Shown piece after piece: positions 1 through 64,000 of a stretch of 64,000 bases of DNA. The notes under the pieces were generated by a model that saw only the letters and a program-made list of their open reading frames with translations, made no database searches and was not told where the DNA came from. The stretch's first letter is position 1; each line of letters opens with the position of its first letter. Made by a program: the position numbers and the translations under genes. Origin of the DNA: Serinibacter arcticus (lineage in GTDB: Bacteria; Actinomycetota; Actinomycetes; Actinomycetales; Beutenbergiaceae); the NCBI RefSeq assembly GCF_003121705.1, contig NZ_PYHR01000002.1:3534001-3598000 (forward strand), given 5' to 3'.

Positions 1-2
1 TC

Positions 3-1913
3 TGGGTCAAGGGGTCGGGAGGAGACCTCGGCACGCTGCAGGAGAAGAACCTCGCGGTGCTCCGGCTCGACCGCCTACGCGCGCTGCCGGGCGTCTACCC
101 GGGGCTCGAGCGCGAGGACGAGATGGTCGCCGCGTTCGACTACTGCCTGCACGGCAAGGGCGGCGCGGCGCCGTCGATCGACACGGCGATGCACGCCCTC
201 GTCGACGCCGCCCACGTCGACCACCTGCACCCCGACTCCGGGATCGCGATCGCCACCGCGGCCGACGGCGAGCGCCTCACCGCCGAGATCTTCGGCGACG
301 CGGTCGTGTGGGTGCCGTGGCGCCGTCCGGGCTTCCAGCTCGGGCTGGACATCGCCGCGATCAAGGAGGCCAACCCGCAGGCGATCGGCTGCATCCTCGG
401 CGGGCACGGGATCACGGCCTGGGGGGCCACGTCGGCGGAGGCCGAGGAGCGCTCGCTGGAGATCATCGCGCGCGCCGAGCAGTTCATCGCGACGGCGACG
501 GCGGAGCTCGCCGCCCGCGGCGAGCACCCGTTCGGCGCCGAGCGCCCCGGCTTCGCCCCGCTCGAGCCGGAGGCACGCCGGGACCGCGCCGCCGCCCTGG
601 CCCCGGTGATCCGGGGCATCGCCTCCGCCGACCGCCCGCAGGTCGGGCACTTCACGGACGCCGACGTCGTGCTCGACCTGCTCGCCCGCGAGCGGCTCGC
701 GGAGCTCGCCGCGCTCGGCACCTCCTGCCCCGACCACTTCCTGCGCACCAAGGTCAAGCCGCTCGTGCTCGACCTCCCGGCCGACGCCCCGCTCGAGGAC
801 GCCGTCGCGCGGCTCGCCGAGCTGCACGCCGCCTACCGCGAGGACTACGCCGGCTACTACGACCGCAACGCCGAGCCGGACTCGCCCGCGATGCGCGGCG
901 CCGACCCGGCGATCGTGCTGGTGCCCGGCGTCGGGATGTTCTCCTTCGGCAAGGACAAGCAGACGGCCCGCGTGGCGGGGGAGTTCTACGTCAACGCGAT
1001 CAACGTCATGCGCGGCGCCGAGGCGATCTCGACCTACGCCCCCATCGACGAGCGCGAGAAGTTCCGGATCGAGTACTGGGCGCTCGAGGAGGCCAAGCTG
1101 CAGCGGATGCCGGCGCCGAAGCTCCTCGCCACGCGCATCGCGCTCGTGACGGGGGCGGCGTCCGGCATCGGACGAGCGATCGCCGAGCGGCTCGCGGCCG
1201 AGGGCGCGTGCGTCGTCATCGCCGACCTCGATCTCGCCAAGGCGCGGGCGGCCGCGGCCGAGATCGGCGGCACCGACGTCGCCGTCGGGATCGCGGTGGA
1301 CGTCACCTCGGAGGAGGCGGTCGTCGCCGCGCTGCGCGAGACCGTCCTCGCCTTCGGCGGGGTCGACCTCGTCGTCAACAACGCGGGGCTGTCGATCTCC
1401 AAGCCGCTGCTGGAGACGTCGACGCGGGACTGGGACCTCCAGCACGACGTCATGGCGCGCGGGTCGTTCCTCGTGGCCCGCGAGGCGGCGCGCGCGATGA
1501 TCGCCCAGGGCCTGGGCGGCGACGTCGTCTACATCGCCTCGAAGAACTCGCTGTTCGCCGGGCCCAACAACATTGCATACTCGGCGACCAAGGCCGATCA
1601 GGCCCACCAGGTCCGCCTGCTGGCCGCCGAGCTCGGCGAGCACGGCATCCGCGTCAACGGCATCAACCCCGACGGCGTGGTCCGCGGCTCGGGGATCTTC
1701 GCCGGCGGCTGGGGTGCCAAGCGCGCCGCGGTCTACGGCGTCAGCGAGGACGACCTCGGTGCGTACTACGCCCAGCGCACGCTCCTGAAGAAGGAGGTGC
1801 TGCCGGAGCACGTCGCGGCCGCCGTCGTCGCCCTCACGGGGCCCGACCTGGTCCAGACGACGGGGCTGCACGTGCCCGTCGACTCCGGGGTGGCCGCCGC
1901 CTTCCTGCGGTGA
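3..1913 (+). CDS. rhaD: Bifunctional rhamnulose-1-phosphate aldolase / short-chain dehydrogenase, 5' end cut off by window edge
   Basis: Two-domain enzyme of L-rhamnose catabolism. The aldolase half would split L-rhamnulose-1-phosphate into DHAP and L-lactaldehyde; the dehydrogenase half probably oxidises or reduces the lactaldehyde. The reading frame is open from base 3 and begins with WVKGSGGDL, a conserved class II aldolase segment, so the true start lies upstream and perhaps 40-60 residues are missing. Visible residues 1 to about 375 form the class II aldolase domain. From about 380 a Rossmann SDR domain begins with TGAASGIGRAIAERLA; its catalytic YSATK is near residue 526. It is followed after 22 bp by rhaB in the same direction, so the two are probably one operon. 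The fused architecture matches the known RhaD aldolase/alcohol dehydrogenase family. Which lactaldehyde reaction it performs is inference. Confidence 0.93.
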   Translation, partial: WVKGSGGDLGTLQEKNLAVLRLDRLRALPGVYPGLEREDEMVAAFDYCLHGKGGAAPSIDTAMHALVDAAHVDHLHPDSGIAIATAADGERLTAEIFGDAVVWVPWRRPGFQLGLDIAAIKEANPQAIGCILGGHGITAWGATSAEAEERSLEIIARAEQFIATATAELAARGEHPFGAERPGFAPLEPEARRDRAAALAPVIRGIASADRPQVGHFTDADVVLDLLARERLAELAALGTSCPDHFLRTKVKPLVLDLPADAPLEDAVARLAELHAAYREDYAGYYDRNAEPDSPAMRGADPAIVLVPGVGMFSFGKDKQTARVAGEFYVNAINVMRGAEAISTYAPIDEREKFRIEYWALEEAKLQRMPAPKLLATRIALVTGAASGIGRAIAERLAAEGACVVIADLDLAKARAAAAEIGGTDVAVGIAVDVTSEEAVVAALRETVLAFGGVDLVVNNAGLSISKPLLETSTRDWDLQHDVMARGSFLVAREAARAMIAQGLGGDVVYIASKNSLFAGPNNIAYSATKADQAHQVRLLAAELGEHGIRVNGINPDGVVRGSGIFAGGWGAKRAAVYGVSEDDLGAYYAQRTLLKKEVLPEHVAAAVVALTGPDLVQTTGLHVPVDSGVAAAFLR

Positions 1914-1935
1914 GCCGGACGGGACAGGTGCGCGC

Positions 1936-3455
1936 GTGACCACCCCCACCACCGGCCGGGAGGCCGGTCGCGACGACGGGCGTCCGCCGTCGTTCGCCGC
2001 CGTCGACCTCGGGGCGACCTCCGGGCGGGTGATCGTCGGCTCGGTGGTCGGCGAGCCCGGTGCGGAGCGGATCGACCTGGTCGAGGTCGCACGGTTTCCC
2101 AACGAGCCGGTTCGGCACGGCGACCGGCTCGTCTGGGACCTGCCCGCGCTGTGGGACGGAGTGGTCCACGGGCTGGCGGAGGCCGCCGCACGGTTCGGCC
2201 CGCTGGCCGGGATCGGGGTCGACTCCTGGGCCGTGGACTACGCCCTGGTGGACGACTCCGGCGCGGTGCTCTCCCCGCCCGTGCACTACCGCGACCCGCG
2301 CACCGAGGGGATGGCCGACCGTGCCGACGCGCTGGTGCCTCCCGAGCGGCGGTACGCCGTCACCGGGCTGCAGCGCCAGCCGTTCACGACCGCCCACCAG
2401 CTGCTCGCGGAGGACGGCGATCTGCTCGAGGCCGCCCACCGGCTGCTGCTCGTGCCCGATCTGCTGGGCGCGCGGCTGACGGGCCAGGTGCGGGCCGAGA
2501 TCACGAACGCCTCCACGACGGGGCTGCTCGACGCTCGACGGCGCACCTGGTCGGCCGAGCTGGTTGACGGCCTCGGCCTCCCGCGGCGGCTGCTGCCCGA
2601 CCTGATCGAGCCCGGGGAGCGGCTCGGGCGGGTGCGGGCCGAGCACGGCGTGCTCGCCGGGACACCGGTGTGGACGGTCGGGTCGCACGACACGGCCTCC
2701 GCCGTCGTCGCCGTACCGCTCGGCGCTGGAGCGTCGGTGGGCGACGGCGTGGCGGCGTACGTCTCGTGCGGCACCTGGTCGCTCGTCGGCCTCGAGCTCG
2801 GCGAGCCCGTCCTGACCGAGGCCTCGCGCGAGGCCAACCTGACGAACGAGGCCGGGGTCGACGGGACCGTCCGCTACCTCGCGAACGTCATGGGGCTGTG
2901 GGTGCTGAGCGAGACGCTTCGGACGTGGGCCGCGCGGGGCACGGAGGTCGCGCTCGCCGATGCGCTCGCGGCCGCGCGCGAGGTTCCGTTGCGACGCACG
3001 CTGATCGACATCGACGACGCCTCGCTGCTGCCGCCCGGCGACATGCCCGCGCGCCTCACGCAGCTCGCACGTGCCGCCGGCCAGCCGGTGCCGGAGAGCG
3101 TGGGCGAGGTCGTCCGCTGCATCCTCGACTCGCTCGCCCTGGCCTACCGCCGCAGCGTGCGGACGGCGGCGCGGCTGGCCGGGGTGGAGGTCACCGTCGT
3201 CCACATCGTCGGAGGCGGGGTGCACAACTCCGACCTGTGCCACCTGACGGCCGACGCGACCGGACTACCGGTCGTGGCCGGTCCGGCGGAGGGCGCCGCG
3301 CTCGGCAACGTCCTCGTGCAGGCCCGCGCGGCGGGGGTGCTCGCGGGGGACTGGACGCGCTGCGACGCGTCGTCGCGGCGTCCTGCGAGCTGACGGTGCA
3401 CGAGCCCGACGTCGCTGAGGCCGCGGCCTGGGACGCCGTGGATCCGGTCGGCTGA
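1936..3455 (+). CDS. rhaB: Rhamnulokinase, frameshifted near its C-terminus
   Basis: FGGY-family sugar kinase that phosphorylates L-rhamnulose to the substrate of the upstream aldolase. The N-terminus carries the ATP-binding AVDLGATSGR motif; GSHDTASAV and IVGGGVHNSDLC lie in the C-terminal actin-like domain. GTG start at 1936 with a GGGACAGG-type ribosome site. Read literally, the frame stops at 3393 with a tail (DWTRCDASSRRPAS) unlike the family. Adding one G to the run GGGGG at 3345-3349 restores a normal ending (AGGLDALRRVVAAS...) that runs to a TGA at 3453-3455, about 505 residues in all. The coordinates given follow the restored frame. The lesion removes only the last 30 or so residues and may be a sequencing error. 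Kinase identity is secure; whether the gene is intact in the cell is not. Confidence 0.9.
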
Positions 3456-3535
3456 CCCACGCTGTCGGACCGGTCGGCTGACCCACGCGGTCGGACCGGT
3501 CGGCTGACCCACGCGGTCGGACCGGTCGGCTGACC
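3446..3535. repeat. 26-bp tandem repeat, three full copies plus a partial
   Basis: Units start at 3446, 3472 and 3498, with a partial copy from 3524. Each begins GGTCGGCTGACCCACG and ends in TCGGACC; copies 2 and 3 are identical and copy 1 differs at one base. The first unit overlaps the restored end and stop codon of rhaB. The unit ends are complementary (GGTC...GACC), so hairpins can form. It lies between the convergent rhaB and lldD genes and may have arisen from the rhaB terminator region. Confidence 0.9.
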
Positions 3536-3616
3536 GGACGCGGGACGCGCTCCCGGGTCCGTGGCCGGGCGGGGCGCGGCACTCGCTCCCGCCCGCCCCG
3601 CCCCCCGACCTCCTGG

Positions 3617-4828
3617 CTAGGGCAGCCGCACGTGCCGCGGTCCGAGCTCCCCGACGGAGCTCACCCCGAGCAGCTTCATCGTGCGCCGGATCTCGCCCTC
3701 GAGGATGTCGACGGCGCGTTCCACGCCGCGCTCGCCGCCGGCCATAAGGCCGTAGAGGTAGGCACGGCCCACCATCGTCGCGTGCGCTCCGAGCGCGAGG
3801 GCAGCGACGACGTCGCCGCCCGAGGTGATGCCGGTGTCGACCCACACCTCCGTGGCGTCGCCGATCGCCTCGCGGACGTCGGGGACGAGGCGGAGCGGCA
3901 CCGGTGCGCGGTCGAGCTGGCGACCGCCGTGGTTGGACAGCACGACGGCGTCGGCGCCCGCCGCGCTGACGCGGCGCGCGTCGTCGAGGGTCTGGATCCC
4001 CTTGATGACGAGCGGGCCGTCCCAGCTCGCGCGCAGCCACTCGAGGTCGGCCATCGTCATGGTGGGGTCGAACAGCGAGTCGAGCAGCTCTCCGACGGTC
4101 CCGTCCCACTGGTCCAGGGAGGCGAACTCCAGCGACGGCGTCGTCACGAGGTCGATCCACCAGGTCGGGTGCATCGCACCGTCGAGGATCGTCCTGACCG
4201 ACAGCTGCGGTGGGATCGAGAAGCCGTTGCGGCTGTCGCGGAGCCGGGCGCCCGCGACGGGCACGTCGACGGTCAGCTGCAGCGCCTCGTAGCCCGCGGC
4301 CTTCGCCCGCGCCATCAGGTCCTCGGCGCGCGAGCGGTCGCGCCACACGTAGAGCTGGAACCACTTGCGGGCCTTCGGGCCGGCGGCGGCGACGTCCTCG
4401 ATCGAGGTGGTCCCCATCGTCGACAGCGCGTACGGCACGCCGCGGCGCTCCGCCACGCGGACGACGGCGGACTCGCCCTCGGTGTGCATCATCCGGGTGA
4501 ATCCGGTCGGCGCGAACGAGAAGGGGAGGGCGGCCGGGCGTCCGAGCATCGAGGTCGTCGTGTCGACGGCCGAGACGTCCTGCAGGATCGACGGCTGGAA
4601 CTCGAGGCCGCGGAAGGTGTTCCGCGCCCGGCGCAGGGAGATCTCGGACTCGGCGGCGCCGTCGGTGTAGTCGAACACCGAGCGCGGGGTGCGACGGGCC
4701 GCGAGCGTGCGGAGGTCGGCGATCGTGAGCGCCTTCGCCAGCCGACGGCGCGTGCCGTCGGGGTCGAACGGGCGCAGTCGGATGAGCTGGGCGAGCTCGA
4801 CGACGTCGGGGATCTGACGCTGGACCAC
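3617..4828 (-). CDS. lldD: FMN-dependent L-lactate dehydrogenase / alpha-hydroxy-acid oxidase family
   Basis: 403-residue FMN enzyme that oxidises L-lactate (or a related 2-hydroxy acid) to pyruvate, normally feeding electrons to quinones at the inner face of the membrane. Family marks: the FMN-binding barrel segment FSFAPTGFTRMMH, the WFQLYVW strand, LVIKGIQTLDDA containing the conserved lysine, and SNHGGRQLD with the catalytic histidine. GTG start at 4828 chosen because an AGGAGG lies six bases upstream; a longer in-frame extension only shadows the neighbouring gene. It sits 50 bp downstream of an acyl-CoA dehydrogenase-like gene on the same strand and could be co-transcribed. Next to rhamnose genes it could dispose of lactate formed from lactaldehyde, which is inference. 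Lactate 2-monooxygenase or another hydroxy-acid oxidase cannot be excluded. Confidence 0.85.
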   Translation of the reverse strand: MVQRQIPDVVELAQLIRLRPFDPDGTRRRLAKALTIADLRTLAARRTPRSVFDYTDGAAESEISLRRARNTFRGLEFQPSILQDVSAVDTTTSMLGRPAALPFSFAPTGFTRMMHTEGESAVVRVAERRGVPYALSTMGTTSIEDVAAAGPKARKWFQLYVWRDRSRAEDLMARAKAAGYEALQLTVDVPVAGARLRDSRNGFSIPPQLSVRTILDGAMHPTWWIDLVTTPSLEFASLDQWDGTVGELLDSLFDPTMTMADLEWLRASWDGPLVIKGIQTLDDARRVSAAGADAVVLSNHGGRQLDRAPVPLRLVPDVREAIGDATEVWVDTGITSGGDVVAALALGAHATMVGRAYLYGLMAGGERGVERAVDILEGEIRRTMKLLGVSSVGELGPRHVRLP

Positions 4829-4864
4829 GGCTTGCCTCCTGGGGCTGAGTGTCGGAGTCACCCT

Positions 4865-4878
4865 AACGTTAGAACGTT
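4865..4878. promoter_or_regulatory. Paired AACGTT boxes between two flavoprotein genes
   Basis: AACGTT-AG-AACGTT: two copies of a self-complementary hexamer two bases apart, starting just past the stop codon of the acyl-CoA dehydrogenase-like gene and upstream of lldD. A related ACGTTG-N10-CAACGT element stands upstream of the first gene of the pair (6160-6181). Probably a regulator site; the regulator is unknown. Confidence 0.4.
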
Positions 4879-6036
4879 TCAATCTCGACGGGTCGGCGGT
4901 CCCAGGATCGACGAGGCGATCGTCGCGTGGGCCGACTCCTCGTCGCTCGGGTGGAAGATCCCGGCCAGCACGTCGCGGTAGAGCCGGTTGATCTCGTTGC
5001 CCGTGCTGTAGCCGGCGCCGCCGCTGACGCGCAGCACCAGGTCGACGACGGCGCGCGCGTCCTCGATCGCCCGCACCTTGAGCCCGACGAGCTGCGCGAA
5101 CCAGCGGGCGCCGTGGTCGGCGCGCTCGTCGACGTCGCGGGCGAGCGCGAGCACCTGCAGGCGGGCACCGTCGTGCCGCATCGCCGCCTCGGCCACCTTC
5201 CAGCGGATGTCGGGGTCGTCGGCGTACGGGGCGCCGTCGTTCTTCCGCGAGCGACGGCGGTGGGCCGCCTCGGCACCGAGCTCGACGGCGCGGCCCGCCA
5301 GGCCGGTGTAGACGGCCGCGAGCAGCACCTCGAAGGTCGCGAACAGCGCGAACATGAACGGGTCGGCGTTCGGGCCGGGCGGGAACGACCGATAGGTGCG
5401 GGTGACGGGGGAGTGCGCGCCGTCGAGCACGGTGCTGGCCGACTGCGTCGCACGCATGCCGAGGGTGTCCCAGTCGTCCCGCGTGCTGGTGCCGGCGCGC
5501 TCGACGACACCGTGCACGAGGCGGGGGTCGTCCGGGTCGGAGTCGTCGCGACCGAACGTCGCCAGGCGCGTCCACACGGGCGACAGCGAGGTGAAGATCT
5601 TCGTGCCGTGGAAGCGGTAGCCGCCCTCGCCGTCGGGCACGGCGCGCGTCACCGAGTCGAACATGACGAGGTCGTTGCCGGCCTCGGAGTTGCCGAACGC
5701 GTAGATCTCGTCGGCCGCGGCGTCGCGCAGCACGAACTCCACCGACTCGTCGCCGTCGGCGACCAGGCGCGCGGCGAGGCCGGTGACGACGAGGTGCATG
5801 TTGACGGCGAGCGCGGTCGCCGGGGCGGCGGCCGCCAGGCGGGTCTGCTCGCGCGCGACCTCCTCCAGGCTCAGCCCGGACCCGCCGAGCCGCTCGGGCA
5901 CGAAGGCGCGCAGGTAGCCCAGCTCGACCAGGTCGGCGAGGTCCGCGTGCGGGAACGTGTTCTCGGCGTCGTGGGTCGCGGCGCGGCCGTGGATGCGCTC
6001 GAGGACCTCGTCGGTGAGGAGGGTGCGTGCCGTCAT
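4879..6036 (-). CDS. Acyl-CoA dehydrogenase family flavoprotein
   Basis: 385-residue FAD enzyme with the three-part acyl-CoA dehydrogenase fold. The N-terminal helical domain contains LGYLRAFVPERLGGSGLSLEE; the central beta domain has YAFGNSEAGNDLV and YRFHGTKIFTSLSPVW; the C-terminal helices carry the FAD-contacting GGAGYSTGNEINRLYRD. ATG start at 6036, with a weak GAGG just upstream; longer extensions have no family similarity. I do not see an obvious catalytic glutamate, and the C-terminal half resembles the DszC/flavin-monooxygenase side of the superfamily, so substrate and even reaction type are open. It is likely co-transcribed with lldD downstream. Confidence 0.8.
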   Translation of the reverse strand: MTARTLLTDEVLERIHGRAATHDAENTFPHADLADLVELGYLRAFVPERLGGSGLSLEEVAREQTRLAAAAPATALAVNMHLVVTGLAARLVADGDESVEFVLRDAAADEIYAFGNSEAGNDLVMFDSVTRAVPDGEGGYRFHGTKIFTSLSPVWTRLATFGRDDSDPDDPRLVHGVVERAGTSTRDDWDTLGMRATQSASTVLDGAHSPVTRTYRSFPPGPNADPFMFALFATFEVLLAAVYTGLAGRAVELGAEAAHRRRSRKNDGAPYADDPDIRWKVAEAAMRHDGARLQVLALARDVDERADHGARWFAQLVGLKVRAIEDARAVVDLVLRVSGGAGYSTGNEINRLYRDVLAGIFHPSDEESAHATIASSILGPPTRRD

Positions 6037-6159
6037 GACCTCAGCCTGCCACCAGGGTCCGACAACGAGCCCCGGCGGATCGGAGGGGCGGCGACAGGGT
6101 CCGCAGACGTCCGTGGCCGGCCTGCAGGGGGACTGCGGCCGGCCACGCTCGTGCCCGCG

Positions 6160-6181
6160 ACGTTGAGGACGCGAACAACGT
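6160..6181 (-). promoter_or_regulatory. Inverted repeat ACGTTG-N10-CAACGT upstream of flavoprotein gene
   Basis: Perfect six-base arms separated by 10 bp, about 125 bp before the ATG at 6036. It shares the ACGTT core with the paired boxes at 4865-4878. Likely binding site for an unidentified dimeric repressor. Confidence 0.4.
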
Positions 6182-6436
6182 AGCCCACGCTCCGTGACGC
6201 ACCTCACCTGGGAACGTTCACGCGGGCTTTCGATATCGGTTCGTTACCCGCCCGTGCGACCGTCGCCCGGTCGGTGTCCGATCGGGGGTCCGAGTGGCTC
6301 CGTCCCGGGTCCGAGTCGGTCCGGGGAGGTCCGGGTCGGTCCGTCGCTGCCTGACCGTGCCCGGGTCCGCGTGCGGCACCGGTGGCCGGGAGGCGGCGCC
6401 GTCGGGAAGGACGAGCGACCGCGCCCGGGAACGACG

Positions 6437-6465
6437 AACGGCGGCCGCCCACCGGGCGGCCGCCG
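6437..6465 (-). terminator. Hairpin terminator after glpK
   Basis: Perfect 13-bp GC stem (ACGGCGGCCGCCC with its complement) and a 3-base loop, 16 bp past the glpK stop. There is no U-tract, as is usual for high-GC actinobacterial terminators. Confidence 0.75.
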
Positions 6466-6480
6466 TCGCAGGCGTGCGGA

Positions 6481-7995
<1,515 letters not shown>

Positions 7996-8004
7996 GATGA
8001 TTCC

Positions 8005-8019
8005 CTTCACTTCATTGTG
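8005..8019 (-). promoter_or_regulatory. Leader element shared with glpF
   Basis: In coding direction CACAATGAAGTGAAG, ending nine bases before the glpK GTG and merging with its ribosome site. The glpF leader has the same 15-mer with one change at 8886-8900. It could be an operator or a duplicated translation-control leader. Confidence 0.5.
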
Positions 8020-8124
8020 TGTGCGGTGGTGGTGCATGTGCTCGAGGTACGGGTGGTGCGCGACGGCGGTGGCGGGCCGAGGGAGTCGGCCCACCTCCGC
8101 CGTCGTGACGGGGGATCGGGTCGG

Positions 8125-8874
8125 TCAGATGACGGTGAGCGCGCCGCCGACCAGACCGGCCAACGCGCCGCCGACCAGCGGGCCGGCGATCGGGACCCAG
8201 GAGTAGCCCCAGTCGGACGAGCCCTTGCCCTTGATCGGGAGCAGGGCGTGGACGATGCGCGGACCGAGGTCGCGGGCGGGGTTGATGGCGTAGCCGGTCG
8301 GACCACCGAGGCTGGCGCCGATACCGACCACCACGAGGGCGACGGCGAGCGGACCGATGGCGGTCGGCGTGGGGCCGAAGTGGATGATCGTGAAGACCAG
8401 CACGAACGTGGCGATGACCTCGGTGACGAAGTTGCGACCGAGCGAGCGGATCGCGGGTCCGGTGGCGAAGACGCCGAGCTTGGCGCCCGGGTCCTCCTCG
8501 GCGTCGAAGTGGTCCTTGTAGATGACCCAGACCAGGAAGGCGCCGATGATGGCGCCGACCAGCTGGGCGGCGATGTAGATGAGGGCGTTGCCCGCGTTGG
8601 CGGCGATCGGGTCGAGGCCCAGGTCGGCGTTGCCGGCGAAGAAGTCGCCACCGCTGGTCCACAGACCGACGGTCACGGCGGGGTTCAGGTGGGCGCCGGA
8701 GCGGAAGGCGGCGTACACGCCGGTGAAGACCGCGAGGCCCCAACCGAAGTTGATCAGCAGCCAGCCGCCGCCGAAGCCCTTGGTGCCCTTGAGGATGACG
8801 TTGGCGACGACGCCACCGCCGAGCAGGATGAGCAGTGCGGTCCCGATGAGTTCGGGCACGAAGATGTTGCTCAC
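8125..8874 (-). CDS. glpF: Glycerol uptake facilitator (aquaglyceroporin, MIP family)
   Basis: 249-residue membrane channel with six transmembrane helices and both hallmark loops: GAHLNPAVTVG in the first half and GYAINPARDLGPR in the second. The arginine after the second NPA forms the selectivity filter, and the aspartate of NPARD is typical of glycerol-passing members. A TTG six bases upstream is in frame, but GTG at 8874 is preferred because it sits six bases after GAGAGG, whereas the TTG would directly abut it. It lies between glpD and glpK in one transcriptional direction, with a 129-bp gap to each. Confidence 0.95.
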   Translation of the reverse strand: MSNIFVPELIGTALLILLGGGVVANVILKGTKGFGGGWLLINFGWGLAVFTGVYAAFRSGAHLNPAVTVGLWTSGGDFFAGNADLGLDPIAANAGNALIYIAAQLVGAIIGAFLVWVIYKDHFDAEEDPGAKLGVFATGPAIRSLGRNFVTEVIATFVLVFTIIHFGPTPTAIGPLAVALVVVGIGASLGGPTGYAINPARDLGPRIVHALLPIKGKGSSDWGYSWVPIAGPLVGGALAGLVGGALTVI

Positions 8875-8885
8875 GGACAACCTCT

Positions 8886-8900
8886 CTTCACTTCGTTGTG
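8886..8900 (-). promoter_or_regulatory. Leader element shared with glpK
   Basis: In coding direction CACAACGAAGTGAAG, 11 bases before the glpF GTG. It matches the glpK leader element at 14 of 15 positions. Confidence 0.5.
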
Positions 8901-9006
8901 ACGATGACGCGGGTGCGTCACGTGGGACTGATTGTGATGGCGATCCCCCGCGGCCGCATGGGCGGCGCGCGGGTTCACGTCATCGGGTGATCACGAGGAT
9001 CGACCG

Positions 9007-10749
9007 CTACTGACCGGCGACGGTGTGCAGCGGCTGCATGGGGGCGATGTCGTCGGCGGCTCGACGGGCGAGCTCGGCCTCCTCGTCGGTGGTGGTGCGG
9101 GCGGCGGCGTCCGTCGCCTCGCACCGGGCGATCCACGAGGCCTTCTCCGCAGCGACCTTCGCGTCGTCCCAGCCGAGGACCGGGGCGATGATCGCGGCGA
9201 TCTCGTCGAGCGCGGCGCGGCCGGCGTCGGCGATCTCGTACGACAGACGGGTGCGGTGCAGGAGGACGTCCTCGAGGTGGAGCACCTGCTCGTGCGTCGC
9301 CGCGAAGTGGATCTCGGCGCGCAGGTAGGCGGGTGCGTGCTCGAGCGGACGGGCGAGGTCGGGCTGCTCCTCGATCGCGGCCATGAGGTCCCGGACCCCG
9401 GAGCCGTAGCGGTGGAGCAGGTGGTCGATCATCGCGGTGCTCCAGCCGAAGCGACGCTCGAGACGGGAGGTCTGGCGCTTCATCGCCTGGAGTCCGACGG
9501 CGCCCAGGAGCGGGATCCGGTCGGTGATCGAGGGCAGGGTGCGGGCGCGGTCGCCGAGGGCGAAGTCGACGGCGTCCTTGGCCATCACGCGGTAGGTCGT
9601 GAGCTTGCCGCCGGCGATCGCCACGAGGCCGGGGGCCGGGGAGGCGACGGTGTGCTCGCGCGAGACCTTGGCCGAGGAGGTGCCCTCCTTGGTGCCGGGC
9701 TGGAGCAGCGGTCGCAGGCCGGCCCAGGTGCCGATGACGTCGTCGCGGGTGATCGGCTCGGCGAGCACCGCGTTGGCGTGCTCGATCACGTAGTCGATGT
9801 CCGTGGCGGTGGCGACGGGGTGGACCGGGTCCTGCTCGTAGGGCGTGTCGGTCGTGCCGATGACCCAGTAGCGCGACCACGGGATCACGAAGAGGACGCT
9901 CTTCTCGGTCTGGAGGATCAGGCCGACCTCGCCGCGGATCCGCTCGCGGGGCACGACGATGTGGATGCCCTTCGACGCGAGGACCTTGAGACCGCCGTCG
10001 GTCTCGGCGAGCGACTCGGTGTCCTCGGTCCAGACGCCGGTGGCGTTGATGACGTTCGTGGCCTTCACCGTGCGCTGCTCGCCGGTCTCCAGGTCGCGGA
10101 TGACGGCGCCGTTGATGCGGCCGAGGCCGCTCTTGGTGAGCTCGACGAGCTGGGTGCGCGGGGCCACGAGGGCGCCGTAGGCAGCGGCCGTCCGGACGAC
10201 GGTGAGGACGAGGCGGGCGTCGTCGACCGAGGCGTCCCAGTACTTGATGGCGCCGAGGGCCGCGTCGTCGCTCAGGTCGGGGAACGCGCGGTGGAGCGCC
10301 TTCTTCGACAGGTGGCGGTGGAACGGCATCGCGCGGCCCTTGCGGCTGCCGATCGTGGCGAGCACGTCGTACAGGGCGATGCCGGCACCGACGTACGGGC
10401 GCTCGTAGTGCTTGACGACCGGGTAGAGGAACGGCACGGGCTTGACCAGGTGGGGGGCGATCTCCTTGATCAGGAGGTCGCGCTCGGTGAGCGCCTCGTG
10501 CACGAGGGAGAAGTCGAGCATCTGCAGGTAGCGCAGGCCGCCGTGGACGAGCTTGCTCGACCGGCTGGACGTGCCGCTGGCCCAGTCCTGGGCCTCGATG
10601 ATGCCGGTGCGCAGGCCGCGCGTCGCGGCGTCGAGCGCGATCCCGGCCCCGGTGACACCGCCGCCGATGACGAGGACGTCGAGGCCGGCGTCGTCGCTCA
10701 TCGCGTCGAGGGCCTCGGTGCGGGTCTGGGGAGTGATCGCGGTGGTCAC
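9007..10749 (-). CDS. glpD: Aerobic glycerol-3-phosphate dehydrogenase (FAD)
   Basis: 580-residue flavoprotein that oxidises glycerol-3-phosphate to DHAP and passes electrons to the quinone pool. LVIGGGVTGAGIALDAATRGL is the FAD-binding Rossmann start; SSRSSKLVHGGLRYL, LFVIPWSRYWVIGTTDTPYE and AIAGGKLTTYRVMA are conserved GlpD segments. The C-terminal DAO-C domain is present, so the length is normal. GTG start at 10749 with AGGAGG four bases upstream. First gene of the glp cluster and divergent from a SorC-type regulator across 215 bp. Confidence 0.97.
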   Translation of the reverse strand: MTTAITPQTRTEALDAMSDDAGLDVLVIGGGVTGAGIALDAATRGLRTGIIEAQDWASGTSSRSSKLVHGGLRYLQMLDFSLVHEALTERDLLIKEIAPHLVKPVPFLYPVVKHYERPYVGAGIALYDVLATIGSRKGRAMPFHRHLSKKALHRAFPDLSDDAALGAIKYWDASVDDARLVLTVVRTAAAYGALVAPRTQLVELTKSGLGRINGAVIRDLETGEQRTVKATNVINATGVWTEDTESLAETDGGLKVLASKGIHIVVPRERIRGEVGLILQTEKSVLFVIPWSRYWVIGTTDTPYEQDPVHPVATATDIDYVIEHANAVLAEPITRDDVIGTWAGLRPLLQPGTKEGTSSAKVSREHTVASPAPGLVAIAGGKLTTYRVMAKDAVDFALGDRARTLPSITDRIPLLGAVGLQAMKRQTSRLERRFGWSTAMIDHLLHRYGSGVRDLMAAIEEQPDLARPLEHAPAYLRAEIHFAATHEQVLHLEDVLLHRTRLSYEIADAGRAALDEIAAIIAPVLGWDDAKVAAEKASWIARCEATDAAARTTTDEEAELARRAADDIAPMQPLHTVAGQ

Positions 10750-10826
10750 AGTTCCTCCTGTGCCTGGGCTGGCGGGCCGTCGGTCGACGGACTCGTTCCA
10801 GGCCGGCTCCTGAGGTGGTGCACCCG

Positions 10827-10841
10827 GGGGTGGGCCACCCC
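10827..10841. promoter_or_regulatory. Short palindrome in the glpD upstream region
   Basis: GGGGTGG-G-CCACCCC, 78 bp before the glpD start and within the divergent control region. Candidate second regulator site; function unknown. Confidence 0.3.
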
Positions 10842-10933
10842 TGCCATCGGTGCAGGATCACTGCGCCTCTGCGGTCCGGGCGCCGGCCCGGACACCCACC
10901 ATGGCGCTCTCGGGCACATCTGCGCAACACTGG

Positions 10934-10947
10934 TGCACGAACGTGCA
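10934..10947. promoter_or_regulatory. Candidate operator for the SorC-type regulator
   Basis: Perfect palindrome TGCACG-AA-CGTGCA, 17 bp upstream of the regulator start and in the region shared with glpD. Position and symmetry suit autoregulation plus control of the glycerol genes; the binding itself is inferred. Confidence 0.55.
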
Positions 10948-10964
10948 ACGAGGGGAGTGGAGCC

Positions 10965-11918
10965 GTGGACGGTCGTGACGAGCTCATGCACGAGGCCGCC
11001 ACCATGTACTACCTGCAGGACGCGACCATGGAGACGATCGGCCGGCAGCTCGGGATGTCCCGGTCCGGTGTGAGCAGGCTCCTGAAGACGGCGCGCGAGC
11101 GCGGGATGGTCCAGGTCCAGGTCCGGCCCCCGGGGGCGGGCGGAGCGGTGGCGCGACGGGTCGAGCGGCTGTTCCCCGTGCGTGCGCACGTGGTGCCGGT
11201 GCGGAGCCCCCTGACGGAGGACGTCCGGCTCGACCACGTCGCGCGGTACGCGGCCCAGCTGCTGCTGGGGTGGTTCGGGCACGGGATGACGCTCGGGCTC
11301 GCGTGGGGGACGACCGTGGCGGCGGTCTCCGCGCACCTGACGCACACGCCGATCCGCGAGGCGACGGTGGTGCAGCTCAACGGGGCGGCCAACACGTCGT
11401 CGTCGGGGCTGTCCTACGGCACCGACCTCGTGACGCAGTTCGCGCAGGCGTTCGACGCCGTGCCCGAGCACTTCCCGGTCCCCGCCTTCTTCGACTACGC
11501 CGCGACCCGGGAGCTCATGTGGCGCGAGCGCAGCGTGCGGCACGTGCTGAGCGTCCAGGCCAGGGCCGACCTGGCCGTGTTCGGCGTCGGCGCGCTCGTC
11601 GCGCCCGTGCCCTCGCACGTCTACACGTCGGGATACCTCGAGCCGGACGATCGGTCGGCGCTCGCGGCCGACGGCGTGGTCGGGGACGTCTGCACCGTCT
11701 TCCTGCGGGAGAACGGGTCCTGGGAGGACGTGGCGATCAACGCCAGGGCCTCGGGGCCGACGCCGCGGCAGCTGCAGGCGATCCACCGCCGGGTCTGCGT
11801 GGTGGCGGGGGAGGCGAAGGTGGTCCCTCTGCGCGCGGCCCTGCGGGCGGGCACGGTGACCGATCTCGTGATCGACGAGCCGACGGCGAACGCGCTCGTC
11901 CGTGGCACCATTCCGTGA
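10965..11918 (+). CDS. SorC/DeoR-family sugar-binding transcriptional regulator
   Basis: 317-residue regulator. An N-terminal helix-turn-helix (MYYLQDATMETIGRQLGMSRSGVSRLLKTARERGMV) is followed by a sugar-binding domain that in this family senses phosphorylated sugars or polyols; GLAWGTTVAAVSAHL and AVFGVGAL are typical segments. GTG start at 10965 gives the usual family length; an upstream in-frame extension of 50 codons crosses the promoter region and lacks similarity. It is divergent from glpD with a palindrome in between, so it probably controls the glycerol cluster. The stop overlaps the next ATG (TGATG), implying translational coupling to the acetyltransferase. Confidence 0.85.
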   Translation: MDGRDELMHEAATMYYLQDATMETIGRQLGMSRSGVSRLLKTARERGMVQVQVRPPGAGGAVARRVERLFPVRAHVVPVRSPLTEDVRLDHVARYAAQLLLGWFGHGMTLGLAWGTTVAAVSAHLTHTPIREATVVQLNGAANTSSSGLSYGTDLVTQFAQAFDAVPEHFPVPAFFDYAATRELMWRERSVRHVLSVQARADLAVFGVGALVAPVPSHVYTSGYLEPDDRSALAADGVVGDVCTVFLRENGSWEDVAINARASGPTPRQLQAIHRRVCVVAGEAKVVPLRAALRAGTVTDLVIDEPTANALVRGTIP

Positions 11919-12519
11919 TGAGCACCGAGACCGAGTCGGGCGACGCGTCGCCGTCGCCGTCCGCTGCGGCTGGATCCGGGGACGCGGAGCGTGGTCGTCG
12001 CGGCCGTGCCGGCCACGACGGCGTGACGGTGCGCCGCGCCGTCGCCGCCGACGCCCGGGTGATCCGCGATCTCGTGACGCCGTACGCCGAACGCCGGATC
12101 CTGCTCGCCAAGGAGCTGGTCGGGTACTACGAGTCGGTCCAGGAGTTCGTGGTCGCGGTGGCGCCGGACGGCGAGGTGATCGGCTGCGGCGCGCTGCACG
12201 TGATGTGGCGGGACCTCGGTGAGGTTCGCACGCTCGCGGTCCGCGAGGACTGGCTGCACCGAGGGATCGGCCGGCTGATGCTCGCCGGCCTGCTGGACCG
12301 GGGCGGGAGCTCGGGCTCGAGCGCGTGTTCTGCCTGACGTTCGAGGTCGACTTCTTCGCGGGGTGTGGCTTCGCGCCTCTCGAGGGCGAGGCCGTGGCGC
12401 CGGAGGTCTTCGCCGAGCTGCTGCGATCGCACGACGACGGCGTGGCCGAGTTCCTGGACCTCGCGCACGTGAAGCAGAACACGCTGGGCAACACCCGGAT
12501 GATCATCACGCTCGACTGA
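11918..12519 (+). CDS. GNAT-family (ArgA-like) N-acetyltransferase, frameshifted
   Basis: Short stand-alone acetyltransferase of the type annotated as amino-acid N-acetyltransferase in actinobacteria. Frame one (from ATG 11918) holds VTVRRAVAADARVIRDLV, VIGCGALHVMW and the acetyl-CoA loop VREDWLHRGIGRLM, then runs into a premature TGA ending at 12337. One extra G in the run GGGG at 12300-12303 joins it to the rest of the domain (RVFCLTFEVDFFAGCGFAPLEGEAVAP... to MIITLD), ending at 12519 for about 200 residues. The first 35 residues are low-complexity. The C-terminal part resembles ArgA-type N-acetylglutamate synthases, so a role in arginine biosynthesis is possible. Treat the gene as probably intact. 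Confidence 0.75.
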
Positions 12520-12557
12520 GCGGAGGTGGTGTCGCGACGGGGGCCGCAGGTCCGGAG

Positions 12558-12609
12558 CTGGCGGGTGGGGCTGGCGGGTGGGGCCGGCGGGTGGGGCCGG
12601 CGGGTGGGG
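12558..12609. repeat. 13-bp tandem repeat, four copies
   Basis: Units of C(T/C)GGCGGGTGGGG at 12558, 12571, 12584 and 12597; the first two have CT, the last two CC. Located between the convergent acetyltransferase and membrane-protein genes. Confidence 0.9.
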
Positions 12610-12635
12610 CCGAAGGCGCGCCCGAGGCCTGTGGG

Positions 12636-13289
12636 TCAGGCGGTCGGCGGAGTACTGCGCTCGGCGGATGACGACGTTCCGGAGGCAGGAGCGGCGGGGC
12701 CGGGAGAGTTCGGCTCGGGGATGACCAGCCCACGAACGACGGGCTCGGGACTGTGGGGTTCGTGAGCGTCCGGGCCGTGGGTGACAGGCCCAAGGACGGT
12801 GGGGTGCGCCGGGCGCGGGCGCAGCAGGCGCGACCGCACCAGACCGATGATGAAGGCCACCTGGCAGGCGACGATCGCGCCGAGCACGGCGGACAGCGTG
12901 GCTCCCGGGCGGACGACGATCCAGACGGCGACGCCGACGATGCAGCCCGCGAGCAGGAACCGCGCGCACAGCCCCAGCGCCCGGCCGAGGCCGAGCACGT
13001 TGCGGGCGGGGTCGGAGACCCGACGACGCAGCAGCTGCACCAGCGACCAGACGGCCAGTGCCGTGCCGACGAGGGCGACGAGCTGGCCCACCATCAGCAC
13101 CGAGATGCCGGGGACGACGACGTCAGCACCCGCTCCGCCGTTCTCCACCTGCGCCATGCTCGCGGCGCCGGCCCCGACGAGGCCGATCCCCACGGCGGTC
13201 GCCGCCATGGCGACGACGGTCCGGGTGATCGCCTTGACGGCCAGGCCGGTGGCGACGTCCGGGTCGGAGGCAGGCGGCGTCTCTGTCAC
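12636..13289 (-). CDS. Four-helix membrane protein of unknown function
   Basis: 217 residues. Four hydrophobic segments are visible: VVAMAATAVGIGLVGAGAA, ISVLMVGQLVALVGTALAVW, FLLAGCIVGVAVWIVV and LSAVLGAIVACQVAFIIGLV, then a proline/histidine/serine-rich cytoplasmic tail of about 60 residues. The layout resembles the DUF2975-like family, but I do not see a decisive motif. GTG start at 13289 with no strong ribosome site. No functional clue from the neighbours. Confidence 0.7.
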   Translation of the reverse strand: MTETPPASDPDVATGLAVKAITRTVVAMAATAVGIGLVGAGAASMAQVENGGAGADVVVPGISVLMVGQLVALVGTALAVWSLVQLLRRRVSDPARNVLGLGRALGLCARFLLAGCIVGVAVWIVVRPGATLSAVLGAIVACQVAFIIGLVRSRLLRPRPAHPTVLGPVTHGPDAHEPHSPEPVVRGLVIPEPNSPGPAAPASGTSSSAERSTPPTA

Positions 13290-13404
13290 GTGTCCACGGT
13301 AGTTCGCGACGGCGCCCGGGGCCGGGATGTCGGCCGCGACGAGCGGGAGCAGTTCAGTCGCACGGTCTCGTCCGGGGGTGTCTTGCCGCGCCGGCCGGCT
13401 CGCA

Positions 13405-15237
13405 TCATCCGGTGAGGTGGGTGGTGCGTGGGGTGGTGCCGGTGTGCATGGGGTTGGTGGTGAGGGTGGGCAGGGTGCTCCACGGTGGGCGGAAGTGGAT
13501 GCCGGTGGGGGTGTGGGTGAGGGTCCAGTTGGTGGTGTGGATGAGGTGGTGGTGGGCGGGGCAGAGGAGGAGTGAGTTGTCGGTGCTGGTGGTGCCGCCG
13601 GTGAGCCAGCTGATGATGTGGTGGGCTTCGCACCAGGTGGCGGGGATGGTGCAGCCGGGGAAGGTGCAGCCGTGGTCGCGGGCGATGAGGGCGCGTCGCA
13701 TCCAGGCGGGGACGAGGCGGTGGTGGTGGCCGACGTCCAGGAGTCGTCCGTCGGTGCCTAGGACGATGGGGATGAGGTCGGCGTCGCAGGCCAGTCGTCT
13801 GACGGTGTGGATGGGGACGGGTCCGGCGTGTGGGAGCAGGGCGATGCCGCCGGTGGGTTGGAACGGTTGGGCCAGTCCTGGTGGGTTCGTTGTCCCGGGT
13901 GAGGGTGGGGCCTGACTGCAGGCGCAGGCCGTGATCGGGACCGGTGTCACGCCGCCGGCACCGGGGCCAGGACCGGGGCCGGTACCGAGACCGCTACCAG
14001 GGGTGGTGTGGGTGGTGGCGTTGTGGTCGAGGCTGGTGAGGAGGTCGTTGAGCTGCATGGTGACCAGGACCTGGGGTGGGAGTCCGGCGATCTGGGGTAG
14101 GTCACCCACGCGGAGGGCGGCGCCGGCGGCGGCCATGAGGGCGTCGAGCATCTTGCGGGCTCGGGAGCGGGTGTCGGCCCGCATCGCCTCCGCCTCGGCC
14201 TCCGAGACCGGGCCGGTTGCGGCCGCTGCGCTGTCCGGGCCGCCGGCATCGTCCGCGATCCCACCGTCAGAACTGTCGGCACCAGCGTCGGGACGGGCGT
14301 CATCGGCGTCGCCGCTCACGGCGCTGGCGGTGGTGCGGGGGTTGGTGCCGGTGTCGAGGATGGTCTGGAGGATCTCGCGTTGGGTCTGGTCGACCACGAG
14401 GCGGTAGGAGGTCAGGCCGTCGTGGGTGGGTCCTTGGTACAGGCCTTGACGCAGGTCGCTCTCGCGGGGAGCGGGTCCGTCGGGGTCCAGCAGGGCGATG
14501 GCCCGATCGGCCAGGACTCCTATCGCGTCCGGGTCCAGCTCTACCGCTTCTTCGGCCAGGGTCTGCTCGACCTGACCGGCCAGCTCAGGACCGACCAGCG
14601 GCCGGACCCGTTTCACGGCCCGGATCACGTGCCGGGCACTGTCACCACTGATGGAGGCGATAACGTCTCCGAGGTGTTCCAGGGGTGGGGGGACCATCTC
14701 GCCGGTGACCATCTGGCGGGGCAGGACACGGTGGGCCAGCGCGATGCGTCGTCCGGCCTCGGCCGCGGAGATCCGCAACCGGACCCGGAGCAGGTCCTTG
14801 GCCCGACGAAAGGGTGACCCGCCCGCCGGCGGACGCGGCGCGCACCCGCTCACCGGCTCGACCGTCGCGGTCTCGTCGGTGGGCTCGTTGCGGTTCATGG
14901 TGCCGGCGTGGTCGACCAGGACCAGGTCGCGCATCGGGGCGGGTGCTGCCTCATCGACCGCGCGGGCGGTGATCAGGCGCAGCAGGTCGATCTCGCGGCC
15001 GGTGACCTCGACCCGTTCAGCCAGCTCCAGCGCCGGTTCCCGCTCCAGCCCCGCCAGCTCGTTGGTCAGGGCCGTCCTGGCCCGGGTCAGGATCGCCAGC
15101 GCCTGCGTCAGCAGGACCGTTGCCGAGGTTGCCGCCGGGTCCGGGCCGTCGGGGCCGGGGCCCTCAGCACTGTTCTGGTTGGTGGCAGCACCCAGGCTGG
15201 AGCGGGTGCTCGGGTCGAGGACGGGGTGCTGGGCCAT
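13405..15237 (-). CDS. DUF222 domain HNH endonuclease (13E12-repeat type), LexA box upstream
   Basis: 610-residue protein of the actinobacterial DUF222/HNH family. The N-terminal two thirds is the DUF222 region, with an alanine-, glycine- and proline-rich insert around residues 320-370 and a second low-complexity stretch around 410-450. The C-terminus has the HNH nuclease signature: DHGCTFPGCTIPATWCEAHHI with the catalytic histidines, then DNSLLLCPAHHHLIH. Start taken at ATG 15237 because a promoter with GAGAAT ends five bases before it, which would give a leaderless message. A near-perfect SOS box lies in that promoter. Mycobacterial 13E12 family members are known LexA targets, so DNA-damage induction is a good inference; the physiological substrate is not known. 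Confidence 0.88.
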   Translation of the reverse strand: MAQHPVLDPSTRSSLGAATNQNSAEGPGPDGPDPAATSATVLLTQALAILTRARTALTNELAGLEREPALELAERVEVTGREIDLLRLITARAVDEAAPAPMRDLVLVDHAGTMNRNEPTDETATVEPVSGCAPRPPAGGSPFRRAKDLLRVRLRISAAEAGRRIALAHRVLPRQMVTGEMVPPPLEHLGDVIASISGDSARHVIRAVKRVRPLVGPELAGQVEQTLAEEAVELDPDAIGVLADRAIALLDPDGPAPRESDLRQGLYQGPTHDGLTSYRLVVDQTQREILQTILDTGTNPRTTASAVSGDADDARPDAGADSSDGGIADDAGGPDSAAAATGPVSEAEAEAMRADTRSRARKMLDALMAAAGAALRVGDLPQIAGLPPQVLVTMQLNDLLTSLDHNATTHTTPGSGLGTGPGPGPGAGGVTPVPITACACSQAPPSPGTTNPPGLAQPFQPTGGIALLPHAGPVPIHTVRRLACDADLIPIVLGTDGRLLDVGHHHRLVPAWMRRALIARDHGCTFPGCTIPATWCEAHHIISWLTGGTTSTDNSLLLCPAHHHLIHTTNWTLTHTPTGIHFRPPWSTLPTLTTNPMHTGTTPRTTHLTG

Positions 15238-15242
15238 GACCC

Positions 15243-15271
15243 ATTCTCTCGCACGCACGTTCGACAAACAA
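15243..15271 (-). promoter_or_regulatory. SOS-type promoter: LexA box inside a leaderless promoter
   Basis: Coding-strand TTGTTT (15271-15266), a 17-bp spacer and GAGAAT (15248-15243), five bases before the ATG. The spacer contains TCGAAC-GTGC-GTGCGA (15264-15249), one base off the actinobacterial LexA consensus TCGAAC-N4-GTTCGA. A repressor bound there would sit between the -35 and -10 elements. Confidence 0.75.
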
Positions 15272-15399
15272 GGGACCGTGTGCACAGATTGATCCCCAGG
15301 GCGTCAAACGCCCTCCCGTCCACAGGCAACCCGACCCCGCCCACGCACCACCCACCTGGGGACAGCTTTGGACCAGGCACGACCCCAACAGCACGCGGC

Positions 15400-16283
15400 T
15401 CAACCGCCGAGGCGGTACTCGCCGTCGCGCTCCGAGACCAGCCCGTCGACCACGAGCGACGCCAGAGCACGCAGCGCCTGCTCGTCGCCGCACTCCGCGA
15501 CGACCAACGCCTGCTCGGTCGTCAGCGTGGCACCGTCCATTCGCAGCGCGCCCATGAGCCGTCCGCGGACCTGTCGGTCCGTGCCGTGCCAGGCCTGCGT
15601 CCGGCGCGAGCTCGCATGCTCGTCCGAGGGGTAGCCCGCCGATCGCCACGCGCACAGGTCCCGCACCGGGCACGCGTCGCAGTGCGGCGATCGAGCGGTG
15701 CACACGAGGGCCCCGAGCTCCATGACGGCGACGTTCCAGCGCGCGGAGGCGGCGACGTCGTCGGGCAGCAGCGTCGCCGCGCGGCCGTGCTCGCCGCGCG
15801 TGAGGTGGGGCCGGGGGAGAGCGACGCCGTCGACCAGCCGGCCCAGCACCCGCCGGACGTTCGTGTCCAGGACGACGGCTCGTCGTCCGAAGGCGAACGC
15901 CTGCACGGCCGCGGCCGTGTACTCACCGATCCCCGGGAGCGCGAGGAGGTCGGCCTCGGCGGAGGGGACCACGCCGTCGTGCCTCGCGGTGATCGCCGCC
16001 GCACACTCCCGCAGCCGCAGCGCGCGTCGCGGGTAGCCCAGGCGCCCCAGGCGCGCAGCACCTCCTCGACGGGCGCGGCCGCGAGGTCGGCCGGCGTGGG
16101 CCAGCGCTCGAGCCAGTCGCGCCACGGACCCTCGACGCGCGCGACCGGCGTCTGCTGCAGCATCACCTCGCTGACGAGGACACCCCACGGCGTCGCGTCG
16201 GCGGCACGCCACGGGAGGTCGCGGGCGTGCTCGTCGAACCAGGGGAGCAGGCGGCCGTGCAGGGTCGCGGGTGCGGTGGTCAT
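15400..16283 (-). CDS. mutY: A/G-specific adenine DNA glycosylase, frameshifted
   Basis: Removes adenine mispaired with 8-oxoguanine. The first frame holds the start (ATG 16283), PWFDEHARDLPWR and the invariant EVMLQQTPVARVEGPW. The second holds LGYPRRALRL, LPGIGEYTAAAVQAFAFG (helix-hairpin-helix), VLDTNVRRVLGR with the catalytic aspartate, and the iron-sulfur cluster cysteines in C-x6-C-x2-C-x5-C form near CTARSPHCDACPVRDLC. The frames meet at a run of four G on the coding strand (plus strand CCCC at 16045-16048); a fifth G gives EEVLRAWGRLGYPRR, exactly the family sequence. The lesion is therefore probably a base-calling error. About 294 residues when repaired, including a C-terminal winged-helix-like tail. 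Confidence 0.88.
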
Positions 16284-16337
16284 CGCCCACGAGTCTGCCG
16301 TCCCGCGAGGCAACCCGGTGACGGCGAGGGGCTCACC

Positions 16338-16343
16338 TATCCT
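16338..16343 (+). promoter_or_regulatory. -10 element TATCCT of a leaderless gene
   Basis: TATCCT stands six bases before GTG 16350, the spacing expected when transcription starts at the start codon. Confidence 0.5.
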
Positions 16344-16349
16344 CGAGTG

Positions 16350-17234
16350 GTGCCGGAGAACACTGGGTCGCGGGGGCCGTCGCGCAACACGAGGTCGACG
16401 CCGTCGCCGCGTTCCGGATCGGGCGGGAGCTCGTCCGGCAAGGGTGTCCCGACGGGCAGGGCCGCCAAGTCAGCGGGCTCAGCCAAGACCACCAAGACCG
16501 CCACGTCAGCAGGGGCCGGCACGACCGCGGGTCGAGGACGAGGCCGCTCGGCGTCGCACCCCGGGGCCTCGCGCCGGGTCGCCGATCCCGCCACGTTCCG
16601 CCGTCGCCGCCTTCTCGTGCTGGTGCTCGCGCTGCTCCTGGTGGCCGGCATCGGCCTGGGCGTGTGGGCCATCGTGCGCGCGCTCGACGCCGGCACGGCG
16701 ACCGACCCCGAGGCGGACACCACCCCGGTCGCCACCGAGAGCGTCACGCCCACCGACCCGGCGGGTGACGGGACCGGCGACGAGTCGCCGACCGAGCCCG
16801 AGCCGACCGAGCCCGAGATCGGCGCGACCCCACCGATCCCGACGGCATGCACCCCCGAGGAGGCGACGCTCGCCGTCGTCACGCCGAGCTCCCCGAGGGC
16901 CGGCGCGACGGTCGGGGCCTCGATCGAGGTCGCGACGACCGGGACGACGCCGTGCCTCGTCGATCTCGGGTCGGGAGCCACGACCGTGGAGGTGCTGTCG
17001 GGTGAGGACCTCGTGTGGACGTCGGCGCACTGCGCGTTCGCGCCGTCCGAACGGCGGCTCCTCCTCGGCGAGGGGGCGACGGACAGCCAGCTCGTGACCT
17101 GGCCGGGCAGCCGTTCCGTCGAGGGCTGCGCCGCCGGTCAGGCGACGGCCGAGCCGGGCACGTACCGCGTCGTCGTCACGCATCGTCTCGACGGGCAGAC
17201 GCTCGTGGGGGAGTCGACCTTCAGCCTCAGCTGA
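16350..17234 (+). CDS. Membrane-anchored protein of unknown function
   Basis: 294 residues. A basic, Ser/Thr/Gly-rich cytoplasmic segment of about 85 residues is followed by one transmembrane helix (LLVLVLALLLVAGIGLGVWAIV), a Pro/Thr/Glu-rich linker and an extracellular domain of about 120 residues. That domain has four cysteines (TACTPEE, TTPCLVDLG, SAHCAFAP, VEGCAAGQ), probably two disulfides, in an all-beta, DUF4232-like arrangement. GTG 16350 chosen for the -10 element six bases upstream. Divergent from mutY; no functional partner is evident. Confidence 0.7.
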   Translation: MPENTGSRGPSRNTRSTPSPRSGSGGSSSGKGVPTGRAAKSAGSAKTTKTATSAGAGTTAGRGRGRSASHPGASRRVADPATFRRRRLLVLVLALLLVAGIGLGVWAIVRALDAGTATDPEADTTPVATESVTPTDPAGDGTGDESPTEPEPTEPEIGATPPIPTACTPEEATLAVVTPSSPRAGATVGASIEVATTGTTPCLVDLGSGATTVEVLSGEDLVWTSAHCAFAPSERRLLLGEGATDSQLVTWPGSRSVEGCAAGQATAEPGTYRVVVTHRLDGQTLVGESTFSLS

Positions 17235-17271
17235 GGCTGTGGTCTCTCCCCGACGTCGTCGGGCGAACCGG

Positions 17272-18345
17272 TCAGACGAAGCGGTCGATGAGCGAGGTCT
17301 CGGCCAGCCGCGAGAGCCCCTCGCGGAGCGAGCGGGCCCGGATCGCGCCGATCCCGTCGACCAGCTGGAAGTCCTCGACCGTCGCCGAGAGCATGCGCTG
17401 CAAGCTCCCGAAGTGTCCGACGGTCGACTCGACGATCGCCGTGGGAAGGCGCGGGATGCGCGCGAGCATGCGGTAGCCGCGGGGCGAGACGGCCGCGTCC
17501 AGGACGTCGCCCGCCGCGCCGCCGAGGCCGAGCATCCGCGCGATCTGGGCGAGGTCGATGAGCGAGGCGGAGTCGATGGCCTCGAAGCCGGCGAGGGCGT
17601 CGTCGAGGCCGCGGCGGTCGTCCAGGTAGTCGCGGACGACGTGGTCACGGTCGGGCCAGGTGTTGCCGACGAGCTCCTCGAGCTGGAGCGAGAGCAGGCG
17701 GCCGTCAGCGCCGAGCTCGGAGACGTAACCCGCGACCTCCTGCGAGATCCGGCGGACCATCTCGAGGCGCTGGATCACGGTCGCGACGTCGCGAACCGTC
17801 ACGAGATCCTCGATCTCGAGGGCTGACAGGGTCTGGGAGACCTCGTCGAGGCGGGACTTGTACCGCTCGAGCGTGGCGAGGGCCTGGTTGGCGCGGGAGA
17901 GGATCGCATCGGAGTCCTCCAGCACGAAGCGCTCACCCTGGAAGTACACGGCGACGATCCGCATCGACTGGCTCACCGAGATGATCGGGAGTCCTGTCTG
18001 GACGGCGGCGCGCTGGGCCGTGCGGTGGCGCGTGCCGGACTCGGAGGTCTCGATCGAGGCGTCCGGCAGGAGCTGGACGGCGGCGCGGAGGATGCGGGAC
18101 GCCGTCGCATCGAGCACGATCGCGCCGTCCATCTTCGCGAGCTCACGCAGCCGGGTGGAGGAGAAGGCGACGTCGAACTCGAAGCCGCCGGAGCAGATCG
18201 ATTCGACCACGGAGTCGTAGCCGACCACGATGAGGGCGCCGGTACGGCCGCGAAGGATGCGTTCGAGGCCGTCGCGCAGTGCGGTACCCGGGGCGATCGC
18301 CCGCAGGATGCTGCGGCCGGTGGCGCCAGGGAGCAGGTCGGACAT
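17272..18345 (-). CDS. disA: DNA integrity scanning protein, diadenylate cyclase DisA
   Basis: 357 residues, the standard DisA length. Makes cyclic di-AMP from two ATP while scanning DNA. The N-terminal DAC domain has DGA at residues 73-75 and RHR at 106-108, both required for catalysis. A central helical spine ([27 protein letters not shown]...) leads to a C-terminal helix-hairpin-helix DNA-binding domain ([36 protein letters not shown]). ATG start at 18345, seven bases after TAGAGT, suggesting a leaderless transcript. It lies downstream of radA on the same strand, a conserved actinobacterial pairing; RadA is known to modulate DisA in other bacteria. Confidence 0.97.
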
Positions 18346-18445
18346 GATGCGAACTCTACGACAGCGCAACCTTGGCGAGACCGGCGGTCGTCGCCGTGTC
18401 GGGCGGAATCCGCGGTCGGCGCAACCGGCGGAATGATCAAGCGTC

Positions 18446-18555
18446 GGGAAGTGCCCCCTCGTGCGTCGGGAAGTGCCCCCTGGTGGGGCGGGAAGTGCCC
18501 CCTGGTGGGGCGGGAAGTGCCCCCTGGTGGGGCGGGAAGTACCCCCTCGTGAGGG
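18446..18555. repeat. 22-bp tandem repeat, five copies (family member A)
   Basis: GGGAAGT recurs at 18446, 18468, 18490, 18512 and 18534, exactly every 22 bp. The core is GGGAAGTGCCCCCT; the middle three copies continue GGTGGGGC. The segment GCCCC-CTGGT-GGGGC can fold at each junction. It occupies most of the gap between radA and disA. The same motif, inverted, recurs at 53441-53530. Confidence 0.92.
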
Positions 18556-18572
18556 CGTCGGAGGGGGAAGCC

Positions 18573-19979
18573 TCAGCGGAAGGAGGCCTCGACGACGGCG
18601 GCCGCCGGCTCGCTCGCGAGCTCCCACGCCCGACGGAGGTCCGCTGCGAAGTGCACCGTCATCCCCTTCGGCGCGCGCAGGGTGGCGCGCGCCGACTCCG
18701 GGACGACGGCCTGGGTGAACCCCAGGCGGTTCGCCTCCCCGAGGCGACGCTCGAGGCCGGTGATCGGTCGGAGCTGTCCGGTCAGGCTGACCTCCCCGAC
18801 GGCGACGAGTCCCGCCCGCAGCGGGGCGCGGCGGTGGGCGCTCGCCAGCGCGAGCGCGACGGCGACGTCGCCCGAGGGCTCCTGGGCCCGGGCGCCCCCG
18901 ATCGTGGAGACGTAGACGTCGCTCGAGGACAGGCCCAGCTGCAGCCGCGACTCGAGCACCGCGAGCGTCATGCTGACGCGGGCCGACTCGACGCCGGAGG
19001 TCGCACGGCGGGGGTGCGGGGTGGCCGAGGGGGCGACGAGCGCCTGGATCTCGATCGGCATCGGCCGCGCGCCGTCGAGCGTGATCGTCACGCACGTCCC
19101 GGGCTCACCCGTGGCGCGCTCGGACAGGAACAGGCCGCTGGGGTCGGCGAGCCCCACGATCCCCGTGTCGGACAGGTCGAAGCAGCCGACCTCGTCCGTC
19201 GGGCCGTACCGGTTCTTCACGGCGCGGACCATGCGCAGCCGCGAGTGCCGGTCGCCCTCGAACTGGCACACGACGTCGACGAGGTGCTCGAGCACGCGAG
19301 GCCCGGCGATCCCGCCGTCCTTGGTCACGTGCCCCACGAGCACCACCGGCAGGTGGCGCTCCTTCGCCGTGCCGATGACGCCGGCGGCGACCTCACGGAC
19401 CTGCGCGACGCCGCCCGCGGCACCCTCGACGGACTGCGACGCGATCGTCTGGACCGAGTCGAGGATGAGCAGGCCGGGGTCGACGGCCTCGACGTGCCCC
19501 AGCACCGTGCCCAGGTCGGACTCGGCGGCGAGCATGAGGTCGGGGTGCACGGCGCCGATGCGCTGCGCACGCAGCCGCACCTGGGCCGCCGACTCCTCAC
19601 CCGTGATGTAGAGGACGCGCGTGCCGCCGCGCGCCATGCGTCCCGCGACGTCGAGCAGCAGCGTCGACTTCCCGACGCCGGGCTCCCCGGCCATGAGGAT
19701 CACCGCGCCGGGGACGAGGCCGCCGCCGAGCACGCGGTCGAGCTCGCCCACGCCGGTCGCCCGCGTCGCCACGAGCGCGATCTCGACCTCGTCGATCGGG
19801 CGCGCGGGGGAGCGGGGCGGCGTCGCCGCCGTCGCGCGGGCGGTCGGCTCGGCGCCGACCTCGGTCACCGTGCCCCACGCCTGGCACTCGCCGCAGCGGC
19901 CCACCCACTTGGCGGCACGCCAGCCGCAGTCGGTGCACTCCCAGGAGGCACGGGTGGATCGCGAGGTCTTGGCTGCCAT
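18573..19979 (-). CDS. radA: DNA repair protein RadA (Sms)
   Basis: 468-residue RecA-like ATPase/helicase acting on recombination intermediates. N-terminal C4 zinc finger (CTDCGW...CGECQAW), Walker [17 protein letters not shown], Walker [10 protein letters not shown], the RadA-specific [11 protein letters not shown] motif and a C-terminal Lon-protease-like domain ([30 protein letters not shown]). ATG start at 19979, seven bases after TAGGTT, so probably leaderless. The repeat-filled gap separates it from disA, but both are read in the same direction. Confidence 0.96.
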
Positions 19980-20196
19980 GTCGGCGAACCTACCCGCGAC
20001 CACCGACATTCCCGCCGGGCGACCCGCTCGACCGACCACCAGACCCGCCGCGCGACCCACTGCCCGACCTACCGCCCCACCCACCCCCGGCACGTCCGCC
20101 CTGCCCCGACCCCGCCCCTGGCCTAGGCTTCCCCCAGATCCTGACCGCCACCGGTCCGGCCGCACCCGACCCACGACCCCTGCACGAGGAGACCGC

Positions 20197-20871
20197 GTGT
20201 CCCAGCCTGGCCCCGAGGGCGAGCTGCCGAAGCGTCGGCGCCCCGCCCCGGAGAAGCTCGAGGTGCGGCCCCCCAGCGCCGAGACGCTCCGCCGTCGACG
20301 CCTGATCGCCACGATCGCGGCCGCCGTGATCGGGGTCGCCGTCGTGATCCTCGTGCTCGTCCTGATCAATCGGCCCGACCCCGAGCCGACCGTGCTCGAG
20401 CCCGTCCCCGGCGAGACCGTCACCGCTCCCGTGCCGACGGCGTCCCTCGCCCCGATCGAGCGCGACACCTCCACGGCGTTCCTCGCCGCGCTGCCGTCGA
20501 CGGTGCTGCAGTGGGCCGTCGTCGACCAGCAGGTCCCGCAGGGGATCCTCGACGAGGGTGCCCTCGAGGCCTACACGCTCGTGTACGCCGACGGCCCGGT
20601 CGACGACGACCCCAGCTCGCTCGTGCTCTCGGCGGCGCAGTGGCGCTCGCCCGAGGCAGCGGCCGGCCACCTCGCCTCGCTCGGGCTGCCGGGCGAGCCG
20701 GTGGCCTCCCAGGAGGTCCTCGTCGCGGGAGCGGCGGTCGGCACGATGACCACCTACCCCGACGTCGACGGCAGCGGCGCCTCCGTCGCCTGGTCCAACG
20801 GCGCCACCACCTTCGTCGCGCGGGCTCCCGGGGAGACCGCCACGACCTTCTACGACGCGTTCGGGATGTGA
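20197..20871 (+). CDS. Single-pass membrane protein of unknown function
   Basis: 224 residues: a charged cytoplasmic start (about 40 residues), one transmembrane helix (LIATIAAAVIGVAVVILVLVLI), a short Pro/Thr linker and an extracellular domain of about 150 residues with no cysteines and no motif I recognise. GTG start at 20197 with a GAGGAGA ribosome site. One base separates its stop from proC, so it belongs to the same transcript. Confidence 0.75.
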   Translation: MSQPGPEGELPKRRRPAPEKLEVRPPSAETLRRRRLIATIAAAVIGVAVVILVLVLINRPDPEPTVLEPVPGETVTAPVPTASLAPIERDTSTAFLAALPSTVLQWAVVDQQVPQGILDEGALEAYTLVYADGPVDDDPSSLVLSAAQWRSPEAAAGHLASLGLPGEPVASQEVLVAGAAVGTMTTYPDVDGSGASVAWSNGATTFVARAPGETATTFYDAFGM

Positions 20872-20872
20872 C

Positions 20873-21718
20873 ATGAAGATCGCTCTGCTGGGATCCGGGG
20901 TGATGGGCAGCGCCGTGCTGTCCTCGATGGTCGAGGCCGACGGCGTCGAGGAGGTGGTCGTCACCGACGTGCGCGGCGAGGTCGCCCGCGAGGTCGCGGC
21001 CCGCCACGAGGCGAACGACGCGGGCGTCACCGTGAGCGGCACCGACGACAACGTCGCCGCCGTGACGGGGGCCGACGTCGTCGTCCTGGCCGTGAAGCCG
21101 CAGCACATGGGCACGCTGCTCGCGCAGGTGCGCGACGCCGTCGAGCCCTCCGCCCTGGTGGTCTCGATCGCCGCCGGCCTCACCTGCGCCTACCTCGAGG
21201 CCGGGCTTCCCGACGGCGTCGCGGTCGTCCGGGTCATGCCCAACACCCCTGCCACGATCGGCCGCGGGGTGGCCGCGCTCAGCGCCGGCACGACGGCGGG
21301 CCCCGAGCACCTCGACACGGTCGCCTCGCTGCTGGCGCGCACCGGCCTCGTCGTCCGCGTGCCCGAGCACCAGCAGTCGGTCGTCACGGCGATCTCCGGC
21401 TCCGGCCCCGCGTACGTCTTCCACCTCATCGACGCGCTCGCGGAGGCCGGGACCGCCGGCGGGCTGCCGCGCGAGCTCGCCCTCCGGCTCGCCGCCCACA
21501 CGGTCGCCGGCTCCGGGCTCTACGCCGTCGAGTCCGGCCAGCACCCCGCGCTGCTGCGGGAGGCCGTCTCCTCGCCCGGCGGGACCACGCTCGCCGCCCT
21601 CGAGGTGCTCGACGAGCGGGCCGTCCGCGCCGCCTACGGTGCGGCCGCGCGGGCCGCCGCCCGGCGCTCGGACGAGCTCAGCGAGAGCCTCGGGGCGCCG
21701 TCGGGGGAGAAGGCGTGA
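20873..21718 (+). CDS. proC: Pyrroline-5-carboxylate reductase
   Basis: 281 residues; last step of proline synthesis, NAD(P)H-dependent reduction of 1-pyrroline-5-carboxylate. The N-terminal Rossmann motif is ALLGSGVMGSAVLSSM; VLAVKPQHM and RVMPNTPATIGRGVAAL are typical; the C-terminal dimerisation/active-site stretch includes AISGSGPAYVFHLIDAL and REAVSSPGGTTLAALEVL. It overlaps the LacI-type regulator by four bases (GTGA), implying coupling, although that gene's role is in sugar control. Confidence 0.97.
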   Translation: MKIALLGSGVMGSAVLSSMVEADGVEEVVVTDVRGEVAREVAARHEANDAGVTVSGTDDNVAAVTGADVVVLAVKPQHMGTLLAQVRDAVEPSALVVSIAAGLTCAYLEAGLPDGVAVVRVMPNTPATIGRGVAALSAGTTAGPEHLDTVASLLARTGLVVRVPEHQQSVVTAISGSGPAYVFHLIDALAEAGTAGGLPRELALRLAAHTVAGSGLYAVESGQHPALLREAVSSPGGTTLAALEVLDERAVRAAYGAAARAAARRSDELSESLGAPSGEKA

Positions 21719-22839
21719 CCGGCCCGTTCGGTGGCTCCGAGGGGTCCGCCCCCGACCCCGACCCGCAGCCGGCCAAGACCGACCCGCAGCCCTCGGCCCC
21801 CGCACCCCGCCGCGAGCGCCCCGCGGGCATGGCGGCCGTGGCCCGCCGCGCCGACGTCTCCCACCAGACGGTCTCGCGCGTCCTGAACAACCATCCGAGT
21901 GTCCGGACGAGCACCCGCGAGCGCGTGCTGCAGGCGATGGCCGACCTCGACTACCGGCCGAACCGGCTCGCCCGCGCGCTCGTCACCTCCCGCTCCGGGC
22001 TGATCGGCGTCGTCACGAGCGGGTCGGCGAAGTACGGGCCGACCTCCACGCTGATGGCGGTGGAGGAGGCGGCTCGCGGCGCCGGCTACGCCGCGAGCGT
22101 CACCGCCGTGCACGACAACGACCCCGAGGCGCTCGCGACCCGGATGGCCGACACGCTGCTGTCCTTCGACTCGCAGGCCGTGGAGGGCGTCATCGTCATC
22201 GCGCCGCGCGTCAGCACGGTCCTCGCGCTGGAGACGATCAGCTCGCGCGCGCCCCTGCTGCTCATCGCGGCCGGGGTCGCCCCGAGCTCGCGGTTCGGGG
22301 TCGTCAGCGTCGACCAGAGCCAGGGCGCCCGGGCGGCGACGGCGCACCTCGTGGCTCAGGGACACACGAGCATCGGCCACCTCGCCGGCCCCGCCGACTG
22401 GTTCGACTCGCGCGAGCGTTACCGCGGCTGGGTCGAGGAGCTCGAGAGCGCCGGGCTGCAGCCCGGACCCGTCTGGGAGGGCGACTGGAGCGCGGACTTC
22501 GGTTACGACGTCGGGCGCCGGCTGGTCGCCGACCCGGACCGTCCGACCGGCATCGTCGCGTCCAACGACCAGATGGCCCTCGGGCTGCTGCGCGCGTTCG
22601 GCGAGGCGGGCGTCGCGGTGCCGGGCGACGTGAGCGTGACGGGCTTCGACGACATCGAGGGGACGGCGCACTTCCAGCCGCCGCTGACCACGGTGCGCCA
22701 GGACTTCGCCCAGCTCGGCGAGGCCGCGATCGCCTCGATGCTGCAGATGATCGAGGAGCGCACGACGCCGACCGGTGCGGTGCCGCTCATCCCGACGGAG
22801 CTCGTCGTGCGCGCCTCGACCGGTCCCGCGCGCGCCTGA
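21715..22839 (+). CDS. LacI-family transcriptional regulator, probable arabinose-operon repressor
   Basis: 374 residues with an unusual 38-residue acidic/proline-rich N-terminal extension before the helix-turn-helix (MAAVARRADVSHQTVSRVLNNH) and hinge (LDYRPNRLARAL). The periplasmic-binding-protein-like sensor domain follows, with typical VEGVIVIAPR, HLAGPADWFDSRERYRGW and IVASNDQMALGLL. GTG start at 21715; a start near the HTH (ATG 21829) would remove the extension. It sits directly upstream of araB-araD-araA, with a LacI-type site with a central CG step in the araB promoter, so it is probably the arabinose repressor. Confidence 0.85.
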   Translation: MTGPFGGSEGSAPDPDPQPAKTDPQPSAPAPRRERPAGMAAVARRADVSHQTVSRVLNNHPSVRTSTRERVLQAMADLDYRPNRLARALVTSRSGLIGVVTSGSAKYGPTSTLMAVEEAARGAGYAASVTAVHDNDPEALATRMADTLLSFDSQAVEGVIVIAPRVSTVLALETISSRAPLLLIAAGVAPSSRFGVVSVDQSQGARAATAHLVAQGHTSIGHLAGPADWFDSRERYRGWVEELESAGLQPGPVWEGDWSADFGYDVGRRLVADPDRPTGIVASNDQMALGLLRAFGEAGVAVPGDVSVTGFDDIEGTAHFQPPLTTVRQDFAQLGEAAIASMLQMIEERTTPTGAVPLIPTELVVRASTGPARA

Positions 22840-22916
22840 CGTCCCCGCTGGATCGGCCCCGGAACCGCACCGTTCCGCGCCTCGCCACCACCCCGTGGGG
22901 TCGTCGCCGGAACCGA

Positions 22917-22945
22917 TTGATGTGATCGTTAACAAGCGATAGGCT
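22917..22945 (+). promoter_or_regulatory. Promoter and LacI-type operator of the arabinose operon
   Basis: TTGATG (22917-22922), a 17-bp spacer and TAGGCT (22940-22945), 33 bp before araB. The imperfect palindrome TGTGATC-GTTAACA (22921-22934), with a central CG step as in LacI-family sites, overlaps the -35 box and spacer, so a bound repressor would block polymerase. Confidence 0.65.
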
Positions 22946-22978
22946 CGCACGAGTTCCACCACTTCGAGAGGGTCACAG

Positions 22979-24652
22979 ATGACAGCCTCAGCCGCGAGCA
23001 GCCCTGCCGCGACGACCAGCCCGACCGCCACCGACGCGCAGCACGCCGCGCGCGAGGCGCTCTCCGCCGGCCGCACCACCATCGGCATCGAGCTCGGTTC
23101 CACCCGCATCAAGGCCTGCCTCATCGGCCCGGACCACGAGGTCCTCGCCACCGGCAGCCACGCCTGGGAGAACACGTACCTCGACCGCGTCTGGACCTAC
23201 TCGCTGGAGGAGGTGTGGTCCGGCCTCGCCGCGAGCGTCACCGGCCTGCTGGACGACGCCGAGCAGCGTCACGGCGTGCGGCCCACCGCGGTCGGCGGCA
23301 TCGGCATCTCCGCGATGATGCACGGCTACCTGGCGTTCGACGCGAGCGACGAGCTCCTCGTCCCGTTCCGCACCTGGCGCAACACCAGCACCGAGGCAGC
23401 CGCCACGGAGCTGACGGAGGCGCTCGGCCACAACATCCCGATGCGTTGGACCGCCGCGCACCTGTACCAGGCGGTGCTCGACGACGAGGCGCACGTCGCC
23501 TCGCTGGCGCACGTGACGACGCTGGCCGGCTACGTCCACTGGCGTCTGACGGGCCGCAAGGTCGTCGGGGTCGGGGACGCGTCCGGCATCTTCCCGATCG
23601 ACCCGGCCACGCACGACTACGACGCCACCCTGCTCGCGCAGCTCGACGAGCGCATCGCCGCCCACCGGTCGGACCTGCCCTCGGTGCGCGACCTCTTCCC
23701 GGCCTCGCTCGAGGCCGGCGCCGACGCCGGATCCCTGACGACGGAGGGCGCCGCGCTGCTCGACCCGAGCGGCACGCTCCAGGCCGGCATCCCGCTCTGC
23801 CCGCCCGAGGGCGACGCCGGCACGGGCATGGTCGCGACCAACGCGATCGCCCCGCGCACGGGCAACGTCAGCGTCGGCACCAGCATCTTCGCGATGATCG
23901 TGCTCGAGAAGCCGCTCGAGGCCGTCCACCACGAGATCGACCTCGTCACCACGCCCGTCGGCGACCTCGTCGCGATGGTGCACTGCAACAACGGGGCCAG
24001 CGAGCTGGGGGAGTGGGCGAACGTCTTCCACCGCTTCGCCGGGGCGCTCGGCCACGGCGCCGACCGCGACACCGTGTTCGCCGCGCTGCTCGCCGAGGCG
24101 CTGGAGGGCGACGCCGACGGCGGCGGGCTGCTCGCCTACAACTACCTCGCCGGCGAGCCCGTCACGGGCCTGCCCGAGGGACGACCGCTCATCGTCCGCA
24201 CCCCCGACAGCAGCCTCACGCTCGGCAACCTCATGCGCGCGCAGGTCTACGGCGCGTTCGGCACGCTCAGCCTCGGGATGCGCATCCTCGAGCGCGAGGG
24301 CGTGGAGGTCGACGCGCTGCTCGCGCACGGCGGCCTGTTCCGCACCGCCGGCGTGGCCCAGCGACTGCTCGCCGCCGCCGTCGGCACCGCGGTCGCCGTC
24401 GGCGAGACGGCCAGCGAGGGCGGTGCCTGGGGCATCGCCGTCCTGGCCGCCCACCAGCGCGCGGTCGCGGCCGCCCGCGAGGCGGGGGACGCCGTCCCCA
24501 CGCTCGCGACCTACCTGGACGAGCGCGTCTTCGCGGGTGCCGAGCACGTCACGGTGGAGCCGGAGGCGGACGACATGGTCGGCTACGCCTCCTTCCTCGC
24601 CCGTTACGAGGCTGGCCTCGCGATCGAGCGCGCCGCCATCGCAGCGGTCTGA
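22979..24652 (+). CDS. araB: FGGY carbohydrate kinase, probable L-ribulokinase
   Basis: 557 residues. The ATP-binding start GIELGSTRIKACLIG is preceded by a 35-residue Ala/Thr-rich extension. GIGISAMMHGYLAFD, GVGDASGIFPID and LAHGGLFRTAGVAQRLLAAAVG mark the two actin-like domains. It is grouped with araD and araA, whose product and substrate bracket L-ribulose phosphorylation, so ribulokinase is the natural call. The sequence is closer to the generic FGGY branch used in actinobacterial ara clusters than to the E. coli AraB type. ATG start at 22979 with a GAGAGGG ribosome site. Confidence 0.87.
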   Translation: MTASAASSPAATTSPTATDAQHAAREALSAGRTTIGIELGSTRIKACLIGPDHEVLATGSHAWENTYLDRVWTYSLEEVWSGLAASVTGLLDDAEQRHGVRPTAVGGIGISAMMHGYLAFDASDELLVPFRTWRNTSTEAAATELTEALGHNIPMRWTAAHLYQAVLDDEAHVASLAHVTTLAGYVHWRLTGRKVVGVGDASGIFPIDPATHDYDATLLAQLDERIAAHRSDLPSVRDLFPASLEAGADAGSLTTEGAALLDPSGTLQAGIPLCPPEGDAGTGMVATNAIAPRTGNVSVGTSIFAMIVLEKPLEAVHHEIDLVTTPVGDLVAMVHCNNGASELGEWANVFHRFAGALGHGADRDTVFAALLAEALEGDADGGGLLAYNYLAGEPVTGLPEGRPLIVRTPDSSLTLGNLMRAQVYGAFGTLSLGMRILEREGVEVDALLAHGGLFRTAGVAQRLLAAAVGTAVAVGETASEGGAWGIAVLAAHQRAVAAAREAGDAVPTLATYLDERVFAGAEHVTVEPEADDMVGYASFLARYEAGLAIERAAIAAV

Positions 24653-24730
24653 CCGACCCTCCGGCGGCTCTCCGACGCATCGTCCGACCCGCCGCCACAC
24701 CACCCCCACCCGAGAACGAGGAGCACCACC

Positions 24731-25426
24731 ATGGGGACGATCCCCGAGAACCTGCGCGACGCCGTCGCGAAGGCCCGCGTCGACGTCGCGGCCCTGCACG
24801 CCGAGCTTCCCCGCTGGGGCCTCGTGGTCTGGACCGCCGGCAACGTCAGCCAGCGCGTGCGCGGCGAGGCCGCCGACGGCAGCCAGGACCTCCTGGTCAT
24901 CAAGCCGTCCGGCGTCACCTACGACGAGCTCACGCCCGAGTCGATGGTCGTGTGCGACCTGGACGGGACCCTGATCGACGGCGAGCGCTCGCCGTCCAGC
25001 GACACCGCCGCGCACGCGTACGTCTACCGGCACATGAGCGAGGTCGGCGGCGTCGTCCACACGCACTCGACCTACGCCACCGCGTGGGCCGCGCGCCGCG
25101 AGCCCGTCCCGTGCGTGCTGACGATGATCGCCGACGAGTTCGGCGGCGAGATCCCGATCGGCCCGTTCGCGCTCATCGGCGACGACTCGATCGGGCGCGG
25201 CATCGTGGAGACGCTCCGCGAGTCCCGCAGCCCCGCCGTGCTCATGGCCAACCACGGCCCGTTCACGATCGGCAAGGACGCCAGGGCCGCCGTGAAGGCC
25301 GCCGTCATGGTCGAGGAGGTGGCCCGCACGGTCCACATCTCGCGCCAGCTCGGCGAGCCGGTCGCCATGGAGCGCAGCGACATCGACTCGCTCCACGACC
25401 GCTACCAGAACGTCTACGGGCGCTGA
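24731..25426 (+). CDS. araD: L-ribulose-5-phosphate 4-epimerase
   Basis: 231-residue class II aldolase-fold epimerase converting L-ribulose-5-phosphate to D-xylulose-5-phosphate. [10 protein letters not shown] and [11 protein letters not shown] bind the phosphate; the zinc histidines are in [13 protein letters not shown] and in [13 protein letters not shown]; the C-terminal YQNVYGR is the usual ending. ATG start at 24731. It lies 78 bp after araB and 43 bp before araA in one operon. Confidence 0.96.
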
Positions 25427-25469
25427 CGCCCACTCCCGCCCGACCATCCCGACCCCCAGGAGACCCCAC

Positions 25470-27008
25470 GTGAGCAGCGTTCCCCCCACCAACCCCACCA
25501 CCCTCGACCCGTTCGCGGGCCGGGAGATCTGGTTCCTCACCGGCAGCCAGCACCTCTACGGCCCCGAGACCCTCGAGGAGGTGAAGGAGAACTCGCGCAC
25601 GATCGTCGGTCACCTCGACGGCAGCGCCGAGATCCCGGTGAAGGTCGTCTTCAAGGACCTTCTCACCGACACCGAGGCGATCCGCGCCGTCGCCGCCGAG
25701 GCCAACGCGAACCCCGCCGTCGTCGGCGTCATCGCGTGGATGCACACGTTCTCCCCGGCGAAGATGTGGATCACGGGCCTGGACGCGCTGCGCAAGCCGT
25801 TCCTCCACCTGCACACCCAGGCCAACGTCGACCTGCCCTGGGGCGAGATCGACATGGACTTCATGAACACGAACCAGGCCGCCCACGGCGACCGCGAGTT
25901 CGCCTACATGGCCTCGCGCCTCGGCGTCGCCCGCAAGACGGTCGTCGGCCACGCGTCGCAGTCGTTCGTCCGCGAGGAGATCGGCACCTGGGCGCGCGCC
26001 GCGACGGCGTGGGCGCACGTGCGCGGCCTCAAGCTGGCCCGCTTCGGCGACAACATGCGCTTCGTCGGCGTCACCGAGGGTGACAAGACCGAGGCCGAGC
26101 GCGTCTTCGGCGTCCAGGTCAACACCTGGGGCGTCAACGAGGTCGCGGCCCGTGTCGCCGCCGTCACCGACGCCGAGGTCGACGCCCTGATCGAGGCGTA
26201 CATCGCCGAGTACGACGTCGCCCCGGAGCTCCTCCCCGGCGCCCCGCGCCACCAGAGCCTGCGCGACGGCGCCGCGATCGAGGCGGGCATGCGCTCGTTC
26301 CTCGTGGAGGGCGGCTTCGGCGCCTTCACCACGAGCTTCGAGGACCTCGGCGACCTCAAGCAGCTCCCGGGCCTCGCGGTCCAGCGGCTCATGGCCGAGG
26401 GCTACGGCTTCGGCGCCGAGGGCGACTGGAAGACGGCGATCCTCGTCCGCGCGGCCAAGGTGATGGGCCACGGCCTGCCCGGCGGCGCCTCGCTCATGGA
26501 GGACTACACCTACGAGATGGCCGACGGGAAGCAGAAGATCCTCGGCGCCCACATGCTCGAGGTCTGCCCGTCGCTCACCACGGACCGCCCCTCGCTCGAG
26601 GTCCACGAACTCGGCATCGGCGGCAAGGACGACCCGGTCCGCCTCGTCTTCAACACCGACACCGGCCCCGCGATCGTCGTCGCCCTCTCGGACATGCGCG
26701 AGCGGTTCCGCCTCGTGGCGAACGTGGTCGACGTCGTCGAGCCCGACGCCGAGCTGCCCAACCTGCCCGTCGCGCGCGCCGTGTGGGTCCCGCAGCCGAA
26801 CTTCCGCACGTCGGCGCAGGCCTGGCTCATGGCCGGCGGCGCGCACCACACCGTGATGTCGACGGCCGTGGGCGCCGAGGCGTGGGAGGACTTCTCCGAG
26901 ATCGCCCGCACCGAGCTGGTGCTGATCGACGACGACACCACGATCCGCGGTCTGAAGAAGGAGCTGCGCTGGAACGCGGCGTACTTCCGTCTGGCGCAGG
27001 GGTTCTGA
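25470..27008 (+). CDS. araA: L-arabinose isomerase
   Basis: 512 residues; converts L-arabinose to L-ribulose. Family segments include [48 protein letters not shown] and [24 protein letters not shown] with metal-site residues, and MAGGAHHTV near the C-terminus. GTG start at 25470 with AGGAGA upstream. Last gene of the operon, followed by a long hairpin. Confidence 0.97.
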
Positions 27009-27030
27009 CCGCCCGGCCCCACTGACGGGC

Positions 27031-27088
27031 GCGACCCCGCGGTTCGGGCGCGCGCGGATCTTGATCCGCGCCCCGACCGCGGGGTCGC
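27031..27088 (+). terminator. Long hairpin after araA
   Basis: Outer arms of 13 perfect bp (GCGACCCCGCGGT and complement) enclose a second imperfect stem ending in CGGATC-TT-GATCCG. It starts 22 bp past the araA stop. Confidence 0.75.
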
Positions 27089-27194
27089 TGCACGTCCAGG
27101 CGTGTGAACCTCGACAGCGTCACCTCGGGGGAGCACTCTGGGCACAGCGACCGGCCTCACCGGCGAGACCGGCGCCCGTGGAGGTGGTGCGGTC

Positions 27195-28631
27195 ATGTCC
27201 AGCCCTGAGGTCACCCGGACGGATGCTCCGGACGAGCCGCCGACCGAGCTGAAGCGGGCCATCGGCCCCAAGCTGCTGCTCCTGTTCATCGTCGGGGACA
27301 TCCTCGGCACCGGTGTCTACGCCCTCACGGGCCAGGTCGCCGGCGAGGTCGGCGGCGCCGCGTGGCTGCCGTTCCTCATCGCGTTCGCCGTCGCGACGCT
27401 GACGGCGTTCAGCTACCTGGAGCTCGTCACGAAGTACCCGCAGGCGGCCGGGGCCGCGCTGTACACGCACAAGGCGTTCGGCATCCACTTCGTCACGTTC
27501 ATCGTGGCGTTCATCGTGATGAGCTCAGGCATCACCTCGGCCTCGACGGCGTCGCGCGCGTTCGCGTCGAACTTCGCCGTCGGCATCGGCTGGGAGGCCG
27601 AGCCCGGCCAGATCCTCGTGGTGGCGGCCGGTTTCATGGCGCTGATCGCGGTCGTGAACTTCCGCGGCGTCGGGGAGAGCGTCAAGGCGAACGTGGTGCT
27701 CACCCTCGTGGAGCTCTCGGGACTGCTCCTCGTGATCATGGTCGGGCTGACCGCGCTGGGGAAGGCGGACTTCTCGCGCGTCGTCGCGTTCGACACCCCG
27801 GAGGACAAGAGCGTCTTCCTGGCGATCACGACGGCGACGTCGCTCGCCTTCTTCGCGATGGTCGGCTTCGAGGACTCGGTCAACATGGCCGAGGAGACCA
27901 AGGAGCCGGCCCGGATCTTCCCGCGCATCATGCTCACGGGCATGGCGATCACCGGCGTCATCTACGTCGCGGTCGCGGTGGTCGCCGTCGCCCTCGTCCC
28001 CGTGGGGGACCTCGCCGCGAGCGAGACCCCGTTGGTGGAGGTGGTCAGGGCGGGGGCGCCGAACCTGCCGATCGACACGATCCTGCCGTTCATCTCGATG
28101 TTCGCCGTGGCCAACTCCGCGCTGATCAACATGCTCATGGCCAGCCGCCTGATCTACGGCATGGCCCGCCAGAAGGTGCTGCCGCCCCTGCTGGGCAAGG
28201 TCCACCCCAAGCGGCAGACGCCGTGGGTCGCGATCATCTTCACGACCGTGCTGGCGCTGGCGCTGATCACGGCGGTGTCGCTCAACCCCGAGTCCAACGT
28301 CATCGGCGTGCTCGGCGGGACGACCGCGCTGCTGCTGCTCGCCGTCTTCACGGTGGTCAACACGGCCGTGCTCATCCTCCGGCGGGACCCGACCCCCGAG
28401 GGGGCCTTCCGGGCGCCCACGGCGATCCCCGTGCTCGGGGCCGTGACCTGCCTCTACCTCGTGACGCCGCTGGCCGGCCGCGATCCGCTCCAGTACACGG
28501 TCGCGGGGGTGATCCTCGTCGTCGGGGTCGTGCTCTGGGCGATCACCTACGCGATCAACGCGACGATGGGGATCAAGCCGACCCGGTTCTCCGACCCCGA
28601 CACGTTCAGCGGTTCGGGCCCGGTGAACTGA
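27195..28631 (+). CDS. APC-superfamily amino acid permease
   Basis: 478-residue inner-membrane transporter with about 12 hydrophobic helices. The first helix carries the substrate-binding GTGVYALTG pattern (consensus G-T/S-G of APC carriers) in IVGDILGTGVYALTGQVAGEVG; SFLALVGFEDSVNMAEETK-type sequence (FFAMVGFEDSVNMAEETKEP) is typical of the cationic and branched YfnA/CAT-like branch. Substrate unknown. ATG start at 27195 with a GGAGG-type site. Monocistronic: hairpins lie before and after it. Confidence 0.85.
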   Translation: MSSPEVTRTDAPDEPPTELKRAIGPKLLLLFIVGDILGTGVYALTGQVAGEVGGAAWLPFLIAFAVATLTAFSYLELVTKYPQAAGAALYTHKAFGIHFVTFIVAFIVMSSGITSASTASRAFASNFAVGIGWEAEPGQILVVAAGFMALIAVVNFRGVGESVKANVVLTLVELSGLLLVIMVGLTALGKADFSRVVAFDTPEDKSVFLAITTATSLAFFAMVGFEDSVNMAEETKEPARIFPRIMLTGMAITGVIYVAVAVVAVALVPVGDLAASETPLVEVVRAGAPNLPIDTILPFISMFAVANSALINMLMASRLIYGMARQKVLPPLLGKVHPKRQTPWVAIIFTTVLALALITAVSLNPESNVIGVLGGTTALLLLAVFTVVNTAVLILRRDPTPEGAFRAPTAIPVLGAVTCLYLVTPLAGRDPLQYTVAGVILVVGVVLWAITYAINATMGIKPTRFSDPDTFSGSGPVN

Positions 28632-28655
28632 CGGGCACCGAATCGACCGACGGCG

Positions 28656-28672
28656 GTCGGGCTGTGCCCGAC
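28656..28672 (+). terminator. Short hairpin after the permease gene
   Basis: GTCGGGC-TGT-GCCCGAC, seven perfect bp with a 3-base loop, 25 bp past the permease stop. Confidence 0.5.
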
Positions 28673-28684
28673 GGCGGGGCGACG

Positions 28685-28690
28685 TAGACT
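28685..28690 (+). promoter_or_regulatory. -10 element TAGACT of a leaderless gene
   Basis: TAGACT six bases before GTG 28697, the typical leaderless spacing seen repeatedly in this window. Confidence 0.5.
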
Positions 28691-28696
28691 CGCGCC

Positions 28697-29161
28697 GTGA
28701 CCCCTCGTCGATCGCTCGCGCTGGCTGCTGCCGGCGTGCTGCTCGCGTCGCTGTGGGTCGTCGTGGCTGCCGGGTTCGTCCAGGTCCGGGCCTGCGTCCC
28801 GACCGTGGGACTCCTCGGGGACGCCCACCTGCTCCTCCTGCGCCCCGCGGCCGACTGCCCGAGCGGAGCGGCCCTCGACGAGGGCGGCGTGCTCGCCGTC
28901 GTCGGCACGGTGGCGCTGACCACCCTCGCGGCCCACCTGGCCGGGATGGGGGCGCTCGCCGGCCTCGGCACCGTCGTGGCGCGGGCGACCTCGCTCGTGG
29001 CGCGCCTGCTGGAGGCGGTCCTTCCGGGGCGCCGGGCCCCGGGGCACGTGGTCGCCGTCGTGCGTCGCGCTGCTCTCAGCGGGGCGACGGCGGTCGTGGG
29101 GGCGGTGCGGGGTGCTGCCTCGTCGGTGGTGGGCCTGCGGGCCCCGCCGCTCGCCGCCTGA
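28697..29161 (+). CDS. Small membrane protein of unknown function
   Basis: 154 residues with an N-terminal hydrophobic helix or signal anchor (LALAAAGVLLASLWVVVAAGFV), two cysteines (VRACVP, AADCPSG) on the outside and a second hydrophobic region (LAVVGTVALTTLAAHLAGMGALAGLGTVV). It precedes the DsbA-like gene by 43 bp in the same direction, so the cysteine pair could be a substrate of that oxidoreductase; this is speculative. GTG start at 28697 based on the -10 spacing. Confidence 0.65.
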   Translation: MTPRRSLALAAAGVLLASLWVVVAAGFVQVRACVPTVGLLGDAHLLLLRPAADCPSGAALDEGGVLAVVGTVALTTLAAHLAGMGALAGLGTVVARATSLVARLLEAVLPGRRAPGHVVAVVRRAALSGATAVVGAVRGAASSVVGLRAPPLAA

Positions 29162-29204
29162 CACCTCACCCCTCCCTGACTCTCCCCTCCTCGAAGGAGC
29201 CCCC

Positions 29205-30026
29205 ATGTCCACCCCCAAGCAGTCCGCGAAGCAGACCAAGGACGCCCGCCGCGAAGCGGCCCGCGCCCAGGCCGAGAAGATGCGCCGCGCGCAGGACGCC
29301 CGCGAGAAGCGCAGCCGCAACATCCTGATCGGTGTGCTCGGCGGCATCGTCGTGCTCGTCGTCGCCGTCGGGATCGTCATCTGGAGCCAGTCCCAGCGGA
29401 CGCTGCTCGACGCGTTCGACGGCAACGCGCCCAGCACGGCCGACAACCACGCCGGCATCACGGTCGGCGCCGAGGGCGAGGCCGGCACCGTCAACGACGG
29501 CGCCCCCGTCATGCAGGTCTACGTCGACTTCATGTGCCCCTACTGCGGCGACTTCGAGGAGGCCAACGCGGCCGACCTCGAGGAGCTGCGCGCGGCCGGT
29601 GACCTGACGGTGACCTACCACATCATGTCGAACCTGGACCAGCTCTCGCAGGGCACCAACTTCTCCACCCGCGCCGCGAACGCGGCCGCCACGGTCGCCA
29701 ACGACTCGCCGGAGCACTTCGTCGCGTTCGTCGAGGCCATGTTCGTCAACCAGCCCGAGGAGAACACCGCGGGGCTGAGCGACGAGGAGATGGCCGCCAT
29801 CGCCGTCGAGGTCGGGGTCCCGCAGTCGGTCGCGGACACGTTCTCCGCCGGGACCTACAACGAGTGGGTCGGCGTCGGCACGAGCCAGGCCAACCGCGAG
29901 GGCGTGCGCGGCACCCCGACGGTGAAGATCGACGGCGACAACCTGCCCGAGACGGTGAACTACTACAACGCCGGCGCGCTCGCCGCCTACCTCACCGAGC
30001 AGGGCGCCGGAGACGTCTCCGAGTGA
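29205..30026 (+). CDS. Membrane-anchored DsbA-family thiol oxidoreductase
   Basis: 273 residues: a Lys/Arg/Ala-rich cytoplasmic coil (about 38 residues), one transmembrane helix (ILIGVLGGIVVLVVAVGIVIW) and an extracytoplasmic thioredoxin-fold domain. The redox motif is CPYC at residues 111-114 (VDFMCPYCGDFEE), and the cis-proline loop is RGTPTVKIDG. ATG start at 29205 with GAAGGAG. Likely introduces or isomerises disulfides in exported proteins; partners are unknown. Confidence 0.88.
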   Translation: MSTPKQSAKQTKDARREAARAQAEKMRRAQDAREKRSRNILIGVLGGIVVLVVAVGIVIWSQSQRTLLDAFDGNAPSTADNHAGITVGAEGEAGTVNDGAPVMQVYVDFMCPYCGDFEEANAADLEELRAAGDLTVTYHIMSNLDQLSQGTNFSTRAANAAATVANDSPEHFVAFVEAMFVNQPEENTAGLSDEEMAAIAVEVGVPQSVADTFSAGTYNEWVGVGTSQANREGVRGTPTVKIDGDNLPETVNYYNAGALAAYLTEQGAGDVSE

Positions 30027-30043
30027 TCTGAACCCGAGGACGA

Positions 30044-30118
30044 CGCCGAGACCGATCCGTCCGCGTCGAGACCGAGCCGCACCGGCTCGGTCTCGGCTGC
30101 GACGGATCGGTCTCGGCG
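30044..30118 (+). terminator. Nested double hairpin terminator
   Basis: An 18-bp perfect outer stem (30044-30061 with 30101-30118) encloses a 13-bp perfect inner stem (30067-30079 with 30083-30095). Both stems contain CGAGACCGA, so alternative pairings are possible. Located 17 bp after the DsbA-like gene and before tRNA-Thr. Confidence 0.8.
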
Positions 30119-30196
30119 TTTGCCGCCGGCGTTCCGCTCCGGCGGGGGAGCGTGGGCGGTCTGGCAGAATGGCCGGGCCCGGCAGCGACCGGGCGT

Positions 30197-30273
30197 GCCT
30201 CCTTAGCTCAGCTGGCCAGAGCAGCTGTCTTGTAAACAGCAGGTCATCGGTTCGAATCCGATAGGGGGCTCCA
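30197..30273 (+). tRNA. tRNA-Thr (anticodon TGT)
   Basis: 77-nt cloverleaf including an encoded CCA. Acceptor GCCTCCT pairs with AGGGGGC (one G-U pair); D-arm TTAGCTCAGCTGGCCAGAGC; anticodon stem GCTGT/ACAGC with loop CTTGTAA giving anticodon TGT; T-arm ATCGG-TTCGAAT-CCGAT; discriminator T then CCA. Confidence 0.97.
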
Positions 30274-30306
30274 CCGCGGCCTCACCGCGCTCCCGCGACA
30301 CGCGCC

Positions 30307-30960
30307 TCACCCCACCAGGCCCTCCCGGAACGCCAGCACGACCGCCTGGGTCCGGTCCCGCAGCTCGAGCTTGTTCAGCACCCGCGCCACGTGCGACTTC
30401 ACCGTGAACTCGGAGACCATCAGGTGCGCGGCGATCTCGGCGTTGGACCGTCCGGTGGCCAGCTCGACGAGGATCTCGCGCTCGCGCTGGGTCAGCCGCG
30501 CCAGCCGCGGGTCGGGCTCGGCGGCCTCCGGCGGTCGCAGCTGGTCGGCGAAGGTGTCCAGGAGCCGTCGCGTGATGCGCGGGGCGACGACCGCCTCGCC
30601 CCTGGCCACCGTGGCGATCGCCTCGGCCAGCTGCTCCGGACGAGAGGTCTTGAGCAGGAACCCGCTCGCGCCGGCCTGCAGCGCGGCGAACGCGTACTCG
30701 TCGAGGTCGAACGTGGTCAGGACCAGCACACGGCTGCTCGATCCCGAGCCGAGGATCTGCCGGGTCGCCTCGACGCCGTCCAGACCGGGCATCCGGATGT
30801 CCATGACGACGACGTCGGGCCGCAGCCGCCGGGTGAGCTCCACCGCCCTCGCGCCGTCGTCGGCCTCGCCCACGACCTCGATGCCCTCCGCCCCCGCCAG
30901 CACCATGCCTAGGCCCAGCCTGCTCAGGGGTTCGTCGTCGACCAGCAGCACGGTGGTCAC
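30307..30960 (-). CDS. NarL/LuxR-type response regulator
   Basis: 217 residues. Receiver domain with the acidic pocket LLVDDEP, phosphoacceptor aspartate in VVVMDIRMPGLDG and lysine in GFLLKTSRPEQL; C-terminal LuxR-type helix-turn-helix (LTQREREILVELATGRSNAEIAAHLMVSEFTVKSHVARVLNKL). GTG start at 30960 overlaps the kinase stop by GTGA, so it is translationally coupled to that kinase. Target genes are unknown; the divergent MMPL transporter is a plausible one. Confidence 0.93.
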   Translation of the reverse strand: MTTVLLVDDEPLSRLGLGMVLAGAEGIEVVGEADDGARAVELTRRLRPDVVVMDIRMPGLDGVEATRQILGSGSSSRVLVLTTFDLDEYAFAALQAGASGFLLKTSRPEQLAEAIATVARGEAVVAPRITRRLLDTFADQLRPPEAAEPDPRLARLTQREREILVELATGRSNAEIAAHLMVSEFTVKSHVARVLNKLELRDRTQAVVLAFREGLVG

Positions 30961-32242
30961 GAGGCGCTCCCCGGGTGCGACGCCGTGACGGGCAGCTGCG
31001 CGGTGACCCGCCACCCCGCGTCGGGGTCGGGTCCCGTGCGCAGCGAGCCGCCGTGCGCGTGCACCCGCTCCCGCATGCCGAGGAGACCGTGGCCGCCGGC
31101 CTCTCGCCCGCGACCGGCGCCGCGCCCGGCGTCGAGCCCCGCACGGATCGGGGCGCGCCCGTCGTCGACCACGTCGACGACGACCTGGTCCGCACCCCAC
31201 CGCACCGTGGCGACGGCGGAGCGTGCCTCGCTCGCGTGCCGCAGGGTGTTGCTCAACGACTCCTGGACGAGCCGGTAGATCGTCAGCGCCGTGCCGCCGC
31301 TCACGGGCACGGGATCACCCTCGGTGACGAGCGTGACCTCGAGCCCGGCCGTGCGCACCTGGGCCACGAGGTCGGGCAGCTGGCCGAGGCCGGGGCGGGA
31401 GGCCGCGAGGGCTCGTCCGCCTCGTCGGCCTCGTCGGGCTCGCGCAGGACCCCCAGGAGGGCGTGCATCTCGGCCATCGCCTCGCGTCCGGTCCCGGCGA
31501 TCGCCTCGATGGCGGCGAGGGTCCGGGCGGGAGGGTCGACCCGGCGGAGGGCGACCGTGGCACCGTCGGCGAGGTTCGTCATCACCGCGATGTTGTGGGA
31601 CACGATGTCGTGGACCTCGCGGGCGATGCGCCGCCGCTCGTCCGCGACCGCCGTCCTGGCGAGGGCGAGCTGCGTGCGCTCGGCCGTGTCGGCCCGCTCC
31701 CGCAGCAGGGCCAGCTCGCTCCGCCGACCCCGGCGGTTGCGCCCCAGCAGCACGGCAGCAGCGGCGAGCGACAGCAGGGTGAGGACCGGGTTGCCCGTGC
31801 TCGCCTCCGGGCGCAGCAGGGGCGCCAGCGAGACGACGGCGGTGACCCCCACGGCCGCGAGCGCGAGCGCGTTGGAGGCCCGCTCGACGACGGGAACGAG
31901 GCAGAGCACGAGCGCGAGCGCCGCCGCGGTGACCGCCTCGCTCGAGGTCGGCGCCGCCACGAACGCCAGCACCGCCCCGGCGGCGGTGGCGGCGAACGCG
32001 GCCACCGGCCGGTGGTGCCGGCCCAGCGCCGTCAGCAGAGGCGGACCCAGCACGAGCACCCCGAGCCAGGCCGGCGGCGGCTCGACGGCCGAGCGCCACA
32101 GCACGACCTCGAACACCCCCAGCGCGATCACCGGTCCGGCGTCGCGGAGCACGGTCACCGACCGGGGTCGGACCTCCTCCGTGCGGGGCTCGAGGTCCCG
32201 CCACCGCGGTCGAGGACGGGGCGGGGCCGGGCTCTGCTGCAT
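30957..32242 (-). CDS. NarL-type sensor histidine kinase, frameshifted
   Basis: About 428 residues after repair. N-terminal part with roughly six hydrophobic helices (VIALGVFEVVLW, WLGVLVLGPPLLTALG, VAAFAATAAGAVLAFVA, AVTAAALALVLCLVPVV, ALALAAVGVTAVVSLAPL, VLTLLSLAAAAVLL). Then the HisKA_3 dimerisation domain with phospho-histidine in RRIAREVHDIVSHNIAVM, and the ATPase with SLSNTLRHASEA, VDVVDDG and GHGLLGMRERV. The frames join between plus-strand 31392 and 31399, where one more base in a G run reconnects LREPDEADEADEPSRPP to PGLGQLPDLVAQV. ATG start at 32242; upstream codons lack similarity. Partner of the overlapping response regulator. Confidence 0.85.
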
Positions 32243-32548
32243 GCGTCCAGCGTGACTCGACGTTCCCCGTGCTCGCATCGGCCGCAGGAGCCGGGTGGGG
32301 CCGGTCGGCCTCATCCTCAGGAGTGACGCCGAGGGGCGCGGCGCCGTCGGTCGGCGGCCCCGGAGGGCGGCGGAGCGGGGCGGGGACAGCGGTGGAGGAC
32401 GGCGACGGCGGTGCGCCCCGCCGTCGGGCACGTCGCCGTCGTCGTCCGCGCGGACCACGCGGCGCTCGACCGCGCGGACGAGGGCCGCGCCGCAGGTCCG
32501 CCCGGCAGGCCGATGTGCGCGCGGCCCCGCGTGCGGAGGCTGGAGGGC
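32243..32548. other. Divergent intergenic region, no gene seen
   Basis: About 300 bp between the kinase start and the short ORF leading into the MMPL gene. GC-rich with no clear palindrome; it must contain promoters for both directions. Open frames on either strand lack coding character. Confidence 0.5.
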
Positions 32549-32668
32549 ATGACTCGATCGGCCTCACCGCCCCCGCCCGTCCCGCCCGTCCCGCCCGTCG
32601 CCCCGCACGCCGTCGCCCCGCACGCCGTCGCCCCGCACGCCGTCGCCCCGCACCGGAAGGGGCGCTGA
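32549..32668 (+). CDS. Putative short coupled ORF with pentapeptide repeats
   Basis: 39 codons from ATG 32549, preceded by GGAGGCTGGAGGG. The product starts MTRSASPPPP and continues as VPP and VAPHA repeats. Its TGA ends one base before the GTG of the MMPL gene, so ribosomes could pass directly from one to the other. The repetitive content could equally be a simple-sequence expansion without protein function. No known family. Confidence 0.4.
   Translation: MTRSASPPPPVPPVPPVAPHAVAPHAVAPHAVAPHRKGR
32597..32653. repeat. 15-bp tandem repeat, 3.8 copies
   Basis: GTCGCCCCGCACGCC at 32597, 32612 and 32627, then a partial copy. Preceded by a shorter GTCCCGCCC repeat. The 15-bp period keeps any reading frame open and encodes VAPHA in the short ORF. 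Confidence 0.9.
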
Positions 32669-32669
32669 C

Positions 32670-34889
32670 GTGGCCCGTCTCCTGCACCGTCTCGGCACCG
32701 GGACCCACCGGCGTCGCGTGCCCGTCATCATCGTCTGGCTCCTCGTCCTGGCCGGCGCCGGGATGGGCGCCGCCACGCTGTCCGGCGAGACGACCACGTC
32801 GTTCTCCCTGCCGGGCCAGGAGTCCACCGAGGCGACCGAGGTCCTCGTCCGGGAGTTCGGCTCGTCGGGTACGGGCACGGCCTCCGCCCGCGTCGTCGTG
32901 GCGACCGAGGACGGCGGTCCCCTCACGAGCGAGGCCAACGCCGCGGGGGTCGCGGCGCTCGTCGACCGGCTCGCCGGGCTGCCCGGGGTCGTGGCCGCCA
33001 CGGACCCGCTGGAGGCGGCGACCGCCACCGTCTCGCCCGACGGCTCGACGGCGTTCAGCACCGTCACCTACGACGTCGGCACCACCGACCTGACGTCCGA
33101 CCAGCGCGTGGCCCTGGCCGAGGCGCTGGACGCCGGCCGCGAGGCCGGGCTCGTCGTCGAGATGACGGGGGACGCCGCGCAGGCCGAGGTCGGCGGTCAC
33201 TCGGCCGAGCTCATCGGCATCGTGGTGGCTGCCATCGTGCTCGTCCTCACCTACGGCGCCCTCGGCGTCGCGGGGATGAACCTGGCCACCGCGCTCGTGG
33301 GCGTGGGCGTCGGCGTCCTGGGCATCCAGATCGCGACGGGCTTCCTCGACCTGTCCGCCAGCACACCGCTGCTGGCCTCGATGCTCGGCCTCGCCGTCGG
33401 CATCGACTACGCGCTCTTCATCATCAGCCGCTACCGCAGCGAGCTGCGCGGCGGCGCGGACGTGGCCGCAGCGGTGGCGACGGCCGTCGCCACGGCCGGC
33501 TCCGCCGTCGTCACCGCCGGTCTGACCGTCGTCATCGCCCTCGTGGGCCTGTTCGTCACCGGCATCCCGTTCCTGGCCCAGATGGGGGTCGCGGCCAGCG
33601 CCACGATCGTCATCGCCGTCCTGGTCGCCACCACCCTCGTCCCGGCGTGCCTGAGCCTGCTCGGCCGCCGCGCCCTCCCGCGACGCGAGCGCGCGACCGA
33701 GGCCGACACCGCACCCGGCCCCGTGAACGCACCCGCCGGCGAGCAGGACCGCCCGGCCGCCGCCCGCGGTCGCGGCTTCTACCGCGGCTGGATCGGCCTG
33801 GTGACACGGCGCCGGCTGCCCGCGCTGCTGCTGAGCGTGGGGGTGCTGGCCGTGCTCGCCGTCCCCGCGCTCGACCTGCGGACCACCCTGATCGTCGCCC
33901 CGGTCCCGGACAGCACGCAGGACCGGGCCGAGGAGCTGCTGGCCGACGCGTTCGGCGAGGGCTTCAACGGTCCGCTCACGGTGCTCTACGAGGGTCCCGG
34001 GTCCGGGCAGGACGCGGCGGCGGCCGTGGCCGCGATCGGGGAGCTCCCCGGTGTCACCTCCGTCGCCGGTCCCGTGCCCAACCCCACCGGGAACGCCGCG
34101 CTGCTGACGGTCCTGCCCGAGCACGGACCGACGAGTGCGGAGACCGAGGCGCTCGTGGGGGACCTGCGCGAGCTGGTCCACGCCCAGACCGACGGCGCGG
34201 TGTACGTCACCGGCCAGACGGCGATCGGCGTCGACGTCACCCGCGCCGTCAACGAGGCGCTGCCGCTCTACCTGTCGCTCGTCGTCGGGCTCGCGTTCGT
34301 TCTTCTCGTGCTGATCTTCCGCTCGCTCGTGGTGCCGCTGCTCGGCGTGCTCGGGTTCCTGCTCTCGATCGGCGCGGCCCTGGGGGCCTCCGTGGCGATC
34401 TTCCAGTGGGGCTGGCTGAGCTCGCTGTTCCAGATCGAGGCGACCGGGCCGCTGATCGCGCTCACGCCGATCCTCATGATCGGCATCCTGTTCGGCCTCG
34501 CGATGGACTACCAGATCTTCCTGGTCTCGCGCATGCACGAGATGCACGGGCGGGGACTGGCGACGACGGCGGCCGTGCAGGCGGGCTTCCGCCACACCGC
34601 GCCGGTGGTCGTCGCCGCGGCCGTGATCATGTTCGCCGTGTTCGCCGGATTCTTCCCCGGCGCCGACGCCACGCTGAAGTCCATCGCTTTCGCGCTCGCG
34701 GCCGGGATCGTCTTCGACGCCTTCGTCGTGCGCATGGTCCTGGTGCCCGCCGCGATGGCCCTGCTCGGGGAGCGCACCTGGTGGCTGCCGCGCTGGCTCC
34801 ACCGTCTGCCGAAGCTCGACGTCGAGGGCGCCGAGCTCGACGCCGCCACGACCGAACGGCAGGAGCGGGGCGAGCCCAGCCTCGTCTGA
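32670..34889 (+). CDS. MMPL/RND-family membrane transporter
   Basis: 739-residue exporter with the duplicated RND layout: first helix VIIVWLLVLAGAGMGAATL, an external domain (about residues 45-175), a five-helix bundle with GLAVGIDYALFIISRYRSEL, then a second external domain and a second bundle with GLAMDYQIFLVSRMHEMH. The two G-x-x-x-D-Y motifs are the proton-relay signatures of MMPL/SCO-type exporters. GTG start at 32670, one base after the short upstream ORF. Substrate unknown (lipid or drug-like). The divergent two-component pair may regulate it. Confidence 0.9.
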   Translation: MARLLHRLGTGTHRRRVPVIIVWLLVLAGAGMGAATLSGETTTSFSLPGQESTEATEVLVREFGSSGTGTASARVVVATEDGGPLTSEANAAGVAALVDRLAGLPGVVAATDPLEAATATVSPDGSTAFSTVTYDVGTTDLTSDQRVALAEALDAGREAGLVVEMTGDAAQAEVGGHSAELIGIVVAAIVLVLTYGALGVAGMNLATALVGVGVGVLGIQIATGFLDLSASTPLLASMLGLAVGIDYALFIISRYRSELRGGADVAAAVATAVATAGSAVVTAGLTVVIALVGLFVTGIPFLAQMGVAASATIVIAVLVATTLVPACLSLLGRRALPRRERATEADTAPGPVNAPAGEQDRPAAARGRGFYRGWIGLVTRRRLPALLLSVGVLAVLAVPALDLRTTLIVAPVPDSTQDRAEELLADAFGEGFNGPLTVLYEGPGSGQDAAAAVAAIGELPGVTSVAGPVPNPTGNAALLTVLPEHGPTSAETEALVGDLRELVHAQTDGAVYVTGQTAIGVDVTRAVNEALPLYLSLVVGLAFVLLVLIFRSLVVPLLGVLGFLLSIGAALGASVAIFQWGWLSSLFQIEATGPLIALTPILMIGILFGLAMDYQIFLVSRMHEMHGRGLATTAAVQAGFRHTAPVVVAAAVIMFAVFAGFFPGADATLKSIAFALAAGIVFDAFVVRMVLVPAAMALLGERTWWLPRWLHRLPKLDVEGAELDAATTERQERGEPSLV

Positions 34890-34893
34890 CGTC

Positions 34894-34925
34894 GCTCGGA
34901 CGCTCGGACGCTCGGACGCTCGGAC
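34894..34925. repeat. 8-bp tandem repeat, four copies
   Basis: GCTCGGAC repeated four times perfectly, immediately after the MMPL stop codon. Confidence 0.9.
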
Positions 34926-35084
34926 GGCGCCTTGGCGACGTCCCGACGGCGACCCGCCCGATCACCGGGCGGGGCGCCGTCGGGCCGGCCGGCGGCACGT
35001 CGGGACCCGACGTCGCGGGCGGCCCCGGATGCGCTCTCGCCACGTCCGACTAGCGTGGGTGTCCCGCGCCGTAGGAGGTTTCCC

Positions 35085-36326
35085 GTGGTCCGCACGTCCC
35101 CCCGGCACCGACTGGCCCTCGTGCTCGCCCTGGTCCTGGCCGGGACCCTCGGCCTCGCCCTCCCGACCGCTCCGGCCTCGGCCGTACCGGTGGCCGACGG
35201 TGTCTACGCCATCGAGCACACCGGGGAGATCTACCGGGTGAGCGCGGGCACGGCCCGCCACCTGACCTACTCCGAGTGGGTGGATCTCGGTCGCCCCTCC
35301 CCGCAGCCCGCCCCCACGAGCTACGTCGGCTACGCGTGGAGCACCGGGATCTCCTCAGTGACCCGCTGGGACCCCGATGTGCCGGCCTCGTGGACGTGGC
35401 GTCAGGTCGGGTACGACGCCTGGGTGCGCGTCGGACGGCCCTCGCCGGCCGCCGTCGGCTGGGTCGAGGGGTCCTACGTCTACCGGTGGGCGACCAACGA
35501 CCAGATCGGTGTGATCGCCCCCGACGGCACCTACCGCTGGCTGACGCCGGCCGAGTGGGCGGCGATGGGGCACCGCGCCCCCGACGTCCGTCGCAACGAG
35601 GGATTCGTCTCCCTCACGTGGGGCCCCGAGATCTTTCGGATGACCGACCTGGCCAGCGGCCGCGGCGAACCGCTGGACTACGCGGGCTGGCGTCGCGAGA
35701 ACTTCCCGACGCCCCGGCCGGTGACGGCGCTCGCGGACCACCGGTACGAGCGCTACTCGACCCAGAGCTCGATCTGGTACGCGGGTCCGATGGTGCAGCG
35801 CGAGATCAGCCACGCCGAGTGGTCGGCCGTCGGTCGCCCCGCCCCGACCGTGCTGCCCGCGGGGGCGTCCTCCCCGTGGCCGGCCGGTCGCCCCGCGCCG
35901 TACTCGGGCCAGTACCGCGCGGAGAACGGACGGATCGACGGGGAGATGTGCGTCATCCCGTTCATGCCCACCCACCGCATCCACTGCCGGGCGCTGAACG
36001 ACCTCGTCGGGTTCAACCGCGCCTACTCCGCGCGGTTCGGGACCGACCTCCCCATCGACGACTGGCGGTACTCCACCTACCGGACCCAGGCGGACCAGCA
36101 GGTCGTGCTCGACACGATCACCGCCCCGATCGTCGCGGCCGTCGGCACGTCACCGCACGGCTGGGGGCTCGCGATCGACTTCCTCGAGGGACCGCGGTAC
36201 GGGTTCGGCTCGACGATCCACACCTGGTTGCGGACCAACGGTCCGGCCTACGGCTGGGAGCTCATGCCGTGGCACCGCGAGGACGGTCGCTACAAGGAGT
36301 ACTGGCACTTCGACTACGTGCGGTGA
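35085..36326 (+). CDS. Secreted repeat protein with C-terminal M15 (VanY-like) peptidase domain
   Basis: 413 residues. Signal peptide (RLALVLALVLAGTLGLALPTAPASA), then five degenerate repeats of about 45 residues, most ending in W-x-x-(V/L/M)-G-(R/H)-x-(S/A)-P (for example EWVDLGRPSP, AWVRVGRPSP, EWAAMGHRAP, EWSAVGRPAP), over roughly residues 30-280. The C-terminal domain has YRTQADQQVVLD, the zinc motif SPHGWGLAIDF (H and D) and EYWHFDYV (second H), diagnostic of LD/DD-carboxypeptidases of the VanY/M15 group. GTG start at 35085 with AGGAGG six bases upstream. It probably trims peptidoglycan stem peptides, and the repeats may bind the wall. Confidence 0.85.
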   Translation: MVRTSPRHRLALVLALVLAGTLGLALPTAPASAVPVADGVYAIEHTGEIYRVSAGTARHLTYSEWVDLGRPSPQPAPTSYVGYAWSTGISSVTRWDPDVPASWTWRQVGYDAWVRVGRPSPAAVGWVEGSYVYRWATNDQIGVIAPDGTYRWLTPAEWAAMGHRAPDVRRNEGFVSLTWGPEIFRMTDLASGRGEPLDYAGWRRENFPTPRPVTALADHRYERYSTQSSIWYAGPMVQREISHAEWSAVGRPAPTVLPAGASSPWPAGRPAPYSGQYRAENGRIDGEMCVIPFMPTHRIHCRALNDLVGFNRAYSARFGTDLPIDDWRYSTYRTQADQQVVLDTITAPIVAAVGTSPHGWGLAIDFLEGPRYGFGSTIHTWLRTNGPAYGWELMPWHREDGRYKEYWHFDYVR

Positions 36327-36358
36327 GTCCCGTCCGACCGCCCGTCGTGTCGCCGCCG

Positions 36359-37225
36359 TCAGGCCCGCCGCTCGACCGTCACGAGCTCCGGCTGCTTGGG
36401 CTGACGGGTGTCACCGGACGACCTGCCCCGCAGCCGGCGCGTCGCCCACGGGTAGGCGTGCTCGCGGAACCAGGCGGCGTCCGAGGTCACGCGGTCGCGC
36501 ACCGGCACGACCAGCGGCGTCAGCGGGTCGTCCCACGCGGCGTCGTCTGGCTCCTGGCCCAGGCCGACCAGGGCCGCCTGCGCCACCCGCCGGTGGCCGT
36601 CCGCGACGAGGTGGATGCGATCGCCGCTCCACATCCGCAGGTCGTGCAGGCTCCGCATGCCCCACACGTCGAGCACCATCGCGTCGTGGCGGCGCGCGAT
36701 CGACCAGATGTGGGAGTTGAAGATGCCCACGCGTGTGCGGGTGGAGGAGATGAGCATCGACCCCTTGGCGTCGACGCCGGTCGCGAGCAGCACGGCGATC
36801 CCCGCCTCGCGCAGCCGTACGACGGCGTCCTCGAGCCGGTCGGCGATCGCGTCGACGTCGACCGAGGGCCGCAGGATGTCGTTGCCGCCGGCGATCAGCG
36901 AGACGAGGTCCGGCTCCAGCTCGAGCGCCACGGGGACCTGCTCCGTCACGACGGCGGGGAGCAGCTTCCCCCGGACGGCCAGGTTCGCGTAGCGGACGGA
37001 CTCGCCCTCGGGCCGCCGGTCGGCGAGGTGGCCGGCGAGCAGGTCGGCCCAGCCGCGCAGGTGCAGCCAGCGCGTCTCGGGCGCGTGCGGGTTCGCCGTC
37101 GCCCAGGCGGACATCTCGGGATCGGGACGGGCGTCGTCGTCGACGACGTCCCACAGGCCCTCGGTGAAGGAGTCGCCCAGCGCGACGTAGGAGGACCAGG
37201 GAGCAGGTGCGGTCATGCCCGCCAT
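36359..37225 (-). CDS. SGNH/GDSL-family hydrolase
   Basis: 288 residues. Block I nucleophile in YVALGDSFTEGLWD, block II glycine near NLAVRGKLL, block III GGNDI and the catalytic Asp/His in SGDRIHLVADGH. No signal peptide, so probably a cytoplasmic esterase or lipase; substrate unknown. Two in-frame ATGs (37225 and 37216) are possible and neither has a good ribosome site. It follows ung by eight bases on the same strand and is likely co-transcribed. Confidence 0.85.
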   Translation of the reverse strand: MAGMTAPAPWSSYVALGDSFTEGLWDVVDDDARPDPEMSAWATANPHAPETRWLHLRGWADLLAGHLADRRPEGESVRYANLAVRGKLLPAVVTEQVPVALELEPDLVSLIAGGNDILRPSVDVDAIADRLEDAVVRLREAGIAVLLATGVDAKGSMLISSTRTRVGIFNSHIWSIARRHDAMVLDVWGMRSLHDLRMWSGDRIHLVADGHRRVAQAALVGLGQEPDDAAWDDPLTPLVVPVRDRVTSDAAWFREHAYPWATRRLRGRSSGDTRQPKQPELVTVERRA

Positions 37226-37232
37226 GGTGGCA

Positions 37233-37910
37233 CTAGGAGAGCCGCCAGTCGACGGGCGCCGCGCCCTGCTCCGCCAGGAGGGCGTTCACCCGGCTGAACG
37301 GTCGCGACCCGAAGAAGCCGGTCCGCGCCGACAGGGGGGAGGGGTGCGCGCTGGCGACGATCGGGGTCGAGCCGAGCATCGGCGTCAGGGACTGCGCGTC
37401 GCGGCCCCACAGCACGGCGACCAGCGGACCGCCGCGGGCCACGAGCGCCTCGATGGCCACCTGCGTGACCTCCTCCCAGCCCCGGCGACGGTGCGACCCC
37501 GCGGCGCCGGGCGCCACGGTCAGCACCCGGTTCAGCAGCAGCACGCCGGCGTCCGCCCACGGGCTCAGGTCCCCGGTGGCGGGTCGCGGCACCCCGAGGT
37601 CGCTCTCGAGCTCGGTGTAGATGTTCGCCAGCGACCGCGGGACGGGACGGACGTCCGGGGCGACGGAGAAGGAGAGCCCGACGGCGTGGCCGGGGGTCGG
37701 GTAGGGGTCCTGGCCGACGATCAGGACCCTGACGTCCGCCAGCGGACGCTCGAAGGCCCGCAGGACGTGCTCACCCGCCGGCAGGAAGCCGCGGCCGTGC
37801 GCGACGTCGTCGCGCAGCTGGTCCCCGAGGCGGCGGATCGTGGGTTCCACGGGAGCCAGGGCCTCGGCCCAGTCGGCGGCCACGAGCTCGGTCAGGGGTC
37901 GCGTCGGCAT
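37233..37910 (-). CDS. ung: Uracil-DNA glycosylase
   Basis: 225-residue family 1 UDG that removes uracil from DNA. Catalytic motif [18 protein letters not shown] with the water-activating aspartate, LLLNRVLTV, the uracil-contacting [10 protein letters not shown] and the DNA-intercalating loop HPSPLSA are all intact. Length is standard. ATG start at 37910. Divergent from the DUF3263 gene. Confidence 0.97.
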
Positions 37911-37970
37911 CCCCCGATCCTCGCAGCAGCCGGGCGAGCGGAGGCGAATGACACCCGTGTGCTTCGTGGC

Positions 37971-37976
37971 TAGACT
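37971..37976 (+). promoter_or_regulatory. -10 element TAGACT of the DUF3263 gene
   Basis: TAGACT, 55 bp before ATG 38032. Unlike many neighbours, this gene has a leader with an AGGAG ribosome site. Confidence 0.45.
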
Positions 37977-38031
37977 GACCGGGCACGTCGATCACCACCG
38001 TCCCGGCACCCACCGACCTCAGGAGCGTCCC

Positions 38032-38313
38032 ATGGCAGCAGTCGTCGCCCACGACGTCGAGGGCCTCACCGAGCGCGAGGCCGCGATCCTGGAGTTCGAG
38101 CGCGGCTGGTGGCGCCACGGCGGTGCCAAGGAGTCGGCGATCTCGGAGCTGTTCGGGATGACCGCGACGCGGTACTACCAGACCCTCAACGTGCTGATCG
38201 ACTCGCCCGACGCGCTGGCCGCCGACCCGATGCTGGTCAAGCGTCTCCGCCGCCTGCGCTCCGCCCGTCAGCAGAACCGTCAGGCGCGCCGCTTCGCCGA
38301 CGGGGCGCTCTGA
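38032..38313 (+). CDS. DUF3263 family protein
   Basis: 93 residues with the family signature LTEREAAILEFERGWWRHGGAKESAISELFGMTATRYYQTLNVLIDSP. Small, basic at its C-terminus and helix-turn-helix-like, hence probably DNA-binding; conserved across actinobacteria next to LytR_C proteins, as here. ATG 38032 with AGGAGC. Function not established. Confidence 0.93.
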   Translation: MAAVVAHDVEGLTEREAAILEFERGWWRHGGAKESAISELFGMTATRYYQTLNVLIDSPDALAADPMLVKRLRRLRSARQQNRQARRFADGAL

Positions 38314-38339
38314 GCGCTCTCGCCGGTTAGTCTCGAACC

Positions 38340-38953
38340 GTGCCCCAGGACGACTACGACTTCCCCGAGGACGAGTTCGACGTCCTCGGAAGCAACCGCA
38401 CCCGCAGGCCGTGCACCGCGCGCCTCGCCCCTGGTACCGGGTGTGGGGACCGCTCATCGCCGTCGTGATCATCGCCCCGCTCGTGGCCTACGGGCTCGTC
38501 TCGCTCGCGACGGGTGACGACGGGACGCCGGAGCAGTCGTCGCCCGAGACGTCCCAGGAGGCCGGCGAGACCGCGCCGCCCGAGGGTGAGGGCGAGGGAA
38601 CCGAGGCACCGGGTGAGACCGCCCCCGGTGAGGAGCCGACGGAGGAGCCCACCGCCGAGGAGCCCCCGCCGCCGCCGCTCGACCAGGAGGTCGCGGTGAG
38701 CGTGCTCAACGGCGCCTCGGTGCAGGGCCTCGCCGGACAGGTCGGCGAGACCCTCGCCGAGGCCGGCTGGACCGGCGCGACGACCGGGAACTACCAGTCG
38801 GCGCAGCCGGAGATCTCCACGATCTTCTACGCCGACCCCGACCTCCTCGACGAGGCCCAGGCGCTCGGCGAGCTCCTGGGGATCGGGAACGTCGTCGAGC
38901 TCGGCGACGTGCCGAGCATCACCGTGGTGCTGCGCCCCGACTTCGTGGGCTGA
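38340..38953 (+). CDS. LytR_C domain membrane protein, frameshifted
   Basis: About 204 residues once repaired. GTG 38340 lies six bases after TAGTCT (leaderless). The first frame reads VPQDDYDFPEDEFDVLGSNR, typical of these proteins, then goes wrong; one extra C in CCC at 38401-38403 gives NRTPQAVHRAPRPWYRVW and joins the second frame. That frame has a transmembrane helix (LIAVVIIAPLVAYGLVSLA), an acidic Pro/Glu linker and the LytR_C domain (VAVSVLNGASVQGLAGQVGE...). Probably an envelope-associated protein; the role is unknown. Confidence 0.85.
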
Positions 38954-39029
38954 CCCCGGTCGTCGACCGTCCGGCCCGGGTGGGGTCGTCGTCGGGGACG
39001 CTGTTTGGCGTCGAGGGTGACCGACGACT

Positions 39030-39035
39030 TACGGT
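39030..39035 (+). promoter_or_regulatory. -10 element TACGGT of mqo
   Basis: TACGGT six bases before ATG 39042; candidate -35 TTGGCG at 39005-39010. Leaderless spacing. Confidence 0.5.
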
Positions 39036-39041
39036 GGACCC

Positions 39042-40508
39042 ATGCCCGCTCCGCGCAACGACGCCCCGGTCGACTACGCCCTCGTCGGTGGTGGGGTCAT
39101 GAGCGCCACGCTCGCGATCCTCCTCACCGAGCTCGACCCCGATGCGACGATCCACGTCTACGAGCGCCTCGTCGAGCCCGCGCAGGAGAGCTCCGACCCC
39201 TGGCGCAACGCCGGTACCGGCCACGCCGCGCTGTGCGAGCTCAACTACACGCCCGAGCGGGCCGACGGCAGCATCGACATCACCAAGGCGATCGCGGTCA
39301 ACGAGCAGTTCAAGGCCTCGCGCGAGCTGTGGGACCACCTCGCCGACTCCGGCGCCCTGCCGGACGGGACGACGTTCGTCAGCCCCGTCCCGCACATGAC
39401 CTTCGTCAGCGGGACCGAGGGCGTGGACTACCTGCGCCGACGCCACGAGGCGCTCGCCGCCCACCCCAACTTCGCCGACATGGTCTACACCGAGGACCCC
39501 GAGGTCGTGCGCGACTGGGCCCCGCTGCTGGCCGAGGGCCGACTGAGCAGCGAGCCGATCGCCGCGACCCGCTCCGACGCCGGGACCGACGTCGACTTCG
39601 GCTCGCTGACCCGCCAGCTGCTCGAGGCCGCGCAGGCGCGCGGCGTCGTCGTGCACACGAGCGTGCAGGCGTCGTCCGTGACGCGCGGCCCGCACGGCTG
39701 GAAGATCCGCCTGCGCGACAACGCCTGGACCCCGCTCGGCGAGCGCCGCACGGCGCACGCCCGGTTCGTCTTCGTCGGGGCCGGCGGCGGCGCGCTGCGC
39801 CTGCTCCAGACCACCGGCATCCCGGAGATCAAGGGCTTCGCCGGCTTCCCGATCTCGGGCCAGTTCCTGCGCACGTTCGACCCCGAGCTCGTGGCCCGCC
39901 ACCAGGCGAAGGTCTACGGCAAGGCCGAGGTCGGCGCCCCGCCGATGTCCGTGCCGCACCTGGACACCCGCGTCGTCGACGGCCGCACCGCGCTGATGTT
40001 CGGCCCGTTCGCGGGCTTCAGCCTCAAGTTCCTCGCGTTCGGCTCGCCGCTCGACGCGCTCAAGACGATCCGGCCGGGCAACGTCCTGCCGCTGCTCGCC
40101 GTCGCCCGCGACAACCTCGACCTGGTGAAGTACCTGGTCAAGGAGCTGCTCGCGACGCCGGCCGCCAAGCTGCGCACGCTGCGGAAGTTCTTCCCCGACG
40201 CCGAGCGCTCGCGCTGGACCATGATCACCGCCGGGCAGCGGGTGCAGGTCATCCGGCCCGACGCCCGTCGCACCGGTGTGCTGCAGTTCGGCACGGAGGT
40301 CATCACGGCGGCGGACGGCTCCGTCGCCGGGCTCCTCGGCGCGTCCCCGGGCGCCTCGACCGCCGCGTTCGCGATGGCGCAGGTGATCGAGCGCTGCTTC
40401 GGCGACGAGCACCCCGAGTGGGTCGGGCGGCTGCACGAGATCATGCCGAGCCTCGCGCGTGCCGGGTCGGGCTCGCGCGACCCCGCCAAGCCCGCCGGGC
40501 CGGTCTAG
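39042..40508 (+). CDS. mqo: Malate:quinone oxidoreductase
   Basis: 488-residue FAD enzyme oxidising malate to oxaloacetate with electrons to quinone. YALVGGGVMSATLAILLTELDP is the FAD-binding start; DPWRNAGTGHAALCELNYTPE, HMTFVSGTEGVDYLRRR and LFGPFAGFSLKFL-type sequence (MFGPFAGFSLKFLAFGS) are family-specific. ATG start at 39042. The stop interleaves with the convergent GH15-like gene (four-base overlap), leaving no separate terminator. Confidence 0.95.
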   Translation: MPAPRNDAPVDYALVGGGVMSATLAILLTELDPDATIHVYERLVEPAQESSDPWRNAGTGHAALCELNYTPERADGSIDITKAIAVNEQFKASRELWDHLADSGALPDGTTFVSPVPHMTFVSGTEGVDYLRRRHEALAAHPNFADMVYTEDPEVVRDWAPLLAEGRLSSEPIAATRSDAGTDVDFGSLTRQLLEAAQARGVVVHTSVQASSVTRGPHGWKIRLRDNAWTPLGERRTAHARFVFVGAGGGALRLLQTTGIPEIKGFAGFPISGQFLRTFDPELVARHQAKVYGKAEVGAPPMSVPHLDTRVVDGRTALMFGPFAGFSLKFLAFGSPLDALKTIRPGNVLPLLAVARDNLDLVKYLVKELLATPAAKLRTLRKFFPDAERSRWTMITAGQRVQVIRPDARRTGVLQFGTEVITAADGSVAGLLGASPGASTAAFAMAQVIERCFGDEHPEWVGRLHEIMPSLARAGSGSRDPAKPAGPV

Positions 40509-41878
40509 GACGCGCTGCCGATCGGCTGCCGTCCGGCTCCGGCCGGCTGGCGGTCGAGCTCGTCCAGCGTCAGCAGCACCAGCGCGCTCGACCAGACCAG
40601 GGGCGCGACCTGCGCCCCTGCGCCGTCGGGTCCGACCTTCTCGGGGACCGACCCCATCAGCGTGGTGTGCGCGGCGAGCCAGTCCAGCCGTTCGCGTGCC
40701 GCGGCGTCCTCGCCCAGGGTGGCGGACGTGAGCGCGTACAGCGCGGTCTGCGGCGTCCAGGAGTAGTGCGGCTCGCGCCACCCCTCGCCCGGCGCGAGCC
40801 CGCCCGCCGGTCGGGCCATGCCGCGCGCACTCAGCCGCCACGCGGTCTCCGCGCCGGGCAGGGCCTCGTCCTGGAACGGCGGCAGCGCCAGCGCGGTCGC
40901 CGCGTCCTGGTGCCGGCCGCCCGCGTGCCGCGGCCAGGTGGGGCCGAAGGCCGTCGCGACGGCGTCGCGCACCAGCGCGAGGCGCTCGCGGGTGGCCGTG
41001 GCCTCGCCGTCGCGCCCCGCGAGCTGCTGCAGCGTCGCGAGGGCGTCGAGCCCCGTGAGCACCGGGGCCGCGGTACCGAGCGTCAGGCGCGTCTCCGGCA
41101 GCTCCCAGTAGTCGGAGGAGACGTCCGGGAGGTGCCCGGGGGAGTCCGTCGCGCCCAGGAGCACGCCGGCGCTCGCCAACGTGATGCCCGCGAGGTCCTC
41201 GAGGACGGCGGGGACGTCCGACGGCGGGGCGAGCGCTGCCGTCTCCGCGCTCGCCCACAGCAGCCAGGCCGCGCCGTCCAGCTGCGGGCCGCGGTCGTCC
41301 GGCACGGTGCCGTCGAGGCGGTAGCGCGCGTGGAAGCCCTCGGCGGTGACCTCGACGTCGTCGAAGAACCCCAGGACGGCGACGGCGTCGGCCACGTGCC
41401 CGGTGCGGGCGAGGGTGACGGCGGCGAACGCCGCGTCACGCGGCCAGACGTAGCGCCAGGCGCCGGTGGGCGCGGCGAACGGGGCGCGGACGTCGCCGTC
41501 GGGCGTGTGCGTGGCGGTGTAGAGGTCGAGCAGGGCGTCCCGGCCCAGGTCCGCGTGCGGGCCGCCCTCGCCGGGGACGGAGCCGGCCGCGAGCCAGTCG
41601 CGCTGCCGCTGCGCCTCGGCCGTCGCCGCCGCGCGCTCGGCGTCGGTCGCCTCCGGTCCCGGCGCGAGCACGCGGGAGCCGGGCAGGAGGTCGGGGGCGG
41701 TGCCCGGGCGGACGACGACGACGGCGCCGCTCACCTCGCCGTCGCTCTCGGTCCACGTGTGGACCGCACCCTCCGACGCGAGAACCACCGAGGGAGCGCC
41801 GGCGGGGCCGAGGCTCGCGCCCGCCGTGAGCACGGCGGTCAGCCCCAGCACGACGAGGGACGGACCGCGGCGCTGCAC
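40505..41878 (-). CDS. Exported GH15-like (glucoamylase/glucodextranase-type) protein
   Basis: 457 residues. N-terminal signal sequence (LVVLGLTAVLTAGASLGPAGA), then an (alpha/alpha)6-barrel-type domain with WRYVWPRDAAFAAVTLARTGH (the GH15 substrate-site motif), GAWLLWA-type helix starts, and HYSWTPQTALYALTSA near the C-terminus. The fold and WPRD motif support GH15, but I cannot place both catalytic glutamates with confidence, so activity on alpha-glucans is likely rather than shown. GTG start at 41878, six bases after CACGAT. Confidence 0.72.
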   Translation of the reverse strand: MQRRGPSLVVLGLTAVLTAGASLGPAGAPSVVLASEGAVHTWTESDGEVSGAVVVVRPGTAPDLLPGSRVLAPGPEATDAERAAATAEAQRQRDWLAAGSVPGEGGPHADLGRDALLDLYTATHTPDGDVRAPFAAPTGAWRYVWPRDAAFAAVTLARTGHVADAVAVLGFFDDVEVTAEGFHARYRLDGTVPDDRGPQLDGAAWLLWASAETAALAPPSDVPAVLEDLAGITLASAGVLLGATDSPGHLPDVSSDYWELPETRLTLGTAAPVLTGLDALATLQQLAGRDGEATATRERLALVRDAVATAFGPTWPRHAGGRHQDAATALALPPFQDEALPGAETAWRLSARGMARPAGGLAPGEGWREPHYSWTPQTALYALTSATLGEDAAARERLDWLAAHTTLMGSVPEKVGPDGAGAQVAPLVWSSALVLLTLDELDRQPAGAGRQPIGSAS

Positions 41879-41956
41879 CCGGCCATCGTGCCAGACCGTG
41901 GTGTGACGGCCGGCACGCCCCGAGAACCGCCGACCGTCGGTCGGTCCGCGCGGTCC

Positions 41957-41962
41957 TAGGGT
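41957..41962 (+). promoter_or_regulatory. -10 element TAGGGT of a leaderless gene
   Basis: TAGGGT followed by GGAGAG and then ATG 41969. Confidence 0.5.
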
Positions 41963-41968
41963 GGAGAG

Positions 41969-43444
41969 ATGAGCAGGGACGTGGTGGACGTCGTCGTGGT
42001 CGGTTCGGGTCCGAACGGGCTCGCGGCCGCCGTCACGATGGCACGGGCAGGCCTGAGCGTGCGCGTGTACGAGGGGCAGCCGACGATCGGCGGTGGGGCC
42101 AGGACGGCCGACCTGGGACTGGCGCCCGGCGTCGTGCACGACATCTGCTCGGCCGTCCACCCGATGGCGCTGGCGAGCCCGTTCCTGCGCGAGCTCGACC
42201 TCCCGGCGCGCGGCGTCCAGCTCGCCGTCCCCGAGGTCTCCTACGCCCAGCCGCTGGACGACGGCCGCGCGGGACTGGCCTGGCACGACCTCGAGCTCAC
42301 GGTCGACGGGCTCGGGAGCGACGGCCCTGCCTGGCGCTCGCTCATGACGCCGCTGGTCGAGAACAGCGAGGCCGTCGTCGCGCTGGCGATGGGTGACAAG
42401 CGCTCGGTTCCGCGCGAGGTGCTCTCGCCGTCGGGCGTGCGCAGCGCCCTCGCCTTCGCCTCCGCGCTGCTGGAGCAGGGCACGCGCGCCTGGGACCTGC
42501 GGTTCTCGGGCGAGGTCGCCCCGGCGCTCCTCACGGGGGTCGCGGCGCACGGCATCGCGATGATGCCCGGTCTGGCCCCCGCGGGCACGGCCCTGCTGCT
42601 CGGCAGCCTCGCGCACGTCGGCGGGTGGCCGATCCCGGTCGGCGGGACGCAGTCGATCACCGACGCGCTCGTGGCGGACCTCGTGGCGCACGGCGGCGAC
42701 CTCGTCCCCGACCACCCGATCTCCGACTACCGCCAGCTGCCGAGGGCGCGCGCCTACTTCATGGACACCTCCCCGCGGGCCCTCGCCTCGATCTGGGGCG
42801 ACCGGCTGCCGGCGGGCGTGCGCCGCGGCCTGGAGGACTTCCGCTACGGCGACGGCGCCGCGAAGGTCGACTTCGTGCTCAGCGAGGCCGTGCCGTGGCA
42901 GGCGGAGGGAGTCTCACGGGCCGGCACGGTCCACGTCGGCGGGACGCGGCCGGAGATGGCGCTGGCCGAGCACGAGGTCTCCCGGGGGCGGCACGCCGAG
43001 CGGCCGATGGTGCTCGTCAGCGACCCGAGCGAGCCCGACCCGTCCCGGCGCGTGGACGGACTCAGCCCGCTGTGGACCTACGCCCACGTCCCGAACGGCT
43101 CCGACGTCGACCCCACCGAGGCGGTCACCGCGCAGATCGAGCGCTTCGCGCCGGGCTTCCGCGACGTCGTCGTCGCCTCGCACGCGGTGCCCGCGTCGCG
43201 GATGGCCGACCACAACGCCAACTACATCGGCGGCGACATCGCGGCCGGGGCCATCACGATCTACCGCATGGTGGCGCGTCCGCGCCTGAGCTGGAACCCG
43301 TACGACGTCGGGATCCCCGGCGTCGCGCTGTGCTCCGCCTCCACGCCGCCCGGGCCGGGCGTGCACGGCATGTCTGGCTGGTTCTCGGCCAGGCGTCTGC
43401 TGCGGACGCGGTTCGGGATGTCGGCGCCGTCGCTGGCGCCCTGA
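41969..43444 (+). CDS. Phytoene-desaturase-like NAD(P)/FAD oxidoreductase
   Basis: 491 residues. The FAD-binding start VVVGSGPNGLAAAVTMARAGL and YEGQPTIGGGARTADL are typical of the CrtI/FAD-oxidoreductase superfamily (COG1233); the C-terminal ending PGPGVHGMSGWFSARRLL is the conserved FAD-contact region. There is no carotenoid gene cluster nearby, so a carotenoid substrate is not supported; many such actinobacterial proteins are uncharacterised. ATG start at 41969 from the leaderless promoter spacing. Confidence 0.82.
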   Translation: MSRDVVDVVVVGSGPNGLAAAVTMARAGLSVRVYEGQPTIGGGARTADLGLAPGVVHDICSAVHPMALASPFLRELDLPARGVQLAVPEVSYAQPLDDGRAGLAWHDLELTVDGLGSDGPAWRSLMTPLVENSEAVVALAMGDKRSVPREVLSPSGVRSALAFASALLEQGTRAWDLRFSGEVAPALLTGVAAHGIAMMPGLAPAGTALLLGSLAHVGGWPIPVGGTQSITDALVADLVAHGGDLVPDHPISDYRQLPRARAYFMDTSPRALASIWGDRLPAGVRRGLEDFRYGDGAAKVDFVLSEAVPWQAEGVSRAGTVHVGGTRPEMALAEHEVSRGRHAERPMVLVSDPSEPDPSRRVDGLSPLWTYAHVPNGSDVDPTEAVTAQIERFAPGFRDVVVASHAVPASRMADHNANYIGGDIAAGAITIYRMVARPRLSWNPYDVGIPGVALCSASTPPGPGVHGMSGWFSARRLLRTRFGMSAPSLAP

Positions 43445-43447
43445 GCC

Positions 43448-44356
43448 TCAGGCCGGGCGGCGCGCGCGCAGGAAGGGCAGCCGTTCGAGCGGCAGGAACG
43501 CCGCCCAGCACACGACCGTGGGCAGGAAGTGGATGCCGAGCGACAGGAACGTCGCGAGGTGGAAGAGGATGAACGTGGAGATGGCGACGTAGAGCCAGCG
43601 CCCCCGCAGCCACAGCACCACCGGTGAGAACAGCTCGATGAGGTACAGACCCCACTGACCGACGATCAGCAGCCACGGGTACTCGAGCGTCCACCGGATG
43701 AGCGGCGAGCCGCGCCGCATGATCGCCCACACGAACACGGCGCTGTTGGCCCAGCCGGCCGGGCTGCCGGCCCGCATCCACTTGAGGATCGCCGAGCCGA
43801 AGTAGGTCGCCACGACGGCGAGCTGGATCGCGCGCAGCGCCCAGCCGGCCGCCTGCGACGGCGTGTGGTCGCGCAACCGGGTGACGCCCGCCGTCGGGAG
43901 CACGGTGACCGCGACCATGAGGGCGAGGTGGTCGTGGCTGATGTAGCCGAACCCCTGGGAGTTGAGCATCCAGAGCCAGAACCCCAGCGCTACCGCGATA
44001 CCGGTGGTCCGCTGCAGGCGCCCGAGCACGACCGCGACGACGGCCGCCACGCACGAGGCCAGGAGCAGCCACAGGAGGACGGTGCCCTGCGTCGGTGTCA
44101 GCGGCGGGATCGCCAGTGCCCGGGAGAGCCAGGTGGGGCGGTACAGGTCGGGGACGTAGCCGTGCGGGACGACGCTGGTGCGCACCCACAGCACGTCGAG
44201 GACCACGAACGCGTAGATGAGGATGCGGAAGGCCGCCACCCGCGCGAGCGGGACGGGTGCGAGGAACCAGTCGAGGCCGGCGCGCAGCCCGCGGCGGACG
44301 GGGGAGCGGTCGCGGGGCGACGAGGAGACGGCGACGGCGTCGGACGCGGTGGTCAC
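43448..44356 (-). CDS. HTTM-domain (vitamin K gamma-carboxylase-like) membrane protein
   Basis: 302 residues with several transmembrane helices and the HTTM pattern: PVPLARVAAFRILIYAFVV, SHDHLALMVAVTVL, AVVATYFGSAILKWM, GQWGLYLIELFSPVVLWL and FHLATFLSLGIHFLP. Homologous in fold to the membrane part of vitamin-K-dependent gamma-glutamyl carboxylase; the bacterial function is unknown. GTG start at 44356 overlaps the stop of the preceding small gene by four bases, so the two are coupled. Confidence 0.85.
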   Translation of the reverse strand: MTTASDAVAVSSSPRDRSPVRRGLRAGLDWFLAPVPLARVAAFRILIYAFVVLDVLWVRTSVVPHGYVPDLYRPTWLSRALAIPPLTPTQGTVLLWLLLASCVAAVVAVVLGRLQRTTGIAVALGFWLWMLNSQGFGYISHDHLALMVAVTVLPTAGVTRLRDHTPSQAAGWALRAIQLAVVATYFGSAILKWMRAGSPAGWANSAVFVWAIMRRGSPLIRWTLEYPWLLIVGQWGLYLIELFSPVVLWLRGRWLYVAISTFILFHLATFLSLGIHFLPTVVCWAAFLPLERLPFLRARRPA

Positions 44357-44802
44357 TCGACCTCCCAGGTGGCGAGCGTGAGGATCTCCGGCTCGCCGAC
44401 GGCGTGGCCGTCGGCGAGCTGCACGACAGAGCGCCGCAGGTACAGGACCTCGGGCTGCGCGCGCTCGGGGCGCAGCTGCGCGTAGGCGTCGGCGATGGAC
44501 TGCAGGAGGGAGGGGTCGTCGACGAAGCGGCCGAGCTGACCCTCGATCTCCCCGCGCGCGACGCCGGTGCTGGCGTGGCTGAGGCCGATCACGACGGGTT
44601 CGGTCTCGCCGGGCAGGAGGCCCTCGAGGTAGACCGAGCGGACGGTGCCGTTGAGGTCCTTCGGGGCTCCGTACTGCGAGAGCGAGCCGAGCGGGAAGTA
44701 GTCGTCGGTGTCGTGGACCTGGCCCGCGACGAGGATGCCGAGCGCGAGGGCGGTGGCGCCGAGGCGCCAGGCGATCCCGGCGGAGGTCAGTCGTTGCACC
44801 AC
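44353..44802 (-). CDS. Small exported partner of the HTTM protein
   Basis: 149 residues. N-terminal hydrophobic helix ([16 protein letters not shown]), then a soluble domain starting [19 protein letters not shown]. No motif I can name; proteins of this kind commonly accompany HTTM genes. Two consecutive GTG codons (44802, 44799) are possible; the second is exactly six bases after TAGGTT, so a leaderless start at 44799 is likely. Translationally coupled to the HTTM gene. Confidence 0.75.
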
Positions 44803-44878
44803 GTCAACCTACCGGCGGGCTCCTGCCGGTGTCCGCACCTCCAGGGCGTTGCGCCGTGGGGGAAACGACTCCCACTCG

Positions 44879-44905
44879 CTTGCACTCTCGGTGGGGGAGT
44901 GCCAA
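44879..44905 (+). promoter_or_regulatory. CIRCE element 1 (HrcA operator) upstream of groEL
   Basis: CTTGCACTC-N9-GAGTGCCAA: the classic nine-base arms with nine-base spacer, one mismatch in the outer arm. It overlaps a candidate -35 box TTGCAC at 44880-44885. Confidence 0.9.
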
Positions 44906-44913
44906 TAATGGCG

Positions 44914-44940
44914 TTAGCACTCTCGTACCGAGAGTGACAA
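44914..44940 (+). promoter_or_regulatory. CIRCE element 2 (HrcA operator) upstream of groEL
   Basis: TTAGCACTC-N9-GAGTGACAA, starting eight bases after the first element. Together they form a tandem operator around the groEL promoter (AATAAT -10 near 44904). Confidence 0.93.
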
Positions 44941-44958
44941 AACAGCCGGTACCGATGA

Positions 44959-46683
<1,725 letters not shown>

Positions 46684-46722
46684 GCCCGTTCCCCTCGTAG
46701 CACCAGCAGCACCCGCAGGACG

Positions 46723-46758
46723 ACGGCGGGCGGTCACCTCACGGTGGCCGCCCGCCGT
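46723..46758 (+). terminator. Hairpin after groEL
   Basis: ACGGCGGGCGG (46723-46733) pairs with CCGCCCGCCGT (46748-46758), 40 bp past the stop. Confidence 0.75.
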
Positions 46759-46814
46759 TCGCGTTCCCGGGCGGTGTGCACCGGTCGATCCGCGGAGCCT
46801 TGGTCCCTCGCGGC

Positions 46815-46849
46815 TGCAACTTCTTGCAAGCCTTTACCCGCCCTTGCAA
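46815..46849 (+). promoter_or_regulatory. TTGCA repeats, candidate MalR-type operator of the amylase gene
   Basis: Palindrome TGCAA-CTTC-TTGCA (46815-46828), overlapping CTTGCAAG, followed by a further TTGCAA at 46844-46849, about 75-110 bp before the start codon. Similar TTGCA repeats mark MalR-controlled alpha-amylase promoters in streptomycetes; the regulator here is not in the window. Confidence 0.5.
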
Positions 46850-46923
46850 TCCGGGCGTGATCTGGCGCACACTCGTCGGGTGCGCCGGGCCAGGCGCGCA
46901 CCAACCTGCCCAACGACGAACAG

Positions 46924-49900
46924 GTGACTCACGTGCGAGCACGACGAAGCGCGCCCACGGTCCGCACCCGGACCGCCCGAACCACGGACGCCCCGACCGG
47001 GCGTTCCCGTCCCGCCCGCGAACCCGGGTCTCTGCGGCGCCGCAGCCTCGGGGCCGCGCTCGCAGCGGCGATGCTCCTGAGCGGCAGCGCCGGTCTCGCG
47101 GCGGCCGCCCAGGCGACCCCGTCCGACCCCGTCGGTGAGGCCGGCAGCGGGGGTGACGTGGCTGCGGCCGCCGCCGTCCGCACGTTCACCCTCGTCGGCA
47201 GCCTCCAGTCCGAGCTCGGCTGCGCCGGCGACTGGGACCCGACCTGCGGTGCGACGCTGCTGGCGGAGACCGCCACCCCCGGCGTCTACGCCGCCGACTT
47301 CGAGGTCCCGGCCGGGTCCTGGGAGTACAAGATCGCCGTCGACGGCGCCTGGGACGAGGCCTACGGCCTCGAGGGCGGCGCCGAGAACGCCCCGCTGACG
47401 CTGGGCGGCACGACGACGCTGCGCGTGACGTTCGACGACACCACCAAGCGCGTGGGCCTGACCCCGCTCGGGCTGGCGGGGGAGTACACCGCCACCGACG
47501 ACGCGATCGTGGCCGAGCCGGTGCGCCAGGAGGGTGCGGACGAGACCTTCTACTTCGTCATGGCCGACCGGTTCGCCAACGGCGACACCACGAACGACAC
47601 GGCCGGGATCGCCGGCGACCGGCTCGCGCACGGCTTCGACCCGACAGACAAGGGCTTCTACCAGGGCGGCGACCTCGCCGGGCTGCACGAGAACCTCGAC
47701 TACATCGAGGGCCTCGGCGTCAGCGCGATCTGGCTCACGCCGTCGTTCGAGAACCGCCCCGTCCAGGGCGAGGGTGCGGGCGCCAGCGCCGGGTACCACG
47801 GCTACTGGATCACGGACTTCACCCAGATCGACCCGCACCTGGGGACGAACGCCGAGCTCGAGGCGCTCATCGACGACGCCCACGCCCGGGGCATCAAGGT
47901 CTACTTCGACATCGTCACCAACCACACCGCCGACGTCATCGAGTACGCCGAGGGTGAGTACGGCTACGTCGACCAGGCGACCTCGCCCTACCTCGACGCC
48001 GACGGCGCCGCGTTCGATCCCGCCGACTACGCCGGGACCGACGACTTCCCCGAGCTCGACCCGGCGACGTCGTTCCCCTACACCCCGGTGATCGACGCCG
48101 ACGTCGCGGACATCAAGGTGCCTGCCGTCCTCAACGACCCGACGCTCTACCACAACCGCGGCAACTCGACCTGGTCCGGGGAGTCGGTCACGTTCGGCGA
48201 CTTCGACGGCCTCGACGACCTCATGACCGAGCACCCCGTCGTGGTCGACACGATGATCGACGTCTACAACGCGTGGGTCGACCTCGGCATCGACGGCTTC
48301 CGGATCGACACCGTCAAGCACGTGAACATGGAGTTCTGGGACGTCTTCACCCAGGCCGTCTCCGAGTACGCCACGTCCCAGGGCCGGCCTGACTTCTTCA
48401 TGTTCGGCGAGGTCTACGACGCCGACCCGAAGCTGCTGAGCCCGTACGTCCGCGACACCGACATGGACTCGGTGCTGGACTTCACGTTCCAGCAGCAGGC
48501 GATCTCCTACGCGTCGGGCAACTCGCCCTCGGCGCTGGCGTCGCTGTTCGACGGCGACGACTACTACACGACCCCCACCACGTCCGCGTCGGCGCTGCCG
48601 ACCTTCCTCGGCAACCACGACATGGGGCGCGCGGCCTACTACCTGCGCCTCACCGACGACCCGCTGCAGCGCACGACGCTCGCGCACGAGCTCATGTACC
48701 TGACGCGCGGCCAGCCGGTCGTCTACTACGGCGACGAGCAGGGCTTCGTCGGTGACGGCGACCTCGGCGGTCGTGACAAGGACGCGCGCCAGTCGCTGTT
48801 CGCCACCCAGGTGCCCGAGTTCGCGACGCAGGAGCTCGTCACGGGCGAGGTCGCCGGGAGCGTGGACCGCTACGACACCGACGCCCCGCTGTACACCCTG
48901 ATCGCCGACCTCTCGGAGCTGCGGGCCTCGTCGCCCGCGCTCTCCACCGGCGCCCAGATCGAGCGGCTCGTCGACGGCGACGCGGGGGTCTACGCGTTCT
49001 CGCGCGTCGACCGGGACGACAAGGTCGAGCACCTCGTGGCCACCAACACCTCGGCCACCGACCGCACGGTGACCGTCCCGAGCCTGACGGCGGACGCGAC
49101 GTTCGCGCCCCTGTACGGGACGACGGCGACGGCCACCTCCGACGCCGACGGCGCCGTGATCGTCACCGTCCCGGCCCGCTCCGCCGTCGTCCTCGTGGCC
49201 GACGGCGAGGTCACGGCCCCGGCCGCGGCCTCGGCGATCGCGTTCTCCTCGCCCGCCGCCGGCGCGGCCGTCACCGGGGTCTCCCCGGTCGCCGTCGACG
49301 TCGACGACTCCTGGCGCGAGACCTCCTTCGCGTGGCGCGTGGTCGGCAGCGACGGGTGGACGCCGCTCGGCACCGCCGAGGACACCGACCCGCGCGTCTT
49401 CCACACCACGAGCGACCTCGCCACCGGCACCCTCGTGGAGTACCGCGCGGTCACGGTGGACGCGGCCGGGGCGGCCTCGGCCGTCTCGACCTTCGCCTCC
49501 GTCGGCAACGACGTCACGACGACGGAGCCCGGCGGCCCCGAGGAGCCGACGTTCGACTCGATCGCCGTGCCCGGTACGCACAACTCCGAGATGGGCTGCG
49601 CGTCCGACTGGCAGCCGGACTGCGCCGCGGCCGGGCTCACGCTCGCGGCCGACGGCATCTGGAAGGGCACGTTCGACCTCCCGGCCGGCGACTACGAGTA
49701 CAAGATCGCCGCGAACGGCAGCTGGGACGTCAACTTCGGCGTCGGCGGCGTCCCCGGCGGCGCCAACGCCCTCTACACGCACGGCGGCGGGCCGATCACG
49801 TTCTTCTTCGACCCGGTGACCAAGCAGTTCAGCAACACCTCCTCGGGTCCGGTGATCACTCTCGCCGGCAGCCTGCAGACCGAGCTCGGCTGCACGTCCG

Positions 49901-52900
49901 ACTGGGCGCCCGACCAGATGTGCGGGTGGCTGACCGACTCCGACGGCGACGGCACCTACACGTTCTCGACCGCCGACCTGCCCACGGGCGCGTACGAGGT
50001 CAAGGTGGCCCACGGCCTGAGCTGGGCCGAGAACTACGGCCTGAACGGCGTGCGCGACGGGGCGAACATCCCCTTCTCCGCGACCGAGGGCAGCGTGACG
50101 GCGTTCTCCTACGACATCGCCACGCACCTGCTGACCATCACGGTCGAGGACCCGCCGCTGCCCGGCACCGGACAGCTGCAGGCGCACTGGGTCACGCAGG
50201 ACCTGCTGGCCTGGCCGAGCACGCTCGGCGCGCCGGCGGCCGGGGCGACCTGGACGCTGCACCACTCGCCCGACGCGGGTCTCGCGGTCGGCGACGGCGG
50301 GATCACCGGGGGCGACGACGTCGCCCTGAGCGTGGTCGCCGGCGGGCTGCCGGCCGACGTGGCCGCACGGTTCCCGGCGCTGGCGGGCGCCACGGTGCTG
50401 CGGGCCGACGGACTCACACGTGAGCAGGCCGCGGCGATCCTCACCGAGCAGGTGTGGGTGGCGCAGTCCGTCGGGGGCGACCTCACGGCGGCCACCGGCG
50501 TGCAGGTGCCGGGCGTCCTGGACGACCTGTACGCGGACGCCGTCACGGACGCCGACCTCGGACTGGTCTTCGACGGCGACGCCGCGGCCGCGACGCTGTG
50601 GGCGCCGACGGCGCAGGACGTCGTGCTCCTGCGCACACCGGTCGGCGGCAGCGAGGCCGAGGTCCCCGCGACCCTCGACCCCGCGGCCGGGGTCTGGGAG
50701 ACCGCGGCGGTCCTCGCCGTCGACGACACCTACCGCTGGCGCGTGACCGTGTACGCGCCCAGCACGGGCGCCGTCGAGACGAACGAGGTGACCGACCCGT
50801 ACTCGGTCGCGCTGACGACCAACTCGACCGCGTCCGTCGTCGTCGACCTCGACGACTCCTCGCTCCGCCCGGAGCAGTGGGAGGAGACGGCTGCCCCGAT
50901 CGTCGAGCGGTCGGTGGACCAGACGATCTACGAGCTGCACGTGCGGGACTTCTCCATCGGTGACGCGACGGTGCCGCAGGACGAGCGCGGCACCTACGCG
51001 GCCTTCACCCGGGAGGACTCCGACGGAATGCAGCACCTGGGGGAGCTGGCGGACGCCGGCATCACCACGGTGCACCTGCTGCCCACGTTCGACATCGCCA
51101 GCATCGAGGAGGACCGGGCGGCCCAGACCGTCCCGGACTGCGACCTCGAGGCGCTCTCGACGGCAGATCCGGCCGGTGAGGCGCAGCAGGCGTGCGTCGG
51201 CGCGCAGCGCGACACCGACGGCTACAACTGGGGCTACGACCCGTACCACTTCCTCGCACCGGAGGGCAGCTACGCCGCCGATCCCGAGGGCGGGGCCCGG
51301 GTGGAGGAGTTCCGCGCGATGGTCGGCGGGCTCCACGCCGAGGGCCTCCAGGTCGTGCTCGACCAGGTCTACAACCACACGGCGGCCTCGGGCCAGGCGG
51401 ACAGGAGCGTCCTGGACCGGGTCGTGCCCGGCTACTACCACCGGCTCGACGCGGCAGGCGCGGTCCAGAAGTCCACGTGCTGCGAGAACATCGCCACCGA
51501 GCACGAGGTCGCGCAGAAGCTGATGGTCGACTCCGTGGTGCTGTGGGCGCGGGACTACCGCGTCGACGGCTTCCGGTTCGACCTCATGGGCCACCACAGC
51601 AAGGAGAACATGCTCGCCGTGCGGGCCGCCCTCGACGAGTTGACGCTCGAGGAGGACGGGGTGGACGGCTCGTCCATCTATCTCTACGGGGAGGGGTGGA
51701 ACTTCGGTGAGGTCGCCGACAACGCGCTGTTCGAGCAGGCCACCCAGGGCCAGCTCGGCGGCACGGGCATCGGCACCTTCAACGACCGCCTGCGCGACGG
51801 CGTCCACGGCGGAAGCCCCGTCGACGGTGCCTCGACCTTCGACCAGGGCTTCGGCACCGGGCTCGCGGGCGACCCGAACGGTCGGTCGCGCACCGGTGAG
51901 GCCGACCTCGGGGGTCTGACGGACCTCGTGAAGATCGGGCTGGTGGGCAACCTGGCCGACTACACCCTCACCGCCTCGGACGGCACGGAGAAGACCGGTG
52001 CCGAGCTCGACTACCGGGGCTCCCCGGCCGGCTACGCCACGCAGCCCGAGGAGACGATCAACTACGTCGACGCCCACGACAACGAGACGCTCTACGACCT
52101 CGGGGTCTTCAAGCTGCCGACCGACACGACCATGGCCGACCGGGTGCGGATGAACACGCTCTCGCTGGCCACGGTCTCGCTCTCGCAGTCGCCGTCGTTC
52201 TGGCACGCCGGGACGGATCTGCTGCGGAGCAAGTCGCTCGACCGCGACTCCTACAACTCGGGCGACTGGTTCAACCGGATCGACTGGACGGGCACCGAGA
52301 ACACCTTCGGGTCCGGACTCCCCGGGGCGTGGGCGAACGAGGAGAAGTGGGACGCGATGCGTCCGCTGCTCGCCGACCCCGCGCTGAAGCCGTCGCCGGA
52401 CGCCATGGCGAGCGGATCCGCGCAGGCGCTCGACCTGCTCCGCGTCCGCAGCGAGGTCGACCTGCTGCGCCTCGGCTCGGCCGAGCTCATCGAGCAGAAG
52501 GTCACGTTCCCCGGGAGCGGGACGGGCGCCCCGGAGGGCTGGATCGCGATGCTCGTGGACGACACCGTCGGCGCGAGCGTCTCCGACGACCTCGACGCGG
52601 CGCTGGTGCTGTTCAACGCCTCGCCCGAGCCGATCACGCAGGTCGTGGACGGTCTGGCCGGACGCGAGCTCGCCCTGACCACGGCCCAGGCCGAGGGCAG
52701 CGACGACGTCGTGCGCACCACGACCTGGGACCCGGCCACCGGCACGGTGACGGTGCCCGCCCGGACCGTGGCGGTGCTGGTCGAGAAGGCGGGGGAGACG
52801 GCTCCGACGTTCACCGACGTGGACGAGGACAACCAGTTCTTCCTCGAGATTACGTGGCTCGCGACGGAGGGCATCTCCACCGGCTGGGAGGACGGGACCT

Positions 52901-53364
52901 TCCGCCCGCTCGAGCCGGTCGCCCGTGACGCGATGGCGGCGTTCCTGTTCCGGATGCTGGCCCCGGAGGACTACACGGCCCCGACGACGTCGCCGTTCGT
53001 GGACGTCACCGTGGACAACCAGTTCTACAGGGAGATCGCGTGGTTGGCGGATGAGGGCATCTCGGCCGGCTGGGTCACCCCGGCCGGCCGGGAGTTCCGC
53101 CCGCTGGCGCCGATCGCCCGTGACGCGATGGCGGCGTTCCTCCACCGCGCGGCGGACTCGCCCGCGGTGACGCTGCCGGCGACGTCGCCGTTCGTGGACG
53201 TCAGCCCGGACAACCAGTTCTACGAGGAGATCGTCTGGATGCAGTCCACGGGGGTCGCCACGGGCTGGGTCGGCAACGACGGCCGGAACCTGTACCGACC
53301 GCTGGCGCCGGTCGCGCGCGACGCGATGGCCGCGTTCCTGTACCGGTACGCGCACCTCGACTGA
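46924..53364 (+). CDS. Secreted bifunctional alpha-amylase / type I pullulanase with SLH-like C-terminus
   Basis: 2146 residues. Twin-arginine-rich signal region to about residue 62. X25-type module (about 85-175, SELGCAGDW). First GH13 domain, alpha-amylase type: DIVTNHT (329), GFRIDTVKH with nucleophile D462, acid E496 in FGEVYD, D566 in FLGNHD. Two more X25 modules (about 878-975 and 977-1075). Pullulanase N2-like HWVTQDLLAWP (about 1085) and CBM48-like ATLWAPTAQDVVL. Second GH13 domain, pullulanase type: DQVYNHT (1480), GFRFDLMGHH with D1553, E1590 in YGEGWNFG, D1719 in VDAHDNE. Three SLH-like repeats (about 1960-2146). Both active sites look complete. It should cut alpha-1,4 and alpha-1,6 bonds of starch or glycogen at the cell surface. 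GTG start at 46924. Confidence 0.93.
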   Translation: MTHVRARRSAPTVRTRTARTTDAPTGRSRPAREPGSLRRRSLGAALAAAMLLSGSAGLAAAAQATPSDPVGEAGSGGDVAAAAAVRTFTLVGSLQSELGCAGDWDPTCGATLLAETATPGVYAADFEVPAGSWEYKIAVDGAWDEAYGLEGGAENAPLTLGGTTTLRVTFDDTTKRVGLTPLGLAGEYTATDDAIVAEPVRQEGADETFYFVMADRFANGDTTNDTAGIAGDRLAHGFDPTDKGFYQGGDLAGLHENLDYIEGLGVSAIWLTPSFENRPVQGEGAGASAGYHGYWITDFTQIDPHLGTNAELEALIDDAHARGIKVYFDIVTNHTADVIEYAEGEYGYVDQATSPYLDADGAAFDPADYAGTDDFPELDPATSFPYTPVIDADVADIKVPAVLNDPTLYHNRGNSTWSGESVTFGDFDGLDDLMTEHPVVVDTMIDVYNAWVDLGIDGFRIDTVKHVNMEFWDVFTQAVSEYATSQGRPDFFMFGEVYDADPKLLSPYVRDTDMDSVLDFTFQQQAISYASGNSPSALASLFDGDDYYTTPTTSASALPTFLGNHDMGRAAYYLRLTDDPLQRTTLAHELMYLTRGQPVVYYGDEQGFVGDGDLGGRDKDARQSLFATQVPEFATQELVTGEVAGSVDRYDTDAPLYTLIADLSELRASSPALSTGAQIERLVDGDAGVYAFSRVDRDDKVEHLVATNTSATDRTVTVPSLTADATFAPLYGTTATATSDADGAVIVTVPARSAVVLVADGEVTAPAAASAIAFSSPAAGAAVTGVSPVAVDVDDSWRETSFAWRVVGSDGWTPLGTAEDTDPRVFHTTSDLATGTLVEYRAVTVDAAGAASAVSTFASVGNDVTTTEPGGPEEPTFDSIAVPGTHNSEMGCASDWQPDCAAAGLTLAADGIWKGTFDLPAGDYEYKIAANGSWDVNFGVGGVPGGANALYTHGGGPITFFFDPVTKQFSNTSSGPVITLAGSLQTELGCTSDWAPDQMCGWLTDSDGDGTYTFSTADLPTGAYEVKVAHGLSWAENYGLNGVRDGANIPFSATEGSVTAFSYDIATHLLTITVEDPPLPGTGQLQAHWVTQDLLAWPSTLGAPAAGATWTLHHSPDAGLAVGDGGITGGDDVALSVVAGGLPADVAARFPALAGATVLRADGLTREQAAAILTEQVWVAQSVGGDLTAATGVQVPGVLDDLYADAVTDADLGLVFDGDAAAATLWAPTAQDVVLLRTPVGGSEAEVPATLDPAAGVWETAAVLAVDDTYRWRVTVYAPSTGAVETNEVTDPYSVALTTNSTASVVVDLDDSSLRPEQWEETAAPIVERSVDQTIYELHVRDFSIGDATVPQDERGTYAAFTREDSDGMQHLGELADAGITTVHLLPTFDIASIEEDRAAQTVPDCDLEALSTADPAGEAQQACVGAQRDTDGYNWGYDPYHFLAPEGSYAADPEGGARVEEFRAMVGGLHAEGLQVVLDQVYNHTAASGQADRSVLDRVVPGYYHRLDAAGAVQKSTCCENIATEHEVAQKLMVDSVVLWARDYRVDGFRFDLMGHHSKENMLAVRAALDELTLEEDGVDGSSIYLYGEGWNFGEVADNALFEQATQGQLGGTGIGTFNDRLRDGVHGGSPVDGASTFDQGFGTGLAGDPNGRSRTGEADLGGLTDLVKIGLVGNLADYTLTASDGTEKTGAELDYRGSPAGYATQPEETINYVDAHDNETLYDLGVFKLPTDTTMADRVRMNTLSLATVSLSQSPSFWHAGTDLLRSKSLDRDSYNSGDWFNRIDWTGTENTFGSGLPGAWANEEKWDAMRPLLADPALKPSPDAMASGSAQALDLLRVRSEVDLLRLGSAELIEQKVTFPGSGTGAPEGWIAMLVDDTVGASVSDDLDAALVLFNASPEPITQVVDGLAGRELALTTAQAEGSDDVVRTTTWDPATGTVTVPARTVAVLVEKAGETAPTFTDVDEDNQFFLEITWLATEGISTGWEDGTFRPLEPVARDAMAAFLFRMLAPEDYTAPTTSPFVDVTVDNQFYREIAWLADEGISAGWVTPAGREFRPLAPIARDAMAAFLHRAADSPAVTLPATSPFVDVSPDNQFYEEIVWMQSTGVATGWVGNDGRNLYRPLAPVARDAMAAFLYRYAHLD

Positions 53365-53376
53365 GGTCGCCCCGCG

Positions 53377-53422
53377 ACGTCGGCGGGCCCGGCACCCCTC
53401 GGGGTGCCGGGCCCGCCGACGT
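53377..53422 (+). terminator. 22-bp perfect hairpin after the amylase-pullulanase gene
   Basis: Arms 53377-53398 and 53401-53422 are fully complementary with a two-base centre, 12 bp past the stop. Confidence 0.85.
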
Positions 53423-53440
53423 TCGCGTTCCCCCCTCTCG

Positions 53441-53530
53441 GGGGTACTTCCCGCCCCTCGAGGGGGCACTTTCGGCCCCCTCGAGGGGGTACTTCCGGCC
53501 CCTCGAGGGGGTACTTCCAGTCCCTCTCGA
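53441..53530. repeat. 22-bp tandem repeat, four copies (family member B)
   Basis: ACTTCC/ACTTTC words at 53446, 53468, 53491 and 53513 give periods of 22, 23 and 22 bp. The unit contains GGGGGTACTTCC and GCCCCTCGAG. Its complement (GGAAGTACCCCC) matches the 18446-18555 repeat. Located between the convergent amylase and GH3 genes. Confidence 0.9.
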
Positions 53531-53565
53531 GGGCTCCTCGGTCGGGCGGGGGACCGGTGACGGGA

Positions 53566-53642
53566 CGCCGCGAGGGCGGCCCGCCCGCGGGAGGACGGTG
53601 CACCCGGCACCGACCTCCCCACGGGGGACCGCCCTCGCGGCG
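53566..53642 (-). terminator. Long branched hairpin after the GH3 gene
   Basis: Outer 14-bp perfect arms (53566-53579, 53629-53642) and an inner stem GGGAGG-a-CGGTGC with its complement (53589-53601, 53607-53619). It begins seven bases past the GH3 stop. Confidence 0.75.
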
Positions 53643-53648
53643 GTGTTC

Positions 53649-56282
53649 TCAGAGCTGCTGCAGGCGGAACAGGAACGCGGCCATGGCGTCCCGCTTGACG
53701 CTGCTCAGCGGCTGGAACGTGCTGCTGCCGTCGTTGCCCTGCCAGCCGGTCGCGATCCCCGACTCGTAGAGCCACGCGATCTCCGTGTAGTACCGGTCGG
53801 AGAGTGCGACGTCCGTGAAGGGCGACGTGGACGGCGCCTGGTAGCCGGACCCGGCCGCGTACCGGTACAGGAAGGCCGCGATGGCGTCCCGGGCGATCGG
53901 CTCGAGCGGTCGGAAGGACCGGGTGCCGTCGGCGTTCTCCCAACCGGTGGAGATGCCGGCCTCGTGCAGCCAGGCGATCTCCGTGTAGAACTGGTTGCTC
54001 GTGCTGACGTCCACGAACGGCGAGACGGCGGGTGCGGTGTAGCCCTCGACGTCGGCGGCGCGGTAGAGGAACGCGGCCATCGCGTCACGCGCGACCGGGG
54101 TCAGCGGACGGAAGGTCGCCGTTCCGTCGGACTCGGCCCAGCCCGTGGCGATGCCCTCGTTCACGAGCCACGCGATCTCCTGGAAGAACTGCGAGCCGCG
54201 CGGGACGTCGGTGAACGCCGGAGCGTCGTAGGACAGCCCGTGCCGGTAGGTGAAGAGCGGGTCGGCCGTGTCGTTGGGCAGGTCGGAGGCCTGCGCGGCG
54301 ACGTCCGCCATGCTCGAGGGCAGCTCGAACGGGAGGGTGCCCTCCGGCTCGGCGTCGCCGACGATCACGTTCAGCAGCGCCTCGTCCGACGCTCCGTAGT
54401 GGGCCAGGACGGCGGAGGAGTGCTCCACGACGTCGCCCAGGATCAGCGAGCGCGAGAGCTGCGGCAGTGCGATCGTCACGGCGCCGGCGTCGTGCGCCGC
54501 GAGCAGCGCCTGGTGGGCGGGCTCGGTGCCGTTGTAGTCGAGGTTGTAGTAGTTGTCCGGGTCGGCGACCAGGGCAGCCTCGCCGCCGCGCCAGTTGCCG
54601 GCGGGGTCGGTCAGGCGGACGAAGGCGTAGTCGGCCTCGGCCGGGTCCGTCACCGGCACGAAGCCGGCCGCGGTCGCAGCCTCGGGCGAGATGCCGTACA
54701 GGTAGGCGGTCGCGCCCGCGGTTCCCGACAGCGGGAGCAGGTCCTCCGAGTTGGTGAGCAGCGTCGTCGAGCGCTCCTGGATGTCCAGGGCGACGGCGCG
54801 GTGCTCGGGGGAGCCGACGACGGCGGTCGCCTCGACCGCGTCGACGTACGGGTTCTCGAACAGGCCCAGCAGGAACTTCTGCTCGACGACCCGCTCGGCC
54901 GCCTCGGAGACGCGCTCCTCGCTCAGCAGCCCGGAGGTGACGGCATTGACGATGTTGACGGGCTGGTCGGCGCCGCCGATGACGTCCGTGCCGGCGTTGA
55001 TGGCCTTCGCGTAGCGCTCGGTCACCGTCGCGGAGTCCATGCCCCACGGGGTGCCGAAGCCGTCGGAGACGATGTAGAACGGGGTCGGCGGGCGGTTGTT
55101 CGTGCAGGAGACCGGGCCGCAGGTCTCGGTGATCGCCCAGTCGGAGGTGACCACGCCGTCGAAGCCGTAGTCCTCGCGCAGGAGATCCTGCAGGAGGTAG
55201 GAGTTGAAGCCTGCGCCGACCTGCTCCAGCAGCGTGCCCTCGAGCTCGAGGTTCTGCAGGATCGAGTAGGTGGGCATGATGCCGGCGGCTCCGGCCTCGA
55301 ACGCCTTCTCGTACGCGACGACGTGCTCGTCGAAGTTGTTGCCGGGGAACGTGGCGTACCGGCCGTAGGAGTAGTGGCTGTCGTAGCCGTTCGCCTGGGC
55401 GCCGTAGCCCACCCAGTGCTTCACGACCGTGGCGACGCCGTCCGAGGCGAGCTCGGTGTCGCTGCCCTGGAGGCCGCGCACGTAGGCGCCGACGTGCTCG
55501 CCGGCGGAGACGCCCTCGGAGCCGAACGTGCCGTTGGCACGGGTCCAGCGGGGCTCGGTGGCGATGTCGGCCTGCGGGGAGAGGGCCTCGCGGATACCGA
55601 CGGCGACGTACTCCTCGCGGATGATCTCGGCCATGGCCTCGGTGGCCTCGACGTCGTCGAGCCCGCCCATGCCGATCGCGTCGGGGAACTGCGTGAACGA
55701 GCCGCTCGTGACCGAGACACCGAAGGAGTCGGTGAAGCCCGAGCGCGGGTCGGTGCTGATGAGGACGGGGATGCCCCAGTCCTCGGCCTCCGCCAGCTCC
55801 TGCAGCAGGTTGTGCTGGTCGGCGAGCTGCGACGTCTCGGGCGACATGCGCGAGATGTAGGTCGAGATGTGACGCTGCTGCAGCATCGTCTTGAACCCCA
55901 CCGACGGCCCGAACGGACCGACGCCGTCCTCGAGCGCGTAGGTGTCGGGCGCGCTGCTGGGGGAGGTGAGGCTGGCGTGCATGAGAAGGCCGGCCTTCTC
56001 GGCCAACGTGAGCCGCGAGACGAGGTCGGCCGCGCGCTCCTTGTCGGTCAGGCGCCAGTCCTCGTACGGCGTCAGGTCGCCGCTGTGGTCGAGGTCGCGG
56101 AACTGCAGGCCGTCGACGGTGAGGATCTCACCGCTCCGGCTGCCGAGCTCGGGCTGCTCCACAGCGGGTGCGGGGGCCGCCACAGCTGCGGGGACCGAGG
56201 CGGCGAGGGGGAGGGCGACGGCAACGGCCGCCAGGGCTCCCAGCCTCCGGCTGGTCAGGATCTTTCGGGTTGACGAATCCAT
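53649..56282 (-). CDS. Secreted glycoside hydrolase family 3 protein with SLH-like C-terminus
   Basis: 877 residues. Signal peptide (LGALAAVAVALPLAASVPAAVAA). GH3 N-terminal barrel with VLISTDPRSGF, TVVKHWVGYG (conserved K-H), and DGVVTSDWAIT with the nucleophile aspartate; GH3 C-terminal sandwich with STTLLTNSEDLLPL and GTLPFELP. Three SLH-like repeats (about residues 690-877) with the F-x-D-V...EIAWL...GWxxx-F-x-P-L-x-P-x-x-R-D-A-M-A-A-F-L pattern. Predicted exo-beta-glycosidase (glucosidase or related) kept at the cell surface; exact specificity unknown. ATG start at 56282 with AAGGA. A conserved spaced palindrome upstream is shared with the ROK gene. Confidence 0.9.
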   Translation of the reverse strand: MDSSTRKILTSRRLGALAAVAVALPLAASVPAAVAAPAPAVEQPELGSRSGEILTVDGLQFRDLDHSGDLTPYEDWRLTDKERAADLVSRLTLAEKAGLLMHASLTSPSSAPDTYALEDGVGPFGPSVGFKTMLQQRHISTYISRMSPETSQLADQHNLLQELAEAEDWGIPVLISTDPRSGFTDSFGVSVTSGSFTQFPDAIGMGGLDDVEATEAMAEIIREEYVAVGIREALSPQADIATEPRWTRANGTFGSEGVSAGEHVGAYVRGLQGSDTELASDGVATVVKHWVGYGAQANGYDSHYSYGRYATFPGNNFDEHVVAYEKAFEAGAAGIMPTYSILQNLELEGTLLEQVGAGFNSYLLQDLLREDYGFDGVVTSDWAITETCGPVSCTNNRPPTPFYIVSDGFGTPWGMDSATVTERYAKAINAGTDVIGGADQPVNIVNAVTSGLLSEERVSEAAERVVEQKFLLGLFENPYVDAVEATAVVGSPEHRAVALDIQERSTTLLTNSEDLLPLSGTAGATAYLYGISPEAATAAGFVPVTDPAEADYAFVRLTDPAGNWRGGEAALVADPDNYYNLDYNGTEPAHQALLAAHDAGAVTIALPQLSRSLILGDVVEHSSAVLAHYGASDEALLNVIVGDAEPEGTLPFELPSSMADVAAQASDLPNDTADPLFTYRHGLSYDAPAFTDVPRGSQFFQEIAWLVNEGIATGWAESDGTATFRPLTPVARDAMAAFLYRAADVEGYTAPAVSPFVDVSTSNQFYTEIAWLHEAGISTGWENADGTRSFRPLEPIARDAIAAFLYRYAAGSGYQAPSTSPFTDVALSDRYYTEIAWLYESGIATGWQGNDGSSTFQPLSSVKRDAMAAFLFRLQQL

Positions 56283-56304
56283 CGGTGCATCCTTGCATCA
56301 GGGT

Positions 56305-56330
56305 TCTCGGGGTCGGGGGTGCCCCGAATG
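56305..56330 (-). promoter_or_regulatory. Candidate ROK-regulator operator upstream of the GH3 gene
   Basis: Coding-strand CATTCGGG-N8-GACCCCGA (56330-56307), 25-48 bp before the GH3 ATG. Arms and spacing are identical to the site at 57875-57898. Confidence 0.6.
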
Positions 56331-56520
56331 GAACAGTAGGCACGGTGTTCTGCGGGCGCAAGGTTCAGATGGGACCTGATCGCCGGTGCGGGCGAGCGCG
56401 GCACGCCGGTCGGCGAGCCCGCCAGCGGCGGGAATCCGGGGTCGACGGGGCGGCGGAGCGGTCAGGGCATCCCGACCAGGTGGTTGAGATTGAGCGGCGT
56501 GTCGCGCTCGCGTGTCGCGG

Positions 56521-57810
56521 TCAGGCGCGCAGGAAGCCGCGGTACACCAGACGGTTCTCGGAGCTCCGGGGGAGGTGCCGGCCCGCGCTCTCCGCCTCGT
56601 ACTCGTGACCGAGCGCCACATGGCCCGCACGCACGAGCGCTCCCACGAGCGGCGCGCTCGCGACCGACGCCGAGATCACCCGCACGCCTCGCGCCACCAC
56701 CGGCTGGGTGTGCCGCTCGATCGCCGCGGCGAGGCCCTCGTGATAGGCCGGGTGGGCTCCCAGCAGGTCCCCTCCGACGACGACGGCCTCGGGGTTGAGC
56801 ACGTTGCACGTCGCGGCGACGACGCTGCCCAGGGTGGACCCCGCCTCGCGCAGCACCCGAGCGCTCACCTCGTCCCGGAAGTCGGCGATGCCGCGGGGGT
56901 CGTCCGGTCCGGCGTCGTTGACCTGACGCAGCCGCCGCAGGATCTCGACGGCGTTGACCATCACCTCGACGCACCCGTGCTGCCCGCAGCGGCACAGCGG
57001 GCCCATGGGGTCGACCTGGTTGTGGCCGATCTCGCCGGCGTAGCCCGCGTGGCCGGAGTAGACGCCGCCGCGCAGCACGAGGCCGGCGCCGACGCCGCGC
57101 GAGACCTCGAGGTAGAGGAAGTCCTCCAGGTCGCGGCCGACGCCGGTGAGGCGTTCCGCCCACGCGGCGAGGTTGGCGTCGTTGTCCACGTGGACCTGAC
57201 GCCCCAGCCGACGTCCCAGCTCCGTGCGCACGTCGATCCCCGACCAGGCCGTCAGGACGCTCGGGCTGCCGACGGTGCCCGTGTCGTGGTCGATCGGACC
57301 CGGGAGGGCGGCAACCACGGCGTCGACGTCGGGGGCGTCCGGATCCCGACGGGCCAGCAGCCGGACGAACAGGTCGGCGGCGACGTCGAGCGATCGGGCG
57401 GGGGCCGCGCCCGGGGCCACCTCGGCCTCGAGGTGGTCCGTCACCTGCGCCAGCATGTCGCCCAGGGCCACCTCGACACGGTCGTGCCCGAGTCGGACGG
57501 CTGCGAGCGCGACGTGCGGGAGGACCGGGAAGAGGAGGGCCGGCCGGCGGCCGCTTCCGGTCCGGTCGGGCTCGCCCGTCCCTTCCTCGGCGAGCAGCGA
57601 GTCGGCGATCAGCTCCGCCACGACGGTCTTGACGGTCGAGCGCGACAGGCCCGTCTCGATCATCAGGTCGGCCCGCGTGGTCCCGGGGCTGGCTCGGACG
57701 ATGGCGGCGATCCACTCGCGGTTGCCGGCTCGGCGCTCGGCGCTCCTCGGGCCCGACGACAGGCGTCCCGGGTCGAAGCCGGGCTGGTTCGGTGCCGTGC
57801 GCGGGGGCAT
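56521..57810 (-). CDS. ROK-family transcriptional regulator (NagC/XylR type)
   Basis: 429 residues. N-terminal winged helix (EWIAAIVRASPGTTRADLMIETGLSRSTVKTVVAELIAD), then the ROK sugar-kinase-like domain with VHVDNDANLAAWAE, the zinc site GEIGHNQVDPMGPLCRCGQHGCVEV and NPEAVVVGGDLLG. ATG start at 57810 with GAGAGGA; upstream in-frame codons belong to the next gene on another frame. It follows the GH3 gene's promoter side and the two share an operator, so it probably senses a sugar released by that enzyme and represses both. Confidence 0.9.
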   Translation of the reverse strand: MPPRTAPNQPGFDPGRLSSGPRSAERRAGNREWIAAIVRASPGTTRADLMIETGLSRSTVKTVVAELIADSLLAEEGTGEPDRTGSGRRPALLFPVLPHVALAAVRLGHDRVEVALGDMLAQVTDHLEAEVAPGAAPARSLDVAADLFVRLLARRDPDAPDVDAVVAALPGPIDHDTGTVGSPSVLTAWSGIDVRTELGRRLGRQVHVDNDANLAAWAERLTGVGRDLEDFLYLEVSRGVGAGLVLRGGVYSGHAGYAGEIGHNQVDPMGPLCRCGQHGCVEVMVNAVEILRRLRQVNDAGPDDPRGIADFRDEVSARVLREAGSTLGSVVAATCNVLNPEAVVVGGDLLGAHPAYHEGLAAAIERHTQPVVARGVRVISASVASAPLVGALVRAGHVALGHEYEAESAGRHLPRSSENRLVYRGFLRA

Positions 57811-57874
57811 GTCGGTCCTCTCGTTCACGGCTCCGATCGGCCGGTGCAGTCGTTCCACTCTAGGGCGGAACACG

Positions 57875-57902
57875 CATTCGGGTTCACCGTGACCCCGAAA
57901 TG
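57875..57902 (-). promoter_or_regulatory. Candidate ROK-regulator operator upstream of its own gene
   Basis: CATTCGGG-N8-GACCCCGA plus AATG, 65 bp before the ROK ATG. It overlaps the last codons and stop of the upstream DUF4031-HD gene. Confidence 0.6.
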
Positions 57903-58849
57903 CCTCCCGCGGGTCGGTCGCGCAGCGCCACGACCTCCGCGCGCAGGTTGGCCCGCGCGCGTGCCTCCCATCGCACGTGGGCCGCGGCGGTGACGAACAC
58001 CTCGCCCTCCAGCAGCCGGTCCAGGATCGCGGCGCGCGCCGGAGCGAAGACGTCGTCGGCCACGTGGGCGTACTCCTGACGGATGCCGGCGGCGTAGTCG
58101 GCGTAGCGCGGGGCGTCGGCCCCGAGCACCGCCAGGTCGGCATCGCTCAGCAGGGCTCCGGCCCTGTCGTCGGGCGCGACCTCGTGCGTCGCGGTCAGTC
58201 GCACGAGCCGTGCCACCTCCGCGGCGTCGCGATCACCGTCGAGCATCTCGAGCGCGAGCGCCGCCGAGGCCTCCTCGTCGTCCACCAGCGCGTCGCCGAC
58301 GGGCACGGCCTCCCGCCGTCGGCCCGAGGCGTGCACGGCGTCGTGGAACCACGCCGCGAGCAGCGCCGTGCGCACGGTCCGCGGCGCTGCACGCTCGGCC
58401 AGGGCGAGGTCAGCGACACCGTCGAGCACCTCGCGCAGGTGGGTGCGGCCGTGGTGCAGCCGACCCGGCTCGGACCACCTGGCCAGGAGGTTCGCGCCGA
58501 CGGCCTCCCAGGAGACGGACCCCGAACCGTCCGACGGGCCGGTGGCCAGGCCGGCCCAGTGCTCGCGCAGCCAGGCGTCCTCGGCGAGGCGGCGCCGCTC
58601 CGGGTGGCGCAGCCCGCCGGCGACGAGCCGGCGGATCAGGTCCCGCCCCGACACGGGCGCGGCGCCACGGGCGACGAGCTCCGCGTGGCGGGACGCCGGC
58701 ACGTCGTAGTGGTCGACGTCGAACGAGCGCGCCGGCACCCCCGCCAGCGCGGCGAACGTGTGCAGCTCGGCCAGCGAGGTGTCCGAGACGAGGTGCGACC
58801 ACAGGGTGCCGTGCGCGGGCCACGCCGGGGGATCGACGAGGACGGCCAC
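57884..58849 (-). CDS. DUF4031 - HD-domain fusion protein
   Basis: 321 residues. The first 90 are DUF4031 (VLVDPPAWPAHGTLWSHLVSDTSLAELH...DHYDVPASRH). The remainder is a metal-dependent phosphohydrolase-like HD-superfamily domain (COG4339 type) with HHGRTHLREVL, AAWFHDAVH and a C-terminal YADYAAGIRQEYAHV...R-x-x-IL segment. The HD dyad and following histidine suggest metal binding. Substrate unknown. GTG start at 58849. The C-terminal half is paralogous to the protein at 59267-60172. Confidence 0.82.
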   Translation of the reverse strand: MAVLVDPPAWPAHGTLWSHLVSDTSLAELHTFAALAGVPARSFDVDHYDVPASRHAELVARGAAPVSGRDLIRRLVAGGLRHPERRRLAEDAWLREHWAGLATGPSDGSGSVSWEAVGANLLARWSEPGRLHHGRTHLREVLDGVADLALAERAAPRTVRTALLAAWFHDAVHASGRRREAVPVGDALVDDEEASAALALEMLDGDRDAAEVARLVRLTATHEVAPDDRAGALLSDADLAVLGADAPRYADYAAGIRQEYAHVADDVFAPARAAILDRLLEGEVFVTAAAHVRWEARARANLRAEVVALRDRPAGGISGSR

Positions 58850-58905
58850 GGGAGCAGCCTAGTGAGCGGGCCGACCCGCCCCGAACCACGCCCCGGCACC
58901 CGCCC

Positions 58906-59199
58906 TCACGCGATCGTGAAGAGCCTCGTCGCATTGGTCTCGGTGTCGGTGTACTGCCGGGCGGCGTTGTCGAGCGCGAGCGCGATGGCGTCGAGGTTCG
59001 CCTCCACCTGCGACTGCGTGCCGCGCCACTGCGCGGCCAGGGCCGCGAACTGGGTGGAGGCGGACCCCTGCCAGGTGGTCTCGAGCGACGTCAGGTGCGT
59101 CATCATCGCGGCGACCTCCGCGGAGATGGTGGCGCCGGACGTGCGGGTGCTGCGGGCTGCGGTGGCGACGGCCTCGGCGTCGACGGTGTATGCGGTCAT
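58906..59199 (-). CDS. Orphan WXG100 (ESAT-6-like) protein
   Basis: 97 residues, all-helical, with the hairpin motif TTWQGSASTQF (W-x-G) near the middle. WXG100 proteins are exported as helical-hairpin dimers by ESX/type VII systems. ATG start at 59199 with GAGGAGGA. There is no EccC ATPase, second WXG100 gene or LXG toxin in the window, so its export route or partner must be elsewhere. Confidence 0.87.
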   Translation of the reverse strand: MTAYTVDAEAVATAARSTRTSGATISAEVAAMMTHLTSLETTWQGSASTQFAALAAQWRGTQSQVEANLDAIALALDNAARQYTDTETNATRLFTIA

Positions 59200-59266
59200 G
59201 GGTCCTCCTCGGACCGGCGCTGTCACCCCGGCCGTCCCGGTCGGGGAGGCGCCGTCGGGACCGAGA

Positions 59267-60172
59267 CTAGGAACGCGGGTCGGGTCGCGGGGAGCGTCCG
59301 AGCGTGGAGGTGGACCCGTCGTCGAACGGCGAGGCTGGGGACAGTCCGTCACGGGGACCACGCGCGGAAACCCGGGTGACGATCGACTGGCCGTCGAGCA
59401 CCGCGGCCTCGGCATCGGCGTCAGGCCCCTGCGAGGCTGCTTCCACGCGCTCGAGCTCCGAGCTGAGCTTGGACAGCTCGGCGGTGATGTTCTCCCGCGC
59501 GGGCTCCTCCCACTGGCGGCCCATCGGCGAGCAGAAGATCTGGGGCCGGGAGACCAGCTTGCGCAGGATCGCGATCCTGGCCTCGAGGTAGTCCTCGGCG
59601 GGGATGTGCGCGTACTCGGCGCGGATGTTCTTGCGGTACGCCGCGTACTTCTGAGGCTCGCACGCCAGCCCCGCGAGGTCGGCGTCGCTGAGGGCCTGGG
59701 CGTCGACGTCGACGGTGGAGGCCGAGTGGCGGTGGATCTGTGCGATCAGCGTCGCGATGCGCTCGACGGTCGCGTCCGCGACGCCGATGGCCGGGAGCTC
59801 ACGGCGGGCCCGCTCGGCGCTCGCCATGGTGTCCTCCCCGCCCTTGTGCGCGTAGGAGGCGCGGGCGAGGGCGGTGAACTCGGCGCCGTGGTACCAGCCG
59901 GCGACCCGCACGACGTCGGGGTCGTGCGTCTCCTCGGCGAGCTGGTCGATGCTGGCCAGGACGTCGACGAGGTGCTTGATCGCGTGGTGGAACCGGTCGG
60001 GGCTGGACCAGCTCGCGATCAGGGCCTCGGCCACCGCGGCGATCTCGTCGGTCGGGGCGTCGGCGCCGATCGCCTTCGCACTGCGCGTGAAGGCGGGGAC
60101 CAACCACTGCGGCGCTTCGATCACGCCCATGACGCCCATCCAGTTCTGTCTCGGGACCTGAGCGGGAGCCAT
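59267..60172 (-). CDS. HD-domain phosphohydrolase-like protein
   Basis: 301 residues. Metal-dependent HD-superfamily fold of the COG4339 type: SSPDRFHHAIKHLVDVLASI, VAGWYHGAEFT (histidine but not the usual HD), ASYAHKGGEDTMASAERA, then SDADLAGLACEPQKYAAYRKNIRAEYAHIP, closely matching the DUF4031-HD fusion. A 60-residue Ser/Pro/Asp-rich tail follows. The second metal residue is glycine here (YHG instead of FHD), so it may be catalytically altered. ATG start at 60172. Confidence 0.75.
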   Translation of the reverse strand: MAPAQVPRQNWMGVMGVIEAPQWLVPAFTRSAKAIGADAPTDEIAAVAEALIASWSSPDRFHHAIKHLVDVLASIDQLAEETHDPDVVRVAGWYHGAEFTALARASYAHKGGEDTMASAERARRELPAIGVADATVERIATLIAQIHRHSASTVDVDAQALSDADLAGLACEPQKYAAYRKNIRAEYAHIPAEDYLEARIAILRKLVSRPQIFCSPMGRQWEEPARENITAELSKLSSELERVEAASQGPDADAEAAVLDGQSIVTRVSARGPRDGLSPASPFDDGSTSTLGRSPRPDPRS

Positions 60173-60230
60173 CGTAGCCCCGCGGCCGACGGGTCGCGTC
60201 ACGTCGTTCGGAGGCCGCCTCGTCCGCGGG

Positions 60231-61682
60231 TCAGGTCGCGGTCGGGAGCCAGACCTGCATCGTCGCCCCGCCGCCCGGGGTGGCGTCGCAGCGCACGCGT
60301 CCCCCGAGCGCCGCCGTCATCCCGGCCACGATCGACAGCCCGAGGCCCGACCCTCCGGCGTCACGGGTCCGACCGGAGTCGAGGCGTGCGAAGCGCTCGA
60401 AGATGCGCAGCCGATCGGCCTCCGGGACGCCCGGGCCGTGGTCGACGACGGCGAGCCGCACGACGTCGCCGTCGTCCACCGCGGTCAGCTCGACCGGGCT
60501 GCCGTCGGGGGAGTATGCGGCGGCGTTGGCCACGAGGTTGGTGAGGATCCGGCGCAGGGCGGCGTCGTCGGCCAGGACCTGACGCGTCGTGTCGACCCGC
60601 ACGGTCACCGCGCGGGTCGGGTCGAGGACCTCGAGATCGCGGGCGGCGTCCCGCAGTGGTGCCTCGACGTCGAGCGGGACGGGGGTCATCCCGACCCCCT
60701 GGTCCAGCCGCGCCAGCGAGAGCAGGTCGGCCACGAGGGCCGTCATCCGGACGGAGGAGGTCTCGATCCGCTTCATCACGCCGGGCACCTCCTCCGGCGG
60801 GATGCCCCCGATCCGGTACAGCTCGGCGTACCCCGTCAGCGTCGCGAGCGGCGTGCGCAGCTCGTGGCTCGCATCCCCGACGAACGCCTTCATGCGCTGC
60901 TCGCTCGCCTGCTGGGCGTGGAAGGAGGTCTCGACCTGGCCGAGCATCGTGTTGAGCGAGGTGGCGAGCGAGCCGACCTCCGTCGTCGGCGGGGCGGGTT
61001 CGACCCGCTGGGCCAGGTCGCCGGCGGCGATGCGGGCCGCGGTCGTCTCGATGCGTCGCAGCGGCTGGAGGCTGGAGCGGACCACGATGTAGGTGGCGAT
61101 CGCGGCGAGCGCCAGCACACCGCCCCCGACGGCGAGCAGCGCACCGGCCATCACGCCCATCGTCGCGTTGACGGCGGTCAGCGGGAGCGCGACGGCGGCC
61201 GTCCCCGTCACCGAGCCGTCGGGAGCCGTCACCGGCGCGACGACCACGCGCCAGGACCCCCCGTCCAGGCCGGGCACGGTGAAGGGGCGGCCGGCGAGCA
61301 GGGCGACCGAGTCGACGTCGAGCGGACCGAGCTCGGGTCCCGCCGTCGCGACGCTCGAGCCGCCCAGCAGGCTGCCGCGCGTGCACGGTCCGGCGACGCA
61401 GCGCTGGATCTCGGTGCCGTCAGGTCGGGCCAGCACGACGGCGTAGTCGGTCGGCAGCGCCGAGTTGACGGGATCTTGCACCCCGGTCGGGACGAGGTCG
61501 GAGTAGGCGACGTCGACCAGGCTCTGCGCGGCACGATCGAGCTGGGAGTCGACCTCGCGCACCAGGGAGCTCTTCAGGAGCGTCAGGGCGAGCCCACCCA
61601 CCGCCACGAGGGCGAATGTGAGCAGGACCGAGAACAGCACCACGAGCCGGACCCGCAGCGGCAGCTGCCGCCAGGCCGTCAC
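60231..61682 (-). CDS. Sensor histidine kinase (OmpR-pair type)
   Basis: 483 residues. Transmembrane helix 1 (LVVLFSVLLTFALVAVGGLALTLL), an extracytoplasmic sensor of about 130 residues with two cysteines (IQRCVAGPCTRG), helix 2 (LLAVGGGVLALAAIATYIVV), HAMP, HisKA with phospho-histidine in DASHELRTPLATLTGYAEL, and ATPase boxes N (LTNLVANAAAYS), G1 (VVDHGPGV) and G2 (GSGLGLSIV). GTG 61682 overlaps the response-regulator stop. The cysteine pair could be a redox-sensitive loop. Ligand unknown. Confidence 0.94.
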   Translation of the reverse strand: MTAWRQLPLRVRLVVLFSVLLTFALVAVGGLALTLLKSSLVREVDSQLDRAAQSLVDVAYSDLVPTGVQDPVNSALPTDYAVVLARPDGTEIQRCVAGPCTRGSLLGGSSVATAGPELGPLDVDSVALLAGRPFTVPGLDGGSWRVVVAPVTAPDGSVTGTAAVALPLTAVNATMGVMAGALLAVGGGVLALAAIATYIVVRSSLQPLRRIETTAARIAAGDLAQRVEPAPPTTEVGSLATSLNTMLGQVETSFHAQQASEQRMKAFVGDASHELRTPLATLTGYAELYRIGGIPPEEVPGVMKRIETSSVRMTALVADLLSLARLDQGVGMTPVPLDVEAPLRDAARDLEVLDPTRAVTVRVDTTRQVLADDAALRRILTNLVANAAAYSPDGSPVELTAVDDGDVVRLAVVDHGPGVPEADRLRIFERFARLDSGRTRDAGGSGLGLSIVAGMTAALGGRVRCDATPGGGATMQVWLPTAT

Positions 61683-62407
61683 GGCGTCTTGAGGACGTAC
61701 CCGAGGCCCCGGCGGGTGTGGATGAGCGGCACGGGGGCCGCGGCGTCGGGCGTCCCGGGATCGGGCGCGTCGACCTTCCGGCGCAGGTAGGAGATGTAGG
61801 ACTCCACGATCGTCGGTTCGCCGCGCCAGTCGTAGTCCCAGACGTGGTCGAGGATCTGGGCGCGTGACAGCACACGGCCGGCGTTGGCGGTCAGGTAGCG
61901 CAGCAGCTCGAACTCGGTGGGGGAGAGGTCGATCAGGCGACCGGCGCGGCGAACCTCGCGGGCGTCGGAGTCGATCTCGAGGTCGGCGTACCGCAGGATC
62001 GCCGAGTCGTCGGGGGCGTCCTGGGTGCGGCGCAGGACGGCCCGGATCCGCGCCACCAGCTCCTCGAGGCTGAACGGTTTGGTCACGTAGTCGTCGCCGC
62101 CGACGGTGAGGCCGGCCACCGTGGAGGCGACGTCGTCGCGCGCCGTGAGGAACAGGACGGGCACGCGGATCCCGCGCTCGCGGAGGCGGCGGGTCACCTC
62201 GAAGCCGTCGATGTCGCCGAGCATCACGTCGAGCACGACGAGGTCGGGCTCGACCTGCGTGACGACCTCGAGCGCGTCGTGCCCGTTCGCCGCCGTCGCC
62301 ACCTCGAAGCCGGCGAACCGGAGCGAGGCGACCAGGAGGTCGCGGAGGCTGGGCTCGTCGTCGACGACGACGATGCGCGCCTCGGGCGCGGACGTGGGCG
62401 TGGCCAT
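61679..62407 (-). CDS. OmpR/PhoB-family response regulator
   Basis: 242 residues. Receiver with VVVDDEPSLRDLL, phosphoacceptor in LVVLDVMLGDIDG and YVTKPFSLEELVARI; winged helix with LSPTEFELLRYL, VWDYDWRGEPTIVESYISYLRRKV and IHTRRGLGYVL. ATG start at 62407. An inverted repeat 37-53 bp upstream may be its own binding site. Coupled to the kinase by a GTGA overlap. Confidence 0.95.
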   Translation of the reverse strand: MATPTSAPEARIVVVDDEPSLRDLLVASLRFAGFEVATAANGHDALEVVTQVEPDLVVLDVMLGDIDGFEVTRRLRERGIRVPVLFLTARDDVASTVAGLTVGGDDYVTKPFSLEELVARIRAVLRRTQDAPDDSAILRYADLEIDSDAREVRRAGRLIDLSPTEFELLRYLTANAGRVLSRAQILDHVWDYDWRGEPTIVESYISYLRRKVDAPDPGTPDAAAPVPLIHTRRGLGYVLKTP

Positions 62408-62443
62408 GGCACCAGTGTGCCCCCGCGGACTGAGAGTTTCCTG

Positions 62444-62460
62444 GGTGTCGCCTGGACACC
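62444..62460 (-). promoter_or_regulatory. Inverted repeat upstream of the OmpR-type pair
   Basis: GGTGTC-N5-GACACC, perfect, upstream of the response-regulator start. Candidate autoregulatory site. Confidence 0.45.
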
Positions 62461-62512
62461 GCGTCGGGGCGACGTGATGGTCGTGCTGGGCGGCGGGTCC
62501 GTGCGGTGCGAC

Positions 62513-63085
62513 CTACAGGTAGCGCATCGGGTCGAAGGCGCCGATCGGGATGATCCGGACGCGGGGGAGCGGAGCGTTGAACGCGCCGAGGTCGTCCTCG
62601 AGGTCGTGGATCGTCAGGCCGTCCTCGACCAGCTCGGTGAAGCGGGCGTTGGCGAACTCGCGGAACGCGAGCAGCCCGACGCGGTGGTCGCCCTCGAGCA
62701 GCTGCTCGACCTGGGGCAGGAAGTCCCCGTCGTGGCTCGCCAGCAGCACGTCGCCGCCGTTGGTGGAGATCGCCTCCAGCATGCGCTGGATACCGATGTC
62801 GACGACCTTCTCGCTCGAGCTGCCCGACAGCGGGATCGGGTGGTAGCCGAGGGCGAGGAGCGCCTGGACGAAGCCCATCGGCATCTGGCCCGAGGACGCG
62901 TTGAGGAAGAACAGCGCCGTGATCGGCTGGTCCCACAGCGCCTGCGCGTAGTTGGTCACGCGCTCCCAGCGCGGGCGCTCCTCCGGGGCGGGACGGTGGC
63001 CCAGGACGCTCATGCCCAGGGTGGCGTCGATGTTCTCACCGTCCACCAGCAGATAGGTCCGGCGCTGAGTCGTCGTGGGCTCCAT
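62513..63085 (-). CDS. NYN-domain (PIN-like) putative ribonuclease
   Basis: 190 residues. The N-terminal YLLVDGENID and LLASHDGDFLPQVEQLL supply the conserved acidic residues of NYN/PIN metal-dependent RNases; VVDIGIQRMLEAI is typical. ATG start at 63085, six bases after TAGGGT (leaderless). RNA target unknown. Confidence 0.88.
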   Translation of the reverse strand: MEPTTTQRRTYLLVDGENIDATLGMSVLGHRPAPEERPRWERVTNYAQALWDQPITALFFLNASSGQMPMGFVQALLALGYHPIPLSGSSSEKVVDIGIQRMLEAISTNGGDVLLASHDGDFLPQVEQLLEGDHRVGLLAFREFANARFTELVEDGLTIHDLEDDLGAFNAPLPRVRIIPIGAFDPMRYL

Positions 63086-63104
63086 GCGCTCACCCTAACG
63101 ACAC

Positions 63105-63138
63105 CCGGCCCGCCACCTCGCAGGAGGTGCCGGGCCGG
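63105..63138 (-). terminator. Hairpin after pspA
   Basis: GGCCCG-c-CACCTC pairs with GAGGTG-c-CGGGCC around a GCAG loop, 26 bp past the pspA stop. It partly precedes the NYN promoter. Confidence 0.65.
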
Positions 63139-63163
63139 ACGGCTTCGTGGAGCGGGGGTCGGG

Positions 63164-63925
63164 TCAGGAGGAGCTGATCTGGTCCTGCGTGCCGGCCGCC
63201 GGCAGGACGCCGCCCGGGTTGCGCAGCGCCTCGAGCCGGAGCTCGATCTCCGTCTGGTCGCTCGCGGTCTCGAGCTCGGCGAACTGCGACTCGAAGCTCG
63301 AGGCGGCGATCTCCGCGTGACCGGCGGCCTGGGCCTCCTCGCGACGCACGGCGTCCTCCCAGCGGGACAGCTCCGACGTCGGGTCCAGGACGTTGATCGA
63401 GCCGATCGACTCCTGCACCTGACGCTGCGCCTGCGCGGCCTTGGCGCGCGCCACGAGCTCGTCGCGCTTGCTCTGGAGCTGACCGAGCTTGTCCTTCATG
63501 CCGGCCAGGCCGGCCTTGAGCTTCTCGGCGGTGTCGGCCTGCGACGCCACGAGCGGCTCGCTCGAGGAGACCTCGCGCTCGAAGGAGAGCTGCTTGCCCA
63601 GCGCCAGGCGGGCGAGCTGCGTGAAGCGCTCGGCGTCGGCGGCGTTGCCTTCGGCGGCCTTGCGCTGGGCGGTGGCGGCCGCGGCCGAGGCCTTGGCGCC
63701 CCACTCGGTGACGGCGGCGCGGTCGGCCTCGAGGTCGGCCTGGGCCAGGCGCACGTTGCCGATCGTCTGGGCGATCGCGTTCTCCGCCTCGACGATGTTG
63801 TTGGTGTAGTCCCGGATGAGCTGGTTGAGCATCTTCTCCGGGTCCTCGGCGCGGTCCAGGAGCGAGTTGATGTTCGCCTTGGCCAGCTGGCTGATGCGTC
63901 CGAGGATCGTCTGCTTCTCTGCCAT
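63164..63925 (-). CDS. pspA: PspA/IM30 family membrane-stress protein
   Basis: 253 residues, almost wholly coiled-coil helix: GRISQLAKANINSLLDRAEDPEKMLNQLIRDYTNNIVEAENAIAQ is the family start, followed by long alanine-rich heptads and ending in a Gly/Pro tail. PspA proteins polymerise on the inner membrane and protect it under envelope stress (ESCRT-III fold). ATG start at 63925 with AGGAAGGA. No pspBC; actinobacterial pspA genes are usually controlled elsewhere. Confidence 0.94.
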   Translation of the reverse strand: MAEKQTILGRISQLAKANINSLLDRAEDPEKMLNQLIRDYTNNIVEAENAIAQTIGNVRLAQADLEADRAAVTEWGAKASAAAATAQRKAAEGNAADAERFTQLARLALGKQLSFEREVSSSEPLVASQADTAEKLKAGLAGMKDKLGQLQSKRDELVARAKAAQAQRQVQESIGSINVLDPTSELSRWEDAVRREEAQAAGHAEIAASSFESQFAELETASDQTEIELRLEALRNPGGVLPAAGTQDQISSS

Positions 63926-63945
63926 GCGTGTTTCCTTCCTGTGGA

Positions 63946-63960
63946 CCGCCCGACGGGCGG
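63946..63960. other. Small palindrome upstream of pspA
   Basis: CCGCCC-GAC-GGGCGG, about 21 bp before the pspA start. It could be part of the leader or an operator; the window edge prevents further reading. Confidence 0.35.
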
Positions 63961-64000
63961 TTGCCTGACGGGCGGCGGCTGGTGCCGACGCCCACGTGAT

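Follow-up and report, generated by a model that had tools for sequence, protein, structure and literature searches.

The genes and sites at the locus

The window is a stretch of 64,000 nucleotides from Serinibacter arcticus. A gene for a ROK-family regulator and a neighbouring gene for a GH3 glycosidase are both found on the reverse strand, and each is preceded by a short candidate operator, termed site A and site B. The features are the following.

53649 to 56282, reverse strand: GH3 glycosidase with SLH repeats, 877 amino acids (PF00933, PF01915 and SLH; a signal-like N-terminus is read by eye)
56306 to 56328, reverse strand: site A, TTCGGGGCACCCCCGACCCCGAG, a candidate operator for the glycosidase gene, whose ATG is 23 bp downstream
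56333 to 56361, reverse strand: putative GH3 promoter, TTGCGC-N17-TACTGT, placed by eye
56521 to 57810, reverse strand: ROK-family regulator, 429 amino acids, with an N-terminal winged-helix region and a C-terminal ROK domain
57857 to 57862, reverse strand: putative −10 element of the ROK gene, TAGAGT, placed by eye
57877 to 57899, reverse strand: site B, TTCGGGGTCACGGTGAACCCGAA, a candidate operator for the regulator gene, whose ATG is 66 bp downstream

The glycosidase displays both GH3 domains, the N domain (PF00933) at E 1.5e-41 and the C domain (PF01915) at E 1.4e-09, with 38.7 bits against 31. Its best solved relative is the beta-glucosidase 9ul7 (E 2.7e-113), followed by SN243. The SLH-type C-terminal module (53649 to 54212) is one of many: with 39 candidates scored per genome, at least 36 matches are found in the same genome, the GH3 protein included, and at least 33 and at least 39 in two genomes of the same genus. 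A convergent pullulanase gene (46924 to 53364) also ends in an SLH-type module (52786 to 53364).

The ROK domain of the regulator is clear (PF00480, E 1.6e-45, 156.3 bits against a cut-off of 22.9). The helix-turn-helix match of the protein itself is weak (HTH_24, E 0.014, below the cut-off), but HTH_24 is matched at E ≤ 0.01 by 20 of the 22 aligned family members, and the alignment of the family profile with the solved Mlc and Lmo0178 proteins runs through the helix-turn-helix and over nearly the full length. From these comparisons the regulator is predicted to carry an N-terminal winged helix-turn-helix, and its domain order is that of Mlc and NagC of Escherichia coli and Lmo0178 of Listeria. 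Residues G262, H263, C273, C275, G276, G279 and C280 are invariant in the 22-row alignment, E260 is nearly so and EIGH is retained; we take E-x-G-H to be the sugar motif and C-x-C-G-x2-G-C the zinc motif of the ROK family. The protein misses the NCBIfam equivalog cut-offs for NagC (133.4 bits against 650) and Mlc (115.4 against 530). An AlphaFold model, made from 3 sequences, has a pLDDT of 42.6 and is too poor to use.

The start of the ROK gene at 57810 is picked by eye, with GAGAGG before the ATG. Beyond this start the reading frame continues without a stop through site B as far as 58143, and strictly speaking the gene could be longer and run through the site. As the original prediction stated, site B is embedded in the end of the preceding gene, a DUF4031 gene at 57884 to 58849 on the reverse strand. 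The product of this gene, in addition to its DUF4031 domain, displays 34% identity over 198 aligned positions to the product of 59267 to 60202; between the two genes, at 58906 to 59199, is a gene for a WXG100 (type VII secretion-like) protein (E 4.9e-16).

Sequence, symmetry and rarity of the two sites

The pair was originally described as two copies of an asymmetric motif, CATTCGGG-N8-GACCCCGA, that agree at 19 of 26 positions and stand before the GH3 and ROK genes. A scan of the window finds the motif exactly at 56307 to 56330 (reverse strand) and 57875 to 57898 (forward strand), and a count by eye gives the same 19 of 26 identities. The two sites thus carry the motif on opposite strands, yet both genes are on the reverse strand. 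Site B, TTCGGGGTCAC-G-GTGAACCCGAA, is an almost perfect inverted repeat of 23 bp, in which 10 of 11 pairs are complementary. Site A, TTCGGGGCACC-C-CCGACCCCGAG, has the same outer arms in the same register and is without the inner symmetry. The unit common to both is TTCGGG-N11-CCCGAA, which site A carries with one mismatch. This 23-bp inverted repeat describes the pair better than the asymmetric motif does and, being palindromic, explains the opposite strands. Reading the pair as ROK operators that define a local regulon and a binding motif is still the best reading, based on position, palindromy, the N11 spacing, rarity and the neighbouring ROK gene; the motif itself is rewritten as TTCGGG-N11-CCCGAA.

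The identity of 19 in 26 is not significant alone, as it is reached by 155 of 1000 paired dinucleotide shuffles. It is commoner still in pairs of real segments, with 1099 hits in 2500 attempted draws, the true denominator being below 2500 since draws near the locus were skipped. Identical arms of the form 8-N(0 to 14)-8 are found in 1 of 1000 shuffles and 62 of 4000 real pairs; when one copy must also be palindromic (at least 10 of 11 pairs), none of the 4000 real pairs qualifies. Within the window, nine matches to CATTCGGG-N8-GACCCCGA at up to three mismatches, one of them site B on its other strand, compare with 1.61 expected and are reached by none of 100 shuffles, but this excess is given no weight because shuffles lose codon structure. 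The true significance of all these motif tests is lower than the counts imply, as the motif was chosen by eye from 64 kb.

These counts bear on an unlikely alternative, in which site B alone is an operator, for ROK autoregulation, and the likeness of site A is a coincidence in GC-rich sequence. The symmetry of site A in its outer arms only and the frequency of such identities and split arms by chance are consistent with it. On the other hand, a one-mismatch palindrome is expected only about 0.001 times in the 238-bp GH3 leader, by arithmetic from the genome density, and the start codon of the neighbouring glycosidase gene follows site A closely.

Across the genome (4,057,797 bases), ATTCGGG-N8-GACCCCGA occurs exactly twice, at sites A and B only, and the reversed-pattern control not at all. 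One mismatch adds two places, 428273, which is inside a coding-like frame (as judged by a simple filter of GC by codon position), and 3752423. The latter copy (3752423 to 3752445; G000:C2; L034, L138) is flanked by two divergent frames that by eye seem GAF-like, and is possibly a third site or a chance occurrence. The palindromic unit TTCGGG-N11-CCCGAA has one exact copy, site B, and 20 copies at one mismatch, which include site A, against 8 for the control. Eighteen of the other 19 are in coding-like frames and one (2182021) is in a hairpin-flanked gap. This place (G000:C2; L120), outside coding-like frames, displays an inner palindrome, GGTTGCGACGCAACC, and on either side of it hairpin-forming GAGGCCCTTC sequence. 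The pattern TCGGGK-N9-MCCCGA is found at 8 places (control, 2): sites A and B, four places in coding-like frames and two outside them, 2182366 and 3752425, the second between the two GAF-like frames. These two may be further sites.

No second match to the full consensus of site B is found in the genome at up to three mismatches, and site A therefore departs from it by more than three. A shorter 22-mer pattern with three mismatches gives 1030 + 995 = 2025 matches against 366 + 388 = 754 for its control and is uninformative. Abundant random copies had been named at the outset as evidence against an operator; they are few for the split motif when exact or at one mismatch, and many at three mismatches. 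Strict matching in the genome reveals no further clear member of the regulon.

Placement relative to promoters and to known ROK systems

The putative GH3 promoter would give a transcript start near 56326, inside site A, and the −35 region that belongs to the putative ROK −10 element would fall inside site B. Both placements are by eye and are inferred, because a strict sigma-70 consensus scan finds no promoter before either gene. Either one, site A at the start or site B over the −35 region, suits repression.

Inverted repeats in leaders might instead work as RNA hairpins. Both sites are inverted repeats, and by eye site A is between the putative transcript start and the ribosome site. However, folding is barely better than that of shuffled sequences (z −0.94 and −0.70, with 38 and 49 of 200 shuffles folding equally well), and site B is upstream of the putative start of the ROK transcript. 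Action as RNA rather than as protein sites is highly improbable.

Control of glycosidase genes by ROK proteins is known. CsnR of Streptomyces lividans is a ROK repressor whose palindromic operator precedes the gene of an extracellular glycosidase, although the target is a chitosanase and not a GH3 enzyme (PMC3048496). BglR of Thermotoga maritima regulates beta-glucoside use, including laminarinase and beta-glucosidase; it differs in belonging to a remote phylum and in an operon with transporters, and its reported effectors are cellobiose and glucose (PMC3750489). For AraU of bifidobacteria, also a ROK regulator, a motif is predicted in the region common to AraU and its divergently transcribed target (PMC5928203).

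With respect to the sites, RokB of Streptomyces coelicolor, another actinobacterial ROK regulator, binds TTTGTTC-N11-GAACAAA at novH, an inverted repeat with the N11 spacing found here, and measured sites are also reported before its own gene (PMC4856308). The arms differ from those here, the native RokB sites are described as having A-rich ends and a different centre, and the role proposed is in amino-acid metabolism (PMC4856308). The arms of ROK sites are reported as T-rich/A-rich (PMC4856308; PMC2580772), as are the operators of Mlc and NagC (PMC2580772), whereas the TTCGGG/CCCGAA arms are GC-rich. A published description of a TTCGGG-N11-CCCGAA operator was not found among the titles listed.

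The departure from T-rich/A-rich arms, together with 11 ROK-type matches to the regulator in its own genome, the query included, is consistent with a further alternative, in which both sites are real but are bound by another regulator, for example a ROK paralogue or a LacI-type protein. This is quite unlikely: the genome has no other exact sites, as expected of a purely local regulator encoded at the locus.

Relatives of the regulator and of the ROK-GH3 arrangement

ROK homologues are present in all 59 of the near genomes searched, the genome of origin included, but none reaches E ≤ 1e-60 in 23 other genomes of the family. In the searches of the order and the class, the rows listed cover 4 scored first-look candidates for each genome. 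Among the matches listed, six other homologues reach E ≤ 1e-58 in 396 genomes of the order and no other reaches 1e-64 in 394 genomes of the class, a draw that seemingly does not hold three loci of genus g45 that surpass 1e-64 in the order search. A search of contigs adds two loci (L065 and L066) of 36 to 37% identity.

The three nearest homologues found, those of genus g45 (37 to 41% identical), are divergent to a GH3 gene at all three loci, and these GH3 genes have the two domains in the opposite order to that in the gene studied here. No GH3 gene is seen near the other three of the six homologues from the order (L106 to L108) or near the two contig loci (L065 and L066), within flanks of unequal length. 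This control is weak, as most homologue loci have flanks of only 1.5 kb, and with such flanks (L097 to L099) the GH3 neighbour of the three g45 loci is missed too.

The sites themselves are not seen to be conserved. Upstream of 37 homologue loci, with strands taken from tblastn, the best likeness to the TTCGGG/CCCGAA arms is 9 of 12 positions, compared with 12 of 12 here, and no motif-like repeat is seen by eye in the three g45 leaders. At up to two mismatches, TTCGGGNTCACNGTGANCCCGAA is matched in 27 of 396 genomes, the genome of origin included (control, 0 among the matches listed); all 26 places in other genomes are in coding-like frames, and no ROK homologue (tblastn E ≤ 1e-3) is within about 1.5 kb of them. 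The genomes sampled yielded no close orthologue before which the motif is retained, and phylogenetic footprinting therefore lends no support. The putative recognition helix, read by eye, is SRSTVKTVV here and SRSTVAGAV, SRSTVNQAV or SRSTVNQSV in the relatives paired with GH3. It appears that the ROK-GH3 neighbourhood recurs and that the operator sequence does not, the putative helix differing as well.

Three divergent ROK-GH3 intergenic regions (L103, L104 and L105) display a TGGGARCGSTYCC-like palindrome, which resembles the cellobiose operator of CebR. This hints that these pairs belong to cello-oligosaccharide control. A CebR-like site, searched for in the window, gives 5 matches at up to three mismatches, with 7.15 expected, and was rejected.

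The locus is probably a predicted two-gene circuit in which a self-regulating local ROK repressor controls a surface GH3 enzyme. The ROK protein would be a local, sugar-responsive repressor whose dimer binds the 23-bp inverted repeats TTCGGG-N11-CCCGAA. On site B, which would cover the −35 region of the ROK promoter, the dimer would bring about autoregulation; on site A, at the GH3 transcription start, it would repress the GH3 gene. The ligand would be a sugar, probably glucose or a beta-glucoside, that is freed from the substrate of the GH3 enzyme; with this sugar bound to the ROK domain, the dimer would leave the DNA and allow the surface enzyme to be made. The arrangement is an ordinary one, a regulator of known type with predicted sites before its own gene and a neighbouring gene, and general understanding is unchanged. 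It can be suggested only tentatively that the operator code of this ROK regulator, TTCGGG-N11-CCCGAA, is GC-rich, in contrast to the reported T-rich/A-rich arms, and that the regulator serves a private circuit of one repressor and one surface-anchored GH3 enzyme.

The prediction is precise and cheap, consisting of one regulator, two 23-bp sites and one surface enzyme. If the sites are bound, a GC-rich recognition sequence, tied to the putative recognition helix SRSTVKTVV, would be added to ROK operators, and the sugar in control of a surface glycosidase would be indicated. If the circuit is real, the ROK gene found in another family beside a GH3 gene of different build would mean that ROK-GH3 pairing is either kept or gained repeatedly, with turnover of the operator sequence.
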